The position numbers were made by a program, and so were the translations under genes. A stretch of 64,000 bases of DNA from Candidatus Accumulibacter cognatus (GTDB taxonomy: Bacteria; Pseudomonadota; Gammaproteobacteria; Burkholderiales; Rhodocyclaceae): assembly GCA_013414765.1 (NCBI GenBank), contig CP058708.1:2599553-2663552 (forward strand), in the 5' to 3' direction. Shown piece by piece: positions 1 to 64,000 of the stretch. The stretch's first letter is position 1; each line of letters opens with the position of its first letter. Under the pieces are notes generated by a model. The model saw only the letters and a list, made by a program, of their open reading frames with translations, was not told the origin of the DNA and did no database searches.

Positions 1-12
1 CAGCAGCGTCAC

Positions 13-1017
13 ATGCTCGGCGGCGTCTTTCCGTCGATCATCAGACCTCGCCCCGCACGGCTCTTTCTGGCATTGACGGGTCACTGCAACTGGCGCTGCC
101 TCGGCTGCTGCTATGAACGCGACTTCATGGTCGGAGAGCAACTCTCGTTCGACATGATCAGGGAGGTGCTCGACGATGCGCGGGACGCCGGCATTCACCG
201 TGTTCGCCTTTACGGAGGTGAACCCCTTCTGCACCCCGATCTGCCTGCGATCGTTGCGCACTGCCGCAAACTCAAGATCACGCCCTTCGTCACAACCAAC
301 GCTTCGTTGCTGGAACACAAGATCGACGACCTTTACGAAGCAGGGCTGCGCGACATTTCGGTCGGGTTCTACGGGACAGGTGCGGAGATGGACAGCTATG
401 TCCAGCGTCCGGGACACTTCGCCCGTTTCGAACGAGGATTGGCCGCGGTGCACCACAAGTACAACGGCAAGATTTCGATGCAGTTGAACTGGCTATTCCG
501 ACGGGACACGTGCAACCTGGAAACCTTGCACGAGGCTTTCGCGTTCTCACAGAAGTACGGCGCGCGTTTTCAGGTGGATCTGATCCACTATTCCCTTCCC
601 TATTTTACGAAGGGTCAGGAGCAGGAACTCTACTTCCGGCCGGAAGATCGCCCCCGCATCGATGAAGTGATCGAGGAGCTGCTCCGCCTGAAGGCCGTAC
701 ACCCCGACATCATCGGCTCAACACCCGAGATGATCCGATCGATGCCGGACTGGCTGCTGTTGGGGCCGGGCATGCGCGTGCCCTGTACGGCCGCCGAACT
801 CATTTGGATCGGACCAGATGGCACGGTGCAACTGTGCTACGTGACCTTCAATCTCGGCAATCTCCACGAACATCGTCTGCGTGACCTGCTCTTCACCCCC
901 GCGCACTTCGATGCGGCACGCAAGGCATTTGCGCTCGACTGCCCGAACTGCCACTGCGAAGCCGGCGACCGGATCATGCGGCATGCACCGAGTCTGGCGC
1001 GCTATCGGGCGACATAG
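13..1017 (+). CDS. Radical SAM protein with SPASM-like C-terminal cysteines
   Basis: A 334-residue radical SAM enzyme. The CX3CX2C cluster is C25, C29 and C32 (in HCNWRCLGCC), expected to hold the SAM-cleaving 4Fe-4S cluster. A glycine-rich strand follows (RLYGGEPLLHPD), the usual SAM-contact motif. The C-terminal part has C258, C275 and the group C310/C313/C315, which looks like an auxiliary-cluster SPASM or twitch domain of the kind found in peptide- or cofactor-modifying enzymes. The substrate cannot be read from the sequence. The reading frame is open to the window edge, so a start upstream of base 1 cannot be excluded. A glycosyltransferase follows after 21 bases on the same strand, suggesting a short operon. 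Confidence 0.85.
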   Translation: MLGGVFPSIIRPRPARLFLALTGHCNWRCLGCCYERDFMVGEQLSFDMIREVLDDARDAGIHRVRLYGGEPLLHPDLPAIVAHCRKLKITPFVTTNASLLEHKIDDLYEAGLRDISVGFYGTGAEMDSYVQRPGHFARFERGLAAVHHKYNGKISMQLNWLFRRDTCNLETLHEAFAFSQKYGARFQVDLIHYSLPYFTKGQEQELYFRPEDRPRIDEVIEELLRLKAVHPDIIGSTPEMIRSMPDWLLLGPGMRVPCTAAELIWIGPDGTVQLCYVTFNLGNLHEHRLRDLLFTPAHFDAARKAFALDCPNCHCEAGDRIMRHAPSLARYRAT

Positions 1018-1038
1018 TATCCCGGGCATGCTGCCGAT

Positions 1039-2181
1039 ATGAGGAACAGCAGCGGTTCCGCAGGACTCGTCCAGCCGAGTATCCTGCACATCATTCTCGG
1101 CATGGGTGTCGGCGGCGTGGAAAAAGGCGTGCACACGATTGCCTTGGGTCTCCATGCGCGTGGCCACAGGCAGGGCGTCGCATGCCTGGAATACATGGGC
1201 GCCCTGGGCAGCGAGCTGCTGCAGACGATACCGGTCTGGTCATGCGAGGCCGACAATCGTCGTTCGAAACTCGCCGCCATGCGGGATTTGGCAGAACGGA
1301 TTCGGGCGTTTCATCCCGATGTCGTGCACGTTCGTAATTGTACTGCCTGGATCTACGCTTGGTTCGCATGGAAGCTCGCCGGTGCGCCGGGCAGACTCGT
1401 TTTCAGCATCCACGGGCTGGACTGGAACGGTGCGATCGCACCCATCCGGGTCTTCGTGTACCGATGGATTGCACGTTCGACATCGACGTTGCTCGCGGTG
1501 TCATCAGCAACGGCGGACGCTTTCGCCGCCGCATCGGGCATCTCTCGCGACCGCTTTCGCGTCATCCATAGTGGTGTCGATACGCAATTCTTTCGCCCTC
1601 GCGAAGTACCCGATTGGAGGAGGACGGCCGACTGCGTCATCGGATGCGTGGCACGGCTGAGCCAGCGCAAGGGGCACGAATACCTTCTGCAAGCCGTGGC
1701 TCGGCTGCGCGGCAAAGGGCGAAGCGGCTTGCGCGTCGTGATTATCGGTGACGGCCCGTACCGTGCGACGCTTGAGCGTCTCTCGTTCCTCCTCGAGATC
1801 ACGGATTGCGTCACCTTCGTGGGTGAAGTCCACAACGTACGAGATCGGCTGCGCGCGATGAACCTCTTCGTCCTTCCGAGCCTCTCGGAAGGGCGGCCCA
1901 CGTCGATCATGGAAGCGATGGCTACAGGCCTCCCAGTCGTTGCGACTCGGGTGGGTGCGGTCGATACACTCGTAGCGCATGGCAAGACCGGACTCCTTGT
2001 GCCGCCTGGAGATGCCGATGCCCTGGCCAATGCCCTCGACCAGTTGCTCGATGACGAGGGACGCCAGCAGACCTTCGGTGCCGAAGGGCGGCGTGTTGCC
2101 GAGTCGGAATTCGGAGCCGAGCATATGATCACCGAGTATCAGCGGGCATACGAATGCGAGTATGCCGGATCGAGCGTGTAG
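1039..2181 (+). CDS. Family 4 (GT-B fold) glycosyltransferase
   Basis: 380 residues, normal for a GT4 enzyme. The N-terminal Rossmann half carries a donor/acceptor loop (MGVGGVEKGVHTIA). The C-terminal half carries the nucleotide-sugar site with the E-x7-E signature (SEGRPTSIMEAMATGLPVVA) and the GKTGLLVPPGD loop. It should transfer a sugar from an NDP-sugar to a glycan, lipid or protein acceptor in the cytoplasm; donor and acceptor are unknown. The ATG at 1039 is the first in the frame and has no strong ribosome binding site. It lies 21 bases after the radical SAM gene, so the two may act together on one modified product, which is inference. Confidence 0.85.
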   Translation: MRNSSGSAGLVQPSILHIILGMGVGGVEKGVHTIALGLHARGHRQGVACLEYMGALGSELLQTIPVWSCEADNRRSKLAAMRDLAERIRAFHPDVVHVRNCTAWIYAWFAWKLAGAPGRLVFSIHGLDWNGAIAPIRVFVYRWIARSTSTLLAVSSATADAFAAASGISRDRFRVIHSGVDTQFFRPREVPDWRRTADCVIGCVARLSQRKGHEYLLQAVARLRGKGRSGLRVVIIGDGPYRATLERLSFLLEITDCVTFVGEVHNVRDRLRAMNLFVLPSLSEGRPTSIMEAMATGLPVVATRVGAVDTLVAHGKTGLLVPPGDADALANALDQLLDDEGRQQTFGAEGRRVAESEFGAEHMITEYQRAYECEYAGSSV

Positions 2182-2688
2182 ACGGCCTGAAGCGGTCAAT
2201 TCGCATCGTGGGCAGATCCCTGGCCCGCAGGAGTCTGCCCCTGGCAGAAGCCGCTCAAGCAGGCCGATGCTCCGCGTCCGGAAGCGCTGCGCAAAAGGCC
2301 CGACGAGCCGTCTGCACTCCTCGCGAAACACGCCGTGGCCGAAGGAGGCGAAGATTCACCGGGGCGATCGGAGCGCCCTGGACAACCCCGGTCGCATATA
2401 TACAGTGCGGTAAGTTCTTCGGTATCAATCGAGCCTTGCACTGGGCGGCGTACGAAGTGCATTATCGTTGACGCGTCTTCCCTCGATCGATGTCGACAGG
2501 AGATGACCTTCGGATTCCTGATATTCCTTGTCCGATTGCTCGACAAGCCTGCATGGCCAGGTGGTGCTTGCTTCCAGTGCCTTGGCCAGTATAGTCTGTC
2601 CGCAAAACTGGTGGTGGCGGTTCGATTTTCTGCAAGTTGCCAGGATCATGGTCATGGGACCATGGGTCTTTCATCGGAGGTGTGGAGA
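2182..2688. other. 507-base intergenic stretch, no gene recognised
   Basis: No coding frame here resembles a protein family. A 7-bp inverted repeat (GGGCAGA at about 2210, TCTGCCC at about 2233) just downstream of the glycosyltransferase could be a weak terminator hairpin without a T run. The last part contains the ribosome binding site of the next gene (GGAGG at 2676-2680). Confidence 0.4.
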
Positions 2689-3108
2689 ATGAAATCGTTT
2701 CTTTCTTGCTGCTGCATGAGTCTCATCTTCGGCACGGTTGGGCCTGTTCACGCGCGTGGCATTTCGGAGGCGTCGGAGGTGAGCGTGCTGGTGACCGGTT
2801 CGGTGGTCGTCATGGCTTCCGCCCTGCCGCTCATGGCGATGCAGTCTCTCATGGACGCGGCAGTTGCCAGTGTCAAACCAGCCGGCAACGGGATGACCGA
2901 TGTCGAGGTGCGACAACGGAGTACGCAGAAGGCGTGTACGGTTCGTGTCCCCGATCAGGCGATCGAAGGCAAGGGAATCAAGCCCGGGCAGAAGGCCGCA
3001 TTGGTGGCTGATCCCAATGGGCACATGCTGCAGATCGAAGGACAACAGATCGCGTACATTCCTGCCAGGGGCAGCGACGCTCTGCTTCACAGCAAAGCGC
3101 TGAAATGA
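2689..3108 (+). CDS. Small secreted protein of unknown function, partner of DUF2145 protein
   Basis: 139 residues. I start it at ATG 2689 because GGAGG lies 8 bases upstream and the protein then opens with a typical Sec signal peptide (MKSFLSCCCMSLIFGTVGPVHA, cleavage near HA|RG). A hydrophobic segment follows (VSVLVTGSVVVMASALPLM). The rest is a soluble region with KACTVRVPDQAIEGK and IAYIPARGSDALL. I do not recognise a named domain. The stop codon overlaps the start of the next gene in an ATGA (3105-3108), so the two proteins are translationally coupled and probably work together in the periplasm or inner membrane. Confidence 0.7.
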   Translation: MKSFLSCCCMSLIFGTVGPVHARGISEASEVSVLVTGSVVVMASALPLMAMQSLMDAAVASVKPAGNGMTDVEVRQRSTQKACTVRVPDQAIEGKGIKPGQKAALVADPNGHMLQIEGQQIAYIPARGSDALLHSKALK

Positions 3109-3923
3109 CCGTGCTGCCGGCCGCAACGCTGCGACTTGTCGCCGGCATCGTGCTTCTGGCGTGGGCGCTGCACGGACACGCGGGCACGGCCTGCGCGGAA
3201 AATGCTGCCGCTGCCGGCACGATATCGCAGGGGCTTGCTTTGGCGCAGAAGGTGGTCGCCCTGCTCGATGGTACCGGTGTGCGCGTCGCACTGGTCGCGC
3301 GGGTCGGACAGGATCTCTCCAGGTACAAGCTGCGTTATTCGCATTTCGCTTTTGCCGTGCGCGACCATGCCGAGGGCCGGTGGTCTGTCGTGCATAGTCT
3401 CAACCATTGCGGCACTGCCAAGGCCGGGCTTTACGTGCAGGGAATGGGCAACTTCTTTGCGGACGACGTGTTTGCCTACGAAGCCGCCATCCTGCTCTTG
3501 CCATCGGAGTTGCAAGCGCGTCTGGAGAAGGTGCTCGCCTCGCCGGTGCAGCTCCGACGCTTTCACGAGGAGCGCTACAGCGCGGTCGCGTATCCGTTCA
3601 ACACGGTCTATCAGAACTCGAACCAATGGTGTCTGGAAACCCTGGCCGGTGCCATGGCGCCCGAAGGCGACGTTGTGACGCGTGCGGAAGCGCAGGGATG
3701 GCTGCAGCAGGAGGGTTATCAGCCGACTTTGCTGCAACTGACCCCCATGACCCGCCTCGGTGGCCGCATGTTCAAGGCCAATATCGCTTTCGACGACCAT
3801 CCCGGTGAGTACCGCTGGAGTGACCGAATTTATGTTGTCAGTGTCGAATCGGTTTTCGAGTTCCTGCGGCGGCGATATCCGCACGACAGCCAGCGCCGGA
3901 TAGTCGCACTTGACGACCGTTAA
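3105..3923 (+). CDS. DUF2145 family secreted protein
   Basis: 272 residues with an N-terminal signal peptide (LRLVAGIVLLAWALHGHAGTACA). The body resembles the DUF2145 family: a conserved YKLRYSHFAFAVRD stretch, VVHSLNHCG, a Phe-rich loop (GMGNFFADDVF) and a central YPFNTVYQNSNQWCLE segment. The conserved His, Asn and Cys residues suggest a papain-like or NlpC-like fold, but the enzyme activity is unproven. It is coupled by a 4-base overlap to the preceding small secreted protein. Family assignment is from memory of conserved blocks. Confidence 0.7.
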   Translation: MTVLPAATLRLVAGIVLLAWALHGHAGTACAENAAAAGTISQGLALAQKVVALLDGTGVRVALVARVGQDLSRYKLRYSHFAFAVRDHAEGRWSVVHSLNHCGTAKAGLYVQGMGNFFADDVFAYEAAILLLPSELQARLEKVLASPVQLRRFHEERYSAVAYPFNTVYQNSNQWCLETLAGAMAPEGDVVTRAEAQGWLQQEGYQPTLLQLTPMTRLGGRMFKANIAFDDHPGEYRWSDRIYVVSVESVFEFLRRRYPHDSQRRIVALDDR

Positions 3924-4191
3924 TGTGAAAGCCGCCTGCAACGGTACAAATCGGGTCACCGACCGATCTGCTCCAAGAAACCTGCACACCGCATCCAGGG
4001 GTGCCCGCGTTTTTCGAGAAAGTTGCTGGCCATGCCGACAGCTAGCCGGTTCTTCAGGATCGTGATCCAGATGTTCTGGCGCGGACACTCGCCGCCGCAT
4101 TTAAGCCTCGCCGAACAGATGCGGCGAAAAAAGGACAGACGTGATCCCAGGGTTCGAGCATGCTTCGGCGTGACTCCGTGATACTGTGCGC

Positions 4192-4887
4192 ATGCTTTTA
4201 CAACACCGCCTCCCGATGACAGACCTCACACGACGTGCCATGGGCATGCTGACCGAGGAAGAGAAAAATGCGCTTCTCGAGTCTGTTCAGCGAGTTCGCG
4301 ACGTGGCTGTCCGCGCTCTTCGTCAGCTTCCGAACTCGTCCCACGCAATTGCCTTTGTGGCCAACCTGCATCGGGGTGTGGATATGGTTGCCATGCGAGC
4401 TGCAAAGGCCGGGCCAACACCGGAGTGCAGGGCAGGGTGTGCCTATTGCTGCCGTGTTCGCGTTGAAGCGACCGAGCCTGAAATCTTTCGCATATCGCAA
4501 ATGCTCGGCGTACTTCCTCCCGTGCAGTTCTCTGCGCTTGTCGACAGGCTGCGCTCACACCTTGCACAGGCCGGTGCTGTGCAGGGCCAGGAGAGGCAAG
4601 ACTGTCCATTTCTTGAGAACAAACTCTGTACGATCTATGAAGTCAGGCCGGCAACTTGTCGGAAGGCTCACTCCCTCTCGGTTCGAAAGTGTCAGATGCT
4701 TGCCCTTGAGTTGCCTCAAAACCTCTACCTTCTCCTACACTCGGAGGCGCTGATGCTTGGCACCGCAGAGGCCTACCGCGAGCTCAACTTGCCAGCTTCG
4801 CCGCATGAACTGGTAGCAGCCGTCCTGACGGCGCTTGCCGAGCCGGGCGCCGAGGAACGCTGGTACAATGGGCAGTCCTTGCTCTAG
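4192..4887 (+). CDS. YkgJ-type cysteine cluster protein
   Basis: About 231 residues. The diagnostic feature is the cluster CRAGCAYCCRV (CX3CX2CC) followed by CPFLENKLCTIYEVRPATC and a last Cys in VRKC. This is the pattern of the YkgJ/CxxCxxCC family, which is thought to bind Zn or an Fe-S cluster; no reaction is known. The start is uncertain: GTG 4186, ATG 4192 or ATG 4216 (MTDLTRR) are all in frame and none has a strong ribosome binding site. The gene appears to be monocistronic. Confidence 0.75.
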   Translation: MLLQHRLPMTDLTRRAMGMLTEEEKNALLESVQRVRDVAVRALRQLPNSSHAIAFVANLHRGVDMVAMRAAKAGPTPECRAGCAYCCRVRVEATEPEIFRISQMLGVLPPVQFSALVDRLRSHLAQAGAVQGQERQDCPFLENKLCTIYEVRPATCRKAHSLSVRKCQMLALELPQNLYLLLHSEALMLGTAEAYRELNLPASPHELVAAVLTALAEPGAEERWYNGQSLL

Positions 4888-4898
4888 AAAAATCACAT

Positions 4899-4957
4899 TA
4901 ACGGCCACGACTTCTCCAGGCACCCCCGACACACGAGCATCCTTGAATCGTGGCGGT
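4899..4957. repeat. Dispersed hairpin repeat, copy 1 (degenerate)
   Basis: The left arm ACGGCCACGACTTC (4901-4914) is followed by CCAGGCACCCCC and a right arm around 4945-4957. GCCACGA (4904-4910) and TCGTGGC (4948-4954) pair perfectly. The left arm and central CCAGG block are shared with the copies at 33906 and 60931. It lies between the YkgJ-type gene and the EamA gene. Confidence 0.5.
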
Positions 4958-5039
4958 CGACCGGTTTTCGGCTTGAACGCATGCGGCTGATCGATCTCGC
5001 TCTGGCGTTGCTGGTTGTTGTCCGGGGACTTGCGAGCCA

Positions 5040-5930
5040 ATGCGACTGCGTGATCTCGGCGATCTGATTCTGCTGGCAGCGCTTTGGGGAGGCTCCTTTC
5101 TCTTCATGCGTTACGCTGCGCCGGCTTTTGGGCCGCTAGCGCTGATCTGGCTGCGCGTTGCGATTGCTGCGGTGTTTCTGGTGCCTCTGCTGATGCTGCG
5201 TCAGCAGGGCAGGGTGCTGCGCGAGCACGCACCAGGCATCGCGGTGATGGGCCTGTTTGGATCGGCACTACCGTTCGTGCTGATAGCCTGGGCGATGTTG
5301 TCGATCACTGCAGGTCTGGCCTCGATTCTCAATGCCACGGTGCCGATCTTCACCGCGTTGATTGGTGCCCTCTGGTTCCGTGAGCAACTCGGTGCCTGGC
5401 GCAAGACCGGCCTGGCAGTCGGTTTCGCGGGCGTCCTACTGCTCGCCGCCGGCCAGGCCGATTTCAAGCCTGGCGGCAGCGGCTGGGCAATCGTCGCGAT
5501 GTTGCTGGCAACGCTTTCCTATGGCTTGGCCGCCAATCTGACCCGGCAGTTGCTCGGTGGTGTTCCTGCGCTAGTCAGTGCGGCTGGATCGCAACTCGTC
5601 GCTGCCATCATCCTGCTGCCTTTCGCGCTCTGTTTCTGGCCGAGCGTGCCACCCGGCGGCATGGCGTGGGCGGCGGCGATAGTCCTTGGCCTCGGCTGTA
5701 CGGCGCTTGCCTTCCTGCTGTTCTTTCGCCTGATTGCCAACGTCGGCGCTTCGCGTGCCGTGACCGTGACCTTTCTGATCCCGCTCTTCGGGGTTCTCTG
5801 GGGCAGCGCTTTCCTCGGCGAAAGACTTGACGCCAGCATGCTCTCCGGTGGCGTCGTCGTCGTCCTGGGTACCGCGCTGGCCACCGGGGTGCTGCGCCGA
5901 TCGTATCGAGACACCAGTGGATCGTCGTAA
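5040..5930 (+). CDS. EamA/DMT-family transporter
   Basis: 296 residues, almost entirely hydrophobic with about ten predicted membrane helices in two homologous halves of five, the standard architecture of drug/metabolite transporters. Typical blocks include LAALWGGSFLFMRYAAPAFGP at the N-terminus of repeat one and FLIPLFGVLWGSAFLGE in repeat two. It should export or import a small metabolite across the inner membrane; the substrate is not readable. It starts at ATG 5040 and no partner gene is evident. Confidence 0.88.
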   Translation: MRLRDLGDLILLAALWGGSFLFMRYAAPAFGPLALIWLRVAIAAVFLVPLLMLRQQGRVLREHAPGIAVMGLFGSALPFVLIAWAMLSITAGLASILNATVPIFTALIGALWFREQLGAWRKTGLAVGFAGVLLLAAGQADFKPGGSGWAIVAMLLATLSYGLAANLTRQLLGGVPALVSAAGSQLVAAIILLPFALCFWPSVPPGGMAWAAAIVLGLGCTALAFLLFFRLIANVGASRAVTVTFLIPLFGVLWGSAFLGERLDASMLSGGVVVVLGTALATGVLRRSYRDTSGSS

Positions 5931-5990
5931 CGACAAAATCACGGCAAGCGGTTGCTCTTCCTCCGGGCGAGAGACCCGTTCGACCAGCCA

Positions 5991-7628
5991 TCAGGCATGG
6001 AAAATTCCCACTGCCTTCTGAAGATTGCTGGCATGGATTTCGAGTTCCTCGGTCGTTGTCGATGCCTGTTGGAGTGCTGCGTTGTTTTCCTCCACCATCC
6101 GAACGATTTCGTCGAGGTTTCGCGCAATGTCGGCACTAGCGGCGCTTTGTTCGTGTACGGCATTGGCGATTTCGTCAATTCCACGACTGGCATCGGAAAC
6201 CGATTGGTGTGCAGCATCGATGAGGCGTTCAAGTTCTTGCAAGTGAGAGTCACTGTGGCTCAGCGAACTGGTCCCTTCACTCAGTGAACCTTCCACCACG
6301 ACCGCCTGCTGCTCCAGGGTTCTGGTGACACCATCAATACTGTTGGCTGCCGCCGCAGAACGCTCGGCGAGTTTCCTTACCTCGTCCGCGACCACGGCGA
6401 AGCCTCTTCCCTGTTCGCCTGCGCGCGCCGCTTCTATGGCTGCATTGAGGGCGAGTAGGTTGGTCTGATCCGCCAGCTCCTTGACCTGCTGGGTCAGGTT
6501 GGCGATCGAACGCGTGCTTTGGACAAACTCCCCGACGGAGGAATTGATGGCGACGAATGCCTGGCGGACGTTCTCGACTTCCTGCTGCAGACGGTTCAGC
6601 GATGCGTTGCCGGCCTGCGTGTTGTCGAGGCTCTGGCGCGAGGTCTCCTTGACATTCTGCGCGTTGTCAGCAATCGAGGACACACTGACCGCCATCTGTT
6701 CCATGGTCGCGGCAACTGCCGATGCTGCGTCTGCCTGACGTGTCGAACCGTTGGCCACGGTGTGCGAACTGGCCGAGAGTTTCTGCGATGCGTTTGACAC
6801 GGCATCCGCCTCGCCGAGTACCTGGCGCACTGCCTTTTGAAAACTGTCGATCAGTTCGTTGAAGGCCTGTGCGGTCTGGGCGATTTCGTCACGGCCAGCG
6901 GCCTGTACCCGGTGCGTCAAGTCTCCACCCTGGAGATTGGTCGCTGCGGACTTGATCTGCCCGACTGTGGCAACGATCCGTGCCCGTACGATGAAGCTGA
7001 CCCAGAGGGCAAGCACGATCGACAACACCAGCAAGCCGATCAGCAGTTTGATCACCCACTCCGAGGTCGCTCGGGCTTGTTCGTAGGCCTCATTACTCAA
7101 GCGCTGTTCCAGAGCGAGAAGTGCCGTCATCTGGGTGGTGAGCGCGACAAACTCTTTCTCTACCACCGAGATCATGGTTGCGCCCATGCTGTAATCGGTC
7201 AGCGAAACGTCGACGAGATCCATTGATGCCTTGCGATAGATCCCCAGTTGCTTGGTCAGCTTGTCGATAATTTCCTTCTCTTCCGCCGTGAGCGAACCAG
7301 TCTTGCCGATTTCCCCGATCTGAATGCCCATCTCACTCAGTGCGATTTCCTGAGCCCTGCTCATCTCCTTCAGGCGATCAGCGGGAAAGTTTGCCGCTGC
7401 TGCAGAAAGGAGCTGGTAGCTGTCGGCGAAGGTTTCTTGGGATTTGGTGGCGCTCTCGGATGCCAGCTTGAAATTTTGGAAGCGTACTTGGAAGATATTG
7501 CGCAAGGCACTTTGCTGCAGCGTCAGTGCGTAGTAGGAACTGGCTGCCAGCAGCAACAGCAAGGTCAATATGGTCATCGGTGCCAGCAACAGCTTGGCGC
7601 CAATACTCAATCGATCCAGAAACCGCAT
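5991..7628 (-). CDS. Methyl-accepting chemotaxis protein
   Basis: 545 residues. The order is a cytoplasmic N-terminal tail, TM1 (about 12-32), a periplasmic four-helix-bundle-like sensor (about 33-190), TM2 (about 191-212), a HAMP domain and a long MA signalling coiled coil. The conserved hairpin tip [20 protein letters not shown] starts at residue 388 and continues [17 protein letters not shown]. It ends in VGIFHA with no NWETF-type CheR tether. It transmits ligand binding to CheA/CheW. Its start lies 64 bases downstream of a Cache-domain gene on the same strand, a natural candidate partner for ligand capture. A perfect hairpin sits between the two genes. Confidence 0.93.
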
Positions 7629-7645
7629 GTCGACCTCCGCTATCG

Positions 7646-7676
7646 CTTGAATCGCAGTATGGGTCTGCGATTCAAG
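7646..7676 (-). promoter_or_regulatory. Perfect 12-bp intercistronic hairpin
   Basis: CTTGAATCGCAG (7646-7657) and CTGCGATTCAAG (7665-7676) are exact reverse complements around a 7-base loop. It lies after the Cache gene stop and before the chemoreceptor ribosome binding site on the minus strand. There is no T run, so it looks more like a processing or stability element, or a partial terminator that tunes the ratio of the two proteins, than a full terminator. Confidence 0.6.
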
Positions 7677-7692
7677 ATTTCAGACCAGTCTG

Positions 7693-8157
7693 CTATTTGT
7701 AGATTCCGACGCCGAGAAAGCCGTCGGATCCTGGGATCGCGATGACGAAGCTGGATTTGGGTTCGGTCTTTTTCGTCTGCGGATTGGTGAATAGGTAGTC
7801 GACCCAGCCGTTACCCTTGGCCTTCGCCAGATCAGACATTTCCTTGATGAACAATTTTCCGTTGGCGTCCTTCATATCGATCAGACTCTTTCCGACCAGC
7901 GCCTTGTTGCCACCATGGGCTAACACGATTCCATCGGTTTTTACGGCGAAGACATAGAGATCCTTGTCCACCCATTTCGGATCCCGATTCGAAAACTCCT
8001 CAAACGCTTTATCGGCACCCGCCGATTTCACATAAGCAACCGCCTTTTCCGCAAGTGCCTTGGCTTCCGCCGCCGTACCATGTGTCTGCGCGAAGGCAAG
8101 ACCCATGAACAACAGTTGAGAAATCAGAAACAGGGCCATCTTTCTCAGATAGTACAT
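7693..8157 (-). CDS. Periplasmic Cache-domain protein
   Basis: 154 residues. I start it at ATG 8157 because AGGAG lies 7 bases upstream and the protein then begins with a signal peptide (MALFLISQLLFMGLAFAQ). The mature part is a single small Cache domain: an AAEAKALAEKAVAYVK helix, DLYVFAVKTDGIVLAHG, VGKSLIDMKDANGK and the closing YFTNPQ/GSDGFLGVGIYK-type strands. Such stand-alone Cache proteins bind small ligands such as organic acids or amino acids. Its position directly upstream of a chemoreceptor gene suggests it presents a ligand to that receptor (inference). Confidence 0.82.
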   Translation of the reverse strand: MYYLRKMALFLISQLLFMGLAFAQTHGTAAEAKALAEKAVAYVKSAGADKAFEEFSNRDPKWVDKDLYVFAVKTDGIVLAHGGNKALVGKSLIDMKDANGKLFIKEMSDLAKAKGNGWVDYLFTNPQTKKTEPKSSFVIAIPGSDGFLGVGIYK

Positions 8158-8512
8158 TCTTGTTCTCCTATTTGTCATGAAGATAATCACCTGCTGTTGC
8201 TTGGCCTGCCAACCGCTGGTAATTATGGCTAAGTTTCTTCGCATGCCGGGGCGTGCCGAATAACTATACAATAACTGCCTAGATATTTTGTTAACACGCA
8301 AATAGCTGCTTTGATGGCGTGGTAGTCTGCTTCAATCAACTTGAAGATCATGAGTATGGAATGGATGTGGGTGGTCATCGTCGCTTCGACCACAACCACT
8401 GCGCTCATTTCCTTGCGGTGCAAGGAGGAGCGCACCGTCGGCGCCGGCGACAGTCCATGATGAGGAACTTGTGCAACGGCCGGCAAGGCGCGAGCGGCTC
8501 CGGCGTCATGCG

Positions 8513-8992
8513 ATGACCGAAGTGCTCTGGTTCGTTGCCATCGCCACCATGCTGCTTGGCCTGCTCGGCGTCTTTCTGCCGCTGCTGCCCGGTGTGCCGC
8601 TGCTCTTCGCCGGCATGCTGCTGGCCGCCTGGCTTGACAACTTCGTGCGCGTCGGTGTGCCGACGCTGGCGATACTGGCCGTGCTGGGTATTGCCGCCTG
8701 GCTGTTCGAGACTCTCGCGTCGGTTTGGGGCGTCAAGCGGGCCGGCGCCAGCGGTCTGGCAATCGCCGGTGCCGGCGTCGGTGCCATTCTCGGCATTTTT
8801 GCCGGGCTGCCGGGGCTGATTCTCGGCCCGATCGTCGGCGCCGTCTGCGGCGAGTACCTCGCGCGCCGTGACCACGGCACTGCGACGCGCGCTGGCATCG
8901 CCGCAGGCATCGGTTTTCTCGTCGCCATGGTCGCCAAGCTGGCGACCGCCGTAACCATGCTGGCCGTCTTCATCTTCGCATGGTTCGCATGA
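8513..8992 (+). CDS. DUF456 family membrane protein
   Basis: 159 residues from ATG 8513. It is very hydrophobic with glycine-rich helices. Recognisable DUF456 blocks are LLGLLGVFLPLLPGVPLLFAG at the N-terminus, a middle GVKRAGASG loop and GLPGLILGPIVGAVCGEYLA. It is a small inner-membrane protein of unknown role. The start was chosen over an upstream in-frame codon (8471) because the family begins just before the first helix. Confidence 0.78.
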   Translation: MTEVLWFVAIATMLLGLLGVFLPLLPGVPLLFAGMLLAAWLDNFVRVGVPTLAILAVLGIAAWLFETLASVWGVKRAGASGLAIAGAGVGAILGIFAGLPGLILGPIVGAVCGEYLARRDHGTATRAGIAAGIGFLVAMVAKLATAVTMLAVFIFAWFA

Positions 8993-9049
8993 AACCGGCT
9001 CCCCTCGTAATAGGCCATCATGAACTCCGAATTCGCCCCCGGCATACTG

Positions 9050-9310
9050 ATCGGGACCCTGTCCATGTTTCCCCACGGGCTTGCTGCGCACGACCCGCAG
9101 TACGCGCTGACGCTCGCCTTCACTGCCTTGGTCCTGTTTCAGTTCTTCAACGTCTTCAACGCGCGTGCGGAAAAACGCAGCGCCTTCAACGTCTCATGCT
9201 TTGCCAAAGGCAAGCTGTGGCAGGCGCTCGCCGCCATGCTCGCGCTGCAGGTGCTGGTGGTGCATGGTGGGGAGCGGCGCAACCAATCACCGACATCGAC
9301 ACGTCGCGTC
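9050..9310 (+). pseudogene. C-terminal relic of a P-type cation ATPase
   Basis: The frame open from ATG 9020 reads GTLSMFPHGLAAHDPQYALT followed by LAFTALVLFQFFNVFNARAE and KRSAFN, then a final membrane helix (LWQALAAMLALQVLVV). This is the characteristic last helices of a PMA/SERCA-like P-type ATPase (TMAFTTLVLFQLFNVFNAR in intact members). No phosphorylation, nucleotide-binding or actuator domain is present upstream, so only the tail survives. It is in frame with the following PsiE-like gene, giving an apparent 268-residue chimera, but the good ribosome binding site before 9344 argues that the two are not one protein. Confidence 0.65.
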
Positions 9311-9343
9311 ACCGACTCTTCTCGAACGCCCACAAAGGAAGCC

Positions 9344-9826
9344 ATGAACGACCACGAAAAAGCTGCTGAATCGTCAATCCACCGCGTCTCCGACGATCCG
9401 CTCGTTCGCCGTCTGCAGGCCAGCATCCGCCATGCTGCCCGCATCCTGGCGGTACTGATGGTGCTGGTGATCTGGTGGGGTGTCGCTGATGTCGTTTATG
9501 TGCTGTACTCGCGAGTCAGCACGCACCCCTATTACCTGCTCGAAATCAGCGACATCCTCGCCACCTTCGGCGCCTTCATGGCCGTGCTGATCGCCATCGA
9601 GGTCTTCGTCAACATCATCAGTTACCTGGACGAAGGCGGGCTGCAACTCGACATCGTTCTGGCGACAGCCTATATGGCCGTCCTGCGCAAGATCATCATT
9701 CTCGATTACAAGGAGATCAGCCCGGAATACGTCTACGCGACGGCCGCACTCGCCATCGCGCTCGCGCTGGGTTACTGGCTGAGCAGGACGCAGCAGCAGA
9801 ATCATCTGCCCGCGCGCGCGCCGTGA
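9344..9826 (+). CDS. PsiE-like (phosphate-starvation-inducible E) membrane protein
   Basis: 160 residues from ATG 9344, preceded by AAAGGA at a good distance. It has four hydrophobic segments: ILAVLMVLVIWWGVADVVYVL, EISDILATFGAFMAVLIAIEV, IVLATAYMAVLRKIIIL and ATAALAIALALGYWL. The pattern, especially FMAVLIAIEVFVNI and VLRKIIILD, matches the PsiE family. In enterobacteria psiE responds to phosphate starvation and cAMP-CRP; its function is unknown. No Pho box was identified here. Confidence 0.7.
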   Translation: MNDHEKAAESSIHRVSDDPLVRRLQASIRHAARILAVLMVLVIWWGVADVVYVLYSRVSTHPYYLLEISDILATFGAFMAVLIAIEVFVNIISYLDEGGLQLDIVLATAYMAVLRKIIILDYKEISPEYVYATAALAIALALGYWLSRTQQQNHLPARAP

Positions 9827-10009
9827 GCGCAGCGCTACGGCAACAGAAGCCCGGGCAGGTGAAAAGCTGACGCGCATGTGTTCCCTGTGTTATCTGGGAA
9901 ATTCGCTGATCTACGTTGACTCCCCTAATTTAATGGACGAAACTTGCGCGCAAGCAGCCGGTCGGCAAGGCCGGGTCCGAAGTCAGTCCTTCAGATGGGA
10001 GATCGAGCA

Positions 10010-10846
10010 ATGGCACTCTATGCGTTTGATGGCACCTGGAACGAAGACGAGGAGGACGAAGCCAGGGACAGCAATGTCGTCCGCTTTCGCGATGCCTACC
10101 AGGGCCACATCTACTACCTCGAGGGGGTCGGCACTCGCCTCGGATTCATCGGCAAGGTGTTGGGCGGTGTCACTGGAGCCGGCGGCAGACTGCGAATTCG
10201 CGAGGCGATCGAGGCGCTTGAAAGGAACTTTGCCGAGGGTGACCGGACGATCGACATCGTCGGATTCAGTCGGGGTTCGGCGCTGGCGGTCCACTTCGCC
10301 AACGAGGTCAAGGAGAACTTTCCGGAGGTTCGCATCCGCTTCCTGGGGATCTGGGATCTGGTCGCCTCGTTCGGCATTCCCGGCAATCCGATCAACATCG
10401 GCTGGCACCTGACCCTGCCGGATAACGTCGAGAAATGCTGTCATGCACTGGCACTAGACGAACGCCGGGAGAACTTTCGGCCGACCCGGATCAAACGTGC
10501 TGACGGGAGCGTACCGCCGCTCGAAACCCTCAGGGAGGTCTGGTTTCGAGGAGTGCACTCCGACGTCGGCGGCGGCCAGAGCGTCGGTCTGTCGCATATC
10601 TCGCTGTGCTGGATGATCCGGCAGGCAGAAGCCGCGGGGCTGTCCTTCGACGTACAGAAGCTGGCCAGCTATGCATCGCGGTGCGATGCGACCGCGCCGA
10701 TCTCGAAAAATTTCGATCCGCAGCTTGATCCGGCGCGCAGGATAAAAGCTACCGACCTCATCCATCACACGGTGTCGGCGCGGCCCGATGCCGGCCGCCT
10801 GGTGCACAACAATCCCCCACCCGGCAATCCGATCGAAACAGTTTGA
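10010..10846 (+). CDS. DUF2235 alpha/beta-hydrolase (Tle1-like phospholipase)
   Basis: 278 residues from ATG 10010, which follows GGGAG. It opens with LYAFDGTWNEDEED, the typical DUF2235 first strand with its catalytic-pocket Asp. The nucleophile elbow is GFSRGSALA, and a WFRGVHSDVGGG block is typical of this family. DUF2235 members include the type VI secretion phospholipase effectors Tle1. No T6SS genes or immunity gene are visible here. It is followed on the same strand by a large lipase/patatin fusion, so two lipolytic genes are adjacent. Confidence 0.78.
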   Translation: MALYAFDGTWNEDEEDEARDSNVVRFRDAYQGHIYYLEGVGTRLGFIGKVLGGVTGAGGRLRIREAIEALERNFAEGDRTIDIVGFSRGSALAVHFANEVKENFPEVRIRFLGIWDLVASFGIPGNPINIGWHLTLPDNVEKCCHALALDERRENFRPTRIKRADGSVPPLETLREVWFRGVHSDVGGGQSVGLSHISLCWMIRQAEAAGLSFDVQKLASYASRCDATAPISKNFDPQLDPARRIKATDLIHHTVSARPDAGRLVHNNPPPGNPIETV

Positions 10847-11032
10847 ACGGCGACTGCCGGGCAATGTGGATGACTGACGCGCCGGCGTGACGTTTGGTTT
10901 GGGCCACGTCGGCAAACCCGCCGGCGGCGGCCGGTAAAGGTCAAGAGCCTCTGGTGTTCTTCCGTGTACTGGTGTGGGTGGCGGAAAAGCCGGAGGCGGT
11001 GTTCCGCCTGGCGACAGATTCAGGAGAACCCG

Positions 11033-14000
11033 ATGAACGGCAGCGCTGATCGCAACACCAGCAGGATCAGTCCGGAGCACTTCTCGGCCGGTACCGACGG
11101 CTACTCGTTCGACGTGGCGCTGGATCTTGCCAGGCTGAGTGCGCAGGCTTACCAGGCGGCACCGGAGTTTGCCAGTGGCCTGACCGAGCAGGCAGACAAA
11201 GCGTGGGTTTTCGACCCGCAGACGGACTTCGTTACTGACGACAGGATCGGCACGCAGGCCTTCGTCGTCGCAGCGGATGGAACCGGGCTACTGGTCTTCC
11301 GGGGTTCCGAACAACAGTTGAACGACTGGCTGGTCAACTTCAGCACCAGCCGCAGCGATGGTCCGGGTGGCTTCGTACACCGGGGATTCCGGGATGCACT
11401 CGATGCCGTATGGACGCGCATCCGCGCGCGGCTCAAAGCACATGCGGTGCGTGATCTCTGGATCACCGGCCACAGTCTGGGTGGCGCGCTGGCGGTGCTG
11501 GCAGCGGCGCGTTGCGTGCTCGGCGATTTGTCTACCGGAGAGGGGCGGCCCGAAAGTGGGCTCACGGTCCGTGGCGTCTACACTTACGGTCAGCCGCGGG
11601 TCGGCGACTGGCAATTCGCCGCAGCCTACGAAGACGCGCTTGGTCTGAAGACCTTCCGCTTCGTCAATCGCGATGATGTCGTCCCGCGCGTGCCGCTGGC
11701 GAGCACGGGTTTTCGCCACGTCGGCCGCCGCTTCTACTTCGATCACAGGGGGGTGCTTGAGGAACGCGATCGCGCCGCCGACCTGGTCGGCCCAAGGATC
11801 AAGGCGGCCCTCCAGAAATGCGAGGATGCCCTCAGTCAAGTTGGGGACAGCAAGGACGTCAAGCACTTCTCTCTGATCACCGATCACGACATCGCCAAAT
11901 ACATCGCCCTGCTCGAAAATAATCGCTCGTTCACCGCCGAGAAGCTGCAGGCCGTGCCATCGCGCCAGGTGATCTGGGCCGAGTGGCAGGCCCTCCAGCG
12001 GCTACCCAGTGGCCCCCTGGCCGCGCAGGAAAAGGACACCGAAGGCGCGGCAGTGCAGCCGCCAAGCCCCCGGGAAGATTTTGCCGACCAGTCGCCGTCG
12101 CCGCCAGAAAGCACTCGACCAACCTCCCCCGAACCGCAGTGTGTCGGTCTGGCCTTGTCCGGTGGCGGCATCCGCAGCGCGACCTTCAACCTCGGTGTGC
12201 TGCAGGCACTGGCCGGTGGCGGTGTTCTACCGCGCATCGATTATCTGTCGACGGTCTCCGGCGGTGGCTACATTGGGGCATGGCTGACCGCCTGGCTCTA
12301 CCGTACCGGCCAGAGCACCGGCGACACCCCCGATCTGACCGCGGTCGACGCGGTCGAGACCGTTTCTGCACGCCTGGGTGGCACCCAACGGCAAGGGGCC
12401 GAGAAGTTCAACGACGCTGGAGAACCGCGCGAGGTGACCTGGCTCAGGCGCTTCAGCAATTACCTGACACCCCGTGCGGGGCTGTTCAGCGCCGACACGC
12501 TGACCGCCCTGGCCACCTGGTTGCGCAACACCCTGGTCAACCAGTTACTGCTGGTCAGCGCCCTGGCCCTGGTTCTATTCCTTGCCTGGTTCCTGATCGC
12601 TGCCCTGCCGGACACGGGATCGACGGGGCCCGTGCTCTCCCTGGTGTCGGGTCTGGGTCCGTGGGCGCTGATTCTCCTGCTGACCTTTCTCGCCGCGTAT
12701 TCCGAAAGTCGATCGGCCGACCGATGCCTATCAGGCCGGGTGGGGGCCAGTCTCGTCGTGGCTTCGCTCTTCTGCCTGCTGTGGGTGACCCTGCCCTTCC
12801 TGCTCCTGCTCATCTGGCCGGCGTTCAGCAAGGCGCTTGGCCTGACCGAGTCCGCGCACCTGCTGCTGTTCATCGTGCTGGCGCCGCCGGTGACGTTGTT
12901 GGCGGCCTTCTCGGCGGGCTCCTTGCTGCTCGCGGTTTTTCATCAGCTTGGCGGCGAGATGTATCGCGAGTGGTGGGCACGCTGCAACGGCCGTCTGCTG
13001 CATACGACAGTTGTCTGGTTGGCGGCCAGCGGCATCACTTTCGGCACGCCCTTCCTATGGCACCTGTCGTGGGATTACTTGATGACGGCCGGGGGCATTG
13101 CCTGGCTGGCGACCACTGCGATGGGGGCCTTGTCGGCGACCAGCGCCCAGTGCAGCGGCACCGAACGCAAGCCGAACTGGCGCGAATGGCTGGCGCGAGC
13201 GGCGCCTTACGCATTCATCGTTGGCCTGCTCGGGCTGGTCGCGCTCGGCGTTCATTGGGCTGTCAAGAAGCTCGGTGCGCCGGTGGCGGCCGTCACGGCA
13301 GTGGCCGACCAGGCAACGCCAAGTGCCTCGCCGCAGACTGGCGAAGTATGCCCGGAAAAGAGCAGCGGCTGGAACCTGGCCTATCGGATCGTCGACCGCG
13401 AAACGGCAGCCCAGGTCGAGAGTCCTTCAGCGACCATCGACTGCTGGCTAGTGACGCCCTTTGCAGATTACGCCAATCTTTCTCTGCACAGGGCGCGCGC
13501 CATCACCGCCGGGCAATGGTTCACCGTATTCGCGCTGCTTTTCTGGGTGGTCATCATGCTTGCCTGGCGGCTGGACATCAACATCTTCTCGCTGCATTTC
13601 TTTTATCGCAACCGGCTCGCGCGCTGCTACCTCGGGGCATCCAACAGCAAACGCCGGCCCAACCTGTACACCGGCATGACCGACAAGGATTCGCCATTGC
13701 TCTGTGACTTGGCCGGGGTGCGGCCTTATCCGCTGATCAACTGTGCACTCAACATCACTCACGATCCGGTCGCAGGGGCCACCGACCGCCTGGGCTGGCA
13801 GGAACGCAAGGCGGCATCGTTCCTTTTCAGCCCACTCCACTGTGGCTACCGACTGGCGTTCGGCGAACGCGGCATCGACGCTTTCCAGAAGACCGACGAT
13901 TTCGCCGTCAAGGCTGTCGGCAGGAAAGAACGTCTGCCACTGGCGATGGCCATTACGATTTCCGGCGCGGCGGCGAGCCCCAACTGGGGCTACCATACCA

Positions 14001-14689
14001 ATGCCGCCACCGCTTTCCTGATGACCGTCTTCAACGCCCGGCTGGGCTGGTGGCTGCCGAATCCGCGCAAGCCGATATGCTGGTGCAAAGACTCCCGAAG
14101 CTTTAGCGGCCGAATGCTGCTTCTCGAGTTGCTTGGTCTGTCCTCCGACCGCAAGGATCTGGTCTACCTCAGCGACGGTGGCCATTTCGAGAACCTCGGA
14201 CTCTATGAACTCGTCCGGCGGCGCTGTCGGGTAATCATCGCCTCCGACGCCTCTCAGGACGGCGACTATACCTTCGAGGATCTCGGCAACGCGGTCCGCA
14301 AGTGTCGAACAGACTTCGGAGTCGAGATCGACATCGACCCTCGCAGCATCATTCCCGATGCCAGCAGCGTGTCAGCCTGTCACTCTGCGATCGGTCTGAT
14401 CCACTACCCGGAGACCGAGGAGCGCCCGGCCGCCGAAGGCCTGCTGTATTACATCAAGCCGTCGCTGACTGACGATGAATCGGTCGACCTGTTGCAGTAC
14501 AAATCCCAGCACCAGGATTTTCCGCACGTGTCGACGCTCGATCAGTGGTTCGACGAATCGCAGTTCGAAAGCTATCGCAAGCTTGGACAGCACATCGCTC
14601 AAGGGCTGATCGCCGACGAGTTCCGCCCACTCCGGCACCACCCAGGAATCAAACCGTTGCGCGAGGCGCTTGGCAAACTGCGCTCGTAG
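11033..14689 (+). CDS. Lipase-3/patatin fusion with membrane insertion
   Basis: 1,218 residues from ATG 11033 (AGGAG upstream). Residues about 60-250 form a class-3 lipase with GHSLGG (nucleophile S148), a YGQPRVGD strand, a DDVVPRVP acid and RHVG. Residues about 365-420 start a patatin domain with oxyanion loop ALSGGGIRSATFN and nucleophile elbow TVSGGGY (S409). Its acid motif SDGGHFENLGL has D1048, about 640 residues later. Between them lie roughly seven to eight hydrophobic helices (about 500-770 and 835-860), so the patatin domain appears split around a membrane domain. It should hydrolyse membrane lipids or acylglycerols. It follows a DUF2235 hydrolase. The target (self, prey or phage-infected membrane) is not readable. 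Confidence 0.82.
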   Translation: MNGSADRNTSRISPEHFSAGTDGYSFDVALDLARLSAQAYQAAPEFASGLTEQADKAWVFDPQTDFVTDDRIGTQAFVVAADGTGLLVFRGSEQQLNDWLVNFSTSRSDGPGGFVHRGFRDALDAVWTRIRARLKAHAVRDLWITGHSLGGALAVLAAARCVLGDLSTGEGRPESGLTVRGVYTYGQPRVGDWQFAAAYEDALGLKTFRFVNRDDVVPRVPLASTGFRHVGRRFYFDHRGVLEERDRAADLVGPRIKAALQKCEDALSQVGDSKDVKHFSLITDHDIAKYIALLENNRSFTAEKLQAVPSRQVIWAEWQALQRLPSGPLAAQEKDTEGAAVQPPSPREDFADQSPSPPESTRPTSPEPQCVGLALSGGGIRSATFNLGVLQALAGGGVLPRIDYLSTVSGGGYIGAWLTAWLYRTGQSTGDTPDLTAVDAVETVSARLGGTQRQGAEKFNDAGEPREVTWLRRFSNYLTPRAGLFSADTLTALATWLRNTLVNQLLLVSALALVLFLAWFLIAALPDTGSTGPVLSLVSGLGPWALILLLTFLAAYSESRSADRCLSGRVGASLVVASLFCLLWVTLPFLLLLIWPAFSKALGLTESAHLLLFIVLAPPVTLLAAFSAGSLLLAVFHQLGGEMYREWWARCNGRLLHTTVVWLAASGITFGTPFLWHLSWDYLMTAGGIAWLATTAMGALSATSAQCSGTERKPNWREWLARAAPYAFIVGLLGLVALGVHWAVKKLGAPVAAVTAVADQATPSASPQTGEVCPEKSSGWNLAYRIVDRETAAQVESPSATIDCWLVTPFADYANLSLHRARAITAGQWFTVFALLFWVVIMLAWRLDINIFSLHFFYRNRLARCYLGASNSKRRPNLYTGMTDKDSPLLCDLAGVRPYPLINCALNITHDPVAGATDRLGWQERKAASFLFSPLHCGYRLAFGERGIDAFQKTDDFAVKAVGRKERLPLAMAITISGAAASPNWGYHTNAATAFLMTVFNARLGWWLPNPRKPICWCKDSRSFSGRMLLLELLGLSSDRKDLVYLSDGGHFENLGLYELVRRRCRVIIASDASQDGDYTFEDLGNAVRKCRTDFGVEIDIDPRSIIPDASSVSACHSAIGLIHYPETEERPAAEGLLYYIKPSLTDDESVDLLQYKSQHQDFPHVSTLDQWFDESQFESYRKLGQHIAQGLIADEFRPLRHHPGIKPLREALGKLRS

Positions 14690-14734
14690 CTGCTGGCCAG
14701 CTGGAGCGGCATTCCACCGAAATCAGAAACAGGC

Positions 14735-14763
14735 TTGAATTATTGAAATTTGAAGTGTATGCT
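14735..14763 (+). promoter_or_regulatory. Putative sigma-70 promoter of the pilus operon
   Basis: TTGAAT (14735-14740), a 17-base spacer and TATGCT (14758-14763) form a good sigma-70 match. It would start transcription just before the riboswitch at 14774. Confidence 0.55.
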
Positions 14764-14773
14764 AAGTCCCATA

Positions 14774-14880
14774 GTCTCACTGAAAAAGGCAAACCCGTCG
14801 AAAGGCGGGGACGCAAAGTCACCGATCTAACGGAAACAGCATGTTTCCCAGGATGGCGGGGCCGCCAGGCTAACGGAGAC
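14774..14880 (+). ncRNA. GEMM-I cyclic dinucleotide riboswitch
   Basis: The block GGCAAACCCGTCGAAAGGCG followed by GGGACGCAAAGTC carries the hallmark GEMM-I sequence: the GNRA-type GAAA loop, the receptor segment and the ACGCAAAG joining region. The second stem follows with GGCGGGGCCGCC. The closing P1 stem is GTCTC (14774-14778) with GAGAC (14876-14880), exactly complementary. GEMM-I RNAs bind c-di-GMP, and a subgroup binds 3',3'-cGAMP. It lies about 430 bases before pilE and just after a promoter-like sequence, so it should control the whole pilE-pilY1 operon. Confidence 0.85.
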
Positions 14881-15313
14881 AGCTTCCGGACAAATTCCCC
14901 AGTCTTGGTCGCAGTCGATTCACCACCAGCCCGTCGGATCTCCAACTAGTTTCATCCCTGCCCAACGGTTGACCTTGTGCCAGCCCGCAGTTTTTGCGGC
15001 TACACCGTGCGTCTTTTTTGCGCTAGCGACAAGGAAAACCAGCGATGGCATTTCGATTCGACAAGGTAAGCAGCTCCCTCTGTGGCAATCGCTCGATTGC
15101 CGGTCCTGATTGTTTCCAGCAGCCTGTTGAAGTGCGGACACACGTGGCCCGGTTGCTGGGGCGACTGGGTGAAGTCGGTGGGCTCGCCGCCATCCACGCC
15201 ACAATTTGCAAGGTTTCCACCCTCAAGTTGGGCGGCTTGCGTGCCGTTGATTCAAGCATACCCTTCGGCAGCTTGCCCTCATGCTTACCATTTAAGCAGC
15301 TCTGGCCAACAAT
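14881..15313 (+). other. Long leader between riboswitch and pilE
   Basis: 433 bases without a recognised protein. It contains a short hairpin CCGCA-GTTTT-TGCGG near 14985-15000 and a T6 run near 15012, a possible but not canonical expression-platform terminator. A 90-codon frame (15045-15317) with its own AAGGA site ends in an ATGA overlap with pilE. Confidence 0.4.
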
Positions 15314-15317
15314 ATGA
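15045..15317 (+). CDS. Possible leader ORF coupled to pilE
   Basis: 90 residues, no recognised domain and no membrane segment. Its support is positional: AAGGA 10 bases before the ATG and a stop overlapping the pilE start by four bases (15314-15317). pilE itself lacks a good ribosome binding site, so coupling from this frame would make sense. The protein may have no function of its own. It could equally be a chance frame. Confidence 0.25.
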   Translation: MAFRFDKVSSSLCGNRSIAGPDCFQQPVEVRTHVARLLGRLGEVGGLAAIHATICKVSTLKLGGLRAVDSSIPFGSLPSCLPFKQLWPTI

Positions 15318-15742
15318 AAGCGAATTCCGGATTCACCCTGATCGAGGTGATGGTCGTCATCGTGATGATCAGCATTCTTGCGGCGATTGCCGTTCCAAAT
15401 TACATCGATTATCTGACCAAGGGGCGCATTACCGAGGCGGTTGGTGCGCTCGCCAGTATGGAGGTCAGGATGCAACAGCATTTCCTCGATGAGCGAACCT
15501 ATGTTGGGGCCTGTGTGGCCGGCACGGTGGCACCCTTGCCGGCCAATACCAGCAATTTCACGTTTACGTGCTCCGGTCTCGGCGCAGCGGCTTATCAGGT
15601 GGATGCCACCGGGAAGAGCAGCATGGCGGGCTTCCAATACCGGATTACAGCGGCTGGCAAAAGCACGGTTGCCTTGCCGAGTGGCTGGACTCTCCCGAGT
15701 CCGAATACCTGCTTTGCGCTGAATAAAGCCGGGGGGTGTTGA
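15314..15742 (+). CDS. pilE: Type IV pilin PilE
   Basis: 142 residues with a class-III prepilin signal: a short basic leader MKANSG, cleavage after G6, then FTLIEVMVVIVMISILAAIA with the conserved E5 of mature pilin. A typical alpha-1 helix continues to NYIDYLTKGRITEA. Two late cysteines (in FTFTCSG and NTCFALN) plus the C-terminal Cys could form the D-loop disulfide. It is the first gene of the minor-pilin operon and is preceded by a riboswitch leader. Whether it is the major pilin or a PilE-like minor pilin cannot be decided from this window. Confidence 0.9.
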   Translation: MKANSGFTLIEVMVVIVMISILAAIAVPNYIDYLTKGRITEAVGALASMEVRMQQHFLDERTYVGACVAGTVAPLPANTSNFTFTCSGLGAAAYQVDATGKSSMAGFQYRITAAGKSTVALPSGWTLPSPNTCFALNKAGGC

Positions 15743-15745
15743 GCG

Positions 15746-16225
15746 ATGTTGGGCCGTTCGCGTGGATTCACCATGGTAGAAGTTCTGGTGGTCATTACCA
15801 TCCTGAGCGTTCTCCTGGCGTTTGGCGTGCCGGCTCTCAGTACCTATATGGGAAATGTCCGTCTGCGGACGGCTGCGGAAACGGTCCTTGCCGATCTGCA
15901 GAGGGCCCGCAGCGAAGCCATTCGCCTGAACAGCAATTCCGCGCCGTTCCTTCCCGCCGAGACGCCAGCTTCGATCGTGATCGCCAGCAGCGTGAACGAC
16001 AGTAGCGGTGGGCATGATCTCGTGTTCACTCCGTTCGGTGGAACCACCCTGGCGTCTACCGCGGTGTACACCTTCACCAACCCGGCTGCCGGGGCCTGCC
16101 ATGCGGATGGTGGCCCGATACGCTGCCTGAATGTTTTTATAACCACGGGTGGCGGGGCTCGCCTGTGCGACCCCGGCCTGACCGCAGCTCAAAAAGCAGC
16201 GGGTGATACGAGGGCATGTCCATGA
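15746..16225 (+). CDS. fimT: FimT/FimU-type (GspH family) minor pseudopilin
   Basis: 159 residues. The prepilin leader is MLGRSRG with cleavage before FTMVEVLVVITILSVLLAFG, retaining the Glu at mature position 5. The following PALSTYMGNVRLRTAAETVL and DLQRARSEAIRLN form the conserved GspH/FimT helix. Members help initiate pilus assembly, and some bind DNA during uptake. It starts three bases after pilE and overlaps pilV by 10 bases, so it is in the same operon. Confidence 0.87.
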   Translation: MLGRSRGFTMVEVLVVITILSVLLAFGVPALSTYMGNVRLRTAAETVLADLQRARSEAIRLNSNSAPFLPAETPASIVIASSVNDSSGGHDLVFTPFGGTTLASTAVYTFTNPAAGACHADGGPIRCLNVFITTGGGARLCDPGLTAAQKAAGDTRACP

Positions 16226-16734
16226 TGAAGACTCTTGAACGTTCTCAAGCCGGCAGCGTGTTGCTGGAGGCGCTGATCGGCATCCTGATCTTTTCTCTGG
16301 GTATCCTGTCGATGGTGGCGCTGGGAGCCACGGCAGTCAACGTGCAGGCCGATGCACAGTATCGCACCGAGGCGATGAATCTGGCCGAGCGAATCTTGAG
16401 CCAGATCTGGACCGGAGTCGACCGGACCCAGGAAACCATCAACGGAGTAGTCATGTCCGTGGTGAGCGCAAGCTCCCTCAACAACTACCAGCACTTCAGC
16501 AATGGGGACAACTGCGTTTTCACCGGGTCGGCTTCGACCATGCCGGCGGTTGTTGACTGGGTCGCCACCTTGATGCCTACCGACAAGCCTTCCCCGCTGC
16601 CCGGCTCCACCGCGGGAAGACAGCAAATCAAGGTGGTTCCTGCGAACAATAACCAGGTCAGCATCACGATTTGCTGGCAGACACCTTCGGATAACAAGGT
16701 GCGCCACTACACCCTGGTGAGCTATGTCAACTGA
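16216..16734 (+). CDS. pilV: Type IV pilus minor pilin PilV
   Basis: 172 residues. The N-terminus is MSMMKTLERSQAGSVLLEAL, with cleavage expected before SVLLEALIGILIFSLGILSM, the characteristic PilV form in which the FTLxE motif is replaced by SVLLE. It overlaps fimT by 10 bases and pilW by 11 bases. PilV joins PilW, PilX and FimU in the tip complex that primes pilus assembly and presents PilY1. ATG 16222 is an alternative start. Confidence 0.88.
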   Translation: MSMMKTLERSQAGSVLLEALIGILIFSLGILSMVALGATAVNVQADAQYRTEAMNLAERILSQIWTGVDRTQETINGVVMSVVSASSLNNYQHFSNGDNCVFTGSASTMPAVVDWVATLMPTDKPSPLPGSTAGRQQIKVVPANNNQVSITICWQTPSDNKVRHYTLVSYVN

Positions 16735-17836
16735 CTCCCCGCTGCGACGCATTCTGGCGCAAGAGATTGCGCCGATGCGTTTTGGCAGGGGCTTCACCCT
16801 GACCGAGGTACTGGTCGGCGTGGCGATCGGATTGATTGGCATCATCGCCATGTTCCATGTCCTGTCGACGTGGGACAAAACAAAGCGGACGACCGCGGCC
16901 GGGAGCGATGCACAGATTGCCGGGGCGGTGGGGTTTTTCCGCCTGGAGCGCGATGTCAAGCAGGGGGGCATGGGCTTTGGCATGGCCAAGAGTCCGGTGA
17001 TGGGTTGTAACGTTTCCACAGTCGTTAATGAAACGGCCACGACGACGGCACGGGCTGCATTCACGTTCCCATTGGTGCCCGTCAGGATCATTCAGGGGGC
17101 AAGTGGTGCGCCTGACGGCTTACAGGTGTTTTATGGAAATTCTGCCTTCTTCACCGCCGAGCAACCCTTCAAGGCCTCCACCAGCACCAGCAAGAAAACC
17201 GAGTCGCGAAATGGTTTCAAGGTAGGGGACGTGATCGTCGTTTCTGACGGTGCGTCGAATTGTGCGTTGATCGAAGTTTCCAGCGATACCAATGCCGACT
17301 TGCTGACCATCGACCACAACGGGCTGTTACGCTTCAAACCCGGTCCAGGAGCAGCCTTCAGTTCTGGCCTCCTGTTCAACATGGGCCAGGGGCCCCAGCT
17401 CAACACCTGGCAGGTGTCCAATGGGACCCTGGTGCTGACCGATGGCTTGTATCGCAATACCACCATCTCGGTCGCCGATGGGGTGATTGATCTGCAGGCA
17501 CAGTATGGCATCGACAGCGATGGCGACTACAAGGTCGATACTTGGCAGGATGCCGATCCGGCCGACTGGACACGTCTGCTGGCGGTACGCGTGTCTATCC
17601 TGACACGCAGCCAGCAGTATGAGCCTTCACGCGCCGGCCCCGTTTATGTCACTGCCACGGCGCCTGTTTTGTCCTGGCTGGACAGCAGCAATGCCGCCAT
17701 TCCCTTCACCATGAAAAATGTGGACGGTACGGCTGACGATAACCCCGACAACGACAACGACTGGCGAAATTATCGCTACCGGGTCTATGGTGGGGTGATT
17801 TCCCTACGCAACATGGTCTGGGGCATATCGCCATGA
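16724..17836 (+). CDS. pilW: Type IV pilus minor pilin PilW
   Basis: 370 residues. The leader ends MRFGRG before FTLTEVLVGVAIGLIGIIAM. The body has the PilW block VGFFRLERDVKQGGMGFG, then a long beta-rich domain with DLQAQYGIDSDGDYKVDTW (a DxDxD acidic loop that could bind Ca) and the RLLAVRVSILTRS strand conserved in PilW. It overlaps pilV (11 bases) and pilX (4 bases, ATGA). It forms part of the pilus tip complex. Confidence 0.9.
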   Translation: MSTDSPLRRILAQEIAPMRFGRGFTLTEVLVGVAIGLIGIIAMFHVLSTWDKTKRTTAAGSDAQIAGAVGFFRLERDVKQGGMGFGMAKSPVMGCNVSTVVNETATTTARAAFTFPLVPVRIIQGASGAPDGLQVFYGNSAFFTAEQPFKASTSTSKKTESRNGFKVGDVIVVSDGASNCALIEVSSDTNADLLTIDHNGLLRFKPGPGAAFSSGLLFNMGQGPQLNTWQVSNGTLVLTDGLYRNTTISVADGVIDLQAQYGIDSDGDYKVDTWQDADPADWTRLLAVRVSILTRSQQYEPSRAGPVYVTATAPVLSWLDSSNAAIPFTMKNVDGTADDNPDNDNDWRNYRYRVYGGVISLRNMVWGISP

Positions 17837-18420
17837 GCACGCTGGCAAGACCGATTGCCATCCGTGCTGGTTTGCCTGGCCGTCAGCAAGGCATGGTGGT
17901 TCTGATTGCACTGATCATGCTGGTCGCCATGACCATGGCCGGTCTGACCATGATGCGCGGGACCGGGACCGGTCTTGGGATTGCCGGCAATCTGGCTTTC
18001 AAGCAGACGGCGACTTCGGTGGCGGATGTCGGCGTGGAAAATGCGATTGCCTGGCTGACCGACCCTCTGCGTACCTCCGAGATTCTCAAGGCCGACGACA
18101 CGGCCGCCGGATATTACTCGTCATGGGGAACCGACTTTTCGCCCATCACCTATGACTGGGCGAATTCGAAATTGCTCACCGCCGATGACGGTTTGGGAAA
18201 TGAAGTCCGATACGTCATTCATCGTTTGTGCGAGACGGCCGGTCTGGCCCCGAACGCCATTCTCCAGAAATGCGCGACGGTGACCACCCCCGGAGCCAAC
18301 AGTTCGAAGGGAGGCGATGGCAGCTCACTGCTCGCCTCGATTCAACCCTATTACCGGATAACGTCACGGGTCCGGGGGCCGCGAAATACGGTCAGCTATA
18401 TCCAGGTGATCATGTATTAG
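17833..18420 (+). CDS. pilX: Type IV pilus assembly protein PilX
   Basis: 195 residues. The N-terminus RQQGMVVLIALIMLVAMTMA is the PilX form of the pilin hydrophobic helix (G before MVVLIALI). RGTGTGLGIAGNLAFKQTAT and SVADVGVENAIAWL follow, both typical of PilX. It overlaps pilW by four bases and is followed after about 115 bases by pilY1. It acts in the minor-pilin tip complex. Confidence 0.87.
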   Translation: MSTLARPIAIRAGLPGRQQGMVVLIALIMLVAMTMAGLTMMRGTGTGLGIAGNLAFKQTATSVADVGVENAIAWLTDPLRTSEILKADDTAAGYYSSWGTDFSPITYDWANSKLLTADDGLGNEVRYVIHRLCETAGLAPNAILQKCATVTTPGANSSKGGDGSSLLASIQPYYRITSRVRGPRNTVSYIQVIMY

Positions 18421-18534
18421 GAAGTACAGGTGGCCCTATCGTGGGTTGCCGCGAGTTTAACAAGCATCAGGTCGGATCCCGCCGGGCTTCGGGTTCGGTA
18501 GTGGCAAGGATCGTTGCTGCCAAGGAGAACTGTC

Positions 18535-21500
18535 ATGGGCGATTTCAGGAAATTGAGGGTGCTTGGTCTCTTGCCAGGCGTATTCCGTGTTCTTGCGGGT
18601 CTGTCCCTGATGGTTGCGTTGGGCGTGGCTGATGCCGCATTGACCGATGTGTCCGATGCCCCGTTCTACAATTCCACCTCCTCGCAGCTCAAGCCGAACA
18701 TCATGCTGCTCATGGACACCTCCAACTCGATGCGTTTCTCGCACATGCCGGACCAGATCGAGGGAACCAATAGTGGCTTGATGCCCATCGGTTACAAGAG
18801 TTATCAGTGCAACGTCCTCTATTACAATCCGAACCGGGTGTATGAGATTCCCAAGGATAGCTCGGGAAGCTCTTTGCCGACTCCCAGTTTCACCGCCGCA
18901 CCCTACAATTATTTCTCGACCGATGCGAGCCTGGTCAATCTATCCTCCAGCTTCCAGGCTTATGACACATCGACCCGGCAGTATCTGACGGTTTCGGACC
19001 CCGCACAAGCCGCCTATTACTATCTGCATTCGGTTGCCGGTACGAAGAACTATCTGGACACTCCCTGTACCGATGCGGATGTCGGGGCGACGGTTCCCGC
19101 CGGCGACGGCGGCACGTGGACGCGGGTACTGGTGTCATCGACATCGGGACCCGGTGGGGTCGATGAACGGCAGAATTTTGCCAACTGGTATACCTTCTAC
19201 CGAACCCGGATCAGTCTGATCAAGAGCGCCGTCAGCCTCGCCTTCATGCCCTTGACGGACAGCAGTCGAGTCGGTTTCATCACCGTCAATCCCGATCTGA
19301 GCGGCAGCGCCAACTACCTGCCGATCGCCGATTTCAATGCGACGCAGCGAAGCAACTGGTATAGCAAGCTGTTCAGCCAGGTGCCGGGCGGATCTTCTCC
19401 TTCGCGTGAGGGACTGGCGCGGGTAGGTCGTCACTTTGCCGGCAAGCAGGACAGCATCAACAGTGGCATGAGCGGTGATCCGATCCAGTTTTCATGCCAG
19501 CAGAACTTTACCATCATGACCACCGACGGCTACTGGAACGTGGCGGCCGAAACCGCTGGTCCGGTGAAGGTAGACGGGGTGACGCAGGTCGGTCAGCAGG
19601 ATGGCACGCTTGACACCGTGGTCGACAATACCCACTGGACCCAGCGCCCGATGTGGGACGGGGGGGCCGACACCTTGCGCGTGATTACCGACAAGACCAC
19701 CCAGTATCGTTCGGTGGCCTGCGTCAGCCCTTACGCCAACCGAACCACATCCCAGAACCTGCAGAGCACTTCGCAGAATTTGCAGAGCACCACGCAGAAT
19801 CTGCAGAGCACCTCACAGAACCTGCAAAGCACGCTGCAGAATCTGAAGAGTACCTCGCAATTGACGAAAAGTACCTCGCAGATCACGCAAAGTACGCTGC
19901 AGAATCTGCAAAGCACGTCTCAGAAACTGAAGAGCACCTCGCAACTGACCCGGAGTACCACGCAGCTCACGCAAAGTACCTTGCAGAATCTGCAAAGTAC
20001 AGTGCAAAAATTCAAGAGCACCTCGCAACTCACCCGGAGTACCTCGCAGCTGACGAAAAGCACGTCGCAGAAAACGCAAAGTACGCTGCAGAACTTGAGA
20101 AGCACTTCGCAGATCACTCGGAGCACTTCGCAGGTTACGCAAAGCACGTCGCAGATCACACAAAGTACTCTGCAGAACCTGCGAAGCACGTCTCAGCTCA
20201 CGCAGAGCACTTCGCAGATCACGGTCAGCACGCTCAAGGCCTATCAGTCGACCAGCCAGATCCTCCAATATGACGCTACAACTGAACTGACCACACCCGT
20301 GGCAAGCTGCACACCCGGTGGCAACATTTCCTGTACGACGGTAACCACCGGTCCGACCCTGGTGGCTTCGTGCACGCCCGTGGCAGCTGCGGCGGGCAAC
20401 CTGTATACGGCAACGACCTGCTCCTCTTCGACCACCGGGCCGACCCCTGCGGCTTCATGTACGCCAGCAAGTGCTTCCGCAGGCAATGGCTACACGACTA
20501 CCACCTGCAACACCGTGACCAGCGGGCCCACTCCAGTGGCCAGTTGCACGCCAGCGGCTGCCGGTGCCGGCAACAGCTATACGACCACGACCTGCAACAC
20601 CGTGACCACCGGGCCGACCCCGGTGGCGACCTGTACGCCGGCGTCAGCCTCTTCCGGAAACAGCTATACGGCCACGACCTGTTCGACCGCAACTACCGGG
20701 CCCACCGGCGTGGCCTCGTGTACGCCCGTGACCGCTTCTTCCGGCAACAGCTACACAGCGACGACCTGCAACACCGTGACCACCGGGCCGACAGGCGTGG
20801 CGTCATGTACGCCGGTGTCTGCGAGTGCCGGCAACAGCTATACAGCGACAACTTGCAATACGGTGACCACCGGGCCCACCGGCGTGGCCTCGTGTACGCC
20901 CGCGGCCGCTTCTTCCGGCAACAGCTATACGGCCACCACCTGCAATACCGTGACCACCGGACCCACTGCGGTGGCCTCGTGTACGCCGGCGTCAGCCTCT
21001 TCCGGAAACAGCTATACAACGACGACCTGTTCCACTGCTACCACCGGACCCACCCCGGTGGCCAGCTGTACGCCGGTCTCGGCGTCTTCCGGCAACAGCT
21101 ATACGGCCACCACCTGCAACACCGTGACCACCGGACCCACCGGCGTGTCATCGTGTACGCCGGTGGCGGCGTCCTCCGGCAACAGCTATACGGCCACCAC
21201 CTGCAACACCGTGACCACCGGACCCACCGGCGTGTCATCGTGTACGCCGGCAAGCGCTTCTTCCGGCAACAGCTATACGACCACGACCTGCAACACCGTG
21301 ACCACCGGGCCCACTGCGGTCGCGTCGTGTACGGCCGCGACCGCTTCTTCCAGCAACAGCTATACGACCACGACCTGCAACAATGTGACCACCGGACCGA
21401 CCCCGGTGGCCACCTGTACTCCGGTGTCTGCGTCTGCTGGCAACAGTTACACGGCCACCACCTGTTCGACCGCGACCACCGGGCCAATCGGCGTGGCGAC

Positions 21501-24500
21501 ATGTACGCCAGTGGCAGCGTCTGCCGGCAACGGCTACACGGCAACGACCTGCAACACCGTCACCACCGGACCCACCGGCGTGGCATCGTGTACGCCCGCG
21601 ACCGCTTCGGCCAGCAACAGCTATACGACCACGACCTGTAACACCGTGACTACCGGACCTACTGCGGTGGCGTCGTGTACGGCCGCGACCGCTTCTTCCA
21701 GCAACAGCTATACGACCACGACCTGCTCGACCGTGGCCACCGGGCCGACCCCGGTCGCCTCCTGTACGCCGGTGACCGCTTCTTCCGGCAACAGCTATAC
21801 GGCCACCACTTGCGCCACCGCGACCAGCGGGCCGACCGGCGTGTCGTCGTGTACGCCGGTGGCCGCCTCTTCCGGCAACAGCTATACGGCGACGACCTGC
21901 AACACCGTCACCAGCGGTCCCACCGGCGTGTCGTCGTGTACGCCGGCAACCGCGTCTTCCAGCAACGGCTACACGACCACCACGTGCAATACTGTAACCA
22001 CCGGACCTAGTCCAGTGGCTGCCTGTACGCCGTCGGCGGCTTCTTCCGGCAACAGCTATACAGCCACGACCTGTTCGACCGTGGCGACCGGACCTACCCC
22101 GGTGGCCACCTGTACGCCGTCGGCGGCTTCTTCCGGCAACAGCTATACGGCCACGACCTGCTCGACCGCGAATACCGGACCCACTCCGGTGGCCACCTGT
22201 ACACCAATCTCGCCTACCGCAGGCAATGGGTATACCACCACCACCTGCACTACCGCGACCACTGGACCAACTGCCGTGGCCACCTGCACACCGGCGACTG
22301 CGTCTGCCGGTAACAGCTATACGGCCACGACCTGCACGACCGCGACCAGCGGACCCACTCCGGTGGCTTCGTGTACATCGGCACCGGCAAGCGCGGACAA
22401 TAGTTGGGTAACAACAACATGTTCGCTGGTCGAGACCGGTCCGACCGAAGTAGCATCCTGTACACCGATCTCGCCCATTGCACCCGATTACGAAACCACC
22501 ACTTGCGACTATCTGACGGGCCACAAATTACAGAAGCGCATTCAGACCGGCGTAACCTCGATCTTCCTGAACGGCGGCATCAGCGGTTTCGAAATCAGCC
22601 GATCGACGAGCACCGACGATCCGGATTACGTCGATGTCGACGGTGTTTGTCATCCCGATGCCTCGACACTGGCGGCGCCTTTGGATCCTGTCCCGGACTC
22701 CGCACGTGCGAGCAGCGATGACGCGCCGCCGCCGAGTCCTTGCAGTGAATGGCCCTGTGTCGTGGATTCGACCATTACTGGAGGTAGCAGCAATTCTCTG
22801 GCTGACGTGGCCCAGTACTACTATGTCACCGACTTGCGTCCGGAGTTGACCAACGACGTACGGGTTGCGGCAACCATCGGTGCCGAATCGGATCGTGCCA
22901 CTCACCAGCACATGACGACCTTCACCCTGGCGCTCGGCGTGTCCGGGACTCTCAAATACAGTCCGACCTATAAAATCGACACGGTCGGGGATTTTGCACG
23001 GATTCGCTGCAATCCGCTGAGCGGCGGCTGCAACAATACTTGCCCGGCGACCGATCCAAGCTTCCCGTACTGCACGCCGAAGTCCTGGCCGGTGTGGCCC
23101 GATCCGACTCTCGATTACTCTGACGCCACGCGCTATAGCGACCCGCGGTCGATCGACGATTTCTGGCACACCGCAGTCAACGGCCGCGGGCTTTATTTCA
23201 GCGCCGACGACCCGAATTCGGTGGTCAGCGGGCTCCAGCAGGCGCTGGCAGGCATTCAGTCGCGGCTCGGCGCCGGTTCTGCAGCAGCGACCTCGACCCT
23301 GTCGCCAGTGGCCGGAGACAATGCCGCCTACCGCACCAGCTACGTTTCGCAGGAGTGGGTGGGCGATCTAGCCGCCTATGAGATCAACCCGGCGACCGGT
23401 GTCATGAGCACGACCACGGAGTGGCGATCGCAGCCCTTGATGGATGCCACGATCGGATCGGCTTGCGACAGGCGGACCATCTATCTGTTCCGCTCCGGTG
23501 CAAGCAACAATCTCACTCCCTTCACCTGGGACACGCGGGCCTGTGATGTTGCCGGCCTACCGACCGGTGACCCCACGACCGGACTGGTGGCGGCCGAACA
23601 AGCCTATTTCGGGGCGGCCAGCGTGGCGCAGTTCAGTCAGTATCCCAGCATGTCGGATGGCAGCGGTGGCACGGTCGACCAGCGGACGGCCGCTGCCGGT
23701 GCGAATCTGGTGAACTATCTGCGCGGTCAGCACACGCACGAGGGAACGGCGCTGTTTACGACCAATGATCTGACCAAGCTTTACCGTGCCCGCACGCATG
23801 TTCTGGGGGATTTCGTGAACTCCCAGCCGGCTTTCGTCAAGGGGCCCTTCGCCTCCTACGCGGATAGCGGTTATGCCACGTTCAAGAGCGACCATGCCGG
23901 GCGTACGCCAATGATCTACGCAGGCGCCAATGATGGCATGCTGCATGCCTTTGTCGCATCAAACGGGGCAGAGTCCTGGGCATTCATTCCGAGACTGGTG
24001 TTGCCCAATCTCTTCAAGCTGGCCGACAACAACTATGCCAATACGCACCAGTTCTACGTCGACGGTTCGCCGACAGTGGGGGACATCTATGCGAGTTCCA
24101 CCTGGAAAACGATTCTGGTCGGCGGACTCAACAAGGGCGGCAAGGGCTATTATGCCCTGGACGTGACCGATCCGGCGGTTCCGAAAGCCTTGTGGGAATT
24201 CGGCTGGAGCGATGCGTGCTGGGATGGCGTGACCACCGGGGTCGGGTCCGACTGCCATCTCGGCTATACCTTTGGCCGCCCGATCATCTCCAAGCTCCAG
24301 AATGGCACCTGGGTGGTCTTTGTGACCTCGGGTGTAAACAATGTCAATAGCCCGGCCAAGGCAGGCGATGGCAACGGCTATCTGTACGTGCTCAATGCCG
24401 ACACTGGCAAGCTGATCGCCAAGATCGCCACCGGTGTTGGCGACGCAGAGACGCCCAGCGGACTCAACCAGATCAATAATTTCGTTGATAACGTGCTGCT

Positions 24501-25266
24501 CAACAACACTTCGCTGCAGGTATACGGGGTGGATCTGCTGGGCAACGTCTGGCGCTTCGATATCAATGACAATCTCGATCCCGATGGTCTGGAAGCGACG
24601 CTGTTGGGAACGGCGAAGGACTCGGCGGGGAATCCGCAGCCGATCACGACACGTCCCGAACTGGCGGAAATCGAAGGAAAGCCGTGGGTCTTCATTGGCA
24701 CCGGGCGTTTGCTCGGGCTTGGCGACCTGCCTGATACCAGTACCCAGTCGACGTATGGTTTCAAGGACCCGCTCACCGGCTCACCGGTCTATGCCGACCT
24801 GCGCAGCGTCTTGAATCCCTTGCAGATGACGCAACCCGCAGGCGAGCTTTACCGGACCATTGCCTGTAGTGGGTCTGAAGCAGATTGTGCAGGCACCAAT
24901 GGCTGGGTGGTCGATTTGCCCGAATCTGGCGAGAGGGTCAATATCGATCCCAAACTGCAATTGGGTACGCTAACCTTTGCCAGTAACGTGCCGAGCAACT
25001 CCGCGTGCAGTATCGGAGGCCATAGTTGGCTGAATTTCCTGGACTTCCGTACGGGTCTGGCAGTGCCCACCTCACCGAACCTGGCAGCCTCAAGACGTTT
25101 GAATGAAACTCTGGCGGTGGGTCTCAACTTTGTTCGTCTGACCGACGGGCGGATCGTGGTTGACGTGATCGGTTCCGGAGACAAACCCCCCGAGGTTGTG
25201 GAACTGCCGGTGCTGACGCCGCCTCCGGCAGGCAAACGCGTGAGTTGGCGTGAGGTCATCAATTGA
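18535..25266 (+). CDS. pilY1: PilY1-type pilus tip adhesin with two giant repeat blocks
   Basis: 2,243 residues from ATG 18535 (AAGGAG upstream), about twice the usual PilY1 length. A signal peptide ends near residue 34. An N-terminal von Willebrand A-like region has a MIDAS-type D61-T-S-N-S. Residues 405-579 are 25 heptads of the form TSQNLQS. Residues about 588-1325 are about 26 copies of a 29-residue Cys-containing repeat. The C-terminal part is the conserved PilC/PilY1 beta-propeller (IYAGANDGMLHAF, VDGSPTVGDIY, GGLNKGGKGYYALDVTDP, GVDLLGNVWRFDIN). PilY1 sits at the pilus tip and acts in adhesion, surface sensing and control of retraction. The repeats probably form a stalk between the sensor and propeller parts. 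It is the last gene of the operon. Confidence 0.92.
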   Translation: MGDFRKLRVLGLLPGVFRVLAGLSLMVALGVADAALTDVSDAPFYNSTSSQLKPNIMLLMDTSNSMRFSHMPDQIEGTNSGLMPIGYKSYQCNVLYYNPNRVYEIPKDSSGSSLPTPSFTAAPYNYFSTDASLVNLSSSFQAYDTSTRQYLTVSDPAQAAYYYLHSVAGTKNYLDTPCTDADVGATVPAGDGGTWTRVLVSSTSGPGGVDERQNFANWYTFYRTRISLIKSAVSLAFMPLTDSSRVGFITVNPDLSGSANYLPIADFNATQRSNWYSKLFSQVPGGSSPSREGLARVGRHFAGKQDSINSGMSGDPIQFSCQQNFTIMTTDGYWNVAAETAGPVKVDGVTQVGQQDGTLDTVVDNTHWTQRPMWDGGADTLRVITDKTTQYRSVACVSPYANRTTSQNLQSTSQNLQSTTQNLQSTSQNLQSTLQNLKSTSQLTKSTSQITQSTLQNLQSTSQKLKSTSQLTRSTTQLTQSTLQNLQSTVQKFKSTSQLTRSTSQLTKSTSQKTQSTLQNLRSTSQITRSTSQVTQSTSQITQSTLQNLRSTSQLTQSTSQITVSTLKAYQSTSQILQYDATTELTTPVASCTPGGNISCTTVTTGPTLVASCTPVAAAAGNLYTATTCSSSTTGPTPAASCTPASASAGNGYTTTTCNTVTSGPTPVASCTPAAAGAGNSYTTTTCNTVTTGPTPVATCTPASASSGNSYTATTCSTATTGPTGVASCTPVTASSGNSYTATTCNTVTTGPTGVASCTPVSASAGNSYTATTCNTVTTGPTGVASCTPAAASSGNSYTATTCNTVTTGPTAVASCTPASASSGNSYTTTTCSTATTGPTPVASCTPVSASSGNSYTATTCNTVTTGPTGVSSCTPVAASSGNSYTATTCNTVTTGPTGVSSCTPASASSGNSYTTTTCNTVTTGPTAVASCTAATASSSNSYTTTTCNNVTTGPTPVATCTPVSASAGNSYTATTCSTATTGPIGVATCTPVAASAGNGYTATTCNTVTTGPTGVASCTPATASASNSYTTTTCNTVTTGPTAVASCTAATASSSNSYTTTTCSTVATGPTPVASCTPVTASSGNSYTATTCATATSGPTGVSSCTPVAASSGNSYTATTCNTVTSGPTGVSSCTPATASSSNGYTTTTCNTVTTGPSPVAACTPSAASSGNSYTATTCSTVATGPTPVATCTPSAASSGNSYTATTCSTANTGPTPVATCTPISPTAGNGYTTTTCTTATTGPTAVATCTPATASAGNSYTATTCTTATSGPTPVASCTSAPASADNSWVTTTCSLVETGPTEVASCTPISPIAPDYETTTCDYLTGHKLQKRIQTGVTSIFLNGGISGFEISRSTSTDDPDYVDVDGVCHPDASTLAAPLDPVPDSARASSDDAPPPSPCSEWPCVVDSTITGGSSNSLADVAQYYYVTDLRPELTNDVRVAATIGAESDRATHQHMTTFTLALGVSGTLKYSPTYKIDTVGDFARIRCNPLSGGCNNTCPATDPSFPYCTPKSWPVWPDPTLDYSDATRYSDPRSIDDFWHTAVNGRGLYFSADDPNSVVSGLQQALAGIQSRLGAGSAAATSTLSPVAGDNAAYRTSYVSQEWVGDLAAYEINPATGVMSTTTEWRSQPLMDATIGSACDRRTIYLFRSGASNNLTPFTWDTRACDVAGLPTGDPTTGLVAAEQAYFGAASVAQFSQYPSMSDGSGGTVDQRTAAAGANLVNYLRGQHTHEGTALFTTNDLTKLYRARTHVLGDFVNSQPAFVKGPFASYADSGYATFKSDHAGRTPMIYAGANDGMLHAFVASNGAESWAFIPRLVLPNLFKLADNNYANTHQFYVDGSPTVGDIYASSTWKTILVGGLNKGGKGYYALDVTDPAVPKALWEFGWSDACWDGVTTGVGSDCHLGYTFGRPIISKLQNGTWVVFVTSGVNNVNSPAKAGDGNGYLYVLNADTGKLIAKIATGVGDAETPSGLNQINNFVDNVLLNNTSLQVYGVDLLGNVWRFDINDNLDPDGLEATLLGTAKDSAGNPQPITTRPELAEIEGKPWVFIGTGRLLGLGDLPDTSTQSTYGFKDPLTGSPVYADLRSVLNPLQMTQPAGELYRTIACSGSEADCAGTNGWVVDLPESGERVNIDPKLQLGTLTFASNVPSNSACSIGGHSWLNFLDFRTGLAVPTSPNLAASRRLNETLAVGLNFVRLTDGRIVVDVIGSGDKPPEVVELPVLTPPPAGKRVSWREVIN
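19747..20271 (+). repeat. 21-bp tandem repeat, 25 copies (heptad TSQNLQS) in pilY1
   Basis: Twenty-five consecutive seven-codon units with T-S/T/L-Q-x-x-x-S. Positions 1, 3 and 7 are nearly invariant and positions 4-6 vary (NLQ, LTR, ITQ, KLK). The DNA is similar between copies, so copy number may change by slippage or recombination. Each period is exactly 21 bp. Confidence 0.92.
20296..22510 (+). repeat. 87-bp tandem repeat, about 26 copies (29-residue Cys repeat) in pilY1
   Basis: The unit is roughly V-A-S-C-T-P-x-x-A-S-S-G-N-S-Y-T-A-T-T-C, then N-T-V-T-T-G-P-T-G. Each copy has two cysteines 16 residues apart, about 50 in the block. The first copy is short and the last is degenerate (CTPISPIAPDYETTTC). 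Copies differ by few bases, consistent with recent expansion. Confidence 0.92.
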
Positions 25267-25358
25267 GATCGGATGAGCCTTAACGACTCAAGATCCCCCT
25301 TCGCACCTGCGGGAGCTCAGACGGGATTTTGCTGCGCACTGCTGTGCGCTACAGGAGC

Positions 25359-25382
25359 CGGCCCGCGCTGCAGCGCGGGCCG
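25359..25382. repeat. GC-rich REP-like palindrome after pilY1
   Basis: A perfect 24-base palindrome with arms CGGCCCGCGCTG and CAGCGCGGGCCG, preceded by ACAGGAGC and followed by GTGGGAGGG. A near-identical element occurs at 59182-59205. It may also terminate or stabilise the pilus transcript. Confidence 0.7.
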
Positions 25383-25407
25383 TGGGAGGGGTCAGGCAGT
25401 GAGGGGA

Positions 25408-25457
25408 AACCGTCATTACTTTCCCGAGCAGAGAGGCTTGGAGAAGTCATGACCGTT
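25408..25457. repeat. Dispersed hairpin repeat, copy 2
   Basis: Left arm AACCGTCATTACTTT (25408-25422) and right arm GAAGTCATGACCGTT (25443-25457) pair with three mismatches. The right arm continues TGGCG, as in the copy at 59228. The element lies just before the TonB-like gene. Confidence 0.55.
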
Positions 25458-25471
25458 GGCGTGCGAGTTTG

Positions 25472-26290
25472 ATGGTCAGGATCTCGATGAATGGATTGCT
25501 TGAGTGCTGGCGTTCGGAAATCCGGGCACCAGAGAACCGTTATCTGTGGGCAGCGCTGGCTTGCTCGTTCGGCCTGCACATCCTGTTGATGCTGTTCACC
25601 AGCGGCGCCGAACGCTCGGACGGGGTAAGCCTGTTTCCTCCTGGTACCGCTCGTTCGGTCCCGGTCGTTCTGATGGCGAGTTTTTCGGAATTCCGTCGGA
25701 CAAGCGTTTCAGTGTCTACAGAACAGCCTGTCTCCGAGGTTCTTGAACCTTTACCGCAGATCCAGAAAACGCCAGCCAGGGTCGCCCCGACCATCGCACA
25801 GGAGGTGCCGAAGGAGATGTCTTCTCCTGATCGCCAGGGTTCGGTGAACTCATCTGGGTCACCGGAGTCTTCGGCGCGTGCGGAAGCGGTTTCGACTGCG
25901 GCGCGGCCCTCCGCGAGCGCCGAGCATGCCCGGGCCGACGAGGAAGCAGCTCGCCTCGCCCGGCACGCAAGCTATGGGCTTGCCAGCCTGCTGGATGTGC
26001 CGCCGGTGCCTTTGTCAGACATTCAACCAGAGTATCCGGAGTCGGCGGGGAATCAACAAGGGACGGTCGTCTTGCGGCTCTTCATCAGCGCTAGTGGCGA
26101 TGTGGATGAACTCGTCGTCGTCCGCGCGTTACCGAGCGGATTTTTCGAGGAGGCAGCACTGACGGCATTCGCGACAGCGCGCTTCTCGCCAGGCATGCAC
26201 CATGGCCGTGCGGTCAAGAGCCAGATGGCGGTGGAGGTGCAGTTCGTTCCCTTCAACCGAGGCGCAGGCGTTTCCGGAAGAGGGTATTAG
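25472..26290 (+). CDS. TonB-like energy transducer
   Basis: About 272 residues. One membrane helix near the N-terminus (YLWAALACSFGLHILLMLF, with the His typical of TonB helices) is followed by a Pro/Ser/Ala-rich periplasmic spacer. The C-terminal domain (about residues 180-270) has the YPESAGNQQGTVVLRLFISA strand, DELVVVRALPSGFFEEAAL and ARFSPGMHHGRAVKSQM, the TonB_C fold. It should couple the proton motive force to an outer-membrane transporter, but no ExbB/ExbD or receptor gene is adjacent. Starts at 25469 (TTG), 25472 and 25487 (ATG) are possible. Confidence 0.78.
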   Translation: MVRISMNGLLECWRSEIRAPENRYLWAALACSFGLHILLMLFTSGAERSDGVSLFPPGTARSVPVVLMASFSEFRRTSVSVSTEQPVSEVLEPLPQIQKTPARVAPTIAQEVPKEMSSPDRQGSVNSSGSPESSARAEAVSTAARPSASAEHARADEEAARLARHASYGLASLLDVPPVPLSDIQPEYPESAGNQQGTVVLRLFISASGDVDELVVVRALPSGFFEEAALTAFATARFSPGMHHGRAVKSQMAVEVQFVPFNRGAGVSGRGY

Positions 26291-26343
26291 AGAAGAGGCT
26301 CTTTGTACCTCGTCCACAAGCTCTGAAAGCCTGAGTCCCGCTG

Positions 26344-26766
26344 CTACTTGCCAGTAAAGCCGACCAGCTTCGCGCTGACCGCGTTTTGCTGTTCAATTTC
26401 GGTTTCGAAATTCCATGCAAAACCTGCCTGCAGGTTGTTGACGGTCGGGGTGACGGTGCCGATGGCTTCGCCATTCTTGTCGAAGAGCCTGAGTTCGGCT
26501 GCAGCGTGTCCAATCGCCTGCTTCGATGCATTATTGACCCGTCCCTGGACCACCAGCGTTCCTGCGCTGTTGCGGGCAATCTTTGCGTCAACGAGCGAAA
26601 GCCCGCTGAGAGCCGCCTTGCTGCCCTCGGGGGTGGCCACTGGTGGCGCTTGCGCCTCGCTCTTCGCAGCGGCTTGTTCAGGCGGTGTCTGGTTGCAGGA
26701 GGCCGTCAAGGTGACGATGACGGCAGTGATCAGGAATCGGTATTGCGATGCCGTTGCCAGTTTCAT
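26344..26766 (-). CDS. Small lipoprotein, FxLYD-like
   Basis: 140 residues from ATG 26766, preceded by GGGGAAG. The N-terminal helix ends in a lipobox-like TLTASC (C24), so it is probably a lipoprotein anchored after signal peptidase II cleavage. A short Ala/Pro/Glu linker follows, then a beta-sandwich-like domain: VDAKIARNSAGTLVVQGRVN, AAAELRLFDKNGEAIGTV and FAWNFETEI. That order (new strand, G-x-V-x-N, then D-x-x-G) resembles FxLYD or similar small Ig-like domains; this is inference. The role is unknown. Confidence 0.65.
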   Translation of the reverse strand: MKLATASQYRFLITAVIVTLTASCNQTPPEQAAAKSEAQAPPVATPEGSKAALSGLSLVDAKIARNSAGTLVVQGRVNNASKQAIGHAAAELRLFDKNGEAIGTVTPTVNNLQAGFAWNFETEIEQQNAVSAKLVGFTGK

Positions 26767-26972
26767 TTGCTTCCCCATTCGTTCAGAATGCCCCGGCGCG
26801 GATGCGTTGGAGGCGACAAGTTTACAATTGTCCATTCTACTCGTTCCTTGCCGAATGAATGGCAAGCGCCCTTTGCGCCGGAATAAGTGCTTGAACTCGG
26901 GAGGGCCAGCGATGAAGACGATCACCCAGAGACTGGATGCCGGCTCGCATAGCGCTGGTTGTGCTGCTCGTC

Positions 26973-29666
26973 TCAGCCGTGCAGGGGCTTGATGGCGCGC
27001 TTCACGCCCGGGAGTTCCGGATGCGGATGGATCGTGAAGCCGAGCCTTCGCATCATGCGCAGCATCTTGTGATTGGTACCCAGCAGATCGCCGACCAGGG
27101 CTCGATAACCCTTGGTTCGGGCATAGTCGATCAATACCGCGATCAGGCGGCGGCCCAGCCCGAACTGCTGCCATTTGTCGTCGATGGCGACGGCGAACTC
27201 CACCGACTCGCCGTCTGGAGTGAGGACGTAGCGGGCGCTGCCGATCTGCGTCTCGCGGCCCGTGTCGTCGATTGTCGTGGCGATCATCGCGAGTTCGCGA
27301 TCATAGTCGATCTGCGTAAAGCGTACGACCACCGGCAGCGGCAGATCGATGATCGATTCCATGAAACGGAAGTATCGTGATTCTTCGGACAGGTTCCTGA
27401 CGAATTCACGTTCCAGGTCGGCATCTTCGGGGCGAACCGGACGAATGGTGACAGTGCTGCCGTTGGGCATCTGCCACTTCTGCATCAGGTGCACCGGGTA
27501 AGGATGAATCGCCATGTGCGCATAGCGCTCGCTACCGGTACCGAGGGCGTGGTCGATGACAATCCGGGCATCGACCACGATTGCCCCGTTTTCATCGATG
27601 ATCAGCGGATTCAGATCAAGCTCCTTGATCCATGGCAGGTCGCAGACCAATTCGGAAATGCACACCAGTACCTCTTCCAGTGCATCGTGTTTTACTGCCG
27701 GATGGTTGTGGAACTTTCCGAGCATCCTCGACGCGCAATTCGACTCGATCAGATCCCTGGCCAGGAAGCGGTTCAAGGGTGGAATCGCCAGTGAACGCTC
27801 GTTGAAGATCTCTGCATCGAAGCCACCTGCGCCAAAACAGATCAGCGGACCGAAAAGCGGATCACGAAATACCCCGATCATCAATTCACGACCATGTGGC
27901 CGCGAAAGGTAAGGTTCGATCGAGACTCCATTCACCGCCGCCTCCGGGTAACGCAGTTGCACCGTGTTGACGATGTCGTGGTACGCGTTCCAAACGGCTT
28001 GGGTATTGGCAATGTTCAGGCGCACGCCGCCGGCTTCCGACTTGCGCGTCAAATCCGGAGAATCGACCTTCATGGCGACCGGAAAGCCGATTTGCTCGGC
28101 AACAAAGAGCGCTTCACTGGCACTGCGTGCCATCATCGTTTGCGCGACGGGGACGTTGAAAGTACGCAGAATGGCTTTCGATTCCATCTCTGACAAGACC
28201 TTGCGGCGCTCGCCCAACAGGGTTTCGATCAGCATGCGGCCGCCGCGCTCGCCGGTCAGCCCGGACTGGCGGGTCGGGCCGGGCGTCTGCAGGAGCAATT
28301 TCTGGTTACGGAAGTACTTGGAAATCGTGTGGAACAGTTCGATCACCGTTTCTGGCGTACGGAATACTGGAATCCCTGCCTCTTCCAGCAGTCGGCGGGC
28401 TTCGGCAACCTGCCGGCCACCCATCCAGCAGCAGGAAATGGTCAGGCTCACTTCTTCGGCGACATCAATTATTGCCTGGGCGACCTCCATCGGCTCGGTC
28501 ATCGCCTGTGGCGAGAGCATGACCAGTGTGCTGTCCACATTCTCGTCGACAGCCACCGCCAGAATCGTTTCACGATAGCGCTCGGGTGTGGCGTCGCCAC
28601 CGATGTCGATCGGGTTGAGGTATGAGCAATCGGCGGGCAGGATCTGTTTCAGCTTGTTGCAGGTCTCAGGCGACAGGCTGGCGAGAGGAATGCCCAGATC
28701 GCCGGCACGGTCGGCCGCGACGGCCCCTGGACCGCCGCCGTTGGTGACGATGGCCAGACGGTCGCCGCGAGGATGGAACTTCGACGACAGGGCCTTAGCC
28801 GCATAGAACAACTGTCCGATATTTTGCACGCGCACCGCCCCTGTACGGCGCAGCGCTGCGTCGAATACAGTGTCGGGAACCGCGGCCATTCCGGAATGCG
28901 CGACCGCTGCCTGCGCTCCCAGTTCGTGCCGTCCCGCTTTCAGGAGGATGATCGGCTTGATCCGCGCTGCCGAGCGTAGAGCGCTCATGAAACGTCGGGC
29001 ATTGCGGATACCTTCGACGTACATCAGGATGTAACGCGTTTTGTCGTCATAGATCAGATAATCGAGAATCTCGCCAAAATCGACGTCCACGGTCACGCCC
29101 AGGGAAATCACCGAAGAGAATCCGATCCGACTCGTCTCGGCCCAATCAAGGACCGCTGAACACATGGCGCCGGACTGTGCAACCAGAGCCAGATCGCCAG
29201 GTTCGGCGCTCACCTTGGTAAAGGTTGCGTTCAGACCGATGTCGGGGCGAATGATTCCTAGGCAGTTCGGTCCCAGGACCCGCACGTTGTAGGTGTGCGC
29301 GATTTCCACCACCTTTCGCTCCAAGGCCGCGCCGCTGCTGCCGGCTTCGGAAAAGCCGGAGGCGATGACGATGGTATTACGTACGCCGCAGCGCCCACAT
29401 TGCTCCATGATGCGGGGGACGGTCTGTGGTCGGGTGGCGATGATCGCCAAGTCGATTCGGCCACCGATCCGTTCGACCGATTTGTATGCAGGCTGCCCCT
29501 GAATCAACTCGTGCTGGGGATTGACCGCGTAGACCTGTCCCCGGTAGCGCGAATGCAGGATGTTCTTGAATATGATGTTGCCAACCGATTTCTCCCGATC
29601 TGACGCGCCGATAACGGCGACCGATTTGGGTTCGAACAGTGAGGTCAGATAGTGCTGCATCAACAT
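26973..29666 (-). CDS. Acyl-CoA synthetase (NDP-forming)/GNAT fusion, Pat-like
   Basis: 897 residues from ATG 29666 (GAGAAGG seven bases upstream). The order is a CoA-binding Rossmann domain (PKSVAVIGASDREKSVGNII), succinyl-CoA-ligase-like domains with GPNCLGIIRP and the active-site-region HSGMAA, an ATP-grasp domain (GFPVAMKVDSPDLTRKSEAGG) and a C-terminal GNAT acetyltransferase from about residue 735 (VTIRPVRPEDADLEREF, GLGRRLIAVLIDYARTKGYRA). This is the architecture of the Pat/AcsP lysine acetyltransferases that acetylate and inactivate acyl-CoA synthetases. Proteins of this type can also be ADP-forming acetyl-CoA synthetases. The DUF1015 gene lies upstream on the same strand. Confidence 0.87.
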   Translation of the reverse strand: MLMQHYLTSLFEPKSVAVIGASDREKSVGNIIFKNILHSRYRGQVYAVNPQHELIQGQPAYKSVERIGGRIDLAIIATRPQTVPRIMEQCGRCGVRNTIVIASGFSEAGSSGAALERKVVEIAHTYNVRVLGPNCLGIIRPDIGLNATFTKVSAEPGDLALVAQSGAMCSAVLDWAETSRIGFSSVISLGVTVDVDFGEILDYLIYDDKTRYILMYVEGIRNARRFMSALRSAARIKPIILLKAGRHELGAQAAVAHSGMAAVPDTVFDAALRRTGAVRVQNIGQLFYAAKALSSKFHPRGDRLAIVTNGGGPGAVAADRAGDLGIPLASLSPETCNKLKQILPADCSYLNPIDIGGDATPERYRETILAVAVDENVDSTLVMLSPQAMTEPMEVAQAIIDVAEEVSLTISCCWMGGRQVAEARRLLEEAGIPVFRTPETVIELFHTISKYFRNQKLLLQTPGPTRQSGLTGERGGRMLIETLLGERRKVLSEMESKAILRTFNVPVAQTMMARSASEALFVAEQIGFPVAMKVDSPDLTRKSEAGGVRLNIANTQAVWNAYHDIVNTVQLRYPEAAVNGVSIEPYLSRPHGRELMIGVFRDPLFGPLICFGAGGFDAEIFNERSLAIPPLNRFLARDLIESNCASRMLGKFHNHPAVKHDALEEVLVCISELVCDLPWIKELDLNPLIIDENGAIVVDARIVIDHALGTGSERYAHMAIHPYPVHLMQKWQMPNGSTVTIRPVRPEDADLEREFVRNLSEESRYFRFMESIIDLPLPVVVRFTQIDYDRELAMIATTIDDTGRETQIGSARYVLTPDGESVEFAVAIDDKWQQFGLGRRLIAVLIDYARTKGYRALVGDLLGTNHKMLRMMRRLGFTIHPHPELPGVKRAIKPLHG

Positions 29667-29743
29667 GGAGGAGCCTTCTCGAATTTCAGCAGGGGGACAT
29701 ATTCTCCGGTTGCAAGGCATTGGGGCCCTGACGGCCGGTTGGG

Positions 29744-30994
29744 CTAATCCGGATCGAGGAGGTACGATACCAGTCCGTCAGCGAGCTTGGGTTCAAACCA
29801 GGTCGACTTGGGGGGCATGACCTGGCCGGTGTCGGCAACGGCGATCAGATCGGCCATCTGCGTCGGATACATGGCAAAAGCGACGGCCATTTCGCCGCTG
29901 TTCACCCGCCGTTCGAGTTCCGACAGGCCACGCATGCCGCCGACGAAGTCGATGCGGGTGTCTCGGCGCAGGTCGGTGATCCCGAGCAACGGACCGAGAA
30001 GTTGCTCGGCAAGTACCGAGACATCGAGCTGGCGCACCGGGTCCGAGACTGGAACCTGTCCGGACAGAATCTCCAGCCGATACCACCGGTTGCCAAGGTA
30101 CATGCCGCAAACGCCGCGACGTTCCGGTTTGACCGGCGTGGTGGACGCGCCGACGGTGTAGCATTTGCTGACCTCTGCCAGGAAGGCTTCCTCGGTCAGA
30201 CCGTTGAGGTCCCGCACCATTCGGTTGTAATCCATGATCAGCATCTGGGAAGCCGGGAAGATGACCGAGAGAAAGAACTCGGCACTGTCAGACGCATGGT
30301 TCTGGTGACGCCGAGTCGCGGCAACCCGCGCGGCAGCTGCCGAGCGATGGTGACCATCGGCGATGTAGAGATTGGGCATGGCACCAAACACCGCGCTGAT
30401 CTGTGCAATGCTTGCCGGGTCATGGATTGTCCACAGCGTATGCCTGATGCCATCGTCGGCGATCAAATCGACGTTCGGTGGGCTGTCGGTAGCGAGCGCG
30501 AGCAGCTGCTCTGCCTTCACGCTGTCCGGGTGCACGAGCAGCACCGGTCCGGTCTGCGCATTCAGGGCCTCGATCTGGCGTACCCTGTCATCTTCCTTGT
30601 CCGGCCTGGTAAACTCGTGTCTGCGGATACGGTGACTGTCGTAGGCGGCGACCGACGCGGCGGCGACCAGCCCGGTCTGAACGTGCTCGCCCATGACCAG
30701 TCGATAGGCGTAATAACAGGCGTGCGGGTCACGGCAAAGAACTCCATCAGCGATCATCCGCTGAAAATTTTCGGCTGACCTGGCATATACCGCTGGTGAA
30801 TACTGATCGACCTCTGGTGGCAGGTCGATTTCCGCTCTGGAGACATGCAGAAAGGACAGCGGTTTGCCGATCACCGCCTGCCGGGCCTCTGCACTGGAGA
30901 GAACATCATAAGGCGGCGCAGCGACTGCGGCAGCGTCTGTGCGGCGCGGACGTAGGCCGGCGAAGGGTCGAATCAGGCAATGATCAAGGGACAC
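29744..30994 (-). CDS. DUF1015 family protein
   Basis: 416 residues. I choose GTG 30994 because AGGAG lies six bases upstream and the family starts just there (LDHCLIRPFAGLRP, then AAPPYDVLS). The conserved core is YIADGHHRSAAAARV, with EVHQYS-like segments and SRAEIDLPPEVDQYSP. The function is unknown; the GHHR motif suggests a phosphotransfer or nucleotide-binding site. It sits between the glycogen genes and the Pat-like gene, all on the minus strand, which hints at a role in central carbon metabolism. Confidence 0.82.
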   Translation of the reverse strand: MSLDHCLIRPFAGLRPRRTDAAAVAAPPYDVLSSAEARQAVIGKPLSFLHVSRAEIDLPPEVDQYSPAVYARSAENFQRMIADGVLCRDPHACYYAYRLVMGEHVQTGLVAAASVAAYDSHRIRRHEFTRPDKEDDRVRQIEALNAQTGPVLLVHPDSVKAEQLLALATDSPPNVDLIADDGIRHTLWTIHDPASIAQISAVFGAMPNLYIADGHHRSAAAARVAATRRHQNHASDSAEFFLSVIFPASQMLIMDYNRMVRDLNGLTEEAFLAEVSKCYTVGASTTPVKPERRGVCGMYLGNRWYRLEILSGQVPVSDPVRQLDVSVLAEQLLGPLLGITDLRRDTRIDFVGGMRGLSELERRVNSGEMAVAFAMYPTQMADLIAVADTGQVMPPKSTWFEPKLADGLVSYLLDPD

Positions 30995-31094
30995 GAGATT
31001 CTCCTGTGGGAGCTTGTTTCTGGAAGTGACCGGCTTGCCCATCGCACAGGGCATGGCGCCGGTCAGTCGAAGACGCTCGGATACCCGGGGTTGT

Positions 31095-32540
31095 TCAGAT
31101 ACTCCGGTACAGCGCCTCATAGCGCGCCGCCGAATCGGCCCAGGAGAAATCCTGCGCCATGCCGCGCCGTTGCAATTGGTGCCACGTCGACTGGTGGTCT
31201 CGGTAGAGCGCACAGGCCTCGCTCAGGCGAGTAGCCAGGGCCCGACTGCTGGGATCATCAAAGACGAATCCGTTGGCTGTGCCGTCCTTGAGGTTGCCCG
31301 GCGTGGCATCCGTGACGGTATCGGCCAGGCCGCCAACCCGCCGCACCAGCGGCAAGGTGCCATAGCGCAGGGCATACAACTGGGTCAGGCCGCACGGCTC
31401 GAAACGCGAGGGAACCAGAAGGACGTCGGCAGCGGCGATGATGCGATGCGCCAGCGCTTCATCATAGCCGAGATATACCGATACGGTATGGGGATGTGCC
31501 GCCGCTGCGGCCCTGAAACCCGCTTCGATTTCCGCTTCGCCACTGCCGATCACGACCAGTTGTCCTCCCTCGGTTCGCAGTTCGTGCAGGCACGCGAGAA
31601 CCAGATCCATGCCTTTCTGCGATGTCAGTCGACTGACCACGGCGAACAGGGGTGTTTTCCCCCGGACCGCAAAGCCCATTTCAGCTTGCAGTTTGAGCTT
31701 GCAAACCTTTTTGCCACGCAGCTTGTCGGCGCTGTAGCCCTTGGGTAGTGCCGGATCTCTGGTCGGATCCCATACCGAATAATCCACTCCGTTGAGAATA
31801 CCAGACAGATGGTCGCCACGATCACGTAGCAACCCATCCAGCCCCCAGCCGTGCTTTGGCGTGCAGATCTCATGGGCATAGGTTGGGCTGACCGTGTTTA
31901 CTCGCTTGGCGTGCACGAGCGCCGATTTCATGAACGACAGGTGTCCGTAAAATTCGAGTGCGCTTTGATCGGCACCGGAAATCAGTAAGCCGAGGTCCGT
32001 ATGGTGGTCGAGAGGAAACAGCCCACGGAATGCGAGATTGTGAATCGTGAACACCGTTGCGGTATTCAGCGCAGGGTTTTGTGCAATATAGGCGGGCGCC
32101 AGTCCGGCGTGCCAGTCGTGCGCATGAACCACCTCCGGCTGCCAGGTTTCGTCGAGCTCGCCGGCAGCCAGATGCGCTGCAATCCAGCCGAGGAGGGCAT
32201 AGCGCCGATGATTGTCATTCCAGTCGCGACCGTCTGGCCCAAGATACGGATCGCCGTCACGCCGGTATAGGAAGGGGGCGTCGATGACATAGGCTAGCAG
32301 GCCGTTGTCTGGAAGTCGACCCAGTTGGAGCGTGATGACCGCCGCCCCGAACGCTGGTCCGAGGCGGATCAGTGGCTTTTGGTCCCTGACGCCGTTGAGA
32401 ATCGCCGGCATTCCGGGCAGCAGCACGCGGACATCCAGACCGCGTGCAGCAAGCGCGACGGGCAAGGCAGCGACGACGTCAGCAAGGCCGCCGGTCTTGA
32501 CCAGCGGAAAGATTTCGGCGGCAACGTGCAGGATGCGCAA
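31095..32540 (-). CDS. glgA: Glycogen synthase (ADP-glucose)
   Basis: 481 residues, the standard length for bacterial GT5 GlgA. The ADP-glucose site motif KTGGLADV is near the N-terminus (residues 15-22), followed by HAHDWHAGLAPAYIA. The C-terminal Rossmann half has SRLTSQKGMDLVLA and PSRFEPCGLTQLYALRYG, including the catalytic Glu. It extends alpha-1,4-glucan chains from ADP-glucose in the cytoplasm. The glgC stop is only 19 bases upstream, so the two form an operon that feeds ADP-glucose directly to this enzyme. Confidence 0.95.
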   Translation of the reverse strand: MRILHVAAEIFPLVKTGGLADVVAALPVALAARGLDVRVLLPGMPAILNGVRDQKPLIRLGPAFGAAVITLQLGRLPDNGLLAYVIDAPFLYRRDGDPYLGPDGRDWNDNHRRYALLGWIAAHLAAGELDETWQPEVVHAHDWHAGLAPAYIAQNPALNTATVFTIHNLAFRGLFPLDHHTDLGLLISGADQSALEFYGHLSFMKSALVHAKRVNTVSPTYAHEICTPKHGWGLDGLLRDRGDHLSGILNGVDYSVWDPTRDPALPKGYSADKLRGKKVCKLKLQAEMGFAVRGKTPLFAVVSRLTSQKGMDLVLACLHELRTEGGQLVVIGSGEAEIEAGFRAAAAAHPHTVSVYLGYDEALAHRIIAAADVLLVPSRFEPCGLTQLYALRYGTLPLVRRVGGLADTVTDATPGNLKDGTANGFVFDDPSSRALATRLSEACALYRDHQSTWHQLQRRGMAQDFSWADSAARYEALYRSI

Positions 32541-32559
32541 GAGGTACTATATTTCCTTG

Positions 32560-33828
32560 TCAGGTGAGCTGTTCGAGCATTTTCCGGGTAACCAGCGTGA
32601 TGCCATTCTCGGTACGGCGGAAGCGACGCGCATCTTCAGCGGGGTCTTCTCCAATGACCATGTTCGCTGGGATATTGCAATCGCTGTCTACGACGCAGTG
32701 GCTGAGGCGGGCTCGGCTGCCGATCGTCGAATCAGGGAGGATAACCGATAGATTGACCCGTGAATAGGAATGAACACGACAACCGGAGAAAAGCAGCGAT
32801 CTGTTGACTTCCCCGGAAACGATACAGCCGCTGGAGACCGAAGACTCGATGGCATTACCGCGCCGGTCGAGATGGTTATGCACGAACTTGGCGGGGGGGA
32901 ATTGTTGTTGGTAAGTCCACACTGGCCAGTTGCGGTCGTAGAGATTTAGTGCCGGTACCGTCGCCGTCAGATCGATATTCGCATCCCAGTAGGAATCAAT
33001 TGTTCCTGCGTCACGCCAATAATACTCTCTGAACTGCTCGTCCGGTGCGACGATGCAACTGCGTGAGAAGGAGTGCGCTGCGGCCACGCGGTTTTTTACG
33101 GCATGCGGAATGATGTTCTTCCCGAAATCGTGATCAGAGGCTGGATCGTTGATGTCGCGCGCCAGCTCGGCATACAGGTATTGTGCGTTGAATACGTAAA
33201 CCCCCATGCTACACAACGACATATTTGGCTTGCCCGGCATCGCCGGTGGGTCGGCAGGTTTTTCGATGAAATCGGTGATCATGCCGTTTTCATCGACGTC
33301 CATGACTCCGAAGCCACTGGCTTCGTGACGCGGGACTTCGATACAGGCCACCGTACATTCGGCACCGCTCTCGACGTGGTCAACCAGCATCACGGCGTAG
33401 TTCATTTTGTAAACATGGTCGCCCGCCAGGATCACGACGAACTCTGGTTTGGGCCGATAGGTCTCGAGAATGTCGATGTTCTGGTATACGGCGTCGGCCG
33501 TCCCCCGATACCAGGACTCTTCGTCGATACGCTGTTGTGCCGGAAGCAGGTCGACGAACTCGTTAACCTCACCATGCAGGAAGTTCCAGCCGCGCTGCAG
33601 GTGGCGCAAGAGGCTGTGTGACTTGTATTGGGTGACCACGCCAATTCGCCTGATCTGCGAGTTGACGCAGTTGGACAAGGCGAAGTCAATAATCCGGAAC
33701 TTGCCCCCGAAGTGGACCGCCGGCTTGGCGCGGCGATCCGTCAGTTCGTGCAACCGGCTGCCGCGTCCGCCAGCAAGGACCAGGGCAATCGCCTTGCGCG
33801 GCAACTGGAATGTCTTTCTATCAACCAT
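32560..33828 (-). CDS. glgC: Glucose-1-phosphate adenylyltransferase
   Basis: 422 residues, full length. The nucleotide-binding loop is [20 protein letters not shown], the conserved [15 protein letters not shown] follows, and the sugar-phosphate site includes GFGVMDVDE and [10 protein letters not shown] left-handed beta-helix C-terminal domain ([19 protein letters not shown]) closes the protein. It makes ADP-glucose from glucose-1-P and ATP and is the allosterically controlled step of glycogen synthesis. It is the first gene of glgC-glgA and lies downstream of pgm, which supplies glucose-1-P. Confidence 0.95.
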
Positions 33829-33905
33829 TTTGCTATCCCCTTCTGAAATTGATTCATCGCATCAGGTGGCGCTCGTCACCCATTCTTTGTTGCGTAGCCG
33901 GTCCT

Positions 33906-33957
33906 AACGGTCATGACTTTTCCGGGTACACCCACAATCATGAAAGTCGTGACCGTT
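33906..33957. repeat. Dispersed hairpin repeat, copy 3 (best conserved)
   Basis: AACGGTCATGACTTT (33906-33920) pairs with AAAGTCGTGACCGTT (33943-33957) along 15 positions with a single G-T wobble. The loop contains TCCGGGTACACCC. It lies between pgm and glgC. Confidence 0.75.
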
Positions 33958-34028
33958 TCCTTCTTTCCAAACCCTCCTCTGCATGGGGAGGGGAGATTCG
34001 TGAGTCGCTGACTCGACTTTCACATGAA

Positions 34029-35690
<1,662 letters not shown>

Positions 35691-35734
35691 TCACTAATAT
35701 GAAAACCTTGAATCACTGCTGGAGAGACCCGGAT

Positions 35735-37369
35735 TCATGCCAGATGCTGCCGGCTGAACGCCAACAGTCCCTGCGTCGATGCGTCGAACTTCTCTGCCAG
35801 GGGCGGATTGGCAATTGCCGGCAGGATGCTGCTGGCAACGGCCTTGCCAAGCTCGACGCCCCACTGGTCGAAAGAGTTGAGCCCCCAGATGGCGCCTTGT
35901 ACAAATACCTTGTGCTCGTACAGTGCGATCAGCGCGCCAAGTGTTTGCGGATCAAGGCGGGAAAGCAGCAGTGTCGATGATGGCTGATTGCCGGCAAACA
36001 CCTTGTGCGGCAAGAGGGACTCAAGCGCCGTGGCCGGCATCGTGCCCTGCAATTCGCTACGTGCCTCTTCGGCTGTCTTGCCGAACGCCAGGGCCGCGCT
36101 TTGTGCAAAACAGTTGGCAAGCAAAGCTTCCTGATGACCTGGGAGAGGGTAGTCAGAGCGTACGGCAGCGATGAAATCACAGGGTACCAGTCGTCCGCCC
36201 TGGTGCAGCAGCTGAAAGAAGGCATGCTGGCCATTATTGCCCAGTTCACCCCAGACGATGGGGTTCGATGCACAGGCAAGTGGCTGCCCGTCGCTACCGA
36301 CCGACTTGCCATTGCTTTCCATTTCGAGTTGTTGCAGGAACGACGGGAAATATTTCAACGACTCGTTATAGGGCAACACCGCATTGCTCGTTGCACCCAG
36401 GAAATTGGTGTTCCAGATGCCGATCAGAGCCATCACCACCGGCAGGTTGCGCTCGTAGGGCGTGCTGCGGAAATGTTCATCCATGCGTTCAGCACCCGCC
36501 AGCAGATCGGCGAAAGCGTGCGGACCAATGGCGATCATCAGTGCCAGCCCAACCGCCGACCACAATGAGAAACGTCCACCTACCCAGTCCCAGAGGGGAA
36601 ATACGGCATCTGCCATGATTCCGAATTTGACCGCACGCTCGGGTTTGGCCGTCAGTGCCGCAAAGTGACGGGATACGGCAGCAGCATCGCCGAGGTTGGC
36701 CACCAGCCAGTCGCGTGCCGTCTGTGCATTGAGCATGGTTTCCTGCGTGGTGAAAGTCTTGCTGGCAACCAGGAACAAGGTCGTGCGTGGGTCGAGCGTT
36801 TGCAGGAGCGGCGCCAGTTGAGCCCCATCGAGATTAGAGACGTAATGTACGCCAAGTGCCGGATGCGAGATGGAACGTAAGGCGTAATCGAGCATCTTCG
36901 GTCCGAGGTCAGACCCACCGATGCCGATATTGACGACATGCCGGATCGGCATGCCCGTGAAACCAAGTGCTTGCCCGGAGCGAATACGGTCGGCAAAGGC
37001 AGCCATCCGCTGGCGCGTGGCGATAACCTCGGGCATTACGTCTAGATCGGTGCTGGGGAAGGGACTGATCGATCGCCGCAGGGCAACATGCAGGACCGAT
37101 CGATCTTCGCTGGCATTGATTTTTTCCCCACTGAACATGCGGGACGTCAATTCGTCAAGTCGGGCTTCGTGGGCCAGTGCGACCAGCAGGGCAAGCGTTG
37201 TCGAATCGATGCGTTGCTTCGAGAAATCGTAATAGATGCCGTCGTAGCTCAGCGAGAGTGATGCCACACGCCCAGGATCGTTGGCAAAAAATTGTCTGAG
37301 ATGCACCGGAGAGAGCGAAAGCCGGTGCGCTTCGATAGCCTTCCAGGAGGCTGAGGCGGTGATGTTCAT
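35735..37369 (-). CDS. pgi: Glucose-6-phosphate isomerase
   Basis: 544 residues. Diagnostic blocks are NIGIGGSDLGPKML (phosphate loop), VASKTFTTQETM, the DWVGGRFSLWSAVGL signature with the catalytic Arg region, and GQHAFFQLLHQG with the catalytic His/Glu region. It interconverts fructose-6-P and glucose-6-P, giving glycolysis/gluconeogenesis access to glycogen. The order on the minus strand is pgi, pgm, glgC, glgA, a complete route from fructose-6-P to glycogen apart from the branching enzyme, which is not in this window. Confidence 0.95.
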   Translation of the reverse strand: MNITASASWKAIEAHRLSLSPVHLRQFFANDPGRVASLSLSYDGIYYDFSKQRIDSTTLALLVALAHEARLDELTSRMFSGEKINASEDRSVLHVALRRSISPFPSTDLDVMPEVIATRQRMAAFADRIRSGQALGFTGMPIRHVVNIGIGGSDLGPKMLDYALRSISHPALGVHYVSNLDGAQLAPLLQTLDPRTTLFLVASKTFTTQETMLNAQTARDWLVANLGDAAAVSRHFAALTAKPERAVKFGIMADAVFPLWDWVGGRFSLWSAVGLALMIAIGPHAFADLLAGAERMDEHFRSTPYERNLPVVMALIGIWNTNFLGATSNAVLPYNESLKYFPSFLQQLEMESNGKSVGSDGQPLACASNPIVWGELGNNGQHAFFQLLHQGGRLVPCDFIAAVRSDYPLPGHQEALLANCFAQSAALAFGKTAEEARSELQGTMPATALESLLPHKVFAGNQPSSTLLLSRLDPQTLGALIALYEHKVFVQGAIWGLNSFDQWGVELGKAVASSILPAIANPPLAEKFDASTQGLLAFSRQHLA

Positions 37370-37632
37370 GGTCGATGGAAGCTCATGGAGGAGTGATCAG
37401 GCCGGTAATTAACGGCCCGTGGAGGGGGGAGAGGAAATATGACAGGATATGCCGTTCCGGTTATCAGCTTGCCAGAATGCTCGGAAGAACGCAAAAAAGA
37501 ATGATGGACGGACTTTGCGAAACACCTGGCGAGACTTTCCCTGGCGAGTTTGACCCTTGCTGGTCACTATGGGCTCTGTTGACGGGATGCTGGCCGGATC
37601 ATCGGCGCGCACTGGGAACGGCCAAAAGGGAT

Positions 37633-38076
37633 TCAGATGATAGGCGCTACGGCAGGAATGCCATTGGCAGGCCTCGCCTTGCGGCTGCGCACGCTGGCTG
37701 CGAAGGGTTTGTCTTCCTCGGAGATATGGCGTTCGAACCAGTACTCGGCATAGCGCAGGAAGGAATGGACATCGCGCGCACCATTGCGTACTTCGTCGAA
37801 GGCTTTGCGCAGCGACTGCAGATTCTCTCGGTGCACGGCATCGTGATCGAGGAAGTCTATGCCGACTTCCCGGGCAATGCGCTTTTCGGTGGTGAAATGG
37901 TGCTCCAGATAATCAAGCAGGCTGTCGAACGTAGAGAAACGAACCGGTTCGGTTCCGAAGCACGCTCCCTTGAGTGATTCAATTCGCTGAAAGATCTCTT
38001 CGTGCTGTGCATCAATTTCCGGGAGATCGATCACTAAGGCCTCCGGGAGCAAACCGGTAGAATTGATCTCCATCAC
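37633..38076 (-). CDS. Bacteriohemerythrin-like protein
   Basis: 147 residues, single domain. The di-iron ligands are visible in order: DAQHEEIF (His, Glu), YLEHHFTTEKRI (H-x3-E), DHDAVHRENL (His) and the closing WFERHISEEDK (H-x4-D). It should bind O2 reversibly, or store or sense O2 or iron, in the cytoplasm. It lies downstream of lexA on the same strand with a 126-base gap that has no clear terminator. Confidence 0.87.
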   Translation of the reverse strand: MMEINSTGLLPEALVIDLPEIDAQHEEIFQRIESLKGACFGTEPVRFSTFDSLLDYLEHHFTTEKRIAREVGIDFLDHDAVHRENLQSLRKAFDEVRNGARDVHSFLRYAEYWFERHISEEDKPFAASVRSRKARPANGIPAVAPII

Positions 38077-38202
38077 AACAGGCTCTCCAGGAAAGGGTCA
38101 ACTATTCTCTCGATACAGTATAAAAAAAGAGTGCGAACAATTCCAGACAAATCAGCATTTTCTTAAGCAGACTGAAGCCTAAACAGGCTGCACTCAGATC
38201 GA

Positions 38203-38805
38203 TTAACCGCCGCGGATCAGGCCGACCACCACGCCTTCGATGGCCAGTGTACGGGCGCCCGTGCTGACGGTGATCGGTGCAAAATCGGGATGCTCGGCGA
38301 TCAGTTGGATGATGTCGCCCTGTTGGTGGAAACGCTTCACCGTCACCTCGTCATCCAACCTAGCCACGACAATCTGGCCGTGGTGCGCTTCACTGCTGCG
38401 GTGCACGGCGAGTAGGTCACCATCCATAATCCCGGCGTTTTGCATCGACATGCCGCGGACGCGCAACAGAAAATCGGCACGCGGGCTGAACAGGGCGGAA
38501 TCAATAGTATAACGACGTTGAATGTTTTCTATGGCCAGTATCGGACTGCCGGCAGCCACACTGCCGATCAATGGCAGTCCAAGTTGTTCGACCAGCCGAA
38601 TGCCTCGCGCCGAGCCCGACTCAAGCATGATGATGCCTTTCTTGGCGAGCGCCCTGAGGTGTTCTTCAGCCGCATTATGCGAGGCAAAGCCAAAGGCATG
38701 GGCAATCTCGGCCCGCGTCGGCGGCGCACCAAGGTTCTCCAGTGTATCGCGGATAAAGTCGAGTATTTCCCTCTGTCGCGGGGTAAGTGGTGAAACTTTG
38801 AGCAT
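38203..38805 (-). CDS. lexA: LexA SOS repressor
   Basis: 200 residues from ATG 38805. It has an N-terminal winged helix ([33 protein letters not shown]). The self-cleavage site is A84-G85 in SVAAGSP, the nucleophile S119 or S120 lies in GMSMQNAGI, and the general-base Lys is in VTVKRF (about K157). It represses DNA-damage genes until RecA-stimulated autoproteolysis. The SOS box 25 bases upstream shows autoregulation. A longer in-frame extension upstream is ruled out because it would cross that operator. Confidence 0.95.
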
Positions 38806-38829
38806 GGCTGTGGCCTTCCATTGTTGGAA

Positions 38830-38845
38830 CTGTATCTCCATACAG
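38830..38845 (-). promoter_or_regulatory. LexA-binding SOS box
   Basis: CTGTATCTCCATACAG fits the gammaproteobacterial/betaproteobacterial consensus CTGT-N8-ACAG with perfect half-sites. It lies 25 bases before the lexA start codon. Confidence 0.9.
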
Positions 38846-38903
38846 ATTATCACGAAAATGCAAGGGGTGACAGTAGGCTTGGGGTACTGGACAGGGTAAA
38901 TTA

Positions 38904-38921
38904 ACGTCTGTTCGGGATAAG
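38904..38921 (+). repeat. Solo IS982-type terminal repeat
   Basis: ACGTCTGTTCGGGATAAG differs at one base of 18 from the terminal repeat of the IS982 element at 51459-51476. The G-rich run that follows also resembles that element. No transposase is attached, so it is a relic end close to the lexA promoter. Confidence 0.6.
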
Positions 38922-39065
38922 TTTGGGGGGAAGGGGGCAAAGTTGTAATCAGGCACTGTACTACAGTTGTAAAAGAGAGGTGGCCCCGGAAATTCGGACA
39001 GGAGGATAAGTGGTAGCCTTGCCCCCACGAACGGCTGCGGAAGCAGCCCCAACAGGAGCAAGAGC

Positions 39066-39371
39066 ATGACAAGAAGGACGAGACGGAACCACACACCGGC
39101 ATTCAAGGCACAAGTGTCCCTGGCGGCGCTGAAGAGCGACAAGACGCTAGCGGAGCTGGCGCAGCAGTATGACCTTCACCCGAATCAGATCACGGACTGG
39201 AAGCGGCAACTGACGGAGCGTGCGGTGCAGGTTTTTGGGGACACCGGCAGCCCGACGAACAGCGATCCTGACCTGACGAAGCTGCACGCCAAGATCGGCC
39301 AGTTGACGCTGGAAAACGATTTTTTAGAACATGCGCTCACCCAGGCGGGCCTGCTGAGCGCAAGACGATGA
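39066..39371 (+). CDS. IS3-family transposase OrfA
   Basis: 101 residues: a helix-turn-helix ([20 protein letters not shown], then [17 protein letters not shown]) and a C-terminal leucine-zipper-like helix ([16 protein letters not shown]). It binds the IS ends and partners with OrfB. Its TGA overlaps the OrfB start in ATGA, so here OrfB can be made by reinitiation rather than only by frameshifting. Confidence 0.9.
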
Positions 39372-40201
39372 TTGACCGCAACCACAAGCTCCCCGTATCG
39401 CATCAGTGTCCCCTGCTGGGGCTGGCGCGTTCGACCGCCTACTACACGCCCCGCGAGGTCTCAGCGGAGGACTTGGCGCTGATGCGCCGGATAGACGAGT
39501 TACATCTTGATCACCCGTTCGCCGGCGCCCGCATGTTGCGCGATCTACTCCGCCCCGAGGGCTTCGAGGCCGGGCGCAAGCACATCGGCACCCTGATGGT
39601 GCGCATGGGGATCGAAGCCCTCTATCGGAAGCCCCACACCTCTCGTCGGCAGCGGGGGGATGAAATCCATCCCTACCTCCTGCGCGGCCTCGCGATCGAG
39701 CGGCCCAATCAAGCGTGGGCGGCGGACATCACCTACATCCCGATGCGCCGAGGCTTTCTCTACCTGTTCGCCGTGATCGACGGGTTCTCGCGGCGGGTCC
39801 TTGCCTGGCGGCTTTCCAACACCTTGACGACCGACTTCTGTCTGGACGCGGTGCGGGAAGCCATCCACCGCCACGGCTGCCCGGAGATCTTCAACACTGA
39901 TCAGGGTGGCCAATTCACCAGCGGCGAATTCACCGGTTTGCTCAAGGCGCACGACATCCGGATCAGTATGGACGGCAAGGGGTCCTGGCGGGACAACGTC
40001 TTCGTCGAGCGCCTGTGGAAAAGCGTCAAGTACGAAGAGGGGTATCTCAAGGCCTATGACAACGTCGCCGATGCGAAAGCCAACCTGGCCACGTATCTGC
40101 GTTTCTACAACGAGCGACGACCGCATCGTTCCCTGGAGGGCAAGACGCCGGACGTTGCCTACTTCGTGGCGCTCGCGTCGGCAACCCCAGGAGCGGCGTA
40201 A
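39368..40201 (+). CDS. IS3-family transposase OrfB (DDE integrase)
   Basis: 277 residues with an HTH_21-like N-terminus and an rve integrase core. The catalytic residues are the Asp in WAADITYIP, the Asp in NTDQGGQFTS and the Glu in VERLWKSVKYEE. All are intact, so the element looks active. Confidence 0.92.
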   Translation: MIDRNHKLPVSHQCPLLGLARSTAYYTPREVSAEDLALMRRIDELHLDHPFAGARMLRDLLRPEGFEAGRKHIGTLMVRMGIEALYRKPHTSRRQRGDEIHPYLLRGLAIERPNQAWAADITYIPMRRGFLYLFAVIDGFSRRVLAWRLSNTLTTDFCLDAVREAIHRHGCPEIFNTDQGGQFTSGEFTGLLKAHDIRISMDGKGSWRDNVFVERLWKSVKYEEGYLKAYDNVADAKANLATYLRFYNERRPHRSLEGKTPDVAYFVALASATPGAA

Positions 40202-40445
40202 GACATGAGGAAGGGGCTCCGTGGATTTGTGGACGATGCGCTGTCGCGCACCGGGCCGCTTGCCGTGGAAAAGTCTGGCGACTTTCCCACCGCGCGTCCC
40301 TTCGCCCACAAGCTCCACCGAGCTCTATTCGTTTCGTATAATATCTTGGAAGGTCAAAACCAACCGCATCACCGGTCAGTCGACCGCAACTGGCAAGGTT
40401 CCACTTATCAAAGAACGTTTTCTGTCCAAACAAACGGGGCCACCT

Positions 40446-40640
40446 CTAAGATCGTCTTCCTGGATGCGGGCCAAGGTGGAACATCCTTTTCACGGGGTAA
40501 AGAACCTGTTCCAATTCACGAAGGTGCGGTACAAGGGACTGGCCAAGAACACCGCGCAGCTGTACGTCCTCTTTGGGCTTGCCAATCTGGTGCTCGCCAA
40601 GCGGCGTATGTTTGCGCTTCGCGCCCAAGTTGCGTCCTGA
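40446..40640 (+). pseudogene. C-terminal relic of an IS5-family transposase
   Basis: The frame reads RAKVEHPFHGVKNLF, then KVRYKGLAKNTAQLYVLFGL and ANLVLAKRRM, the standard end of IS5/IS1031-type transposases. The catalytic first part is absent; the IS3-family element abuts the break. Confidence 0.82.
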
Positions 40641-40803
40641 TGAACCAAAAATGGCCAGAAAAGGCCGAAAAAAGGCAAAGATGATGCGTTAATCAGCAAA
40701 ATATGGGGCAATTATCATAAAACAAGGACGTTTTGCGAACCGGCAACGCGCTTCAAGTCCAACACGCGGCACTCAAGTCAATAAATCAGCGCCTCCTAAA
40801 CAC

Positions 40804-42096
40804 TCAAATCCAGGCTAGGTCGCCGCAAAGAACAAACTGCTCGCGACGGGATGTGTAACAAACCGACACTGTGACACAAAGGCTTGCATTCGCAATCGAC
40901 AGGTATGGACGAGTCACCTGAACCTTTCCTGGGTGTTCTACAGCGCGACGGAAGTAGTGGCGGCGGGACCATATTGCACCCTCAGCCGTGTTCAATGGAT
41001 TAAAACGGGATGTTTCATTTCTAGTGTTATGAGCGACCACATTTGGGCCGACCTGCAGACCATTGCCATCGAGCAAAAAGCAGCGCTCTGTATGTTCGAG
41101 TTCGAGAAACTGCTGACAGGCGTGTTCGATCCGATGACCGACAGCAAGCATAGTTGATGCATATCCGATCGCATTAATATAAGGGGATATCGTCTTTCGG
41201 TAGTTTGAGTAGTCACTTCCACGACTATTGTCAAAATTCTTCCAGAGTGCTTTGAGACGAGTCAAGGCAAGAGTGTCAGACATGACATGTGCAGCGGGCT
41301 TGGCAAAATAGTAGCCCTGAACAAAGTCAATATCCGCGTCCATAGCCAGTAATGCTTGCTCTTCGGTTTCAACGCCCTCGATCAATACGAGCGAGCCAGC
41401 TTCGTGAAGCAGTGAGACAATCCTGGGGAGTAGGCGACGAGCCCGAATGTTCGTGTCTACTTGTACTGCGAACGAACGATCGAGCTTGACGATATCCGGC
41501 CGGATTTGCCAAATACGATCGAAGTTTGAGTGACCGGCGCCAAAATCATCAAGTGCAATCAAAACGCCTAACTGACGCAGGTAGGCGACCCCATCGGCAA
41601 ATTGGCCATTGTTGGCTACTGCTTGTTCGAGTAGTTCGACGACAACCCGTGACGCAGGATAGTTCACGTTGGCCAGCACTTGACCCAAAAATCCGATACT
41701 GTCGCTCTGTTTTGCTTGGTTGAAAACCAACGGATGCATATTGAGGAATAACCAGTCATTTTCGATGCCGTGCAAATGGTGGTTACACACATGGAGTAGC
41801 CGCGCTAGGCGGTCGAGGCGCCGTGCCTCGTCGAATGAAGCCGTAGAGTTGATGACTGTCAGTGGGGAGACGGCCTCACCATCCGGATCGAATGCGCGAA
41901 GGAGTCCTTCATGTCCGATGATACGTCGGTGCGAAAAACTGAAAATGGGCTGCAAGTAAGTCGTCAGTTTCAGGGGCCCGTACTGTGCCCAATAGGCGTC
42001 GCGGTCCAATGTCAGGAGAGCCTTCAGTTCGGCGAAATTGTCAGCGCCAGAAACGGGTGTCTGAAGTGACGTCAAGTTCAGTTTCACGGGTGTCAT
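40804..42096 (-). CDS. EAL-domain c-di-GMP phosphodiesterase with C-terminal sensor
   Basis: 430 residues. The EAL domain occupies about 25-285 and its catalytic residues look intact: E63 in the HEGLLR motif (EGL variant of EAL), N119 in LNM, the Glu in VVVELLEQ, D183/D184 in ALDDFGAGHS, K204 in VKLD and E240 in LIEGVETEEQ. The C-terminal 140 residues resemble a Cache-like sensing fold (AEGAIWSRRHYFRRA, PYLSIANASLCVTVSVCYTS) with no membrane helix. It should hydrolyse c-di-GMP to pGpG. It is bracketed by IS relics. In this window c-di-GMP also appears as the likely ligand of the pilus riboswitch. Confidence 0.85.
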   Translation of the reverse strand: MTPVKLNLTSLQTPVSGADNFAELKALLTLDRDAYWAQYGPLKLTTYLQPIFSFSHRRIIGHEGLLRAFDPDGEAVSPLTVINSTASFDEARRLDRLARLLHVCNHHLHGIENDWLFLNMHPLVFNQAKQSDSIGFLGQVLANVNYPASRVVVELLEQAVANNGQFADGVAYLRQLGVLIALDDFGAGHSNFDRIWQIRPDIVKLDRSFAVQVDTNIRARRLLPRIVSLLHEAGSLVLIEGVETEEQALLAMDADIDFVQGYYFAKPAAHVMSDTLALTRLKALWKNFDNSRGSDYSNYRKTISPYINAIGYASTMLAVGHRIEHACQQFLELEHTERCFLLDGNGLQVGPNVVAHNTRNETSRFNPLNTAEGAIWSRRHYFRRAVEHPGKVQVTRPYLSIANASLCVTVSVCYTSRREQFVLCGDLAWI

Positions 42097-42179
42097 CCCT
42101 GATCTGTTGGGGTCATGTGGGTTGCACGGATTCTGTGCGTTGGAGTGGTAGCGAGGATCGGATCAACGCCATCGCCTGC

Positions 42180-42870
42180 TCCCACTTTGAGTTGTTTTCT
42201 TGAACTGGGTAGATCTCGCATGAAACGAGCTTCCCTTGGTTTTCGTCTTCCTATATGTCGATTTCATGCTGCCAGGTTTTCTGCTTCCTGAGCGCTGATC
42301 CAATGTTCCAGGAACTGGCCAGCCCGGAGCGCGAAGTTCGCGCATACACGTATACGCAGGTTGCCATAGGCTCCCTTGAGTTCGGCATGAATCGCGCGGC
42401 TCCGTGCCAGTAACTGGCTGAAGGTCAGTCGCTGGCGATTGGGGGTGCCACTCCGCTTCCACGAGCAGTCATCGCTGACGCTCACCGCCAGTACCGCACA
42501 TAACTCGGCCGGCGGGCAAGCTCTTTTTTGCGCATCAATCCAGGTGTACTTCACAGCGCCTCCTTCGCGCGGTACGCCACCGCCATTTTGATGATTGCAA
42601 GCTCCCGCTTCAGCCAGGAATTCTCGGCGTGCAGCAGGGAAAGCTGCCTCTCATCCAGGGTGATTGTCCTTTCACCAGCGCTGTTGAGTTTGCCTGTCCC
42701 TGCGGCCTGGATCCAGTTGTGTAGTTGAGCTCGACCAGCCCCAGTTCCTTTCCCACAACGCCGAACCCTTGTACTTCCTTCACCCGCTTGACCGCCGGTT
42801 TTCTGAACTCAGGCGTATAGGATGGCTTAAGTTTCTTTCTCTTCTTTTTCTCCAAAGTAACGTCCATCTT
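42180..42870 (-). pseudogene. Decayed IS3-family element (orfA and orfB remnants)
   Basis: On the minus strand, 42867-42610 shows an OrfA start (KLKPSYTPEFRKPAVKRVKE) that drifts out of frame. 42554-42264 shows an OrfB N-terminus (MKYTWIDAQKRACPPAELCA, LLARSRAIHAELKGAYGN). The homologous frame continues in another phase at about 42390-42226 (MRELRAPGWPVPG). The integrase core is missing. This is a dead element separating the two c-di-GMP genes. Confidence 0.72.
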
Positions 42871-42906
42871 AAGTCACCTTTGGAAGACCAAATTTCGAGG
42901 GGAAGC

Positions 42907-44820
42907 TCACGTTGGGGTTTGATTCATGCAGGCATTATCCTGCAGCCATTGGATGTACTCCTCTGCTGGCATTGGAGGAGCGATCAGATAGCCCTGACAG
43001 ACATCACAACCCATTTTCCGCAGGGCGTCGAGTTGTCTCGTTTCTTCTACACCTTCGGCGATGACGCGTAGCCCCTGGCTCCGACCCAATGCGACCACAG
43101 CACGGGCAATGGCCCCATCACCGGATGCATGGGCTATCTCTGCAACGAAGCTGCGATCGATCTTGATAGAGGTAATGGGAAGGTTGCGCAGTGAAGTCAA
43201 GCTGGCATAACCAGTTCCGAAATCGTCTATGGTCAGGCTGACACCGAGAGTCTTGAGCATGGGCAGCACAGTACCGATGGCCACCTTGTCGAGACAGCAG
43301 CTTTCAGTAATTTCGAGCTCCAACGCCAGTGGCGGCACGGCATAGTGTTCCAGCGCCTGCCGCAGCATTGTGACAATTTCATCGCTCATGCACTGTCTGG
43401 CAGAAATGTTAACGGACAGGCGCGGCGTAACTAGTGAGCGAGCGCGCCACGCTGCGATCTGGGCGCAAACCAAGTGGATTACCTGATTGCCAACCTGGAC
43501 AATCAGGTCGGACAGTTCGGCGATAGGCAAGAAAGTATCCGGCAACAACAGACCACGACAGCTATCACGCCAGCGTAGCAGGACCTCGGCGCCGACAATA
43601 CGCCCGGTGGCCAGCTCCATCATCGGCTGGTAATGGACTTCCAGCTCACCGCCGTCAATCGCCCGGCGCAGGGCCGACTCGGTGCTGACGCGAAGGTGCA
43701 CCGCCTCGGTAAGGGCCGGGGTATAGAAATGGACGGCATTGCCACCACGCCGTTTGGCCTGATACATGGCGATATCGGCATTGCGAATGAGTTCCGAGGC
43801 ATCAGTACTGTCAGCCGGGAATAGGCAAACACCGACACTGATGCCCAGCACCAGTTCACGATCCTCGATTACAAAGGGGACGCGCAGCGCCTCAATGACT
43901 TTGTCGGCTACCCTCGGGGCTCCCCATGGTTCAGAGACTTCTTCTAGGACAATACCGAACTCGTCCCCGCCCAGCCTAGCGAGAATGTCTTCCTCCCGGA
44001 CGCAGGTCCGTAGACGCTGGGCAACGAGCACTAGCAGCCTGTCACCCATCTCGTGCCCAAAGCTGTCGTTAATCTGCTTGAATCCGTCGAGATCTAGGTA
44101 GAGCAACGCGATGTCGCGCTTCTGCCGCCGGGCTCGGGTGAGCACGTGGGTAACGCGCTGCTGGAACATCACCCGATTGGCGAGGCCCGTCAACATATCG
44201 TGATGCGCTAGATATTCCAACTCCATTTCCTTTTCGCGTCGCAAAGCCTCTACTTCCCGTCTGAAAGTTATATCAGTGACCGCGCAGCGATAGGTGATGG
44301 TGTCGTAATCGGAATCAAAATCCGGTTCCTTCACACAGGTGATCTGCGCACACATGCGACTGCCGTCACCTCGATGTAATTCCAGTTCGAGTTCCATCTG
44401 GCGTCGGCCGGTTTCCAAGGCGGCGCGCCATTCCAAGTGGAGAAGATCCTGCGACTCCGGTACCACGAAATCGCTGAATCGCCGCCCGACGAGGTTGACG
44501 CGTTCGATGCCCAGTTGGGTACTCATGGTGAGGTTCGATTCCCGGATGTGCTGCCTATCATCCAGCGTGAGATAACCGACCGGCGCAAAGTCGAACAGAT
44601 TGTTGTAGCGATCGCGGGATTGTTCGAGAGCCGACTGAGCTTCGCGCAGATCCTCGTTCTGCATCCGCAACTCAATCTGATGCACTTGGAGTTCGTGAAC
44701 CAGTCGCAACACGTCGGATTCCGACATGGCTGCAAGCTTTTCGCTGGTAACCTGCAACTCAGCTTCTGCTCGCCGACGCAGCATATTCTCTTGGGGCAGT
44801 TTGTGCGTTCTGTCGTCCAT
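42907..44820 (-). CDS. PAS-GGDEF-EAL protein
   Basis: 637 residues from ATG 44820 (AAGGGA upstream). A coiled-coil start is followed by a PAS domain (about 65-190). A GGDEF domain has the intact motif at 284-288 and an intact inhibitory I-site RxxD (275-278, five residues before it). An EAL domain starts at about 370 with EVLLR, VNISARQC, ELEITES, TIDDFGTGYASL, KIDRSF and IAEGVEE. Both catalytic sites look complete, so it could make or hydrolyse c-di-GMP depending on its signal. No membrane helix is seen. It neighbours another EAL gene and a CheB/CheR hybrid on the same strand. Confidence 0.9.
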   Translation of the reverse strand: MDDRTHKLPQENMLRRRAEAELQVTSEKLAAMSESDVLRLVHELQVHQIELRMQNEDLREAQSALEQSRDRYNNLFDFAPVGYLTLDDRQHIRESNLTMSTQLGIERVNLVGRRFSDFVVPESQDLLHLEWRAALETGRRQMELELELHRGDGSRMCAQITCVKEPDFDSDYDTITYRCAVTDITFRREVEALRREKEMELEYLAHHDMLTGLANRVMFQQRVTHVLTRARRQKRDIALLYLDLDGFKQINDSFGHEMGDRLLVLVAQRLRTCVREEDILARLGGDEFGIVLEEVSEPWGAPRVADKVIEALRVPFVIEDRELVLGISVGVCLFPADSTDASELIRNADIAMYQAKRRGGNAVHFYTPALTEAVHLRVSTESALRRAIDGGELEVHYQPMMELATGRIVGAEVLLRWRDSCRGLLLPDTFLPIAELSDLIVQVGNQVIHLVCAQIAAWRARSLVTPRLSVNISARQCMSDEIVTMLRQALEHYAVPPLALELEITESCCLDKVAIGTVLPMLKTLGVSLTIDDFGTGYASLTSLRNLPITSIKIDRSFVAEIAHASGDGAIARAVVALGRSQGLRVIAEGVEETRQLDALRKMGCDVCQGYLIAPPMPAEEYIQWLQDNACMNQTPT

Positions 44821-45252
44821 TTCGATTCCCTTCACGATGCCCCTATAGATCGGACGCTCCGAAGCCTGCCTGTGTCGCTGGCTTTATCGGTTCGGTCAGG
44901 GTTGTCTCTGAGTTCAAATTGATTGTGTTCTCACGCACGGAGTTCCCTGGATCGCTCGAAGTTTTGTGCGTGATTGCTCGGTCTGATTATGCTCGTCGCC
45001 GACCAGTGAACAATCGGCATGTACGACTCGTGTGTTGACGTCGCGGACAAAGACCCTTGGCAGATATAGAGTTCCGTAGATCTCGCGCGTCGTTCTCGTG
45101 ACAAGTTGTGTCCATCAGGCTTCCAAAGTCCCCCTGAAGAGGCTTGGAATAAGTGCCTATTTTGCCGAGGCGTGCCGCAGAGGATAGGCATACTACATTC
45201 GCTTGGGAGTCGCATGTCGAACGAGATAATCCGTTGGCGACTGATTTGCCGC
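44821..45252. other. About 430 bases without a recognised gene
   Basis: Only weak frames are present, none resembling a family. One minus-strand frame (45331-44987) overlaps the end of the CheB/CheR gene and is probably spurious. No terminator or repeat is evident. Confidence 0.35.
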
Positions 45253-48200
45253 TCATGACCCTTTCGATGCCAATGATGAATGTGGCAACATGGCCAATGT
45301 CGCAGCCAGACTGCTCGACAAGGTCTGCCATAACGAAACCTCATCCACGCTGAATGCATCTGATGCCATGGAACAGACGACCAGCACTCCGACACGGCGA
45401 TCAGCTGCCATCATCGGTATGGATAGGATCGAATTGCAGCCCCAGCCAAATGCAGCCTGGCGAAGCTTATCCGTCACTCCTTTGTCCACCAAGCGGCGTA
45501 TCACCAGTGGGGTGAGTCCGTAGCCTGGATCAATCCAATCCGGCTCTGGAAGAGTCGATTCGGTCGATGCAAACCCGCCGTGGGCAATCAGCGTTAGTCC
45601 CATCCCTGGGGCCGTGTCATCCAGGCAGATCCAGCATCGGGAACAACCTTCCACAGATACTAGATTTCTACACAGCAGTTCAAGTGACCTACCCATCTTG
45701 TCACTCGAAAGGTAGTGTGCTTGGGTCCAGTTTGCGAAGACATAAAACATTTTGTTCGCCCGGGCCAAGGAGAACTCCTGACAACGCCGCGTGCCGATAT
45801 CCCTGACCGTCGCGACATACATTTGGTCATAGTATCCAGGGATCGGCCCAATGGCAATATCAGCCGGAAACTCGTTCCCATCGGCTCGCAGTGCAAACAA
45901 TTGTAGTCCGGGCCGACCCATCGGGCGAGCCAGCGGCTTGCGATAGAATTGAAGGCGATTCTCCTGGTGGCGCTCGCGGAAGCGTTCGGGCAACAGGGAG
46001 TCCAGCGGAAGTCCGATCATGTTGCCGGGCTCGTAGCCGAACAATCTCTCGGCGTGTCGATTGACCTGAACAATCTCGCCAATATTGTTGGACAAGATCA
46101 TTGCATCCGGCACGCTTTCCAGCAGTTGGTGAAAGCGCTGCTCGGCCAGCATGTAGTCGGTCCGGTCGACGAACGTGAGTACCACACCACCGACGGCGTT
46201 GTTGCCAGTGCGATAGGCCGTGATCCGCAAAGAATACCAAACGCCGTCAGTACCGCGTACTTCAACAGTCTTCCGCTGCAGGGTGTCGAGAACCTGTTCG
46301 GCGTCGGCGATCAGAGCCGTGTATTCGAGCTTGTGAACGATGTGCTCTACCGGTCGGCCGATATCCGCTTCCAAAAGATTGATCACTTTGGTCGCTGCCG
46401 GGGTGAAACGCCGAACCCGCAGGTCGACATCGAGAAAGATTGTTCCCAATTCGGTACATTGCAGCAGATTTTCCAGGTCGTCGCTGGTGGCCTCGAGCTG
46501 ACGGATCTTGTCTTCGAGTTCCACATTGACCGTGAGCAACTCCTCGTTGATCGAGCTTAGCTCTTCTTGAGAGGTCATCAACTCCTCGTTCGAGGACTGC
46601 AATTCTTCCACAGTCGACTGGAGTTCCTCGTTGCTGGTTTCGAGTTCCTCGTTGGCGTTTTGCAGGGATTCCCTGTTAACTGCCAACTCCTTCTCCAGCC
46701 ACACCAACCGGTCGGCGCCATGCAATAAGTCAACAGGATCTCGGGTCTGTTCATTCGTCTGCTGCGGGAGCGGACCGGCATCCTCAAACAGAACCATGAA
46801 CGCTCCAACTTTAGGATGTTCGCCTGGGAACTGCCGAACGGTGAGATTGACAAGCCGTTCACTCTCGTCGGACTTCACTCGTAAGCTCTCGATGCGACAG
46901 AGATTCCCACTGCTGGCAACTTCGCGCAGTGCTCCGGCCAGATCATTGCGCAATCCGTCACGGGCCATCTTGAGGATGTACATGCTGGCGCGACCTACTG
47001 CGGGTTCCAGATAGCGGCCAGCATGTCCGTGGACATAGAGTACTTGGTACCTTTCATCGACGATGACGCAGACAGGAGTATGCTCCTTGAGCAGTGCAGA
47101 TTCGGTGAGGTACTTGAGCTCGCTCTCGCCCGGATCCCGCGAGGGGACTATATCCTCTCCACGTTCGTTTAGTAGACGTCGCGGAACCCATTGGCTGCTA
47201 CGTATTCCCGGTACACTCAGTCCGGTTCTACGGAATATTCGCGCCCGTCGGTCAAGCGTCTCGTACAAGTGGGAAAACTTGCCGATACTTTCTGAAATTC
47301 CCAGGAACAGAACTCCCTGCGGCTTCAGAGCATAGGTGAGCGTGTCCAGCACTCGCTCTTGCAGGGGTGGTCGCAGGTAGATCAGCAGATTGCGGCAGCT
47401 CACCAGATCCATGCGTGAGAAAGGTGGATCACGGGTGATATCGTGGCGCGCGAATACTATTGACCCGCGCAGAGCCTTGGCCATTTGGAATCCTTGAGGG
47501 TGCCGGAGGAAATGGCGTCGCAGATAATGGGCGGGTACATCCGCCGCGACGCTTTGCGGATAGACCGCCATACGAGCGATTTGCAACGCATCCTGATCGA
47601 TGTCCGTGGCGAAGACCTGAAGGTTCAATGGGAGACCCAGTCGTTCGAGCCGCTCTTGAACCAGCATCGCGAGCGTATAGGCTTCTTCTCCGGTCGAGCA
47701 TCCAGGTACCCAGATTCGGATCGGCTGGCCTGCAAGACGATTGGACACCAGGGCCTGCAACGCCTTTTCATCAAGGGCTTCCATGGCTTTCTGGTTGCGG
47801 AAGAACTGGGTGACGCTGATAAGGAAATCTTTCCACAGGCGGTCGATTTCGGCCGGATTCTGTTGCAACATGGGGATGTAGTCGGCGAGCGAATTCACCC
47901 GGTTGACCGCCATACGTCGCTCGATCCGGCGCCCGATGGTTCCCTCTTTATAGAGTGAAAAGTCATAGCCGGTGTGGTTACGCACCAGTGTAAACAACTT
48001 GTCCGCCTCGGGGCCGGACTCCAATTCGCGCAGCGCAGCCTCGGCCGATCCGGGGGGCGGAAAGTGCCGAGCATATGCCGATAGCCAAGGACCAATTTCG
48101 CGTGGTGCGAGCACAGCATCCGCCAATCCTGTGGCCAAGGCACTGCGCGGCATGCTGTCATAAGCTGCAGTTTCCGGAATCTGCACCAGGGCCACGCCTC

Positions 48201-48732
48201 CTTCCCCCTTGATTGCCCGCAGGCCCAGGGATCCGTCCGAACCGGCACCGGAAAGCACGATACACACTGCATTCGGACCTTGGTCGAGTGCGAGTGAGCG
48301 GAAGAAATGATCGATCGAAAGACGCAGGTGGCGCGGCCCGACAGGTGCAATCAGCTGCAGCGTGCCATTTAGTAGGTCCAGATCCCGGTTAGGCGGGATG
48401 ACGTAGATGTGGTTCGGTTGTATGACTTTCCCCGACGTGGCCTCGCTCACCAGCATCGTCGTGAAGCGCGCAATTAGCTCGCTGAGGATGCTCTTGTGAT
48501 TGGGATCCAGGTGTTGAACCATCACGAAAGTCATGCCAGTATCAGAGGGCATGTGACGGAATAGTTCCTCGATCGCCTCGAGTCCACCCGCTGATGCTCC
48601 GATTCCAACCACTGGCAGCCTGCGAATTGCTGCGAACTCAGGTTCGCCAACATGGGTATCGACTACCTTGTCTGCCTGGCTAACTCGCTCAAGTAATGGC
48701 TGGTCCATCTTCGGCGTCTTCGATCTAACCAC
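45253..48732 (-). CDS. CheB-CheR-PAS-PAS-GAF hybrid signalling protein
   Basis: 1,159 residues. The CheB methylesterase domain (about 40-220) has catalytic S47 (GASAGG), H74 (QHLDPNHK) and D166 (GAGSDGS). The CheR methyltransferase domain (about 240-500) has FLISVTQFFRN and the SAM loop WVPGCSTGEEAYTLA. A PAS-like region and a long Glu-rich coiled coil (EELQSTVEELQSSNEEL) follow. Then come two PAS domains (about 775-1010) and a C-terminal GAF domain. There is no receiver domain and no kinase or output domain. Such proteins link methylation chemistry to redox or ligand sensing. The start is GTG 48732 or ATG 48708 (weak ribosome binding sites). It could modify receptors such as the one at 5991-7628 (inference). 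Confidence 0.9.
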   Translation of the reverse strand: MVRSKTPKMDQPLLERVSQADKVVDTHVGEPEFAAIRRLPVVGIGASAGGLEAIEELFRHMPSDTGMTFVMVQHLDPNHKSILSELIARFTTMLVSEATSGKVIQPNHIYVIPPNRDLDLLNGTLQLIAPVGPRHLRLSIDHFFRSLALDQGPNAVCIVLSGAGSDGSLGLRAIKGEGGVALVQIPETAAYDSMPRSALATGLADAVLAPREIGPWLSAYARHFPPPGSAEAALRELESGPEADKLFTLVRNHTGYDFSLYKEGTIGRRIERRMAVNRVNSLADYIPMLQQNPAEIDRLWKDFLISVTQFFRNQKAMEALDEKALQALVSNRLAGQPIRIWVPGCSTGEEAYTLAMLVQERLERLGLPLNLQVFATDIDQDALQIARMAVYPQSVAADVPAHYLRRHFLRHPQGFQMAKALRGSIVFARHDITRDPPFSRMDLVSCRNLLIYLRPPLQERVLDTLTYALKPQGVLFLGISESIGKFSHLYETLDRRARIFRRTGLSVPGIRSSQWVPRRLLNERGEDIVPSRDPGESELKYLTESALLKEHTPVCVIVDERYQVLYVHGHAGRYLEPAVGRASMYILKMARDGLRNDLAGALREVASSGNLCRIESLRVKSDESERLVNLTVRQFPGEHPKVGAFMVLFEDAGPLPQQTNEQTRDPVDLLHGADRLVWLEKELAVNRESLQNANEELETSNEELQSTVEELQSSNEELMTSQEELSSINEELLTVNVELEDKIRQLEATSDDLENLLQCTELGTIFLDVDLRVRRFTPAATKVINLLEADIGRPVEHIVHKLEYTALIADAEQVLDTLQRKTVEVRGTDGVWYSLRITAYRTGNNAVGGVVLTFVDRTDYMLAEQRFHQLLESVPDAMILSNNIGEIVQVNRHAERLFGYEPGNMIGLPLDSLLPERFRERHQENRLQFYRKPLARPMGRPGLQLFALRADGNEFPADIAIGPIPGYYDQMYVATVRDIGTRRCQEFSLARANKMFYVFANWTQAHYLSSDKMGRSLELLCRNLVSVEGCSRCWICLDDTAPGMGLTLIAHGGFASTESTLPEPDWIDPGYGLTPLVIRRLVDKGVTDKLRQAAFGWGCNSILSIPMMAADRRVGVLVVCSMASDAFSVDEVSLWQTLSSSLAATLAMLPHSSLASKGS

Positions 48733-48781
48733 TGTAGTGAACCTTTGAACGTTGAGGGCACGTAAGGTAGATTACTTCCTA

Positions 48782-49015
48782 CTAAGAAATAATGCGAGTG
48801 CACTTGGGATGGCGAAAGAACCCGCGGATGATTTCAGGTGGTTGCTGCAATCGTTCGAGGAAGGCGTGAATGAGGAAGCAGAGGCATGCTTTATCGGTTG
48901 GTTTTTGTTTGGCAACGCGCTCCTTGAGGTTATTCCAGCCCTGTTCGTCGGGGTTGAGCTGAGGCGAATAAGAGGCAGAAAATGCAACTCCAGTCGGCCT
49001 TTCTTTGATTCGACA
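48782..49015 (-). pseudogene. C-terminal relic of an IS630-family transposase
   Basis: Minus-strand translation gives YVESKKGRLELHFLP, then after a one-base deletion YSPQLNPDEQGWNNLKERVA, ending LQQPPEIIRGFFRHPKC. These are the terminal blocks of IS630 transposases, including the catalytic-Glu region. The upstream part is cut off where another IS630-type element begins (49018). Confidence 0.78.
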
Positions 49016-49017
49016 TA

Positions 49018-50091
49018 AGCGCTTCCGGATAGGTCCTCCGACTTATGCGCGTATACTTGCCACCCCCTCCTCCCGAAAGCCTCGCCCTGTCCCGCAAAGC
49101 CAAAACACTGACCCTGACTGCAGAGGAACGCTGCCAGCTCACGAGGATAGACGAGCGGGGCAGCGACTGGCGCGAACGTCGGCGGGCGCGGACCATCCTT
49201 CTCCTCGATCAGGGACTGTCGATCGATGCTGTCGTGACCCAGCAAAAGATTGCAAGGAGACCGTGGCCTGCCACAGGGATGCTTGGCTGGTTCGAGGCTT
49301 TGCCGGACTACGGGACCTGCCGCGCAGTGGCGCCCCGCGCAAGCTATCGGAAACCCTTCGGCAGGTGCTCTGCGCCTGGGCACAGGATGAAGCCTATACG
49401 GCCCCTCAGTTGAGAAGCCGCCTGTCAGAGGAACAGGGTGTACAGGTGTCGGTGTGGCTGGTGCAAAGCGCCTTGAAAGAGCAGGGCTATGTCTGGAAAA
49501 GGACCCGGCACAGCCTAAAAAACGAGACGAAGCCAAATTTCGGGGAGCCCAGGCAGAAATAGAAGAATTGCTTGAAAAATCAAAGCGTGGTGAAATGGGG
49601 CTGGCCTACCTGGATGAAGCGGGCTTTGCGCAGGCGCAGCCCAATCGGAGCGCATGGACCGAAACAGGAGAGGTTCACCTCATTACGGCCGAGCGCGGGA
49701 AGCGCCTGAAGGTACTGGCCGCGTTGATCTCGACGGGTGAGTTTTTCACGGCCAAGTTCTGGGAGACCACGACCGCGGCGCTCTTTGGAGGCTTCCTGGG
49801 TCTCCTTCTGGAAAGCGTCGGCAGACCCTTGACGGTGATTCTCGACAATGCTTCCATCCACAAAGCGAAGGAAATCCAGCCCCTGCTGGCTCTCCGGAAG
49901 CAGAAGGGACTCACGCTTCACTTCTTGCCCCCTGACAGCCCAGAACTGAACCGCGTTGAGAAGCTCTGGCACAAGATGAAGTACGAGTGGATGGCCTTCA
50001 AAGCCAGGAACGCTCCGACACTTGAGGCCAACGTCGACAAAATTCTGGGCGGCTTCGGCTCCGATTATCGGATGACTTTTTGCTGAGCGCT
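49018..50091 (+). mobile_element. IS630-family insertion sequence
   Basis: The element is bounded by AGCGCT inverted ends (49018-49023 and 50086-50091) and flanked on both sides by TA (49016-49017, 50092-50093), the target preference of IS630/Tc1 elements. It is 1,074 bp and contains one transposase in three frames. It sits between an older IS630 relic and an IS1182-type transposase start. Confidence 0.75.
49045..50086 (+). pseudogene. IS630-family transposase, split over three frames
   Basis: Frame one (49045 to about 49250) has the N-terminal helix-turn-helix. The frame moves by -1 near 49250 (HRDAWLVRGFAGLRDLPRSG). It moves by -1 again at the slippery heptamer A-AAA-AAC (49517-49523), entering the catalytic part (LAYLDEAGFAQ, VILDNASIH, HFLPPDSPELNRVEKLWHKM) with the DDE triad. 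The second shift is probably programmed; the first has no obvious slippery site and may be a mutation. Confidence 0.72.
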
Positions 50092-50129
50092 TATAGTGCT
50101 GGAGTCATTGATGTTGCCAGGTTACGAGC

Positions 50130-50320
50130 ATGACCGAGACTTCTCCGCTTTTTCCCGACGAACCGATGACGCCAGCGAAGCCGACGAGCCAGAGTAGTGC
50201 GAAGGCATCGTCACCAAAGGCGGCAGCGCGCGTACTGATGCCGAACCGCAATCAACTCGAATGGCGGGCGAGTGACCTGGAATCGCTGCTACCGCCTGGG
50301 CACCGGGCCAGGATTGTCTA
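50130..50320 (+). pseudogene. N-terminal fragment of an IS1182-type transposase
   Basis: The fragment ends MPNRNQLEWRASDLESLLPP then GHRARIV, the conserved start of IS1182 transposases. The coding similarity stops at about 50320 and resumes at 55425 with YVERQNLEGLYAGIKVVEGG, the next block of the same family. A 5.1-kb insertion therefore splits this gene after about 63 codons. Confidence 0.78.
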
Positions 50321-50363
50321 GTCTCTTATGACTCAGGTCTTTACATTTCGTGAGCAGATTCTG

Positions 50364-51458
50364 TCAAGGGGTCGCGTGGGCGAGTGCCGGAACGATGCTT
50401 TCTTCCGTGATTCGACAAGCGGCGGCGATGGTAGAGCGGCCAAGGCGGGTAAGGTAATAGCGATAGCCATGAACGACCTTCTTGATGAGACCGAACTGGC
50501 GCAGGCGCCAAAGATAGCGCGTGATGCTGGCCGGCGAGATCTGGCGCAAGAAGGGAGCGAGGTCGGCACGGCGGATACCACGGATGTTGAATTCGGGACG
50601 CTGAAGCGCGCGCAGCAGGGCTTGCTGAGTGGCGTCGAAGAAGTTGAAGCCCTTGAGGCTATGGCCATTGACGATTTGGGGGCTGGTCAGTCGATGCAGG
50701 TTGCGATTGCCGGCGGAGAAGTCGTCCAGTGCGGAGAGATATTCGAGATAGCGGCGATTACACCCGAGCAGGATCTCGCGCAAATCGATGAGGCTGTAGA
50801 TGGTCTTTCGGAGGGGGGCGATCTCGCGCGAGTCGTGACCATCCCGATGTTCCACCTTGCGGTGGTGCTTGAAGAAGGAAACGTTATTGGTCGTGGTCTC
50901 CAGACGCAGCACGCGGTTGAACTTGTCGTACATCTTGACCGATACTTTGCCAAAATGGTGCTTGATGCAAGTGCCCTCGATGCGCGTCGTGAAGCGGCTG
51001 CCGAGTTCCTGCGCCAGTTGCGGTGTGATCTTCTTGCCCAGGAAGTTGGCGACCTGGTCTGCCTTGACCGAGAAGATCGCCTGCCGGGAGAGTTCCTCGT
51101 AGAGCGACTTCAGGATCGTATCGGAGCGGAACACCAGATCGGTCGAGTACTCCACCTGCATCAGGCTCCAGTGATAGGACTGTCCAAAGACCTCGAGGAT
51201 CGGGCAGCACTGCTCGGCGTAGCGGTCCAGGAGAGCGTGCAGGGTGTCCGGCGAGAAGGCGTCCGCGAGTTGCTGAGCCCGCTCCCAATCGGCGATACGG
51301 ATGAAAGCATTGTCCGCCATCGCGTAGTCGATACCTGCCGTTGTCAGCGAGTGTGCCAACCGACTGTGGCCATTGCAGTAGAACTGCAGCCGGAATGGAC
51401 TCCACGTCGGCACGCGCAGGTAGATGAGTCCGAGGGTTTCGTCCATCCAGTAGAAATA
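50364..51458 (-). pseudogene. C-terminal 362 codons of a 502-residue protein split by IS982
   Basis: The fragment reads from YWMDETLGLIYLRVPTWSPF onward. Notable blocks: RLQFYCNGHSRLAHSL, YHWSLMQVEYSTDLVF, RIEGTCIKHHFGKVSVKMYD and VSFFKHHRKVEHRDGH, rich in conserved His, Lys and aromatic residues. The C-terminal third is a winged-helix-like region (ASITRYLWRLRQFGLIKKVV). I do not recognise a named domain. It is continuous in frame with 54919-55341 once the IS is removed. No known transposase motif is visible, although the context suggests mobility. Confidence 0.75.
51451..51458. repeat. 8-bp target duplication of IS982, left copy
   Basis: TAGAAATA here and again at 54920-54927 flank the IS982 element. 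Confidence 0.85.
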
Positions 51459-51461
51459 ACG

Positions 51462-52358
51462 TCAGTTCGGGATAAGTTTTGGGGGTTTGGAGAGCCGGCG
51501 GATGTCCTGCAGCGACAGTCTGGGTTTGTTTGGCATGAGGCAATAGGCGATGAGGCCGGCCAGCAAATTGACGGTGAAATGGATGGGCGAGCGATGGCGG
51601 GTGTGCTCTACCTGACAGAGATTTTTCAGTTCGTCGATGACGGTTTCCACGAGGGATCGCTGCCGTAGCATCGCCTCGTCGAAGGGAGTCAGGGCGACGG
51701 GCTTCATGTTTTTCTTGACCCTGGTCACCAAATCAATGCCAAGGTTCCTCAAGAAGGCAGTCAGCCACTTGGCGATATAGCCCTTGTCGGCATACAGTTT
51801 GCCAAAGAGCCGATTGGCAAAGTCGCACAAGGGCTTGCGGTCATCGACATTGCCAGGCGTGAGTTTGACACCCAGCCACTCGCCCAAGTGATTGATGACC
51901 AGATGGAGTTTGAACCCGAAAAACCAGGCGGTAGAACTCTTGCCCCGCGCCGCCATCCCCTGGAATACCCGGTGAGAAGAAATCCGCAGGTTTTCGCAGA
52001 CGGCGATGGGGGTCGAATCGGCAATCGACACTCCGGAGCACTTGCCCGTGAGCGCCTCGAACAGGGCGGCCAGCGCTATTGCGCAGCGTTGTAGCCACTC
52101 GACACACCGCTGATACGTCGGAAGCTGGGGAAATTCGGCGCGCAGGTGTTGGCACACATGATTCAGATAGAAGGATTTGAACTGCCGGTAGCGAATCTGA
52201 TGGAACAGCACCACCAGAGTCATCAATTCCGGTAGGGAGAGGCTACATTTTCTCGACCGATGACGCTTGCCATCGGTCAGCAGCCGGGCGTTCAGTTGGG
52301 GTTCGATCGCTTTGTAAAAGTCGTCTATCAGGCAGTAAGTCTCGGTAAGATCGTCCAT
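51462..52358 (-). CDS. IS982-family transposase
   Basis: 298 residues from ATG 52358 (GGAGG upstream). IS982 blocks include LPELMTLVVLFHQIRYRQFK, SIADSTPIAVCENLR (first Asp), LYADKGYIAKWL (second Asp) and RSLVETVIDELKN (Glu). The stop codon lies inside the terminal repeat. The gene is intact, but the nested transposon is inserted about 55 bp upstream of its start and separates it from the left end and probably its promoter. Confidence 0.9.
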   Translation of the reverse strand: MDDLTETYCLIDDFYKAIEPQLNARLLTDGKRHRSRKCSLSLPELMTLVVLFHQIRYRQFKSFYLNHVCQHLRAEFPQLPTYQRCVEWLQRCAIALAALFEALTGKCSGVSIADSTPIAVCENLRISSHRVFQGMAARGKSSTAWFFGFKLHLVINHLGEWLGVKLTPGNVDDRKPLCDFANRLFGKLYADKGYIAKWLTAFLRNLGIDLVTRVKKNMKPVALTPFDEAMLRQRSLVETVIDELKNLCQVEHTRHRSPIHFTVNLLAGLIAYCLMPNKPRLSLQDIRRLSKPPKLIPN

Positions 52359-52415
52359 GATGAGAGCCTCCGTGTGACGTGGTTGATCAGGTTGTGCACC
52401 CAACTTGCCAAGACA

Positions 52416-54842
52416 CAGACAACCTGATCTCGGCGCCATGACGTTTGCACGAGTGGCATCACGAATCCGCAGTAGTTCATACGGTTAGCGCGCTGACAAA
52501 GCACTGGCGCGGGTTTATGGCGAGGGGCGTGGCAGATATTGCGAAGATACCGAAAATTGGCGATAGTCCGGTTTTTTGGCCGGCGCCACGCCGATCTTGC
52601 GGGAGAATCGGATGCCCCAACTGCTGTTGCCGATCTTTCCGGATGCCGTGACGCCGATCAAGGACCTGCTGTCTGTCGGGAAGCAGGACGGGCGAGTCGT
52701 GTATTTCCACGGCGTCCTGCCGGTGTTTAGTCATGGGGAAGAGGATTTGGCGACCTTCCGGATGATTACGGCGCAGTTTATCGCGCAGGGTCATCTTCGG
52801 GTGGTGGACGTGTCGCGCGCCTTCGGGGTGCCGGCGTTGAGTGTCAAGCGAGCGTTGAAGCGCTATCGGCAAGAGGGGCCGAAAGGGTTCTACGTTCCGC
52901 CGCGGCGCCGGGGTCCGGCGGTGCTGACGGCAGAGGTGTTGCAGCAGGCGCAGGCCCTGTTCGACGGCGGACAGACGGTCCCGAGCGTTGCGACAGAACT
53001 GGGGATCAAGAGCGACACCCTGTCGAAGGCGGTGCGTGCCGGACGGCTGCATGTTCCGGTGGGGAAAGGGGTCTGCGCGGTCGTCTCGAGCACCAAGAGC
53101 GAGCGGAGCGCACTCGACAGCGCGGCCCCGATGGGGGTTGGGGCGAGCAACGTGGTTGCCCGGGTGGCGGCCAGCGTGGGCGGGCTGAATGCCGTTGCTC
53201 CGCAGTTCCAGGCGGCCGTTGATGTACCGCGTGGCGGGGTGCTGTTCGCGCTGCCTGCCTTATTGGCGGTCGGATTGCTCGACGGGTCGGAGGGTCTTCC
53301 GCTGCCAGCGGGTTACTACGGGATCGACAGTCTGTTGATGTTGATTGCCTTCATGGCCCTGGCGCGACTGGAATCGGTCGAGTCTCTGCGCTCGTGTGCG
53401 CCAGGCGAGTGGGGCAAGTTACTGGGTCTCGATCGGATTCCCGAAGTGCGCACCCTGCGCGAGAAGATAGGGCTCCTGAGCCAGGGCGATCATGCCGAGA
53501 AATGGAGTGCCGACCTGTGTCGGCGCTGGATGGCGGCGGCGCCGGAACAAGCGGGCATCCTCTACGTCGACGCGCATGTGCGGGTGTATTACGGCGAGCA
53601 GACCCAATTGCCGCGCCACTACATCGCGCGGCAGCGGCTGTGCCAGCGTGCGACCGCCGATTACTGGGTCAACGCGATCGACGGGCAGCCCTTCTTCCGG
53701 GTCACGCAATCCGTCGACCCGGGCCTGATCAAGGTTCTTGAAGGCGAGATCCTGCCTCGGCTGGAACGGGACATCCCGGGCCAGCCGAGCGCCGAAGCGC
53801 TCGCGGCCGACCCGCTGCGCCATCGCTTCACCCTGGTCTTCGATCGCGAAGGCTATAGCCCAGAGTTGTTCAAGCGTCTGAAGGCGCGTCGCGTTGCCTG
53901 CCTCTCCTATCGCAAGTACGCCGGCGACGATTGGTCGCCCGAGGAATTCGTCGACGCCACGATCGAACTTCGCCGTGGCCAGCAGGTACGCATGCGACTC
54001 GCCGAACGGGGAACGCTGCTCGGCGGCGTGGTGTGGGTACGCGAGATACGCAAGGTCTGTGACACCGGTCGCCAGGTCGCCCTGATCAGCACGGATTACC
54101 AATCTGGCATAGGGCGCCTGGCGGCCACCCTGTTCGCCAGGTGGTCTCAGGAAAACTTCTTCAAGTATGCGCGTGAACACTTTGCCCTGGACCGCCTGGT
54201 GGATTATCAGATGGAAGAAATTCCTGATACCGCACGCGTTGTCAACCCAGCTCGCCGAACCCTCGACGGCCAGGTTCGCGCGCTGACCAGCAAGCTCAGC
54301 CGCAGGCTCGCCCAATTCGGCGCGCTTAACCTCAACGAGACGATTGAACCAGCGAAAGTCGAGGCCTTTGTCGCGAAAAAAGCCGCTGCCCACGACGAGA
54401 TCGAACATCTGCAGGACGAACTCAAGGCCCTGAAGGAACAACGTAAAGAAACCCCCTCCCATCTCGCCCTCAAGGATTTGCCGGAAGAACAGCAGTTCCG
54501 CCGGCTGAGCACCCACAGCAAGCAGCTACTCGACACGCTCAAGATGATTGCCTATCGCGCGGAAACGGCCATGGCCAACGTCCTGGCACCGCTTCTCTCG
54601 CGCCCGGACGAGGCACGCAGCTTGCTGCGCGCGATCTACACGACCGAAGCGGACTTGCTGCCCGATCCTAACGCCGGCACCCTGACCGTACGCCTCCACC
54701 ACATGGCCAATGGCGTGTCGGACCGCGCCGTCCGCAAACTCTGTGACGAGTTGAACTCTACCAAGACGCTCTTCCCACGCTCCAACCTCCGCCTGATTCT
54801 GCAACTCGGTACGTCGCAAAATCCGTGAGATCAGGTTGTCTG
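52416..54842 (+). mobile_element. 2.4-kb transposon with 16-bp perfect ends
   Basis: CAGACAACCTGATCTC (52416-52431) is exactly inverted at 54827-54842. AGACA flanks both sides (52411-52415 and 54843-54847), a 5-bp target duplication. The element contains a single large transposase gene and is inserted in the leader of the IS982 transposase. Confidence 0.9.
52612..54828 (+). CDS. Large DDE-type transposase of the nested transposon
   Basis: 738 residues from ATG 52612 (GGGAG upstream). The N-terminus holds two helix-turn-helix regions (VVDVSRAFGVPALSVKRALK, SVATELGIKSDTLSKAVRAG). An RNase-H-like core follows with Asp in GILYVDAHVRVYYG, Asp in TLVFDREGYSPELF and Glu in WSQENFFKYAREHFALDRLV. The C-terminal 180 residues form a coiled coil (HDEIEHLQDELKALKEQR). 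The stop codon lies next to the right terminal repeat. I recognise the protein type from other bacteria, but I cannot assign it to a named IS family with confidence. Confidence 0.82.
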   Translation: MPQLLLPIFPDAVTPIKDLLSVGKQDGRVVYFHGVLPVFSHGEEDLATFRMITAQFIAQGHLRVVDVSRAFGVPALSVKRALKRYRQEGPKGFYVPPRRRGPAVLTAEVLQQAQALFDGGQTVPSVATELGIKSDTLSKAVRAGRLHVPVGKGVCAVVSSTKSERSALDSAAPMGVGASNVVARVAASVGGLNAVAPQFQAAVDVPRGGVLFALPALLAVGLLDGSEGLPLPAGYYGIDSLLMLIAFMALARLESVESLRSCAPGEWGKLLGLDRIPEVRTLREKIGLLSQGDHAEKWSADLCRRWMAAAPEQAGILYVDAHVRVYYGEQTQLPRHYIARQRLCQRATADYWVNAIDGQPFFRVTQSVDPGLIKVLEGEILPRLERDIPGQPSAEALAADPLRHRFTLVFDREGYSPELFKRLKARRVACLSYRKYAGDDWSPEEFVDATIELRRGQQVRMRLAERGTLLGGVVWVREIRKVCDTGRQVALISTDYQSGIGRLAATLFARWSQENFFKYAREHFALDRLVDYQMEEIPDTARVVNPARRTLDGQVRALTSKLSRRLAQFGALNLNETIEPAKVEAFVAKKAAAHDEIEHLQDELKALKEQRKETPSHLALKDLPEEQQFRRLSTHSKQLLDTLKMIAYRAETAMANVLAPLLSRPDEARSLLRAIYTTEADLLPDPNAGTLTVRLHHMANGVSDRAVRKLCDELNSTKTLFPRSNLRLILQLGTSQNP

Positions 54843-54918
54843 AGACAGCATTCCTGCTCATCCGTTTCACATCAACCTCTTAGCGCTACATTTCGAGCTT
54901 CCTTATCCCGAACTGACG

Positions 54919-55341
54919 TTAGAAATAGTAGTGCAGGCACTTGCCCGAGGTGTGGCGCAGAAAGGTTGGGTGACTTTGCTTGTCGTGCCAGGGTTCGTAG
55001 GCGTCGCAGGCTTCCATGGCGGAGAGCACATGCACCAGTCCTGGATGATCCCCACGCTCCTTGAGCACCGCGGCAACGAGGTCTTCCTTGCGGATCTGCG
55101 CCTTGGCAACGTGCTCGATTCGCGCTCCCTGCGCGGTCGCCAGAGCCAGTGCGGCTTCACGAATGCGGTCACGCAGCGGCTCGGCAAAGCGCGGATAGTC
55201 AAAAATTCGAATGTGCCTGGCATTGAGAAAACTCGTCATCCCCGCCGCGTAGCACGCACCGGGCAACGTCCCCGTAATCACGATCCGGTCGTAGCAGGAG
55301 AGCGTTCCTGCAAGCCGGTCGTGATATCGATCCGTCAGCAT
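54919..55341 (-). pseudogene. N-terminal 140 codons of the 502-residue split protein
   Basis: The fragment starts at MLTDRYHDRLAGTLSCYDRI and ends GKCLHYYF at the IS982 boundary. Removing the IS982 and one TAGAAATA copy joins it as ..KCLHYYFYWMDETLG.., exactly in frame with the C-terminal fragment. It contains a DRIVITGTLPGACYAAGMTS segment and an FDYPRFAEPLRDRIREAA helix. No known domain was recognised. Confidence 0.75.
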
Positions 55342-55424
55342 CTATGTCATGGCCGCCTCCGATTACTTGCTAAGGCTATGACCAAAACCTTGACCTGTTT
55401 GGTTCCGGCTTCGCCGGCTTAGGG

Positions 55425-56611
55425 GTATGTTGAGCGGCAGAACCTGGAAGGGCTGTATGCCGGAATCAAAGTGGTTGAGGGCGGAGTAGGACGAGCGGCA
55501 ATTGCGCCGGAGATTCTGTACGCTCTGTGGCTGTACGCCACCCTGGAAGGCGTCGGCAGTGCGCGTACGCTGGCCCGGTTGACGCCAAGCGCATGACGCC
55601 TACCGCTGGCTCTGTGGTGGTGTGCCAGTCAATGACCACCCCCTCGCCGATTTTCGCAGCCACCCAGGGGACGCCCTGGACGACCTGCTGACCGACCACG
55701 TCGCGAGTCTGATGGCCGCGTGCCGTCAAGCTCAAGGCGGCGGCGCAGGACGGGATGCGCGTACGAGCGAGTGAGGGAGCCGCCTCGTTCCGGCGAGAAG
55801 AGAAGCTCAAAGCGTGCCTCGAAGTGGCGCGGGAGCAGGTGAGCCGCCTCAAGGCGCCAGTGGATGACGACCCGGTCGGCGAAACGGCGCGCAAGCAAGC
55901 CGCACAGCGGCGTGCGGCGGAGGAACGGGAAGTGCGCATTGAAGCCGCCTTGGCTCGGCTGCCTGAGCGGGCGGCGATCAAGCAGGGTCAAGGAAAGGAC
56001 CCGAAGGAAGCGCGTGCCTCGACCACCGATGCTGACGCCACGGTCATGAAGAGGGGGGATGGGGGATTTCAGCCGGCGTTCAACTTTCAGTACGCCACCG
56101 ACATCGAAAGTCAGGTGATCATCGGTGTGGAGGTGGTGACCGCCGGCAGCGATCAGGGACAGAGGTCACCCATGGTTGAGCAGGTCGGCGAACGCTGTGG
56201 TCAGACCCCGGAGAGTTGGCGGGTCGATGGCGGCTATCCTGGCATGGGCAACTCGACGCGGTGGCTGGGGAGACCACCGTCTATGCGCCCGTGCCGAAGA
56301 CTAAAGACCCGGCAGTCGACGTTCACCAAGCGAAGGCAAAGGACAGCCCGGCGGTGGCTAAATGGCGGGAACGTATGGGAAGCGATGAGGCCAAGGCGCT
56401 CTACAAGGATCGCTCGGCGACTGTCGAATGGGTGAATGCGCCGGCACGCAACCGCAGCCTGAAGGGCTGACTGGTTCGCGGGCTGAAGAAAGTCAAGGGC
56501 GTCGCGCTGCTGTTCGCACTGGCGCACAACCTAATGCGCGCCGCTCCGCTCGCCCCCGAACTGGTCGGCATAGGGACAGGAACGTCCGCAGTACCGCCAA
56601 TGGCAGGGTAA
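55425..56611 (+). pseudogene. C-terminal part of the IS1182-type transposase, decayed
   Basis: The similarity runs through VERQNLEGLYAGIKVVEGG, ALWLYATLEGVGSARTLARL, DAYRWLCGGVPVN, LDDLLTDHVASLMAA, RVRASEGAASFRREEK, STTDADATVMKRGDGGFQPA and VAKWRERMGSDEAKALYKD, ending LFALAHNLMRA. It crosses at least three frameshifts (about 55597, 55722 and 56230) and one internal stop (56470). It is the continuation of the fragment at 50130-50320. Confidence 0.82.
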
Positions 56612-56750
56612 TCGGGAGAAAGGCGCGGAAAAGGGGGAGATCCAGGCCACAAGGCCAGCCAAAACATGCATTAAGCATCATTGGGCGCAGGCGGGTGCCA
56701 GCCGTCTGGTTGTGCCCAACGTGGTGCGGAAGTGAAAAATTCACAGCCTC

Positions 56751-58181
56751 TCAGAGTAACGGACTCATCACCTGCACGGCATTTTCGAGGACGCGACGCC
56801 AGTGTGGGCGCGCGCGCCATTTTTCCAGCAGCAAGGGCCGTGAACGAGATTCGTAATGGCGTTGCAGTTCGCGGACTTCAGCCGAGAATTGCTGGTCGTA
56901 AGCGATCAGCGAAATCTCGAAATTCAGTTCGAAGCTGCGCAGATCAAGGTTGACGGTGCCGAAGATCGTCACCTGTTCATCAATGACCATGCTTTTGGTA
57001 TGCAGCAGACCGTCTGCGAAATGCAGGATGATGATGCCGACGGCGAGCAGGTCGTCGTTGTAGGCATCGCTGGCGTAACGGACCAGCCAGGAATCCACCT
57101 TCTCGGGAACGATCAGAATTACACGCACGCCACGGGCGGCCGCCGAGCGGAGCGCGACCAATAGCATCTCACTGGGAACGAAGTAGGGTGTGGTCAGAAC
57201 GATCTCGCGTCTGGCCGCGTAGATTGCCGTGAGCAGCAGCGCCTCGATATGGCGGGTCGAGGCCTGCGGACCGGACGGGAAGATCTGCACCTGGCTGTTA
57301 CCGGCGAGCGACAGGGCGGGTGCTTGCGGCGGTGCGAAATCGCCGCCGGACTGCAAGACAGTCAGCGACAGCGACACCGCTTCGAGCGCCCAGGCCGCCG
57401 GGCCTTCGATCCGGACCATCGCATCGACCCATTCGCCGACGCCGGCGCTCTGCTTGAAGAAGCGCGGGTCGGCGATATTCATGCTGCCGGTGTAGGCGAG
57501 GCGGCGGTCGATGACGGCGATTTTGCGATGATCACGAAGGTCAAGGCGGACGAACAGCACGCGCAGGGGATTGACCGGCAGGACTTCGACGATCTCGACG
57601 CCCGCGGTGCGCAGCCGTTCGATCGCCGTACTGCGGAAAAAGGAACGACTGCCAAGCGAATCCATTAGCGCGCGACAGAAGACACCGCGGCCTGCGGCAT
57701 TGACCAGCGCGGTTACTAGGTCATCGACGAAGCCGCCGGCACTCCAGATGTAGAACTCCAGGTGCACCGTACTGCGAGCGGCATCGATGTCGGCAATCAG
57801 CGTGCGCATGATCGACTCGCTGTCGATGAGCAGTTGCAGTCGATGGCCGCCCATCAGCGGCAGGCCGGCAAGACCGGTTGCGAGTCGGCTGATGCTCTCC
57901 GCTCCACTGGAGAGGGTGGCGGGCGCAACCACGTCTTTCACCGGAAAATTTCCGGCCCAACGGAGGATTTGCGGTTGCAGGGTAATGGCTCTTTGCATCC
58001 AGGTCCTGCCGAGACGGCGTTCGCCGATCAGCAGATACGCCAGTGCGCCGATGGCTGGCAGAAGAATGACCAGCAGTAGCCACGCCAGCGCCGTGCCGTG
58101 CGAACTTCGCCGCGAAAAGATGCGCAGCGAAACCGCTAGTGCCAGCGCCAGATAGACGAAGGAAAGAAGACTGAAAACCAT
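56751..58181 (-). CDS. cls: Cardiolipin synthase (phospholipase D family)
   Basis: 476 residues, the standard Cls length. Two N-terminal membrane helices (LLSFVYLALALAVSLRIF, ALAWLLLVILLPAIGALAYL) anchor it in the inner membrane. Two HxKx4D motifs are intact: DHRKIAVID followed by GSMN, and LHTKSMVID followed by GTVNLD. It joins two phosphatidylglycerol molecules, or PG and another donor, into cardiolipin. It is transcribed divergently from the CHRD gene. Confidence 0.92.
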   Translation of the reverse strand: MVFSLLSFVYLALALAVSLRIFSRRSSHGTALAWLLLVILLPAIGALAYLLIGERRLGRTWMQRAITLQPQILRWAGNFPVKDVVAPATLSSGAESISRLATGLAGLPLMGGHRLQLLIDSESIMRTLIADIDAARSTVHLEFYIWSAGGFVDDLVTALVNAAGRGVFCRALMDSLGSRSFFRSTAIERLRTAGVEIVEVLPVNPLRVLFVRLDLRDHRKIAVIDRRLAYTGSMNIADPRFFKQSAGVGEWVDAMVRIEGPAAWALEAVSLSLTVLQSGGDFAPPQAPALSLAGNSQVQIFPSGPQASTRHIEALLLTAIYAARREIVLTTPYFVPSEMLLVALRSAAARGVRVILIVPEKVDSWLVRYASDAYNDDLLAVGIIILHFADGLLHTKSMVIDEQVTIFGTVNLDLRSFELNFEISLIAYDQQFSAEVRELQRHYESRSRPLLLEKWRARPHWRRVLENAVQVMSPLL

Positions 58182-58551
58182 ATAGGGCAGTATGAGACTG
58201 TTGCAGCGAATGGGTCAACGTGATGCACCACAGCAGTAGGCTATTGTCGGCAGCTACCTTAACCTCCCGGAAACCAAGCGTCTGTTTGGTGGAATGGCCG
58301 CGATGGGCGCTCCGCAGCACATCGCCGGGTGCAGTAGTGTCCATTCATGCGCGCATCGCCAACTGTCGGAAATTCTTACAGTTTGTTATCGGTGCTGCCG
58401 ATTCGCCTTGACAAGTGTTTGATTTGATTCTTTTGTCATAGATCGGCGTGATTCTTGCTTGGTAATACCATGCCGTAGGATTGGTGGCTGCCATATAGAA
58501 TCCTGCGGCATTAAAAATAACCATCATATATCAGACGATTAGGAGGGGCAG
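58182..58551. promoter_or_regulatory. 370-base divergent regulatory region
   Basis: It separates cls (minus) and the CHRD gene (plus). A TTGACA (58408-58413) without a convincing -10 partner is present, and the AGGAGG ribosome binding site of the CHRD gene ends the region. No riboswitch or repeat was recognised. Confidence 0.4.
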
Positions 58552-59166
58552 ATGAAAAGTTCAGTGCTTGTTGCGGCAATGTCTGCGACCATGTTTTTCG
58601 TAACGCCTTTGGTGCATGCGGAGTTGATCAGGTTTCACGCCAAGCTCAACGGTTTGAACGAGGTTCCGTCAAATGCTTCGCCGGGCATCGGATTGGCCGA
58701 AATCGAGTTCGACACAACGGCCCACACCATGCACGTAACCGCAGATTTTTCTGATCTGCTGGGCACGGTCACCGTCGCGCACATTCATTGTTGCACGCCT
58801 CTACCACTGACGTCGACCGCCGGAGTCGCGACAACAACACCCACCTTTCCCGGTTTCCCGGCCGGAATCACGAGCGGCAGCTATGACCAGCTTTTTGACC
58901 TGACTCAGGCCTCCTCTTTCAGCGCTGCGTTCATTACGGCCAACGGCGGTACGCCCGCAGGTGCCGAAGCGGCGCTGATCGCCGGTAGCAAAATCGGTAG
59001 AAGCTACTTCAATATTCACAGCAATCAGTTTCCCGGCGGCGAGATCCGGGGCTTTCTGGTTCCTGAGCCGACAACGCTCGGCCTGCTGGCCCTGGGACTG
59101 GTTGCCGGCCTGGTTTCGCGCTGCCGCCAGCGTATCCTGACTTCGCCAATCCAGCGAGGTAGCTAG
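58552..59166 (+). CDS. CHRD-domain protein with PEP-CTERM sorting signal
   Basis: 204 residues. A signal peptide (MKSSVLVAAMSATMFFVTPLVHA) is followed by a CHRD domain with the typical LNGLNEVPSNASPGIG start, TVAHIHCCTPL and YFNIHSNQFPGGEIRG end. A C-terminal PEP-CTERM signal (VPEPTTLGLLALGLVAGLV then basic residues) should be processed by exosortase and lead to the cell surface or matrix. CHRD was named from chordin; the bacterial role is unknown. AGGAGG directly precedes the start. The exosortase/EPS genes are not in this window. Confidence 0.9.
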   Translation: MKSSVLVAAMSATMFFVTPLVHAELIRFHAKLNGLNEVPSNASPGIGLAEIEFDTTAHTMHVTADFSDLLGTVTVAHIHCCTPLPLTSTAGVATTTPTFPGFPAGITSGSYDQLFDLTQASSFSAAFITANGGTPAGAEAALIAGSKIGRSYFNIHSNQFPGGEIRGFLVPEPTTLGLLALGLVAGLVSRCRQRILTSPIQRGS

Positions 59167-59181
59167 CCCCGCTGCCGTAGC

Positions 59182-59205
59182 CGGCCCGCGATGCAGCGCG
59201 GGCCG
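59182..59205. repeat. GC-rich REP-like palindrome, second copy
   Basis: CGGCCCGCG and CGCGGGCCG pair as a 9-bp stem around ATGCAG, followed by GTGGGAGGG as in the copy after pilY1. It lies just downstream of the CHRD gene. Confidence 0.7.
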
Positions 59206-59227
59206 TGGGAGGGATCGTGGGGGTGAT

Positions 59228-59244
59228 GTCATGCCCGTTGGCGG
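59228..59244. repeat. Right-arm fragment of the dispersed hairpin repeat
   Basis: GTCATGCCCGTTGGCGG matches the right arm at 25446-25461 (GTCATGACCGTTGGCG) with one difference. As at pilY1, it lies shortly after the GC-rich palindrome. No left arm is evident. Confidence 0.5.
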
Positions 59245-59269
59245 AGCTGGTTATGAGCTGGAGGATTCA

Positions 59270-60931
59270 ATGAGTCGCTGCACACATGCGGTGTTCAACC
59301 AGAGCACCCCCTTCGTCGACGTCAATTTGTTTACCACCCACCGTGCCCTGGCCGACGCGCTCAGCTTCAACCATGCCGGCTTTGACGCCGCGCGCTTTGC
59401 AGGACTCGGCGCCGAGATGGGGTCGGCCGAGATGCAGCGGCATGCGCGGCTGGCCAACACCTTTACACCGCAATTGAGGACCCATGACCGCTATGGTCAT
59501 CGTGTAGACCAGGTCGATTTTCACCCGAGCTACCACGCCCTGCTGGCGGCGGCGCTGCGTCATCGCCTGCATGGCGCACCGTGGTCGGCGGGTACAGGAG
59601 GGCACGTCGAGCGTGCCGCGGCTTTCATGTTGTTTACCGAATGCGAGCCGTCGGTGCTCTGCCCGGTGTCGATGAGTTATGCGGTCATGCCGGCCTTGCG
59701 CGCCAACGCCGCGATCTACGCCGAATGGGCTGCGGGCCTGGCCAGCGACCGTTACGATCAGCGCTTCCTGCCTTTCCAGGAAAAAACCGGCCTGACGATG
59801 GGCATGGGGATGACCGAGAAGCAGGGCGGTTCGGACGTGCGTGCCATCACCAGCCGGGCCGACATCGACGGCGAAGACGCCTGGGGCCGCCGCTACCGCA
59901 TCACCGGCCACAAATGGTTTTTCTCGGCACCGATGTGTGACGCCTTCCTGGTGCTGGCGCAGACTCCCGGTGGCCTGTCCTGCCTGTTCCTGCCGCGGAT
60001 CCTGCCCGACGGCACGGTCAACACGATTGCCATCCAGCGCTTGAAGCACAAACTCGGCAACCATGCCAACGCCAGCTCGGAGGTCGAGTTCGACGCGGCC
60101 TGCGCCTGGCTGGTCGGTGATGAGGGCCGTGGCGTACCACAGATCCTGGCCATGGGCGCGCTCACCCGACTCGATTGCGCGCTCGGTACCGCTGGCCTGA
60201 TGCGGCATGCCCTGTCTCTGGCCTTGCACCACACTGCGCAGCGCCAGGCTTTTGGCAGATCCCTGGCCGATCAGCCGGTGATGAAGAATGTGCTCGCCGA
60301 CCTGGCGCTCGAGAGCGAGGCAGCGACGGCGTTGGCGCTGCGTTTGGCCCGCGCGGTGGACCACAGCGAGAACGGGCAGGATGCTAGCGGCCACGAAACC
60401 CTGTGCCGCCGCTTGCTGACGCCGATCGCCAAATTCTGGATCTGCAAGCGCGGCAGCCTTTTCGCGCAGGAAGCGATGGAATCCCTGGGGGGAAACGGTT
60501 ACGTCGAGGAGCAGGGCGAGGGCGTGATGGCGCGCATCTACCGCGAGATGCCCCTCAATTCAATCTGGGAAGGAGCCGGCAACATCATGGTGCTGGACCT
60601 GCTGCGTGCCTTGCGTGCTCCAGGTATGGCCAGTGCCCTGGAATACGAGATCTCGCCGGTGCGGCGTGCACATCCGGCACTTGAGCGGACCTTTGCAACG
60701 ACGCTGCAGGCCATCGACGGCCTCCGGGAAGAAGCACAGGCCCGCTGTCTGGCGCGCGACCTGGCGCTGCTGCTGCAGGCCGCCTTGCTGCGCCAGCATG
60801 CCAGCGACGCGGTCTTTGACGCTTTCTGCGCGTCTCGCTTCGAGGCCGCGGCTGACGTTTTCGGTTTGCTGCCGGCTGGCGTCGACCTCGATGCCATCAT
60901 TACGCGGGCGATGCCTGTGCAGATGGCCTGA
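59270..60931 (+). CDS. Acyl-CoA dehydrogenase, AidB-like
   Basis: 553 residues from ATG 59270 (GGAGG upstream), longer than ordinary acyl-CoA dehydrogenases and fitting the AidB class. Blocks include VDFHPSYHALLAAALRHRLH at the N-terminus, MGMGMTEKQGGSDVRA (FAD/substrate loop), ITGHKWFFSAPMCDAFLVLA, RQAFGRSLADQPVMKNVLAD and the C-terminal MESLGGNGYVEEQGEGVMAR with IYREMPLNSIWEGAGNIM. It should be an FAD flavoprotein. E. coli AidB is linked to alkylation stress and DNA binding, but relatives also act on branched or aromatic acyl-CoAs. Confidence 0.85.
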   Translation: MSRCTHAVFNQSTPFVDVNLFTTHRALADALSFNHAGFDAARFAGLGAEMGSAEMQRHARLANTFTPQLRTHDRYGHRVDQVDFHPSYHALLAAALRHRLHGAPWSAGTGGHVERAAAFMLFTECEPSVLCPVSMSYAVMPALRANAAIYAEWAAGLASDRYDQRFLPFQEKTGLTMGMGMTEKQGGSDVRAITSRADIDGEDAWGRRYRITGHKWFFSAPMCDAFLVLAQTPGGLSCLFLPRILPDGTVNTIAIQRLKHKLGNHANASSEVEFDAACAWLVGDEGRGVPQILAMGALTRLDCALGTAGLMRHALSLALHHTAQRQAFGRSLADQPVMKNVLADLALESEAATALALRLARAVDHSENGQDASGHETLCRRLLTPIAKFWICKRGSLFAQEAMESLGGNGYVEEQGEGVMARIYREMPLNSIWEGAGNIMVLDLLRALRAPGMASALEYEISPVRRAHPALERTFATTLQAIDGLREEAQARCLARDLALLLQAALLRQHASDAVFDAFCASRFEAAADVFGLLPAGVDLDAIITRAMPVQMA

Positions 60932-60945
60932 CGGTCATGACTTGC
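60931..60945. repeat. Left-arm fragment of the dispersed hairpin repeat
   Basis: ACGGTCATGACTTGC then CCAGG matches the left arm and loop start at 33907-33925. It begins at the last base of the acyl-CoA dehydrogenase stop codon. No clear right arm follows. Confidence 0.45.
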
Positions 60946-61164
60946 CCAGGTGTTCCCGATCAGGAGAGTGGAGATCGCACCCCCATTCGCCGGCGGTCGA
61001 TGATCCTCACGCTGCGGGTGTGGTCGTGGCTTCCGTCGGCAGAGCCGAACCGCGCCAAAGGGGGCGCTGACCCGACCGATGGCCTGCACCCGACGGCGTT
61101 ATAATCCATCTCTGCATGCGCGATGTGTGTCGCCTGCCCGTCCGCAACCAGTGAGGAATCCCCG

Positions 61165-62505
61165 ATGAATGATCACCGTGCGCGTGCCAAGGCCTTCTTC
61201 AATGCGCTTGATCTGGACAAACCGATCGAATTCGGCGTGGCCGGGTTGGTCGACGGTGGTCTGGACCGGCAACTCTACGTCGAGAATATTCATGGCGATG
61301 GCGAGTTCGATTTGGTGCAGCAGTTGGCCGACCAGATCGATTTCGCCGCCAGCGCCGGGGCATACCTGTTTACCGGTAATCGCGGCACCGGCAAGACCAC
61401 CGAGTTGCTGCGTCTGGCGAAGATCCTTGACGACCTGGGTTGCGAAGTGTTCTACATCGACCTGACCGAATACCTGATCCTGACGCAGCGTATCGAAATT
61501 ACCGATTTCCTGTTCGCCGTGCTCGGAGCGTTCTCGGAAAAAATCACCGCGCGCTTCGGCGAGAACCCGGGCAAGCAAGGATTCTTCGCGCGCGTCTGCT
61601 CGTTTCTGCAATCCGACGTCAAGCTTACCGAAGTGAAGCTGCCCGCCGGGCCGATGGAACTCAAGGCTTCGTTGCAGCAGAACCCAACCTTCAAGGAAGA
61701 ACTGCAGAAGAAGACGCGTGGCCTGGTCGAGCAGATCGTCAAGCAGGCGCGGACCTTCGCAGGCGAAGCCGTCGAATATGTCCGTGACCAGCGCCAGGAC
61801 CCTGACCGCAAGGTGGTGCTGATCGTCGATTCGGTCGAGCGCCTGCGTGGCGTCGGCGATTCGGCCGACGTTCGCGAGGTCTTCAAGAGTGCCGAGACCC
61901 TGTTCGCTTCGCACGCTGACAAGCTGCGCTTCACCGGACTCTCGGTGGTCTACACCGTCCCGCCCTACCTTTCTGCCCTGGCTGGTGGTCTGGGCGCCTA
62001 CTACGCTGGCGGGCGAATCTATACGCTGCCGAGCGTTCACATCTACCAGTGCCGGCCAGCCTCGGGAGTCTGCCCGGCACCCTATGCGCTGGGCGAAGAA
62101 AAGATGCGCGCGATTGTGGAACGGCGCTACCAGGCGTGGCGTGACTTCCTCAGCGAAGCGCAGTTGGCACGACTGGCGCTCAGTTCGGGGGGCGACCTGC
62201 GTGATTACTTCCGCATGCTGCGCCTGGCAATCACCCGTTCGCCGATGCGCGATGCGCTGGCGCTGTCCGACGCGGTGCTGCGCGATACCGAGGATGCCGT
62301 GCGCAGCGACATGCTGCCGATTGCCGCCGACGATCGCGCATGGCTCGCCAGGATCATGGCCAGCCACAAGCCGGAGTTGCCGAGTCTCGACGAGTTGCCC
62401 GATTTCGCCCGGCTGCAACAGGGCAAGTACATTCTGCAGTACCGCAACGGTGACGACTGGTTTGACGTGCACCCCCTGTTGCGGCGAGAAGTGGGCGAGG
62501 GGTGA
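61165..62505 (+). CDS. P-loop (AAA/STAND-type) ATPase of a two-gene module
   Basis: 446 residues from ATG 61165 (GAGGAA upstream). Walker A is TGNRGTGKTTELL (about residues 71-83) and Walker B is KVVLIVDSVERL (about 215-226). A long helical insert between them (about 120-205) has QKKTRGLVEQIVKQARTFAG. The C-terminal half is helical (LSSGGDLRDYFRMLRLAITR), as in STAND/Orc-like ATPases. There is no membrane helix. Its stop overlaps the next start (GTGA, 62502-62505), so the two proteins are coupled. I take the pair to be a signalling or defence-type module (inference). Confidence 0.75.
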   Translation: MNDHRARAKAFFNALDLDKPIEFGVAGLVDGGLDRQLYVENIHGDGEFDLVQQLADQIDFAASAGAYLFTGNRGTGKTTELLRLAKILDDLGCEVFYIDLTEYLILTQRIEITDFLFAVLGAFSEKITARFGENPGKQGFFARVCSFLQSDVKLTEVKLPAGPMELKASLQQNPTFKEELQKKTRGLVEQIVKQARTFAGEAVEYVRDQRQDPDRKVVLIVDSVERLRGVGDSADVREVFKSAETLFASHADKLRFTGLSVVYTVPPYLSALAGGLGAYYAGGRIYTLPSVHIYQCRPASGVCPAPYALGEEKMRAIVERRYQAWRDFLSEAQLARLALSSGGDLRDYFRMLRLAITRSPMRDALALSDAVLRDTEDAVRSDMLPIAADDRAWLARIMASHKPELPSLDELPDFARLQQGKYILQYRNGDDWFDVHPLLRREVGEG

Positions 62506-64000
62506 AGTCCGACCGGATCGAGGATCTCTGGAGTCAGTTGCGACTGCACATCGAGTGGGCAAAGGGCTTCAGCCTGATCCTGCTGTTCGCCCAGCACCCG
62601 CAACCGGTCAAGCTGCTGCGCGAGCGTCTCGCGGACAGTCTGCGTCTGCGGACGCAGCGCCTGCGCGTGTGGCAGCCGAGTTCGACAGACGAGGTCGGGA
62701 CTCTGGCCGAACAAATCTTCAAAGCATCCGGCAATCTGGCTGCCGGCCCGCTGTGGGTCGAACTCTGGCGGCACGCTGCTGAAGGGTCCTGGCAGCAGGC
62801 GCGGACGCAGCTTCTGCTGCGCCTCAACGAGCGTCGCTTTCTGCTCGAACGTGATCTGCGAAAGCCCCTGCTGCTGCTGTTGCCGCAGGAAGAGCATGGG
62901 ACGGTCTACGTTTACGCTCCAGACCTCTGGGCCATTCGTAGCTTCAGTGCAGACTTACCGAATCCACCGAATCCGCCCCCCAGGGAACTACGTGGTCACG
63001 CGGCCGCCGGGCCGGCGAGAACGGAGCTAGTGAGCGCGTCCAGGCAGGCGAGCGAACTCGAGTGGGAACGTCTGTGGACCGGCACGGCCGATCGCGCCCG
63101 CCTGGATCCGCGCGATGGCTTCGCCGCCTTCGCAGCGGCGCGCGAGCGCGGCGACCTCGATGCAGCGGGCGTCGTGGCGGCGCAAACGCTCGAGCTGGCG
63201 CGTGCCCAGGTCGTGGCGACATCGACAATGATCCGCGAACGGAACCTCGTAATCGCCGTGAGCCAGCTCGGCGATCTCGCCGCCGACCTCGGCGACCTCG
63301 AAGCGGCGCGCGGCGCGTACGGCGAGAGCCTCGAACTGAGCCGGCGGCTGCGTACCAGCCTGGGCGACACGCCGCAGGTGCTGCGCGACCTGTCGGTCTC
63401 GCTCGAAAGGGTTGGGGGCGTCGCCGCCGACCTCGGCGACCTCGAAGCAGCGCGCAGTGCGTACGGCGAGAGCCTCGAACTGAGGCGGCGGCTGCGTACC
63501 AGCCTGGGCGACACGCCGCAGGTGCTGCGCGACCTGTCGGTCTCGCTCGAAAGGGTTGGGGGCGTCGCCGCCGACCTCGGCGACCTCGAAGCAGCGCGCA
63601 GTGCGTACGGCGAGAGCCTCGAACTGAGGCGGCGGCTGCGTACCAGCCTGGGCGACACGCCGCAGGTGCTGCGCGACCTGTCGATCTCGCTCGAAAGGGT
63701 TGGGGGCGTCGCCGCCGACCTCGGCGACCTCGAAGCGGCGCGCAGTGCGTACGGCGAGAGCCTCGAACTGAGCCGGCGGCTGCGTACCAGCCTGGGCGAC
63801 ACGCCGCAGGTGCTGCGCGACCTGTCGGTCTCGCTCAACAAGCTTGGGGGGGTCGCCGCCGACCTCGGCGACCTCGAAGCGGCGCGCAGTGCGTACGGCG
63901 AGAGCCTCGAACTGAGGCGGCGGCTGCGTACCAGCCTGGGCGACACGCCGCAGGTGCTGCGCGACCTGTCGGTCTCGCTCGATAATGTTGGGGGCGTCGC
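62502..64000 (+). CDS. TPR-repeat effector/adaptor partner of the ATPase (runs off the window)
   Basis: At least 499 residues, starting at GTG 62502 overlapping the ATPase stop and continuing past the window end. Residues 1-155 form a compact domain (LWSQLRLHIEWAKGFSLILL, LLLRLNERRFLLERDLRKPL, TVYVYAPDLWAIRSFSA) that I do not recognise by name. A Pro-rich linker (NPPNPPP) follows. From residue 257 on there are TPR-like units of 48 residues (AADLGDLEAARSAYGESLEL), five full and a sixth begun, nearly identical at DNA level. TPR arrays bind protein ligands, and identical repeats suggest recent expansion. The C-terminal end and any effector domain lie outside the window. Confidence 0.75.
   Translation, partial: MKSDRIEDLWSQLRLHIEWAKGFSLILLFAQHPQPVKLLRERLADSLRLRTQRLRVWQPSSTDEVGTLAEQIFKASGNLAAGPLWVELWRHAAEGSWQQARTQLLLRLNERRFLLERDLRKPLLLLLPQEEHGTVYVYAPDLWAIRSFSADLPNPPNPPPRELRGHAAAGPARTELVSASRQASELEWERLWTGTADRARLDPRDGFAAFAAARERGDLDAAGVVAAQTLELARAQVVATSTMIRERNLVIAVSQLGDLAADLGDLEAARGAYGESLELSRRLRTSLGDTPQVLRDLSVSLERVGGVAADLGDLEAARSAYGESLELRRRLRTSLGDTPQVLRDLSVSLERVGGVAADLGDLEAARSAYGESLELRRRLRTSLGDTPQVLRDLSISLERVGGVAADLGDLEAARSAYGESLELSRRLRTSLGDTPQVLRDLSVSLNKLGGVAADLGDLEAARSAYGESLELRRRLRTSLGDTPQVLRDLSVSLDNVGGV
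63270..63989 (+). repeat. 144-bp tandem repeat, five copies (48-residue TPR unit)
   Basis: Copies start at 63270, 63414, 63558, 63702 and 63846; a sixth begins at 63990. They are nearly identical; differences are few (for example AGC versus AGG in LELS/LELR, and the last residues ERV, NKL, DNV). Confidence 0.92.

Follow-up and report, generated by a model that had tools for sequence, protein, structure and literature searches.

A single-gene insertion sequence with a candidate Rep_trans-like tyrosine transposase in Candidatus Accumulibacter cognatus

A 64,000-nucleotide stretch of the Candidatus Accumulibacter cognatus genome (contig CP058708.1; hereafter the window) contains a small element that is quite probably a single-gene insertion sequence (IS) of a new class, predicted to transpose as a single strand by means of a Rep_trans-like tyrosine transposase. 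Comparison of its genomic copies shows that it is mobile: near-identical copies occur at several loci with sharp ends, their unsplit targets can be found and short copies retain both ends. This jumping gene, which has relatives across many bacteria, is apparently unnamed. From structure and motifs, we infer that the core of its protein is a Rep_trans-like (TBP-fold) endonuclease.

Results

Organization of the element in the window

The initial annotation had joined two minus-strand fragments (360 and 140 aa) into one gene, and the join holds: three intact copies elsewhere in the same genome (L018-L020), each of 505 codons and with the same sharp ends, read across it uninterrupted (GKCLHYYFYWMDETLG), so that the gene need not be reconstructed (Table 1). 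The third codon is TAG in the window copy versus CAG in L018, consistent with 502 codons in the former versus 505 in the latter. The insert had been taken for an IS982; an IS982 flanked by repeats of TAGAAATA is indeed present, but a Transposase_29 IS interrupts it, so that the insert comprises two nested ISs; the inner one has inverted ends of 16 bp, identical to each other, and is flanked by AGACA repeats (52411-52415 and 54843-54847). The IS982 copies L002 and L024 are without this nested IS. The initial annotation did not mention the inner IS and gave no mechanism; the Rep_trans-like assignment was added in the follow-up. Without its insert of 3,461 bp and one of the 8-bp repeats, the element measures 1,635 bp, with its gene on the minus strand, in agreement with the 1.6-kb element inside an IS1182 proposed at the outset; the same length is measured at loci L010-L012. 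Its 3' end (TAAGAGACTA) recurs in L018-L020.

Table 1. Features of the element, its target and the nested insertions, in window coordinates
Feature	Position	Strand	Evidence or remark
IS1182 transposase gene, 5' part, target of the element	50130..50318	+	99% match to unsplit copy L120
Mobile element, window copy	50319..55422	-	boundaries common to L018-L020 (99.2-99.9% identity, differing flanks)
Element 3' terminal CTA (TAG on +)	50319..50321	-	junction comparison
Transposase candidate, C-terminal 360 codons (QxE244, KxY318xK and RxE328 strands, winged helix)	50364..51446	-	
IS982 target repeat, first copy, TAGAAATA	51451..51458		
IS982	51459..54919		transposase ORF 51462-52439, minus strand; NF033520, E 9.7e-74
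Nested Transposase_29 IS	52416..54842	+	750-aa PF21804 transposase (52576-54828), E 1.2e-180
Transposase candidate, N-terminal 140 codons, with D21	54919..55341	-	uninterrupted protein in L018
IS982 target repeat, second copy, TAGAAATA	54920..54927		
5' terminal hairpin region, AGCCGGCGAAGCCGGAACCAAA in gene orientation	55398..55419	-	conserved end and DNA fold
Element 5' terminal CTA	55420..55422	-	preceding base (55423) is C
Same IS1182, 3' part (disabled copy)	55426..56500	+	99% identical to L120

The two IS1182 halves come from one element and not from two, an unsplit copy (~99% identical) lying at G000:C1:4180134-4181210. This copy holds a single CTA and has an in-frame TAG at the insertion site, so the IS1182 reading frame may already have been dead when the element arrived. 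Unsplit targets were found at three loci; two are exact and the third is one base off. For the second, the alignments cover 4 of 11 paralogues; for the third, the comparison set is nine loci that run across the site, and 8 of these 9 homologues have one base more there than the joined site. Diverged target homologues show CCA or CT[GC]A in place of the joined-site CTA, which suggests that the CTA may be brought partly by the element.

Mobility and distribution

Homologues are not confined to one locus. The near-identical, sharply bounded copies at different loci and the sites free of insert that the initial annotation had looked to as support are both present, and its proposal of an undescribed single-gene mobile element is borne out. 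One Rhodocyclaceae contig carries three copies at 99.8-100% identity, the species genomes hold 71 related loci, and relatives occur in 10 of 398 sampled Pseudomonadota genomes (E up to 1e-10). Size is 1.62-1.64 kb with precise ends in 23/24 measured elements, none of the 24 has space for another sizeable gene, and short gene-less copies of 140-198 bp retain both element ends. As in an insertion sequence, the element is small, carries mobility functions only, has precise ends and several copies, and its targets are found unsplit. Relatives are also present on 11 plasmid records, within large plasmids, where family members are annotated as hypothetical proteins and once as an ArsR family regulator. 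A search of phage records for relatives gave no match, and 46 candidate stretches in viral contigs yielded 0 relatives.

Element ends

The ends bear CTA, mostly within CCTAA. At all 46 distinct 5' junctions (distinct by the 12 bases that lead up to the end, with one junction contributed by a short copy, and collected with no requirement for a preceding C), a C precedes CT[AG]: CTA in 44 and CTG in 2. The site adjoins the stem of a hairpin and is not in its loop, where CT'AA is presented to Rep_trans enzymes for nicking. CTA is found at both ends in 21 of the 24 measured elements, the end trinucleotides being unequal in the other three, and an A directly follows the 3' end in 19; these counts come from a set whose search pattern demanded C before CT plus one of ten 3' ends finishing in CTA or TTA. 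Neither end is an inverted copy of the other.

The 5' hairpin is present in three divergent subfamilies of differing sequence (23-28% identical), in each of which the gene is paired with its own hairpin end. The DNA fold of the window-type 5' end has a z of -2.6; the hairpin of subfamily B is weak (7/200 shuffles equally good). At the 3' end, four ends were folded and none exceeded shuffles. Circle or tandem junctions sought in 300 genomes gave none: two matches with 3 mismatches read as ordinary 5' ends, and the reversed control gave 1 match.

The element-encoded protein

The sole gene encodes ~505 residues, predicted to form a core (1-384) followed by a MarR-like winged helix; the model and the profile searches both confirm the winged-helix-like C-terminus noticed at the outset, and profile and sequence libraries detect this part alone. 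Pfam, NCBIfam, PHROGs, PADLOC and PDB sequences returned nothing convincing beyond it (in two of the searches, among the best 25 of 33 and the best 25 of 38 families); phrog_270 (replication initiation protein), with a match in 1/40 members (E 0.067), was set aside. No NCBIfam transposase model matched the two window fragments or 40 family members (16 families were matched by members). DDE transposases are represented by no Pfam family for the window fragments, nor among the best 25 of 33 families for the 40 members, and no DDE fold is among the best 50 listed Foldseek matches, full-length or core. An HUH pair is likewise missing: H140 is the sole His in columns conserved in at least 38/40 members. 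PF02486, the Rep_trans family, is absent among the same best 25 of 33 Pfam families and, at E up to 0.001, had no match in the element's own genome despite the three intact copies there, so we do not file the protein as a PF02486 member.

Rep_trans had been set down as a hypothesis ahead of the Foldseek search with the core. When the predicted core (pLDDT 92) was compared to 350,542 PDB chains, the four chains of 4cij (RepSTK1) ranked 1-4 (E 4.6e-3 to 7.7e-3, target TM-scores 0.27-0.29), with TATA-binding proteins next; matches in BFVD are also of the TBP fold. With the full-length model, 4cij is absent from the best 50 listed matches, where winged helix and miscellaneous folds dominate. DSSP of two models gives a strand order (1, 2-5, 6, 8-11) of a curved TBP-like sheet that agrees with the RepSTK1 description in the accessible sections of PMC4797284.

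The same sections give the Rep_trans active site as D, RxD, RxYxK and RxE. Its metal ligands are the D of motif N', the D of RxD and the E of RxE, and the tyrosine of RxYxK lies on strand 10. The order D21, QxE244, KxY318xK, RxE328 is the same: the putative metal ligands are conserved (D21 in 40/40, E244, a Glu for Asp, in 39/40, E328 in 38/40), as are the residues of the putative catalytic motif on strand 313-320 (K316, a Lys for Arg, 40/40; Y318 40/40; K320 39/40). Motif I has Q and E in place of the Rep_trans R and D, and neither motif II (T/SxY/ExG) nor the E of YxKxxE has a counterpart at the corresponding spacing across the aligned members. Conservation equal to that of the proposed active site is also seen at H140, Y144, K88, N170 and N191. 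In a loose alignment with 13 Rep_trans sequences, motifs I, III and IV are in register; profile-profile comparison with these 13 was not significant (hhalign score 14.3, equalled by 17/100 column shuffles), nor was that with four Rep_trans sequences (probability 0.1). Further Rep_trans sequences sought in two viral-contig scans gave none. A motif regular expression, devised after seeing the family, whose members are not independent, matched 35/40 members and 9/13 Rep_trans sequences versus 7/2,650 shuffled sequences and 5/312 locus ORFs, the background excluding ORFs with NGH, NGR, RIEG or K[MIVL]YDK.

Discussion

The protein could be a passenger or regulator, the element being moved in trans by another transposase. 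The winged helix, the gene-less short copies and the relative annotated as an ArsR family regulator would fit, but we hold this to be very improbable given that the 24 measured elements have no space for another sizeable gene and that in subfamilies 23-28% identical the gene comes each time with a hairpin end particular to the subfamily. A 3-bp CTA target duplication made by conventional cut-and-paste is a little-favoured reading as well: it would account for CTA on both ends of 21/24 elements and for the single CTA of one unsplit target copy, but the ends are not mutual inverted copies, no DDE family is among the Pfam matches listed, the CCTA site is nearly invariant and a 5' hairpin is present. 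That the element is an integrated rolling-circle plasmid or phage remnant and not a transposon is scarcely credible, since phage records and the 46 viral-contig stretches hold no relative and size is fixed with precise ends in 23/24 elements; the Rep-like core and the 11 plasmid records speak for it, though in the latter the relatives lie within large plasmids.

It is unlikely, if less so, that this is a genuine new IS whose core is unrelated to Rep_trans, the TBP-like sheet being coincidental and catalysis being performed by, for example, H140, Y144 or K88. The marginal Foldseek E-values, the non-significant profile comparison and the equal conservation of these residues, N170 and N191 argue for it. 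Against it, all four RepSTK1 chains come top, there is agreement in strand order and in active-site residues, and the end sequence is that of the nic site, CT'AA, given for Rep_trans/MOBT enzymes in the published excerpts available; moreover, the BFVD matches mirror the TBP-fold Foldseek matches reported for Rep-Arvir in the available portion of PMC13107129.

With a Rep_trans-like transposase, D21, E244 and E328 would be the ligands of a metal ion, and the DNA would be attacked at CT'A by Y318. The protein would recognise the 5'-end hairpin and cut one strand at the adjoining CT'A and at the 3'-end CT'A; the ends would then be joined into a single-stranded circle whose junction recreates CT'AA, the circle would be inserted at a CCTAA-like site, and host synthesis would make the second strand. 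Neither inverted repeats nor a conventional target duplication would be expected.

We think it fairly likely that such elements form a new prokaryotic transposon superfamily, in which single-strand movers use a tyrosine enzyme of the Rep_trans fold (TBP-like, non-HUH). If so, this transposase class would stand apart from DDE, HUH, serine, tyrosine and Cas1 enzymes; it would comprise several deep subfamilies, each having a terminal hairpin of its own and a site of the CTA or TAG type, and its short derivatives would be moved in trans. Single-strand transposition would then have arisen with a second fold, filling a gap in Rep_trans, and a family otherwise annotated as hypothetical on plasmids or, once, as an ArsR regulator would gain a role. 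Being 1.6 kb long and having a defined target, the element is also readily testable.

The IS200/IS605 elements (for example IS608; Y1 HUH) are short and without inverted repeats, have a hairpin by the cleavage site and keep a short target 5' of the element; ours resembles them in size and in lacking inverted repeats, and probably in the other two features, but has no conserved HUH pair and a hairpin seen at the 5' end only. IS91/ISCR and Helitrons (Y2 HUH), as far as PMC5714925 is available, share a transposase related to rolling-circle initiators and the lack of inverted or direct repeats; their enzyme fold is unrelated, and their ends and target are other. HUH-type rolling-circle initiators have kin among plasmid Reps, relaxases and transposases. 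The Rep_trans type is unrelated to them, and replication and conjugation are the only roles named for it in the extracts available from PMC5714925 and PMC13107129. MOBT relaxases (NicK of ICEBs1, RelSt3 of ICESt3) are, in the literature excerpts, tyrosine enzymes related to Rep_trans that carry an HTH domain and have CT'AA as their nic site; they differ in that they serve conjugation of large elements, not insertion, and in that the site lies in the hairpin loop. Rep-Arvir (RepSNJ2), in the accessible text of PMC13107129, also has a catalytic domain of the TBP fold and, after it, a MarR-like winged helix, and gives a similar Foldseek pattern, but replicates archaeal viruses and plasmids, has an extra C-terminal domain and is not a transposon. 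With Rep_trans initiators (PF02486; pT181/pC221 Rep and RepSTK1, 4CIJ), the element shares the predicted two-module TBP-like sheet, the D/RxD/RxYxK/RxE order and a candidate CT'AA site near a GC hairpin, while its protein differs by the missing PF02486 match, a longer first module and an unmatched motif II. Those initiators start plasmid or phage replication; here the gene stands alone in an insertion sequence.

Results

The element is, with near certainty, a mobile member of a new IS family. Used as a query, the 360-aa half of its protein finds nine matching places in the host genome (a single contig of 5.17 Mb). Besides the window copy, these are three intact genes, with open frames of 509 codons and a protein of 505 aa, a 76% copy carrying a TAG, two places that together make up one split copy, a remnant and a distant match at 30%. 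The intact copies bear out the initial annotation, which had read two minus-strand fragments of an unknown protein as one gene split by IS982. The mobility it had suggested is likewise supported by near-identical copies with sharp ends at different loci: both ends of the window copy recur at loci L018-L021, in unrelated flanks, and of the 71 related loci that species genomes yielded on scanning, three share a single Rhodocyclaceae contig and are 99.8-100% identical over 1,625-1,635 bp. In G006, a genome of the same genus, 15 places match, many of them truncated where a contig stops, the usual behaviour of multi-copy repeats. The length is 1,623-1,641 bp in 23 of the 24 elements with both ends recognised, and 1,693 bp in the remaining one. 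The spread of the family is patchy, with matches in 14 of 61 relatives (E up to 0.001), in 10 of 398 sampled Pseudomonadota genomes (E up to 1e-10) and in 11 plasmid records; phage records gave no match, and the 46 candidate stretches from viral contigs include no relative. The Mycobacterium plasmid relative (Table) is an actinobacterial branch.

In the window, IS1182 encloses the element, IS982 and a PF21804 IS, four mobile elements nested one in another. The insert in the gene is indeed IS982 with 8-bp repeats; the IS nested inside it, with identical 16-bp inverted ends and the 5-bp repeat AGACA, was absent from the initial annotation. A further IS982 copy matches the window slightly beyond the element itself, by a few bases of the repeat on either side, which hints that this IS982 favours certain targets.

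Table. Coordinates of features in the window and at related loci
Feature	Location	Coordinates	Description
Gene, two halves	window, minus strand	50364-51446 and 54919-55341	one gene
IS982	window	51459-54919	8-bp TAGAAATA repeats; NF033520, E 9.7e-74; separates both gene halves
PF21804 (Transposase_29) IS, 2,427 bp	window	52416-54842	complete; 750-aa transposase, E 1.2e-180; splits IS982
Transposase pieces	window	49005-50086	just upstream of IS1182; HTH_32 and DDE_3 domains; presumably IS630-like
IS982, further copy	L002	about 1410-2450
Unsplit IS1182	L120	1300-2900	about 99% identical to the window's
Second copy	L022	4927-7992	apparently at the same IS1182-like gene position; other flank unrelated; insertion splits gene
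Transposase relative, 65% identity	L205, Paraburkholderia plasmid pOLGA1	3001-4515	annotated as ArsR family transcriptional regulator
Transposase relative, 24% identity	L206, Mycobacterium riyadhense plasmid	2947-4563	adjoins IS4 transposases; four places in record

In gene orientation, most of the copies listed start with CCTAAGCCGGnnnAGCCGGAACCAAA and finish with TAAGAGACTA, with variants. All 46 distinct 5' junctions have C immediately before CT[AG], although the search pattern did not require it, and the trinucleotide is CTA in 44 and CTG in 2. The first base beyond the 3' end, in 24 elements, is A 19 times, G four times and T once. Allowing up to two mismatches, the 5' motif is present in 10 of 61 related genomes, and its reversed control in none of them. 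Folded as single-stranded DNA, the 5' end forms a hairpin, two versions of which score z -2.6 and -2.7, equalled by 2 and 3 of 200 shuffles; four folded 3' ends give none beyond shuffles. Because distant subfamilies also show sharp ends and trinucleotides, one plan is kept by different sequences: trinucleotide, hairpin, one gene, same trinucleotide. Relatives at 28% identity (L029, L030, L031, L039) have 5' TAGCGCGGCCGTTGGCCGCAACCAAAAGG in two and 3' CATAG in three, and those at 23-24% (L042, L035, L036) start with CTAGGCTTTTCCCAAGACTGCGCTTGGGAAAAG (three) and finish with GCGCCTA (two), the 5' hairpins scoring z -2.0 (7 of 200 shuffles equal) and -5.0 (0 of 200), respectively. In a fourth relative (L033) an inverted repeat precedes the gene, as judged by eye.

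The length of the empty site agrees at two of three loci and differs at one. At the position where the window carries the element between two CTAs, the unsplit IS1182 at L120 has a single CTA, and an in-frame TAG coincides exactly with this insertion site; this copy may be either the pre-insertion allele or an excision product, a scar of the element. L018 lies in a different IS, of which the genome has many copies at 79-85% identity; joined with one CTA, the L018 flanks align without gaps to the paralogues compared (4 of 11), which have CCA at that position. The gene hosting L020 is one that we take to be IS21 istA; once joined, the flanks fall one base short of eight of nine homologues (CT-AAG versus CT[GC]AAG), the ninth having a gap a few bases away. 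The sites without the insert looked for since the initial annotation are thus length-exact at the window IS1182 and L018, but one base off at L020. The two end trinucleotides are unequal in 3 of 24 elements, which would fit site recognition better than duplication; mutation could also explain it. The split copy at L022 has the same ends as the window copy and IS1182-like sequence on one side, suggesting either that one target was used twice or that this copy is a rearranged descendant.

Short copies also occur. A search of relatives gave no protein match in genome G033, yet the 5' and 3' ends occur together there twice, separated by 198 bp and by 140 bp, one copy finishing with CTG and the other starting with CGA instead of CTA; another short copy in this genome shares 91% identity with one of the two across 194 bp. 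At L054, 32 and 31 bp of a second, short copy match the two ends of its own full-length element at 94% and 90%. A search of 300 genomes for a circle junction gave none.

Sequence libraries recognised only the winged helix of the protein. AlphaFold2 models reach pLDDT 90.5 and pTM 0.84 for the full protein (40 family members) and 91.9 and 0.89 for core 1-384 (35 members). For the full model the matches are winged helices of the MarR type and, weakly, TATA-binding proteins (TBPs), with RepSTK1 (4cij) absent among the best 50 matches listed. A Rep_trans relationship had been proposed from conserved QxE, KxYxK and RxE before the core was searched; the four 4cij chains then took ranks 1-4 of 350,542, with E 4.6e-3 to 7.7e-3 and probability 0.66-0.77, ahead of the TBPs 1ais (0.96) and 1mp9 (0.90), none of the Foldseek core matches passing 1e-3. 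Profile-profile comparison with 13 Rep_trans proteins was non-significant (17 of 100 shuffles equal).

Discussion

The candidate protein is quite probably a Rep_trans-like transposase. In PMC4797284, the Rep_trans sheet has TBP topology in two five-strand modules, the active site comprises D46, R140xD142xAxD146, R189xY191xK193 and R212xE214, and D46, D142 and E214 bind the metal. The predicted model places D21 on strand 13-28, Q242xE244xSxD248 on 237-251, K316xY318xK320 on 313-320 and R326xE328 on 324-331; Rep_trans motif II is absent, which counts against this reading, as do the non-significant profile comparison, the Foldseek E-values above 1e-3 and the circle junction not found in 300 genomes.

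A single-strand mechanism at CT'A is somewhat favoured. The conserved CT'AA that MOBT relaxases and Rep_trans initiators nick sits in a GC-rich hairpin, within its loop (PMC9371924); the element's ends had been set by genome comparison before this nic site was considered. CCTAA at the insertion site would be the substrate expected of a Rep_trans/MOBT-type enzyme, and joining the 3' and 5' ends would recreate a CTAA likewise usable by it. Second only to the fold, this match of the ends to CT'AA speaks most strongly for the inferred mechanism.

Among the titles and abstract openings listed for Rep_trans, TBP-fold or novel transposases, with subscription journals mostly outside coverage, none describes a Rep_trans transposase, and the accessible part of a review (PMC5714925) names transposases under HUH enzymes only. 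No description of the element's family was found there; given this coverage, and with ISfinder outside the comparison, an existing description is possible. Among known systems, the nick site of MOBT and Rep_trans enzymes lies in the hairpin loop, whereas the putative site of the element adjoins the stem. For Rep-Arvir, according to PMC13107129, Foldseek gives a similarly weak picture; a viral structure search ranked the TBP A0A2N9QVX7, named in that paper, fourth and an Inoviridae sp. protein eleventh. Rep-Arvir, like the candidate transposase, has a MarR-like winged helix alongside a Rep_trans-like domain.
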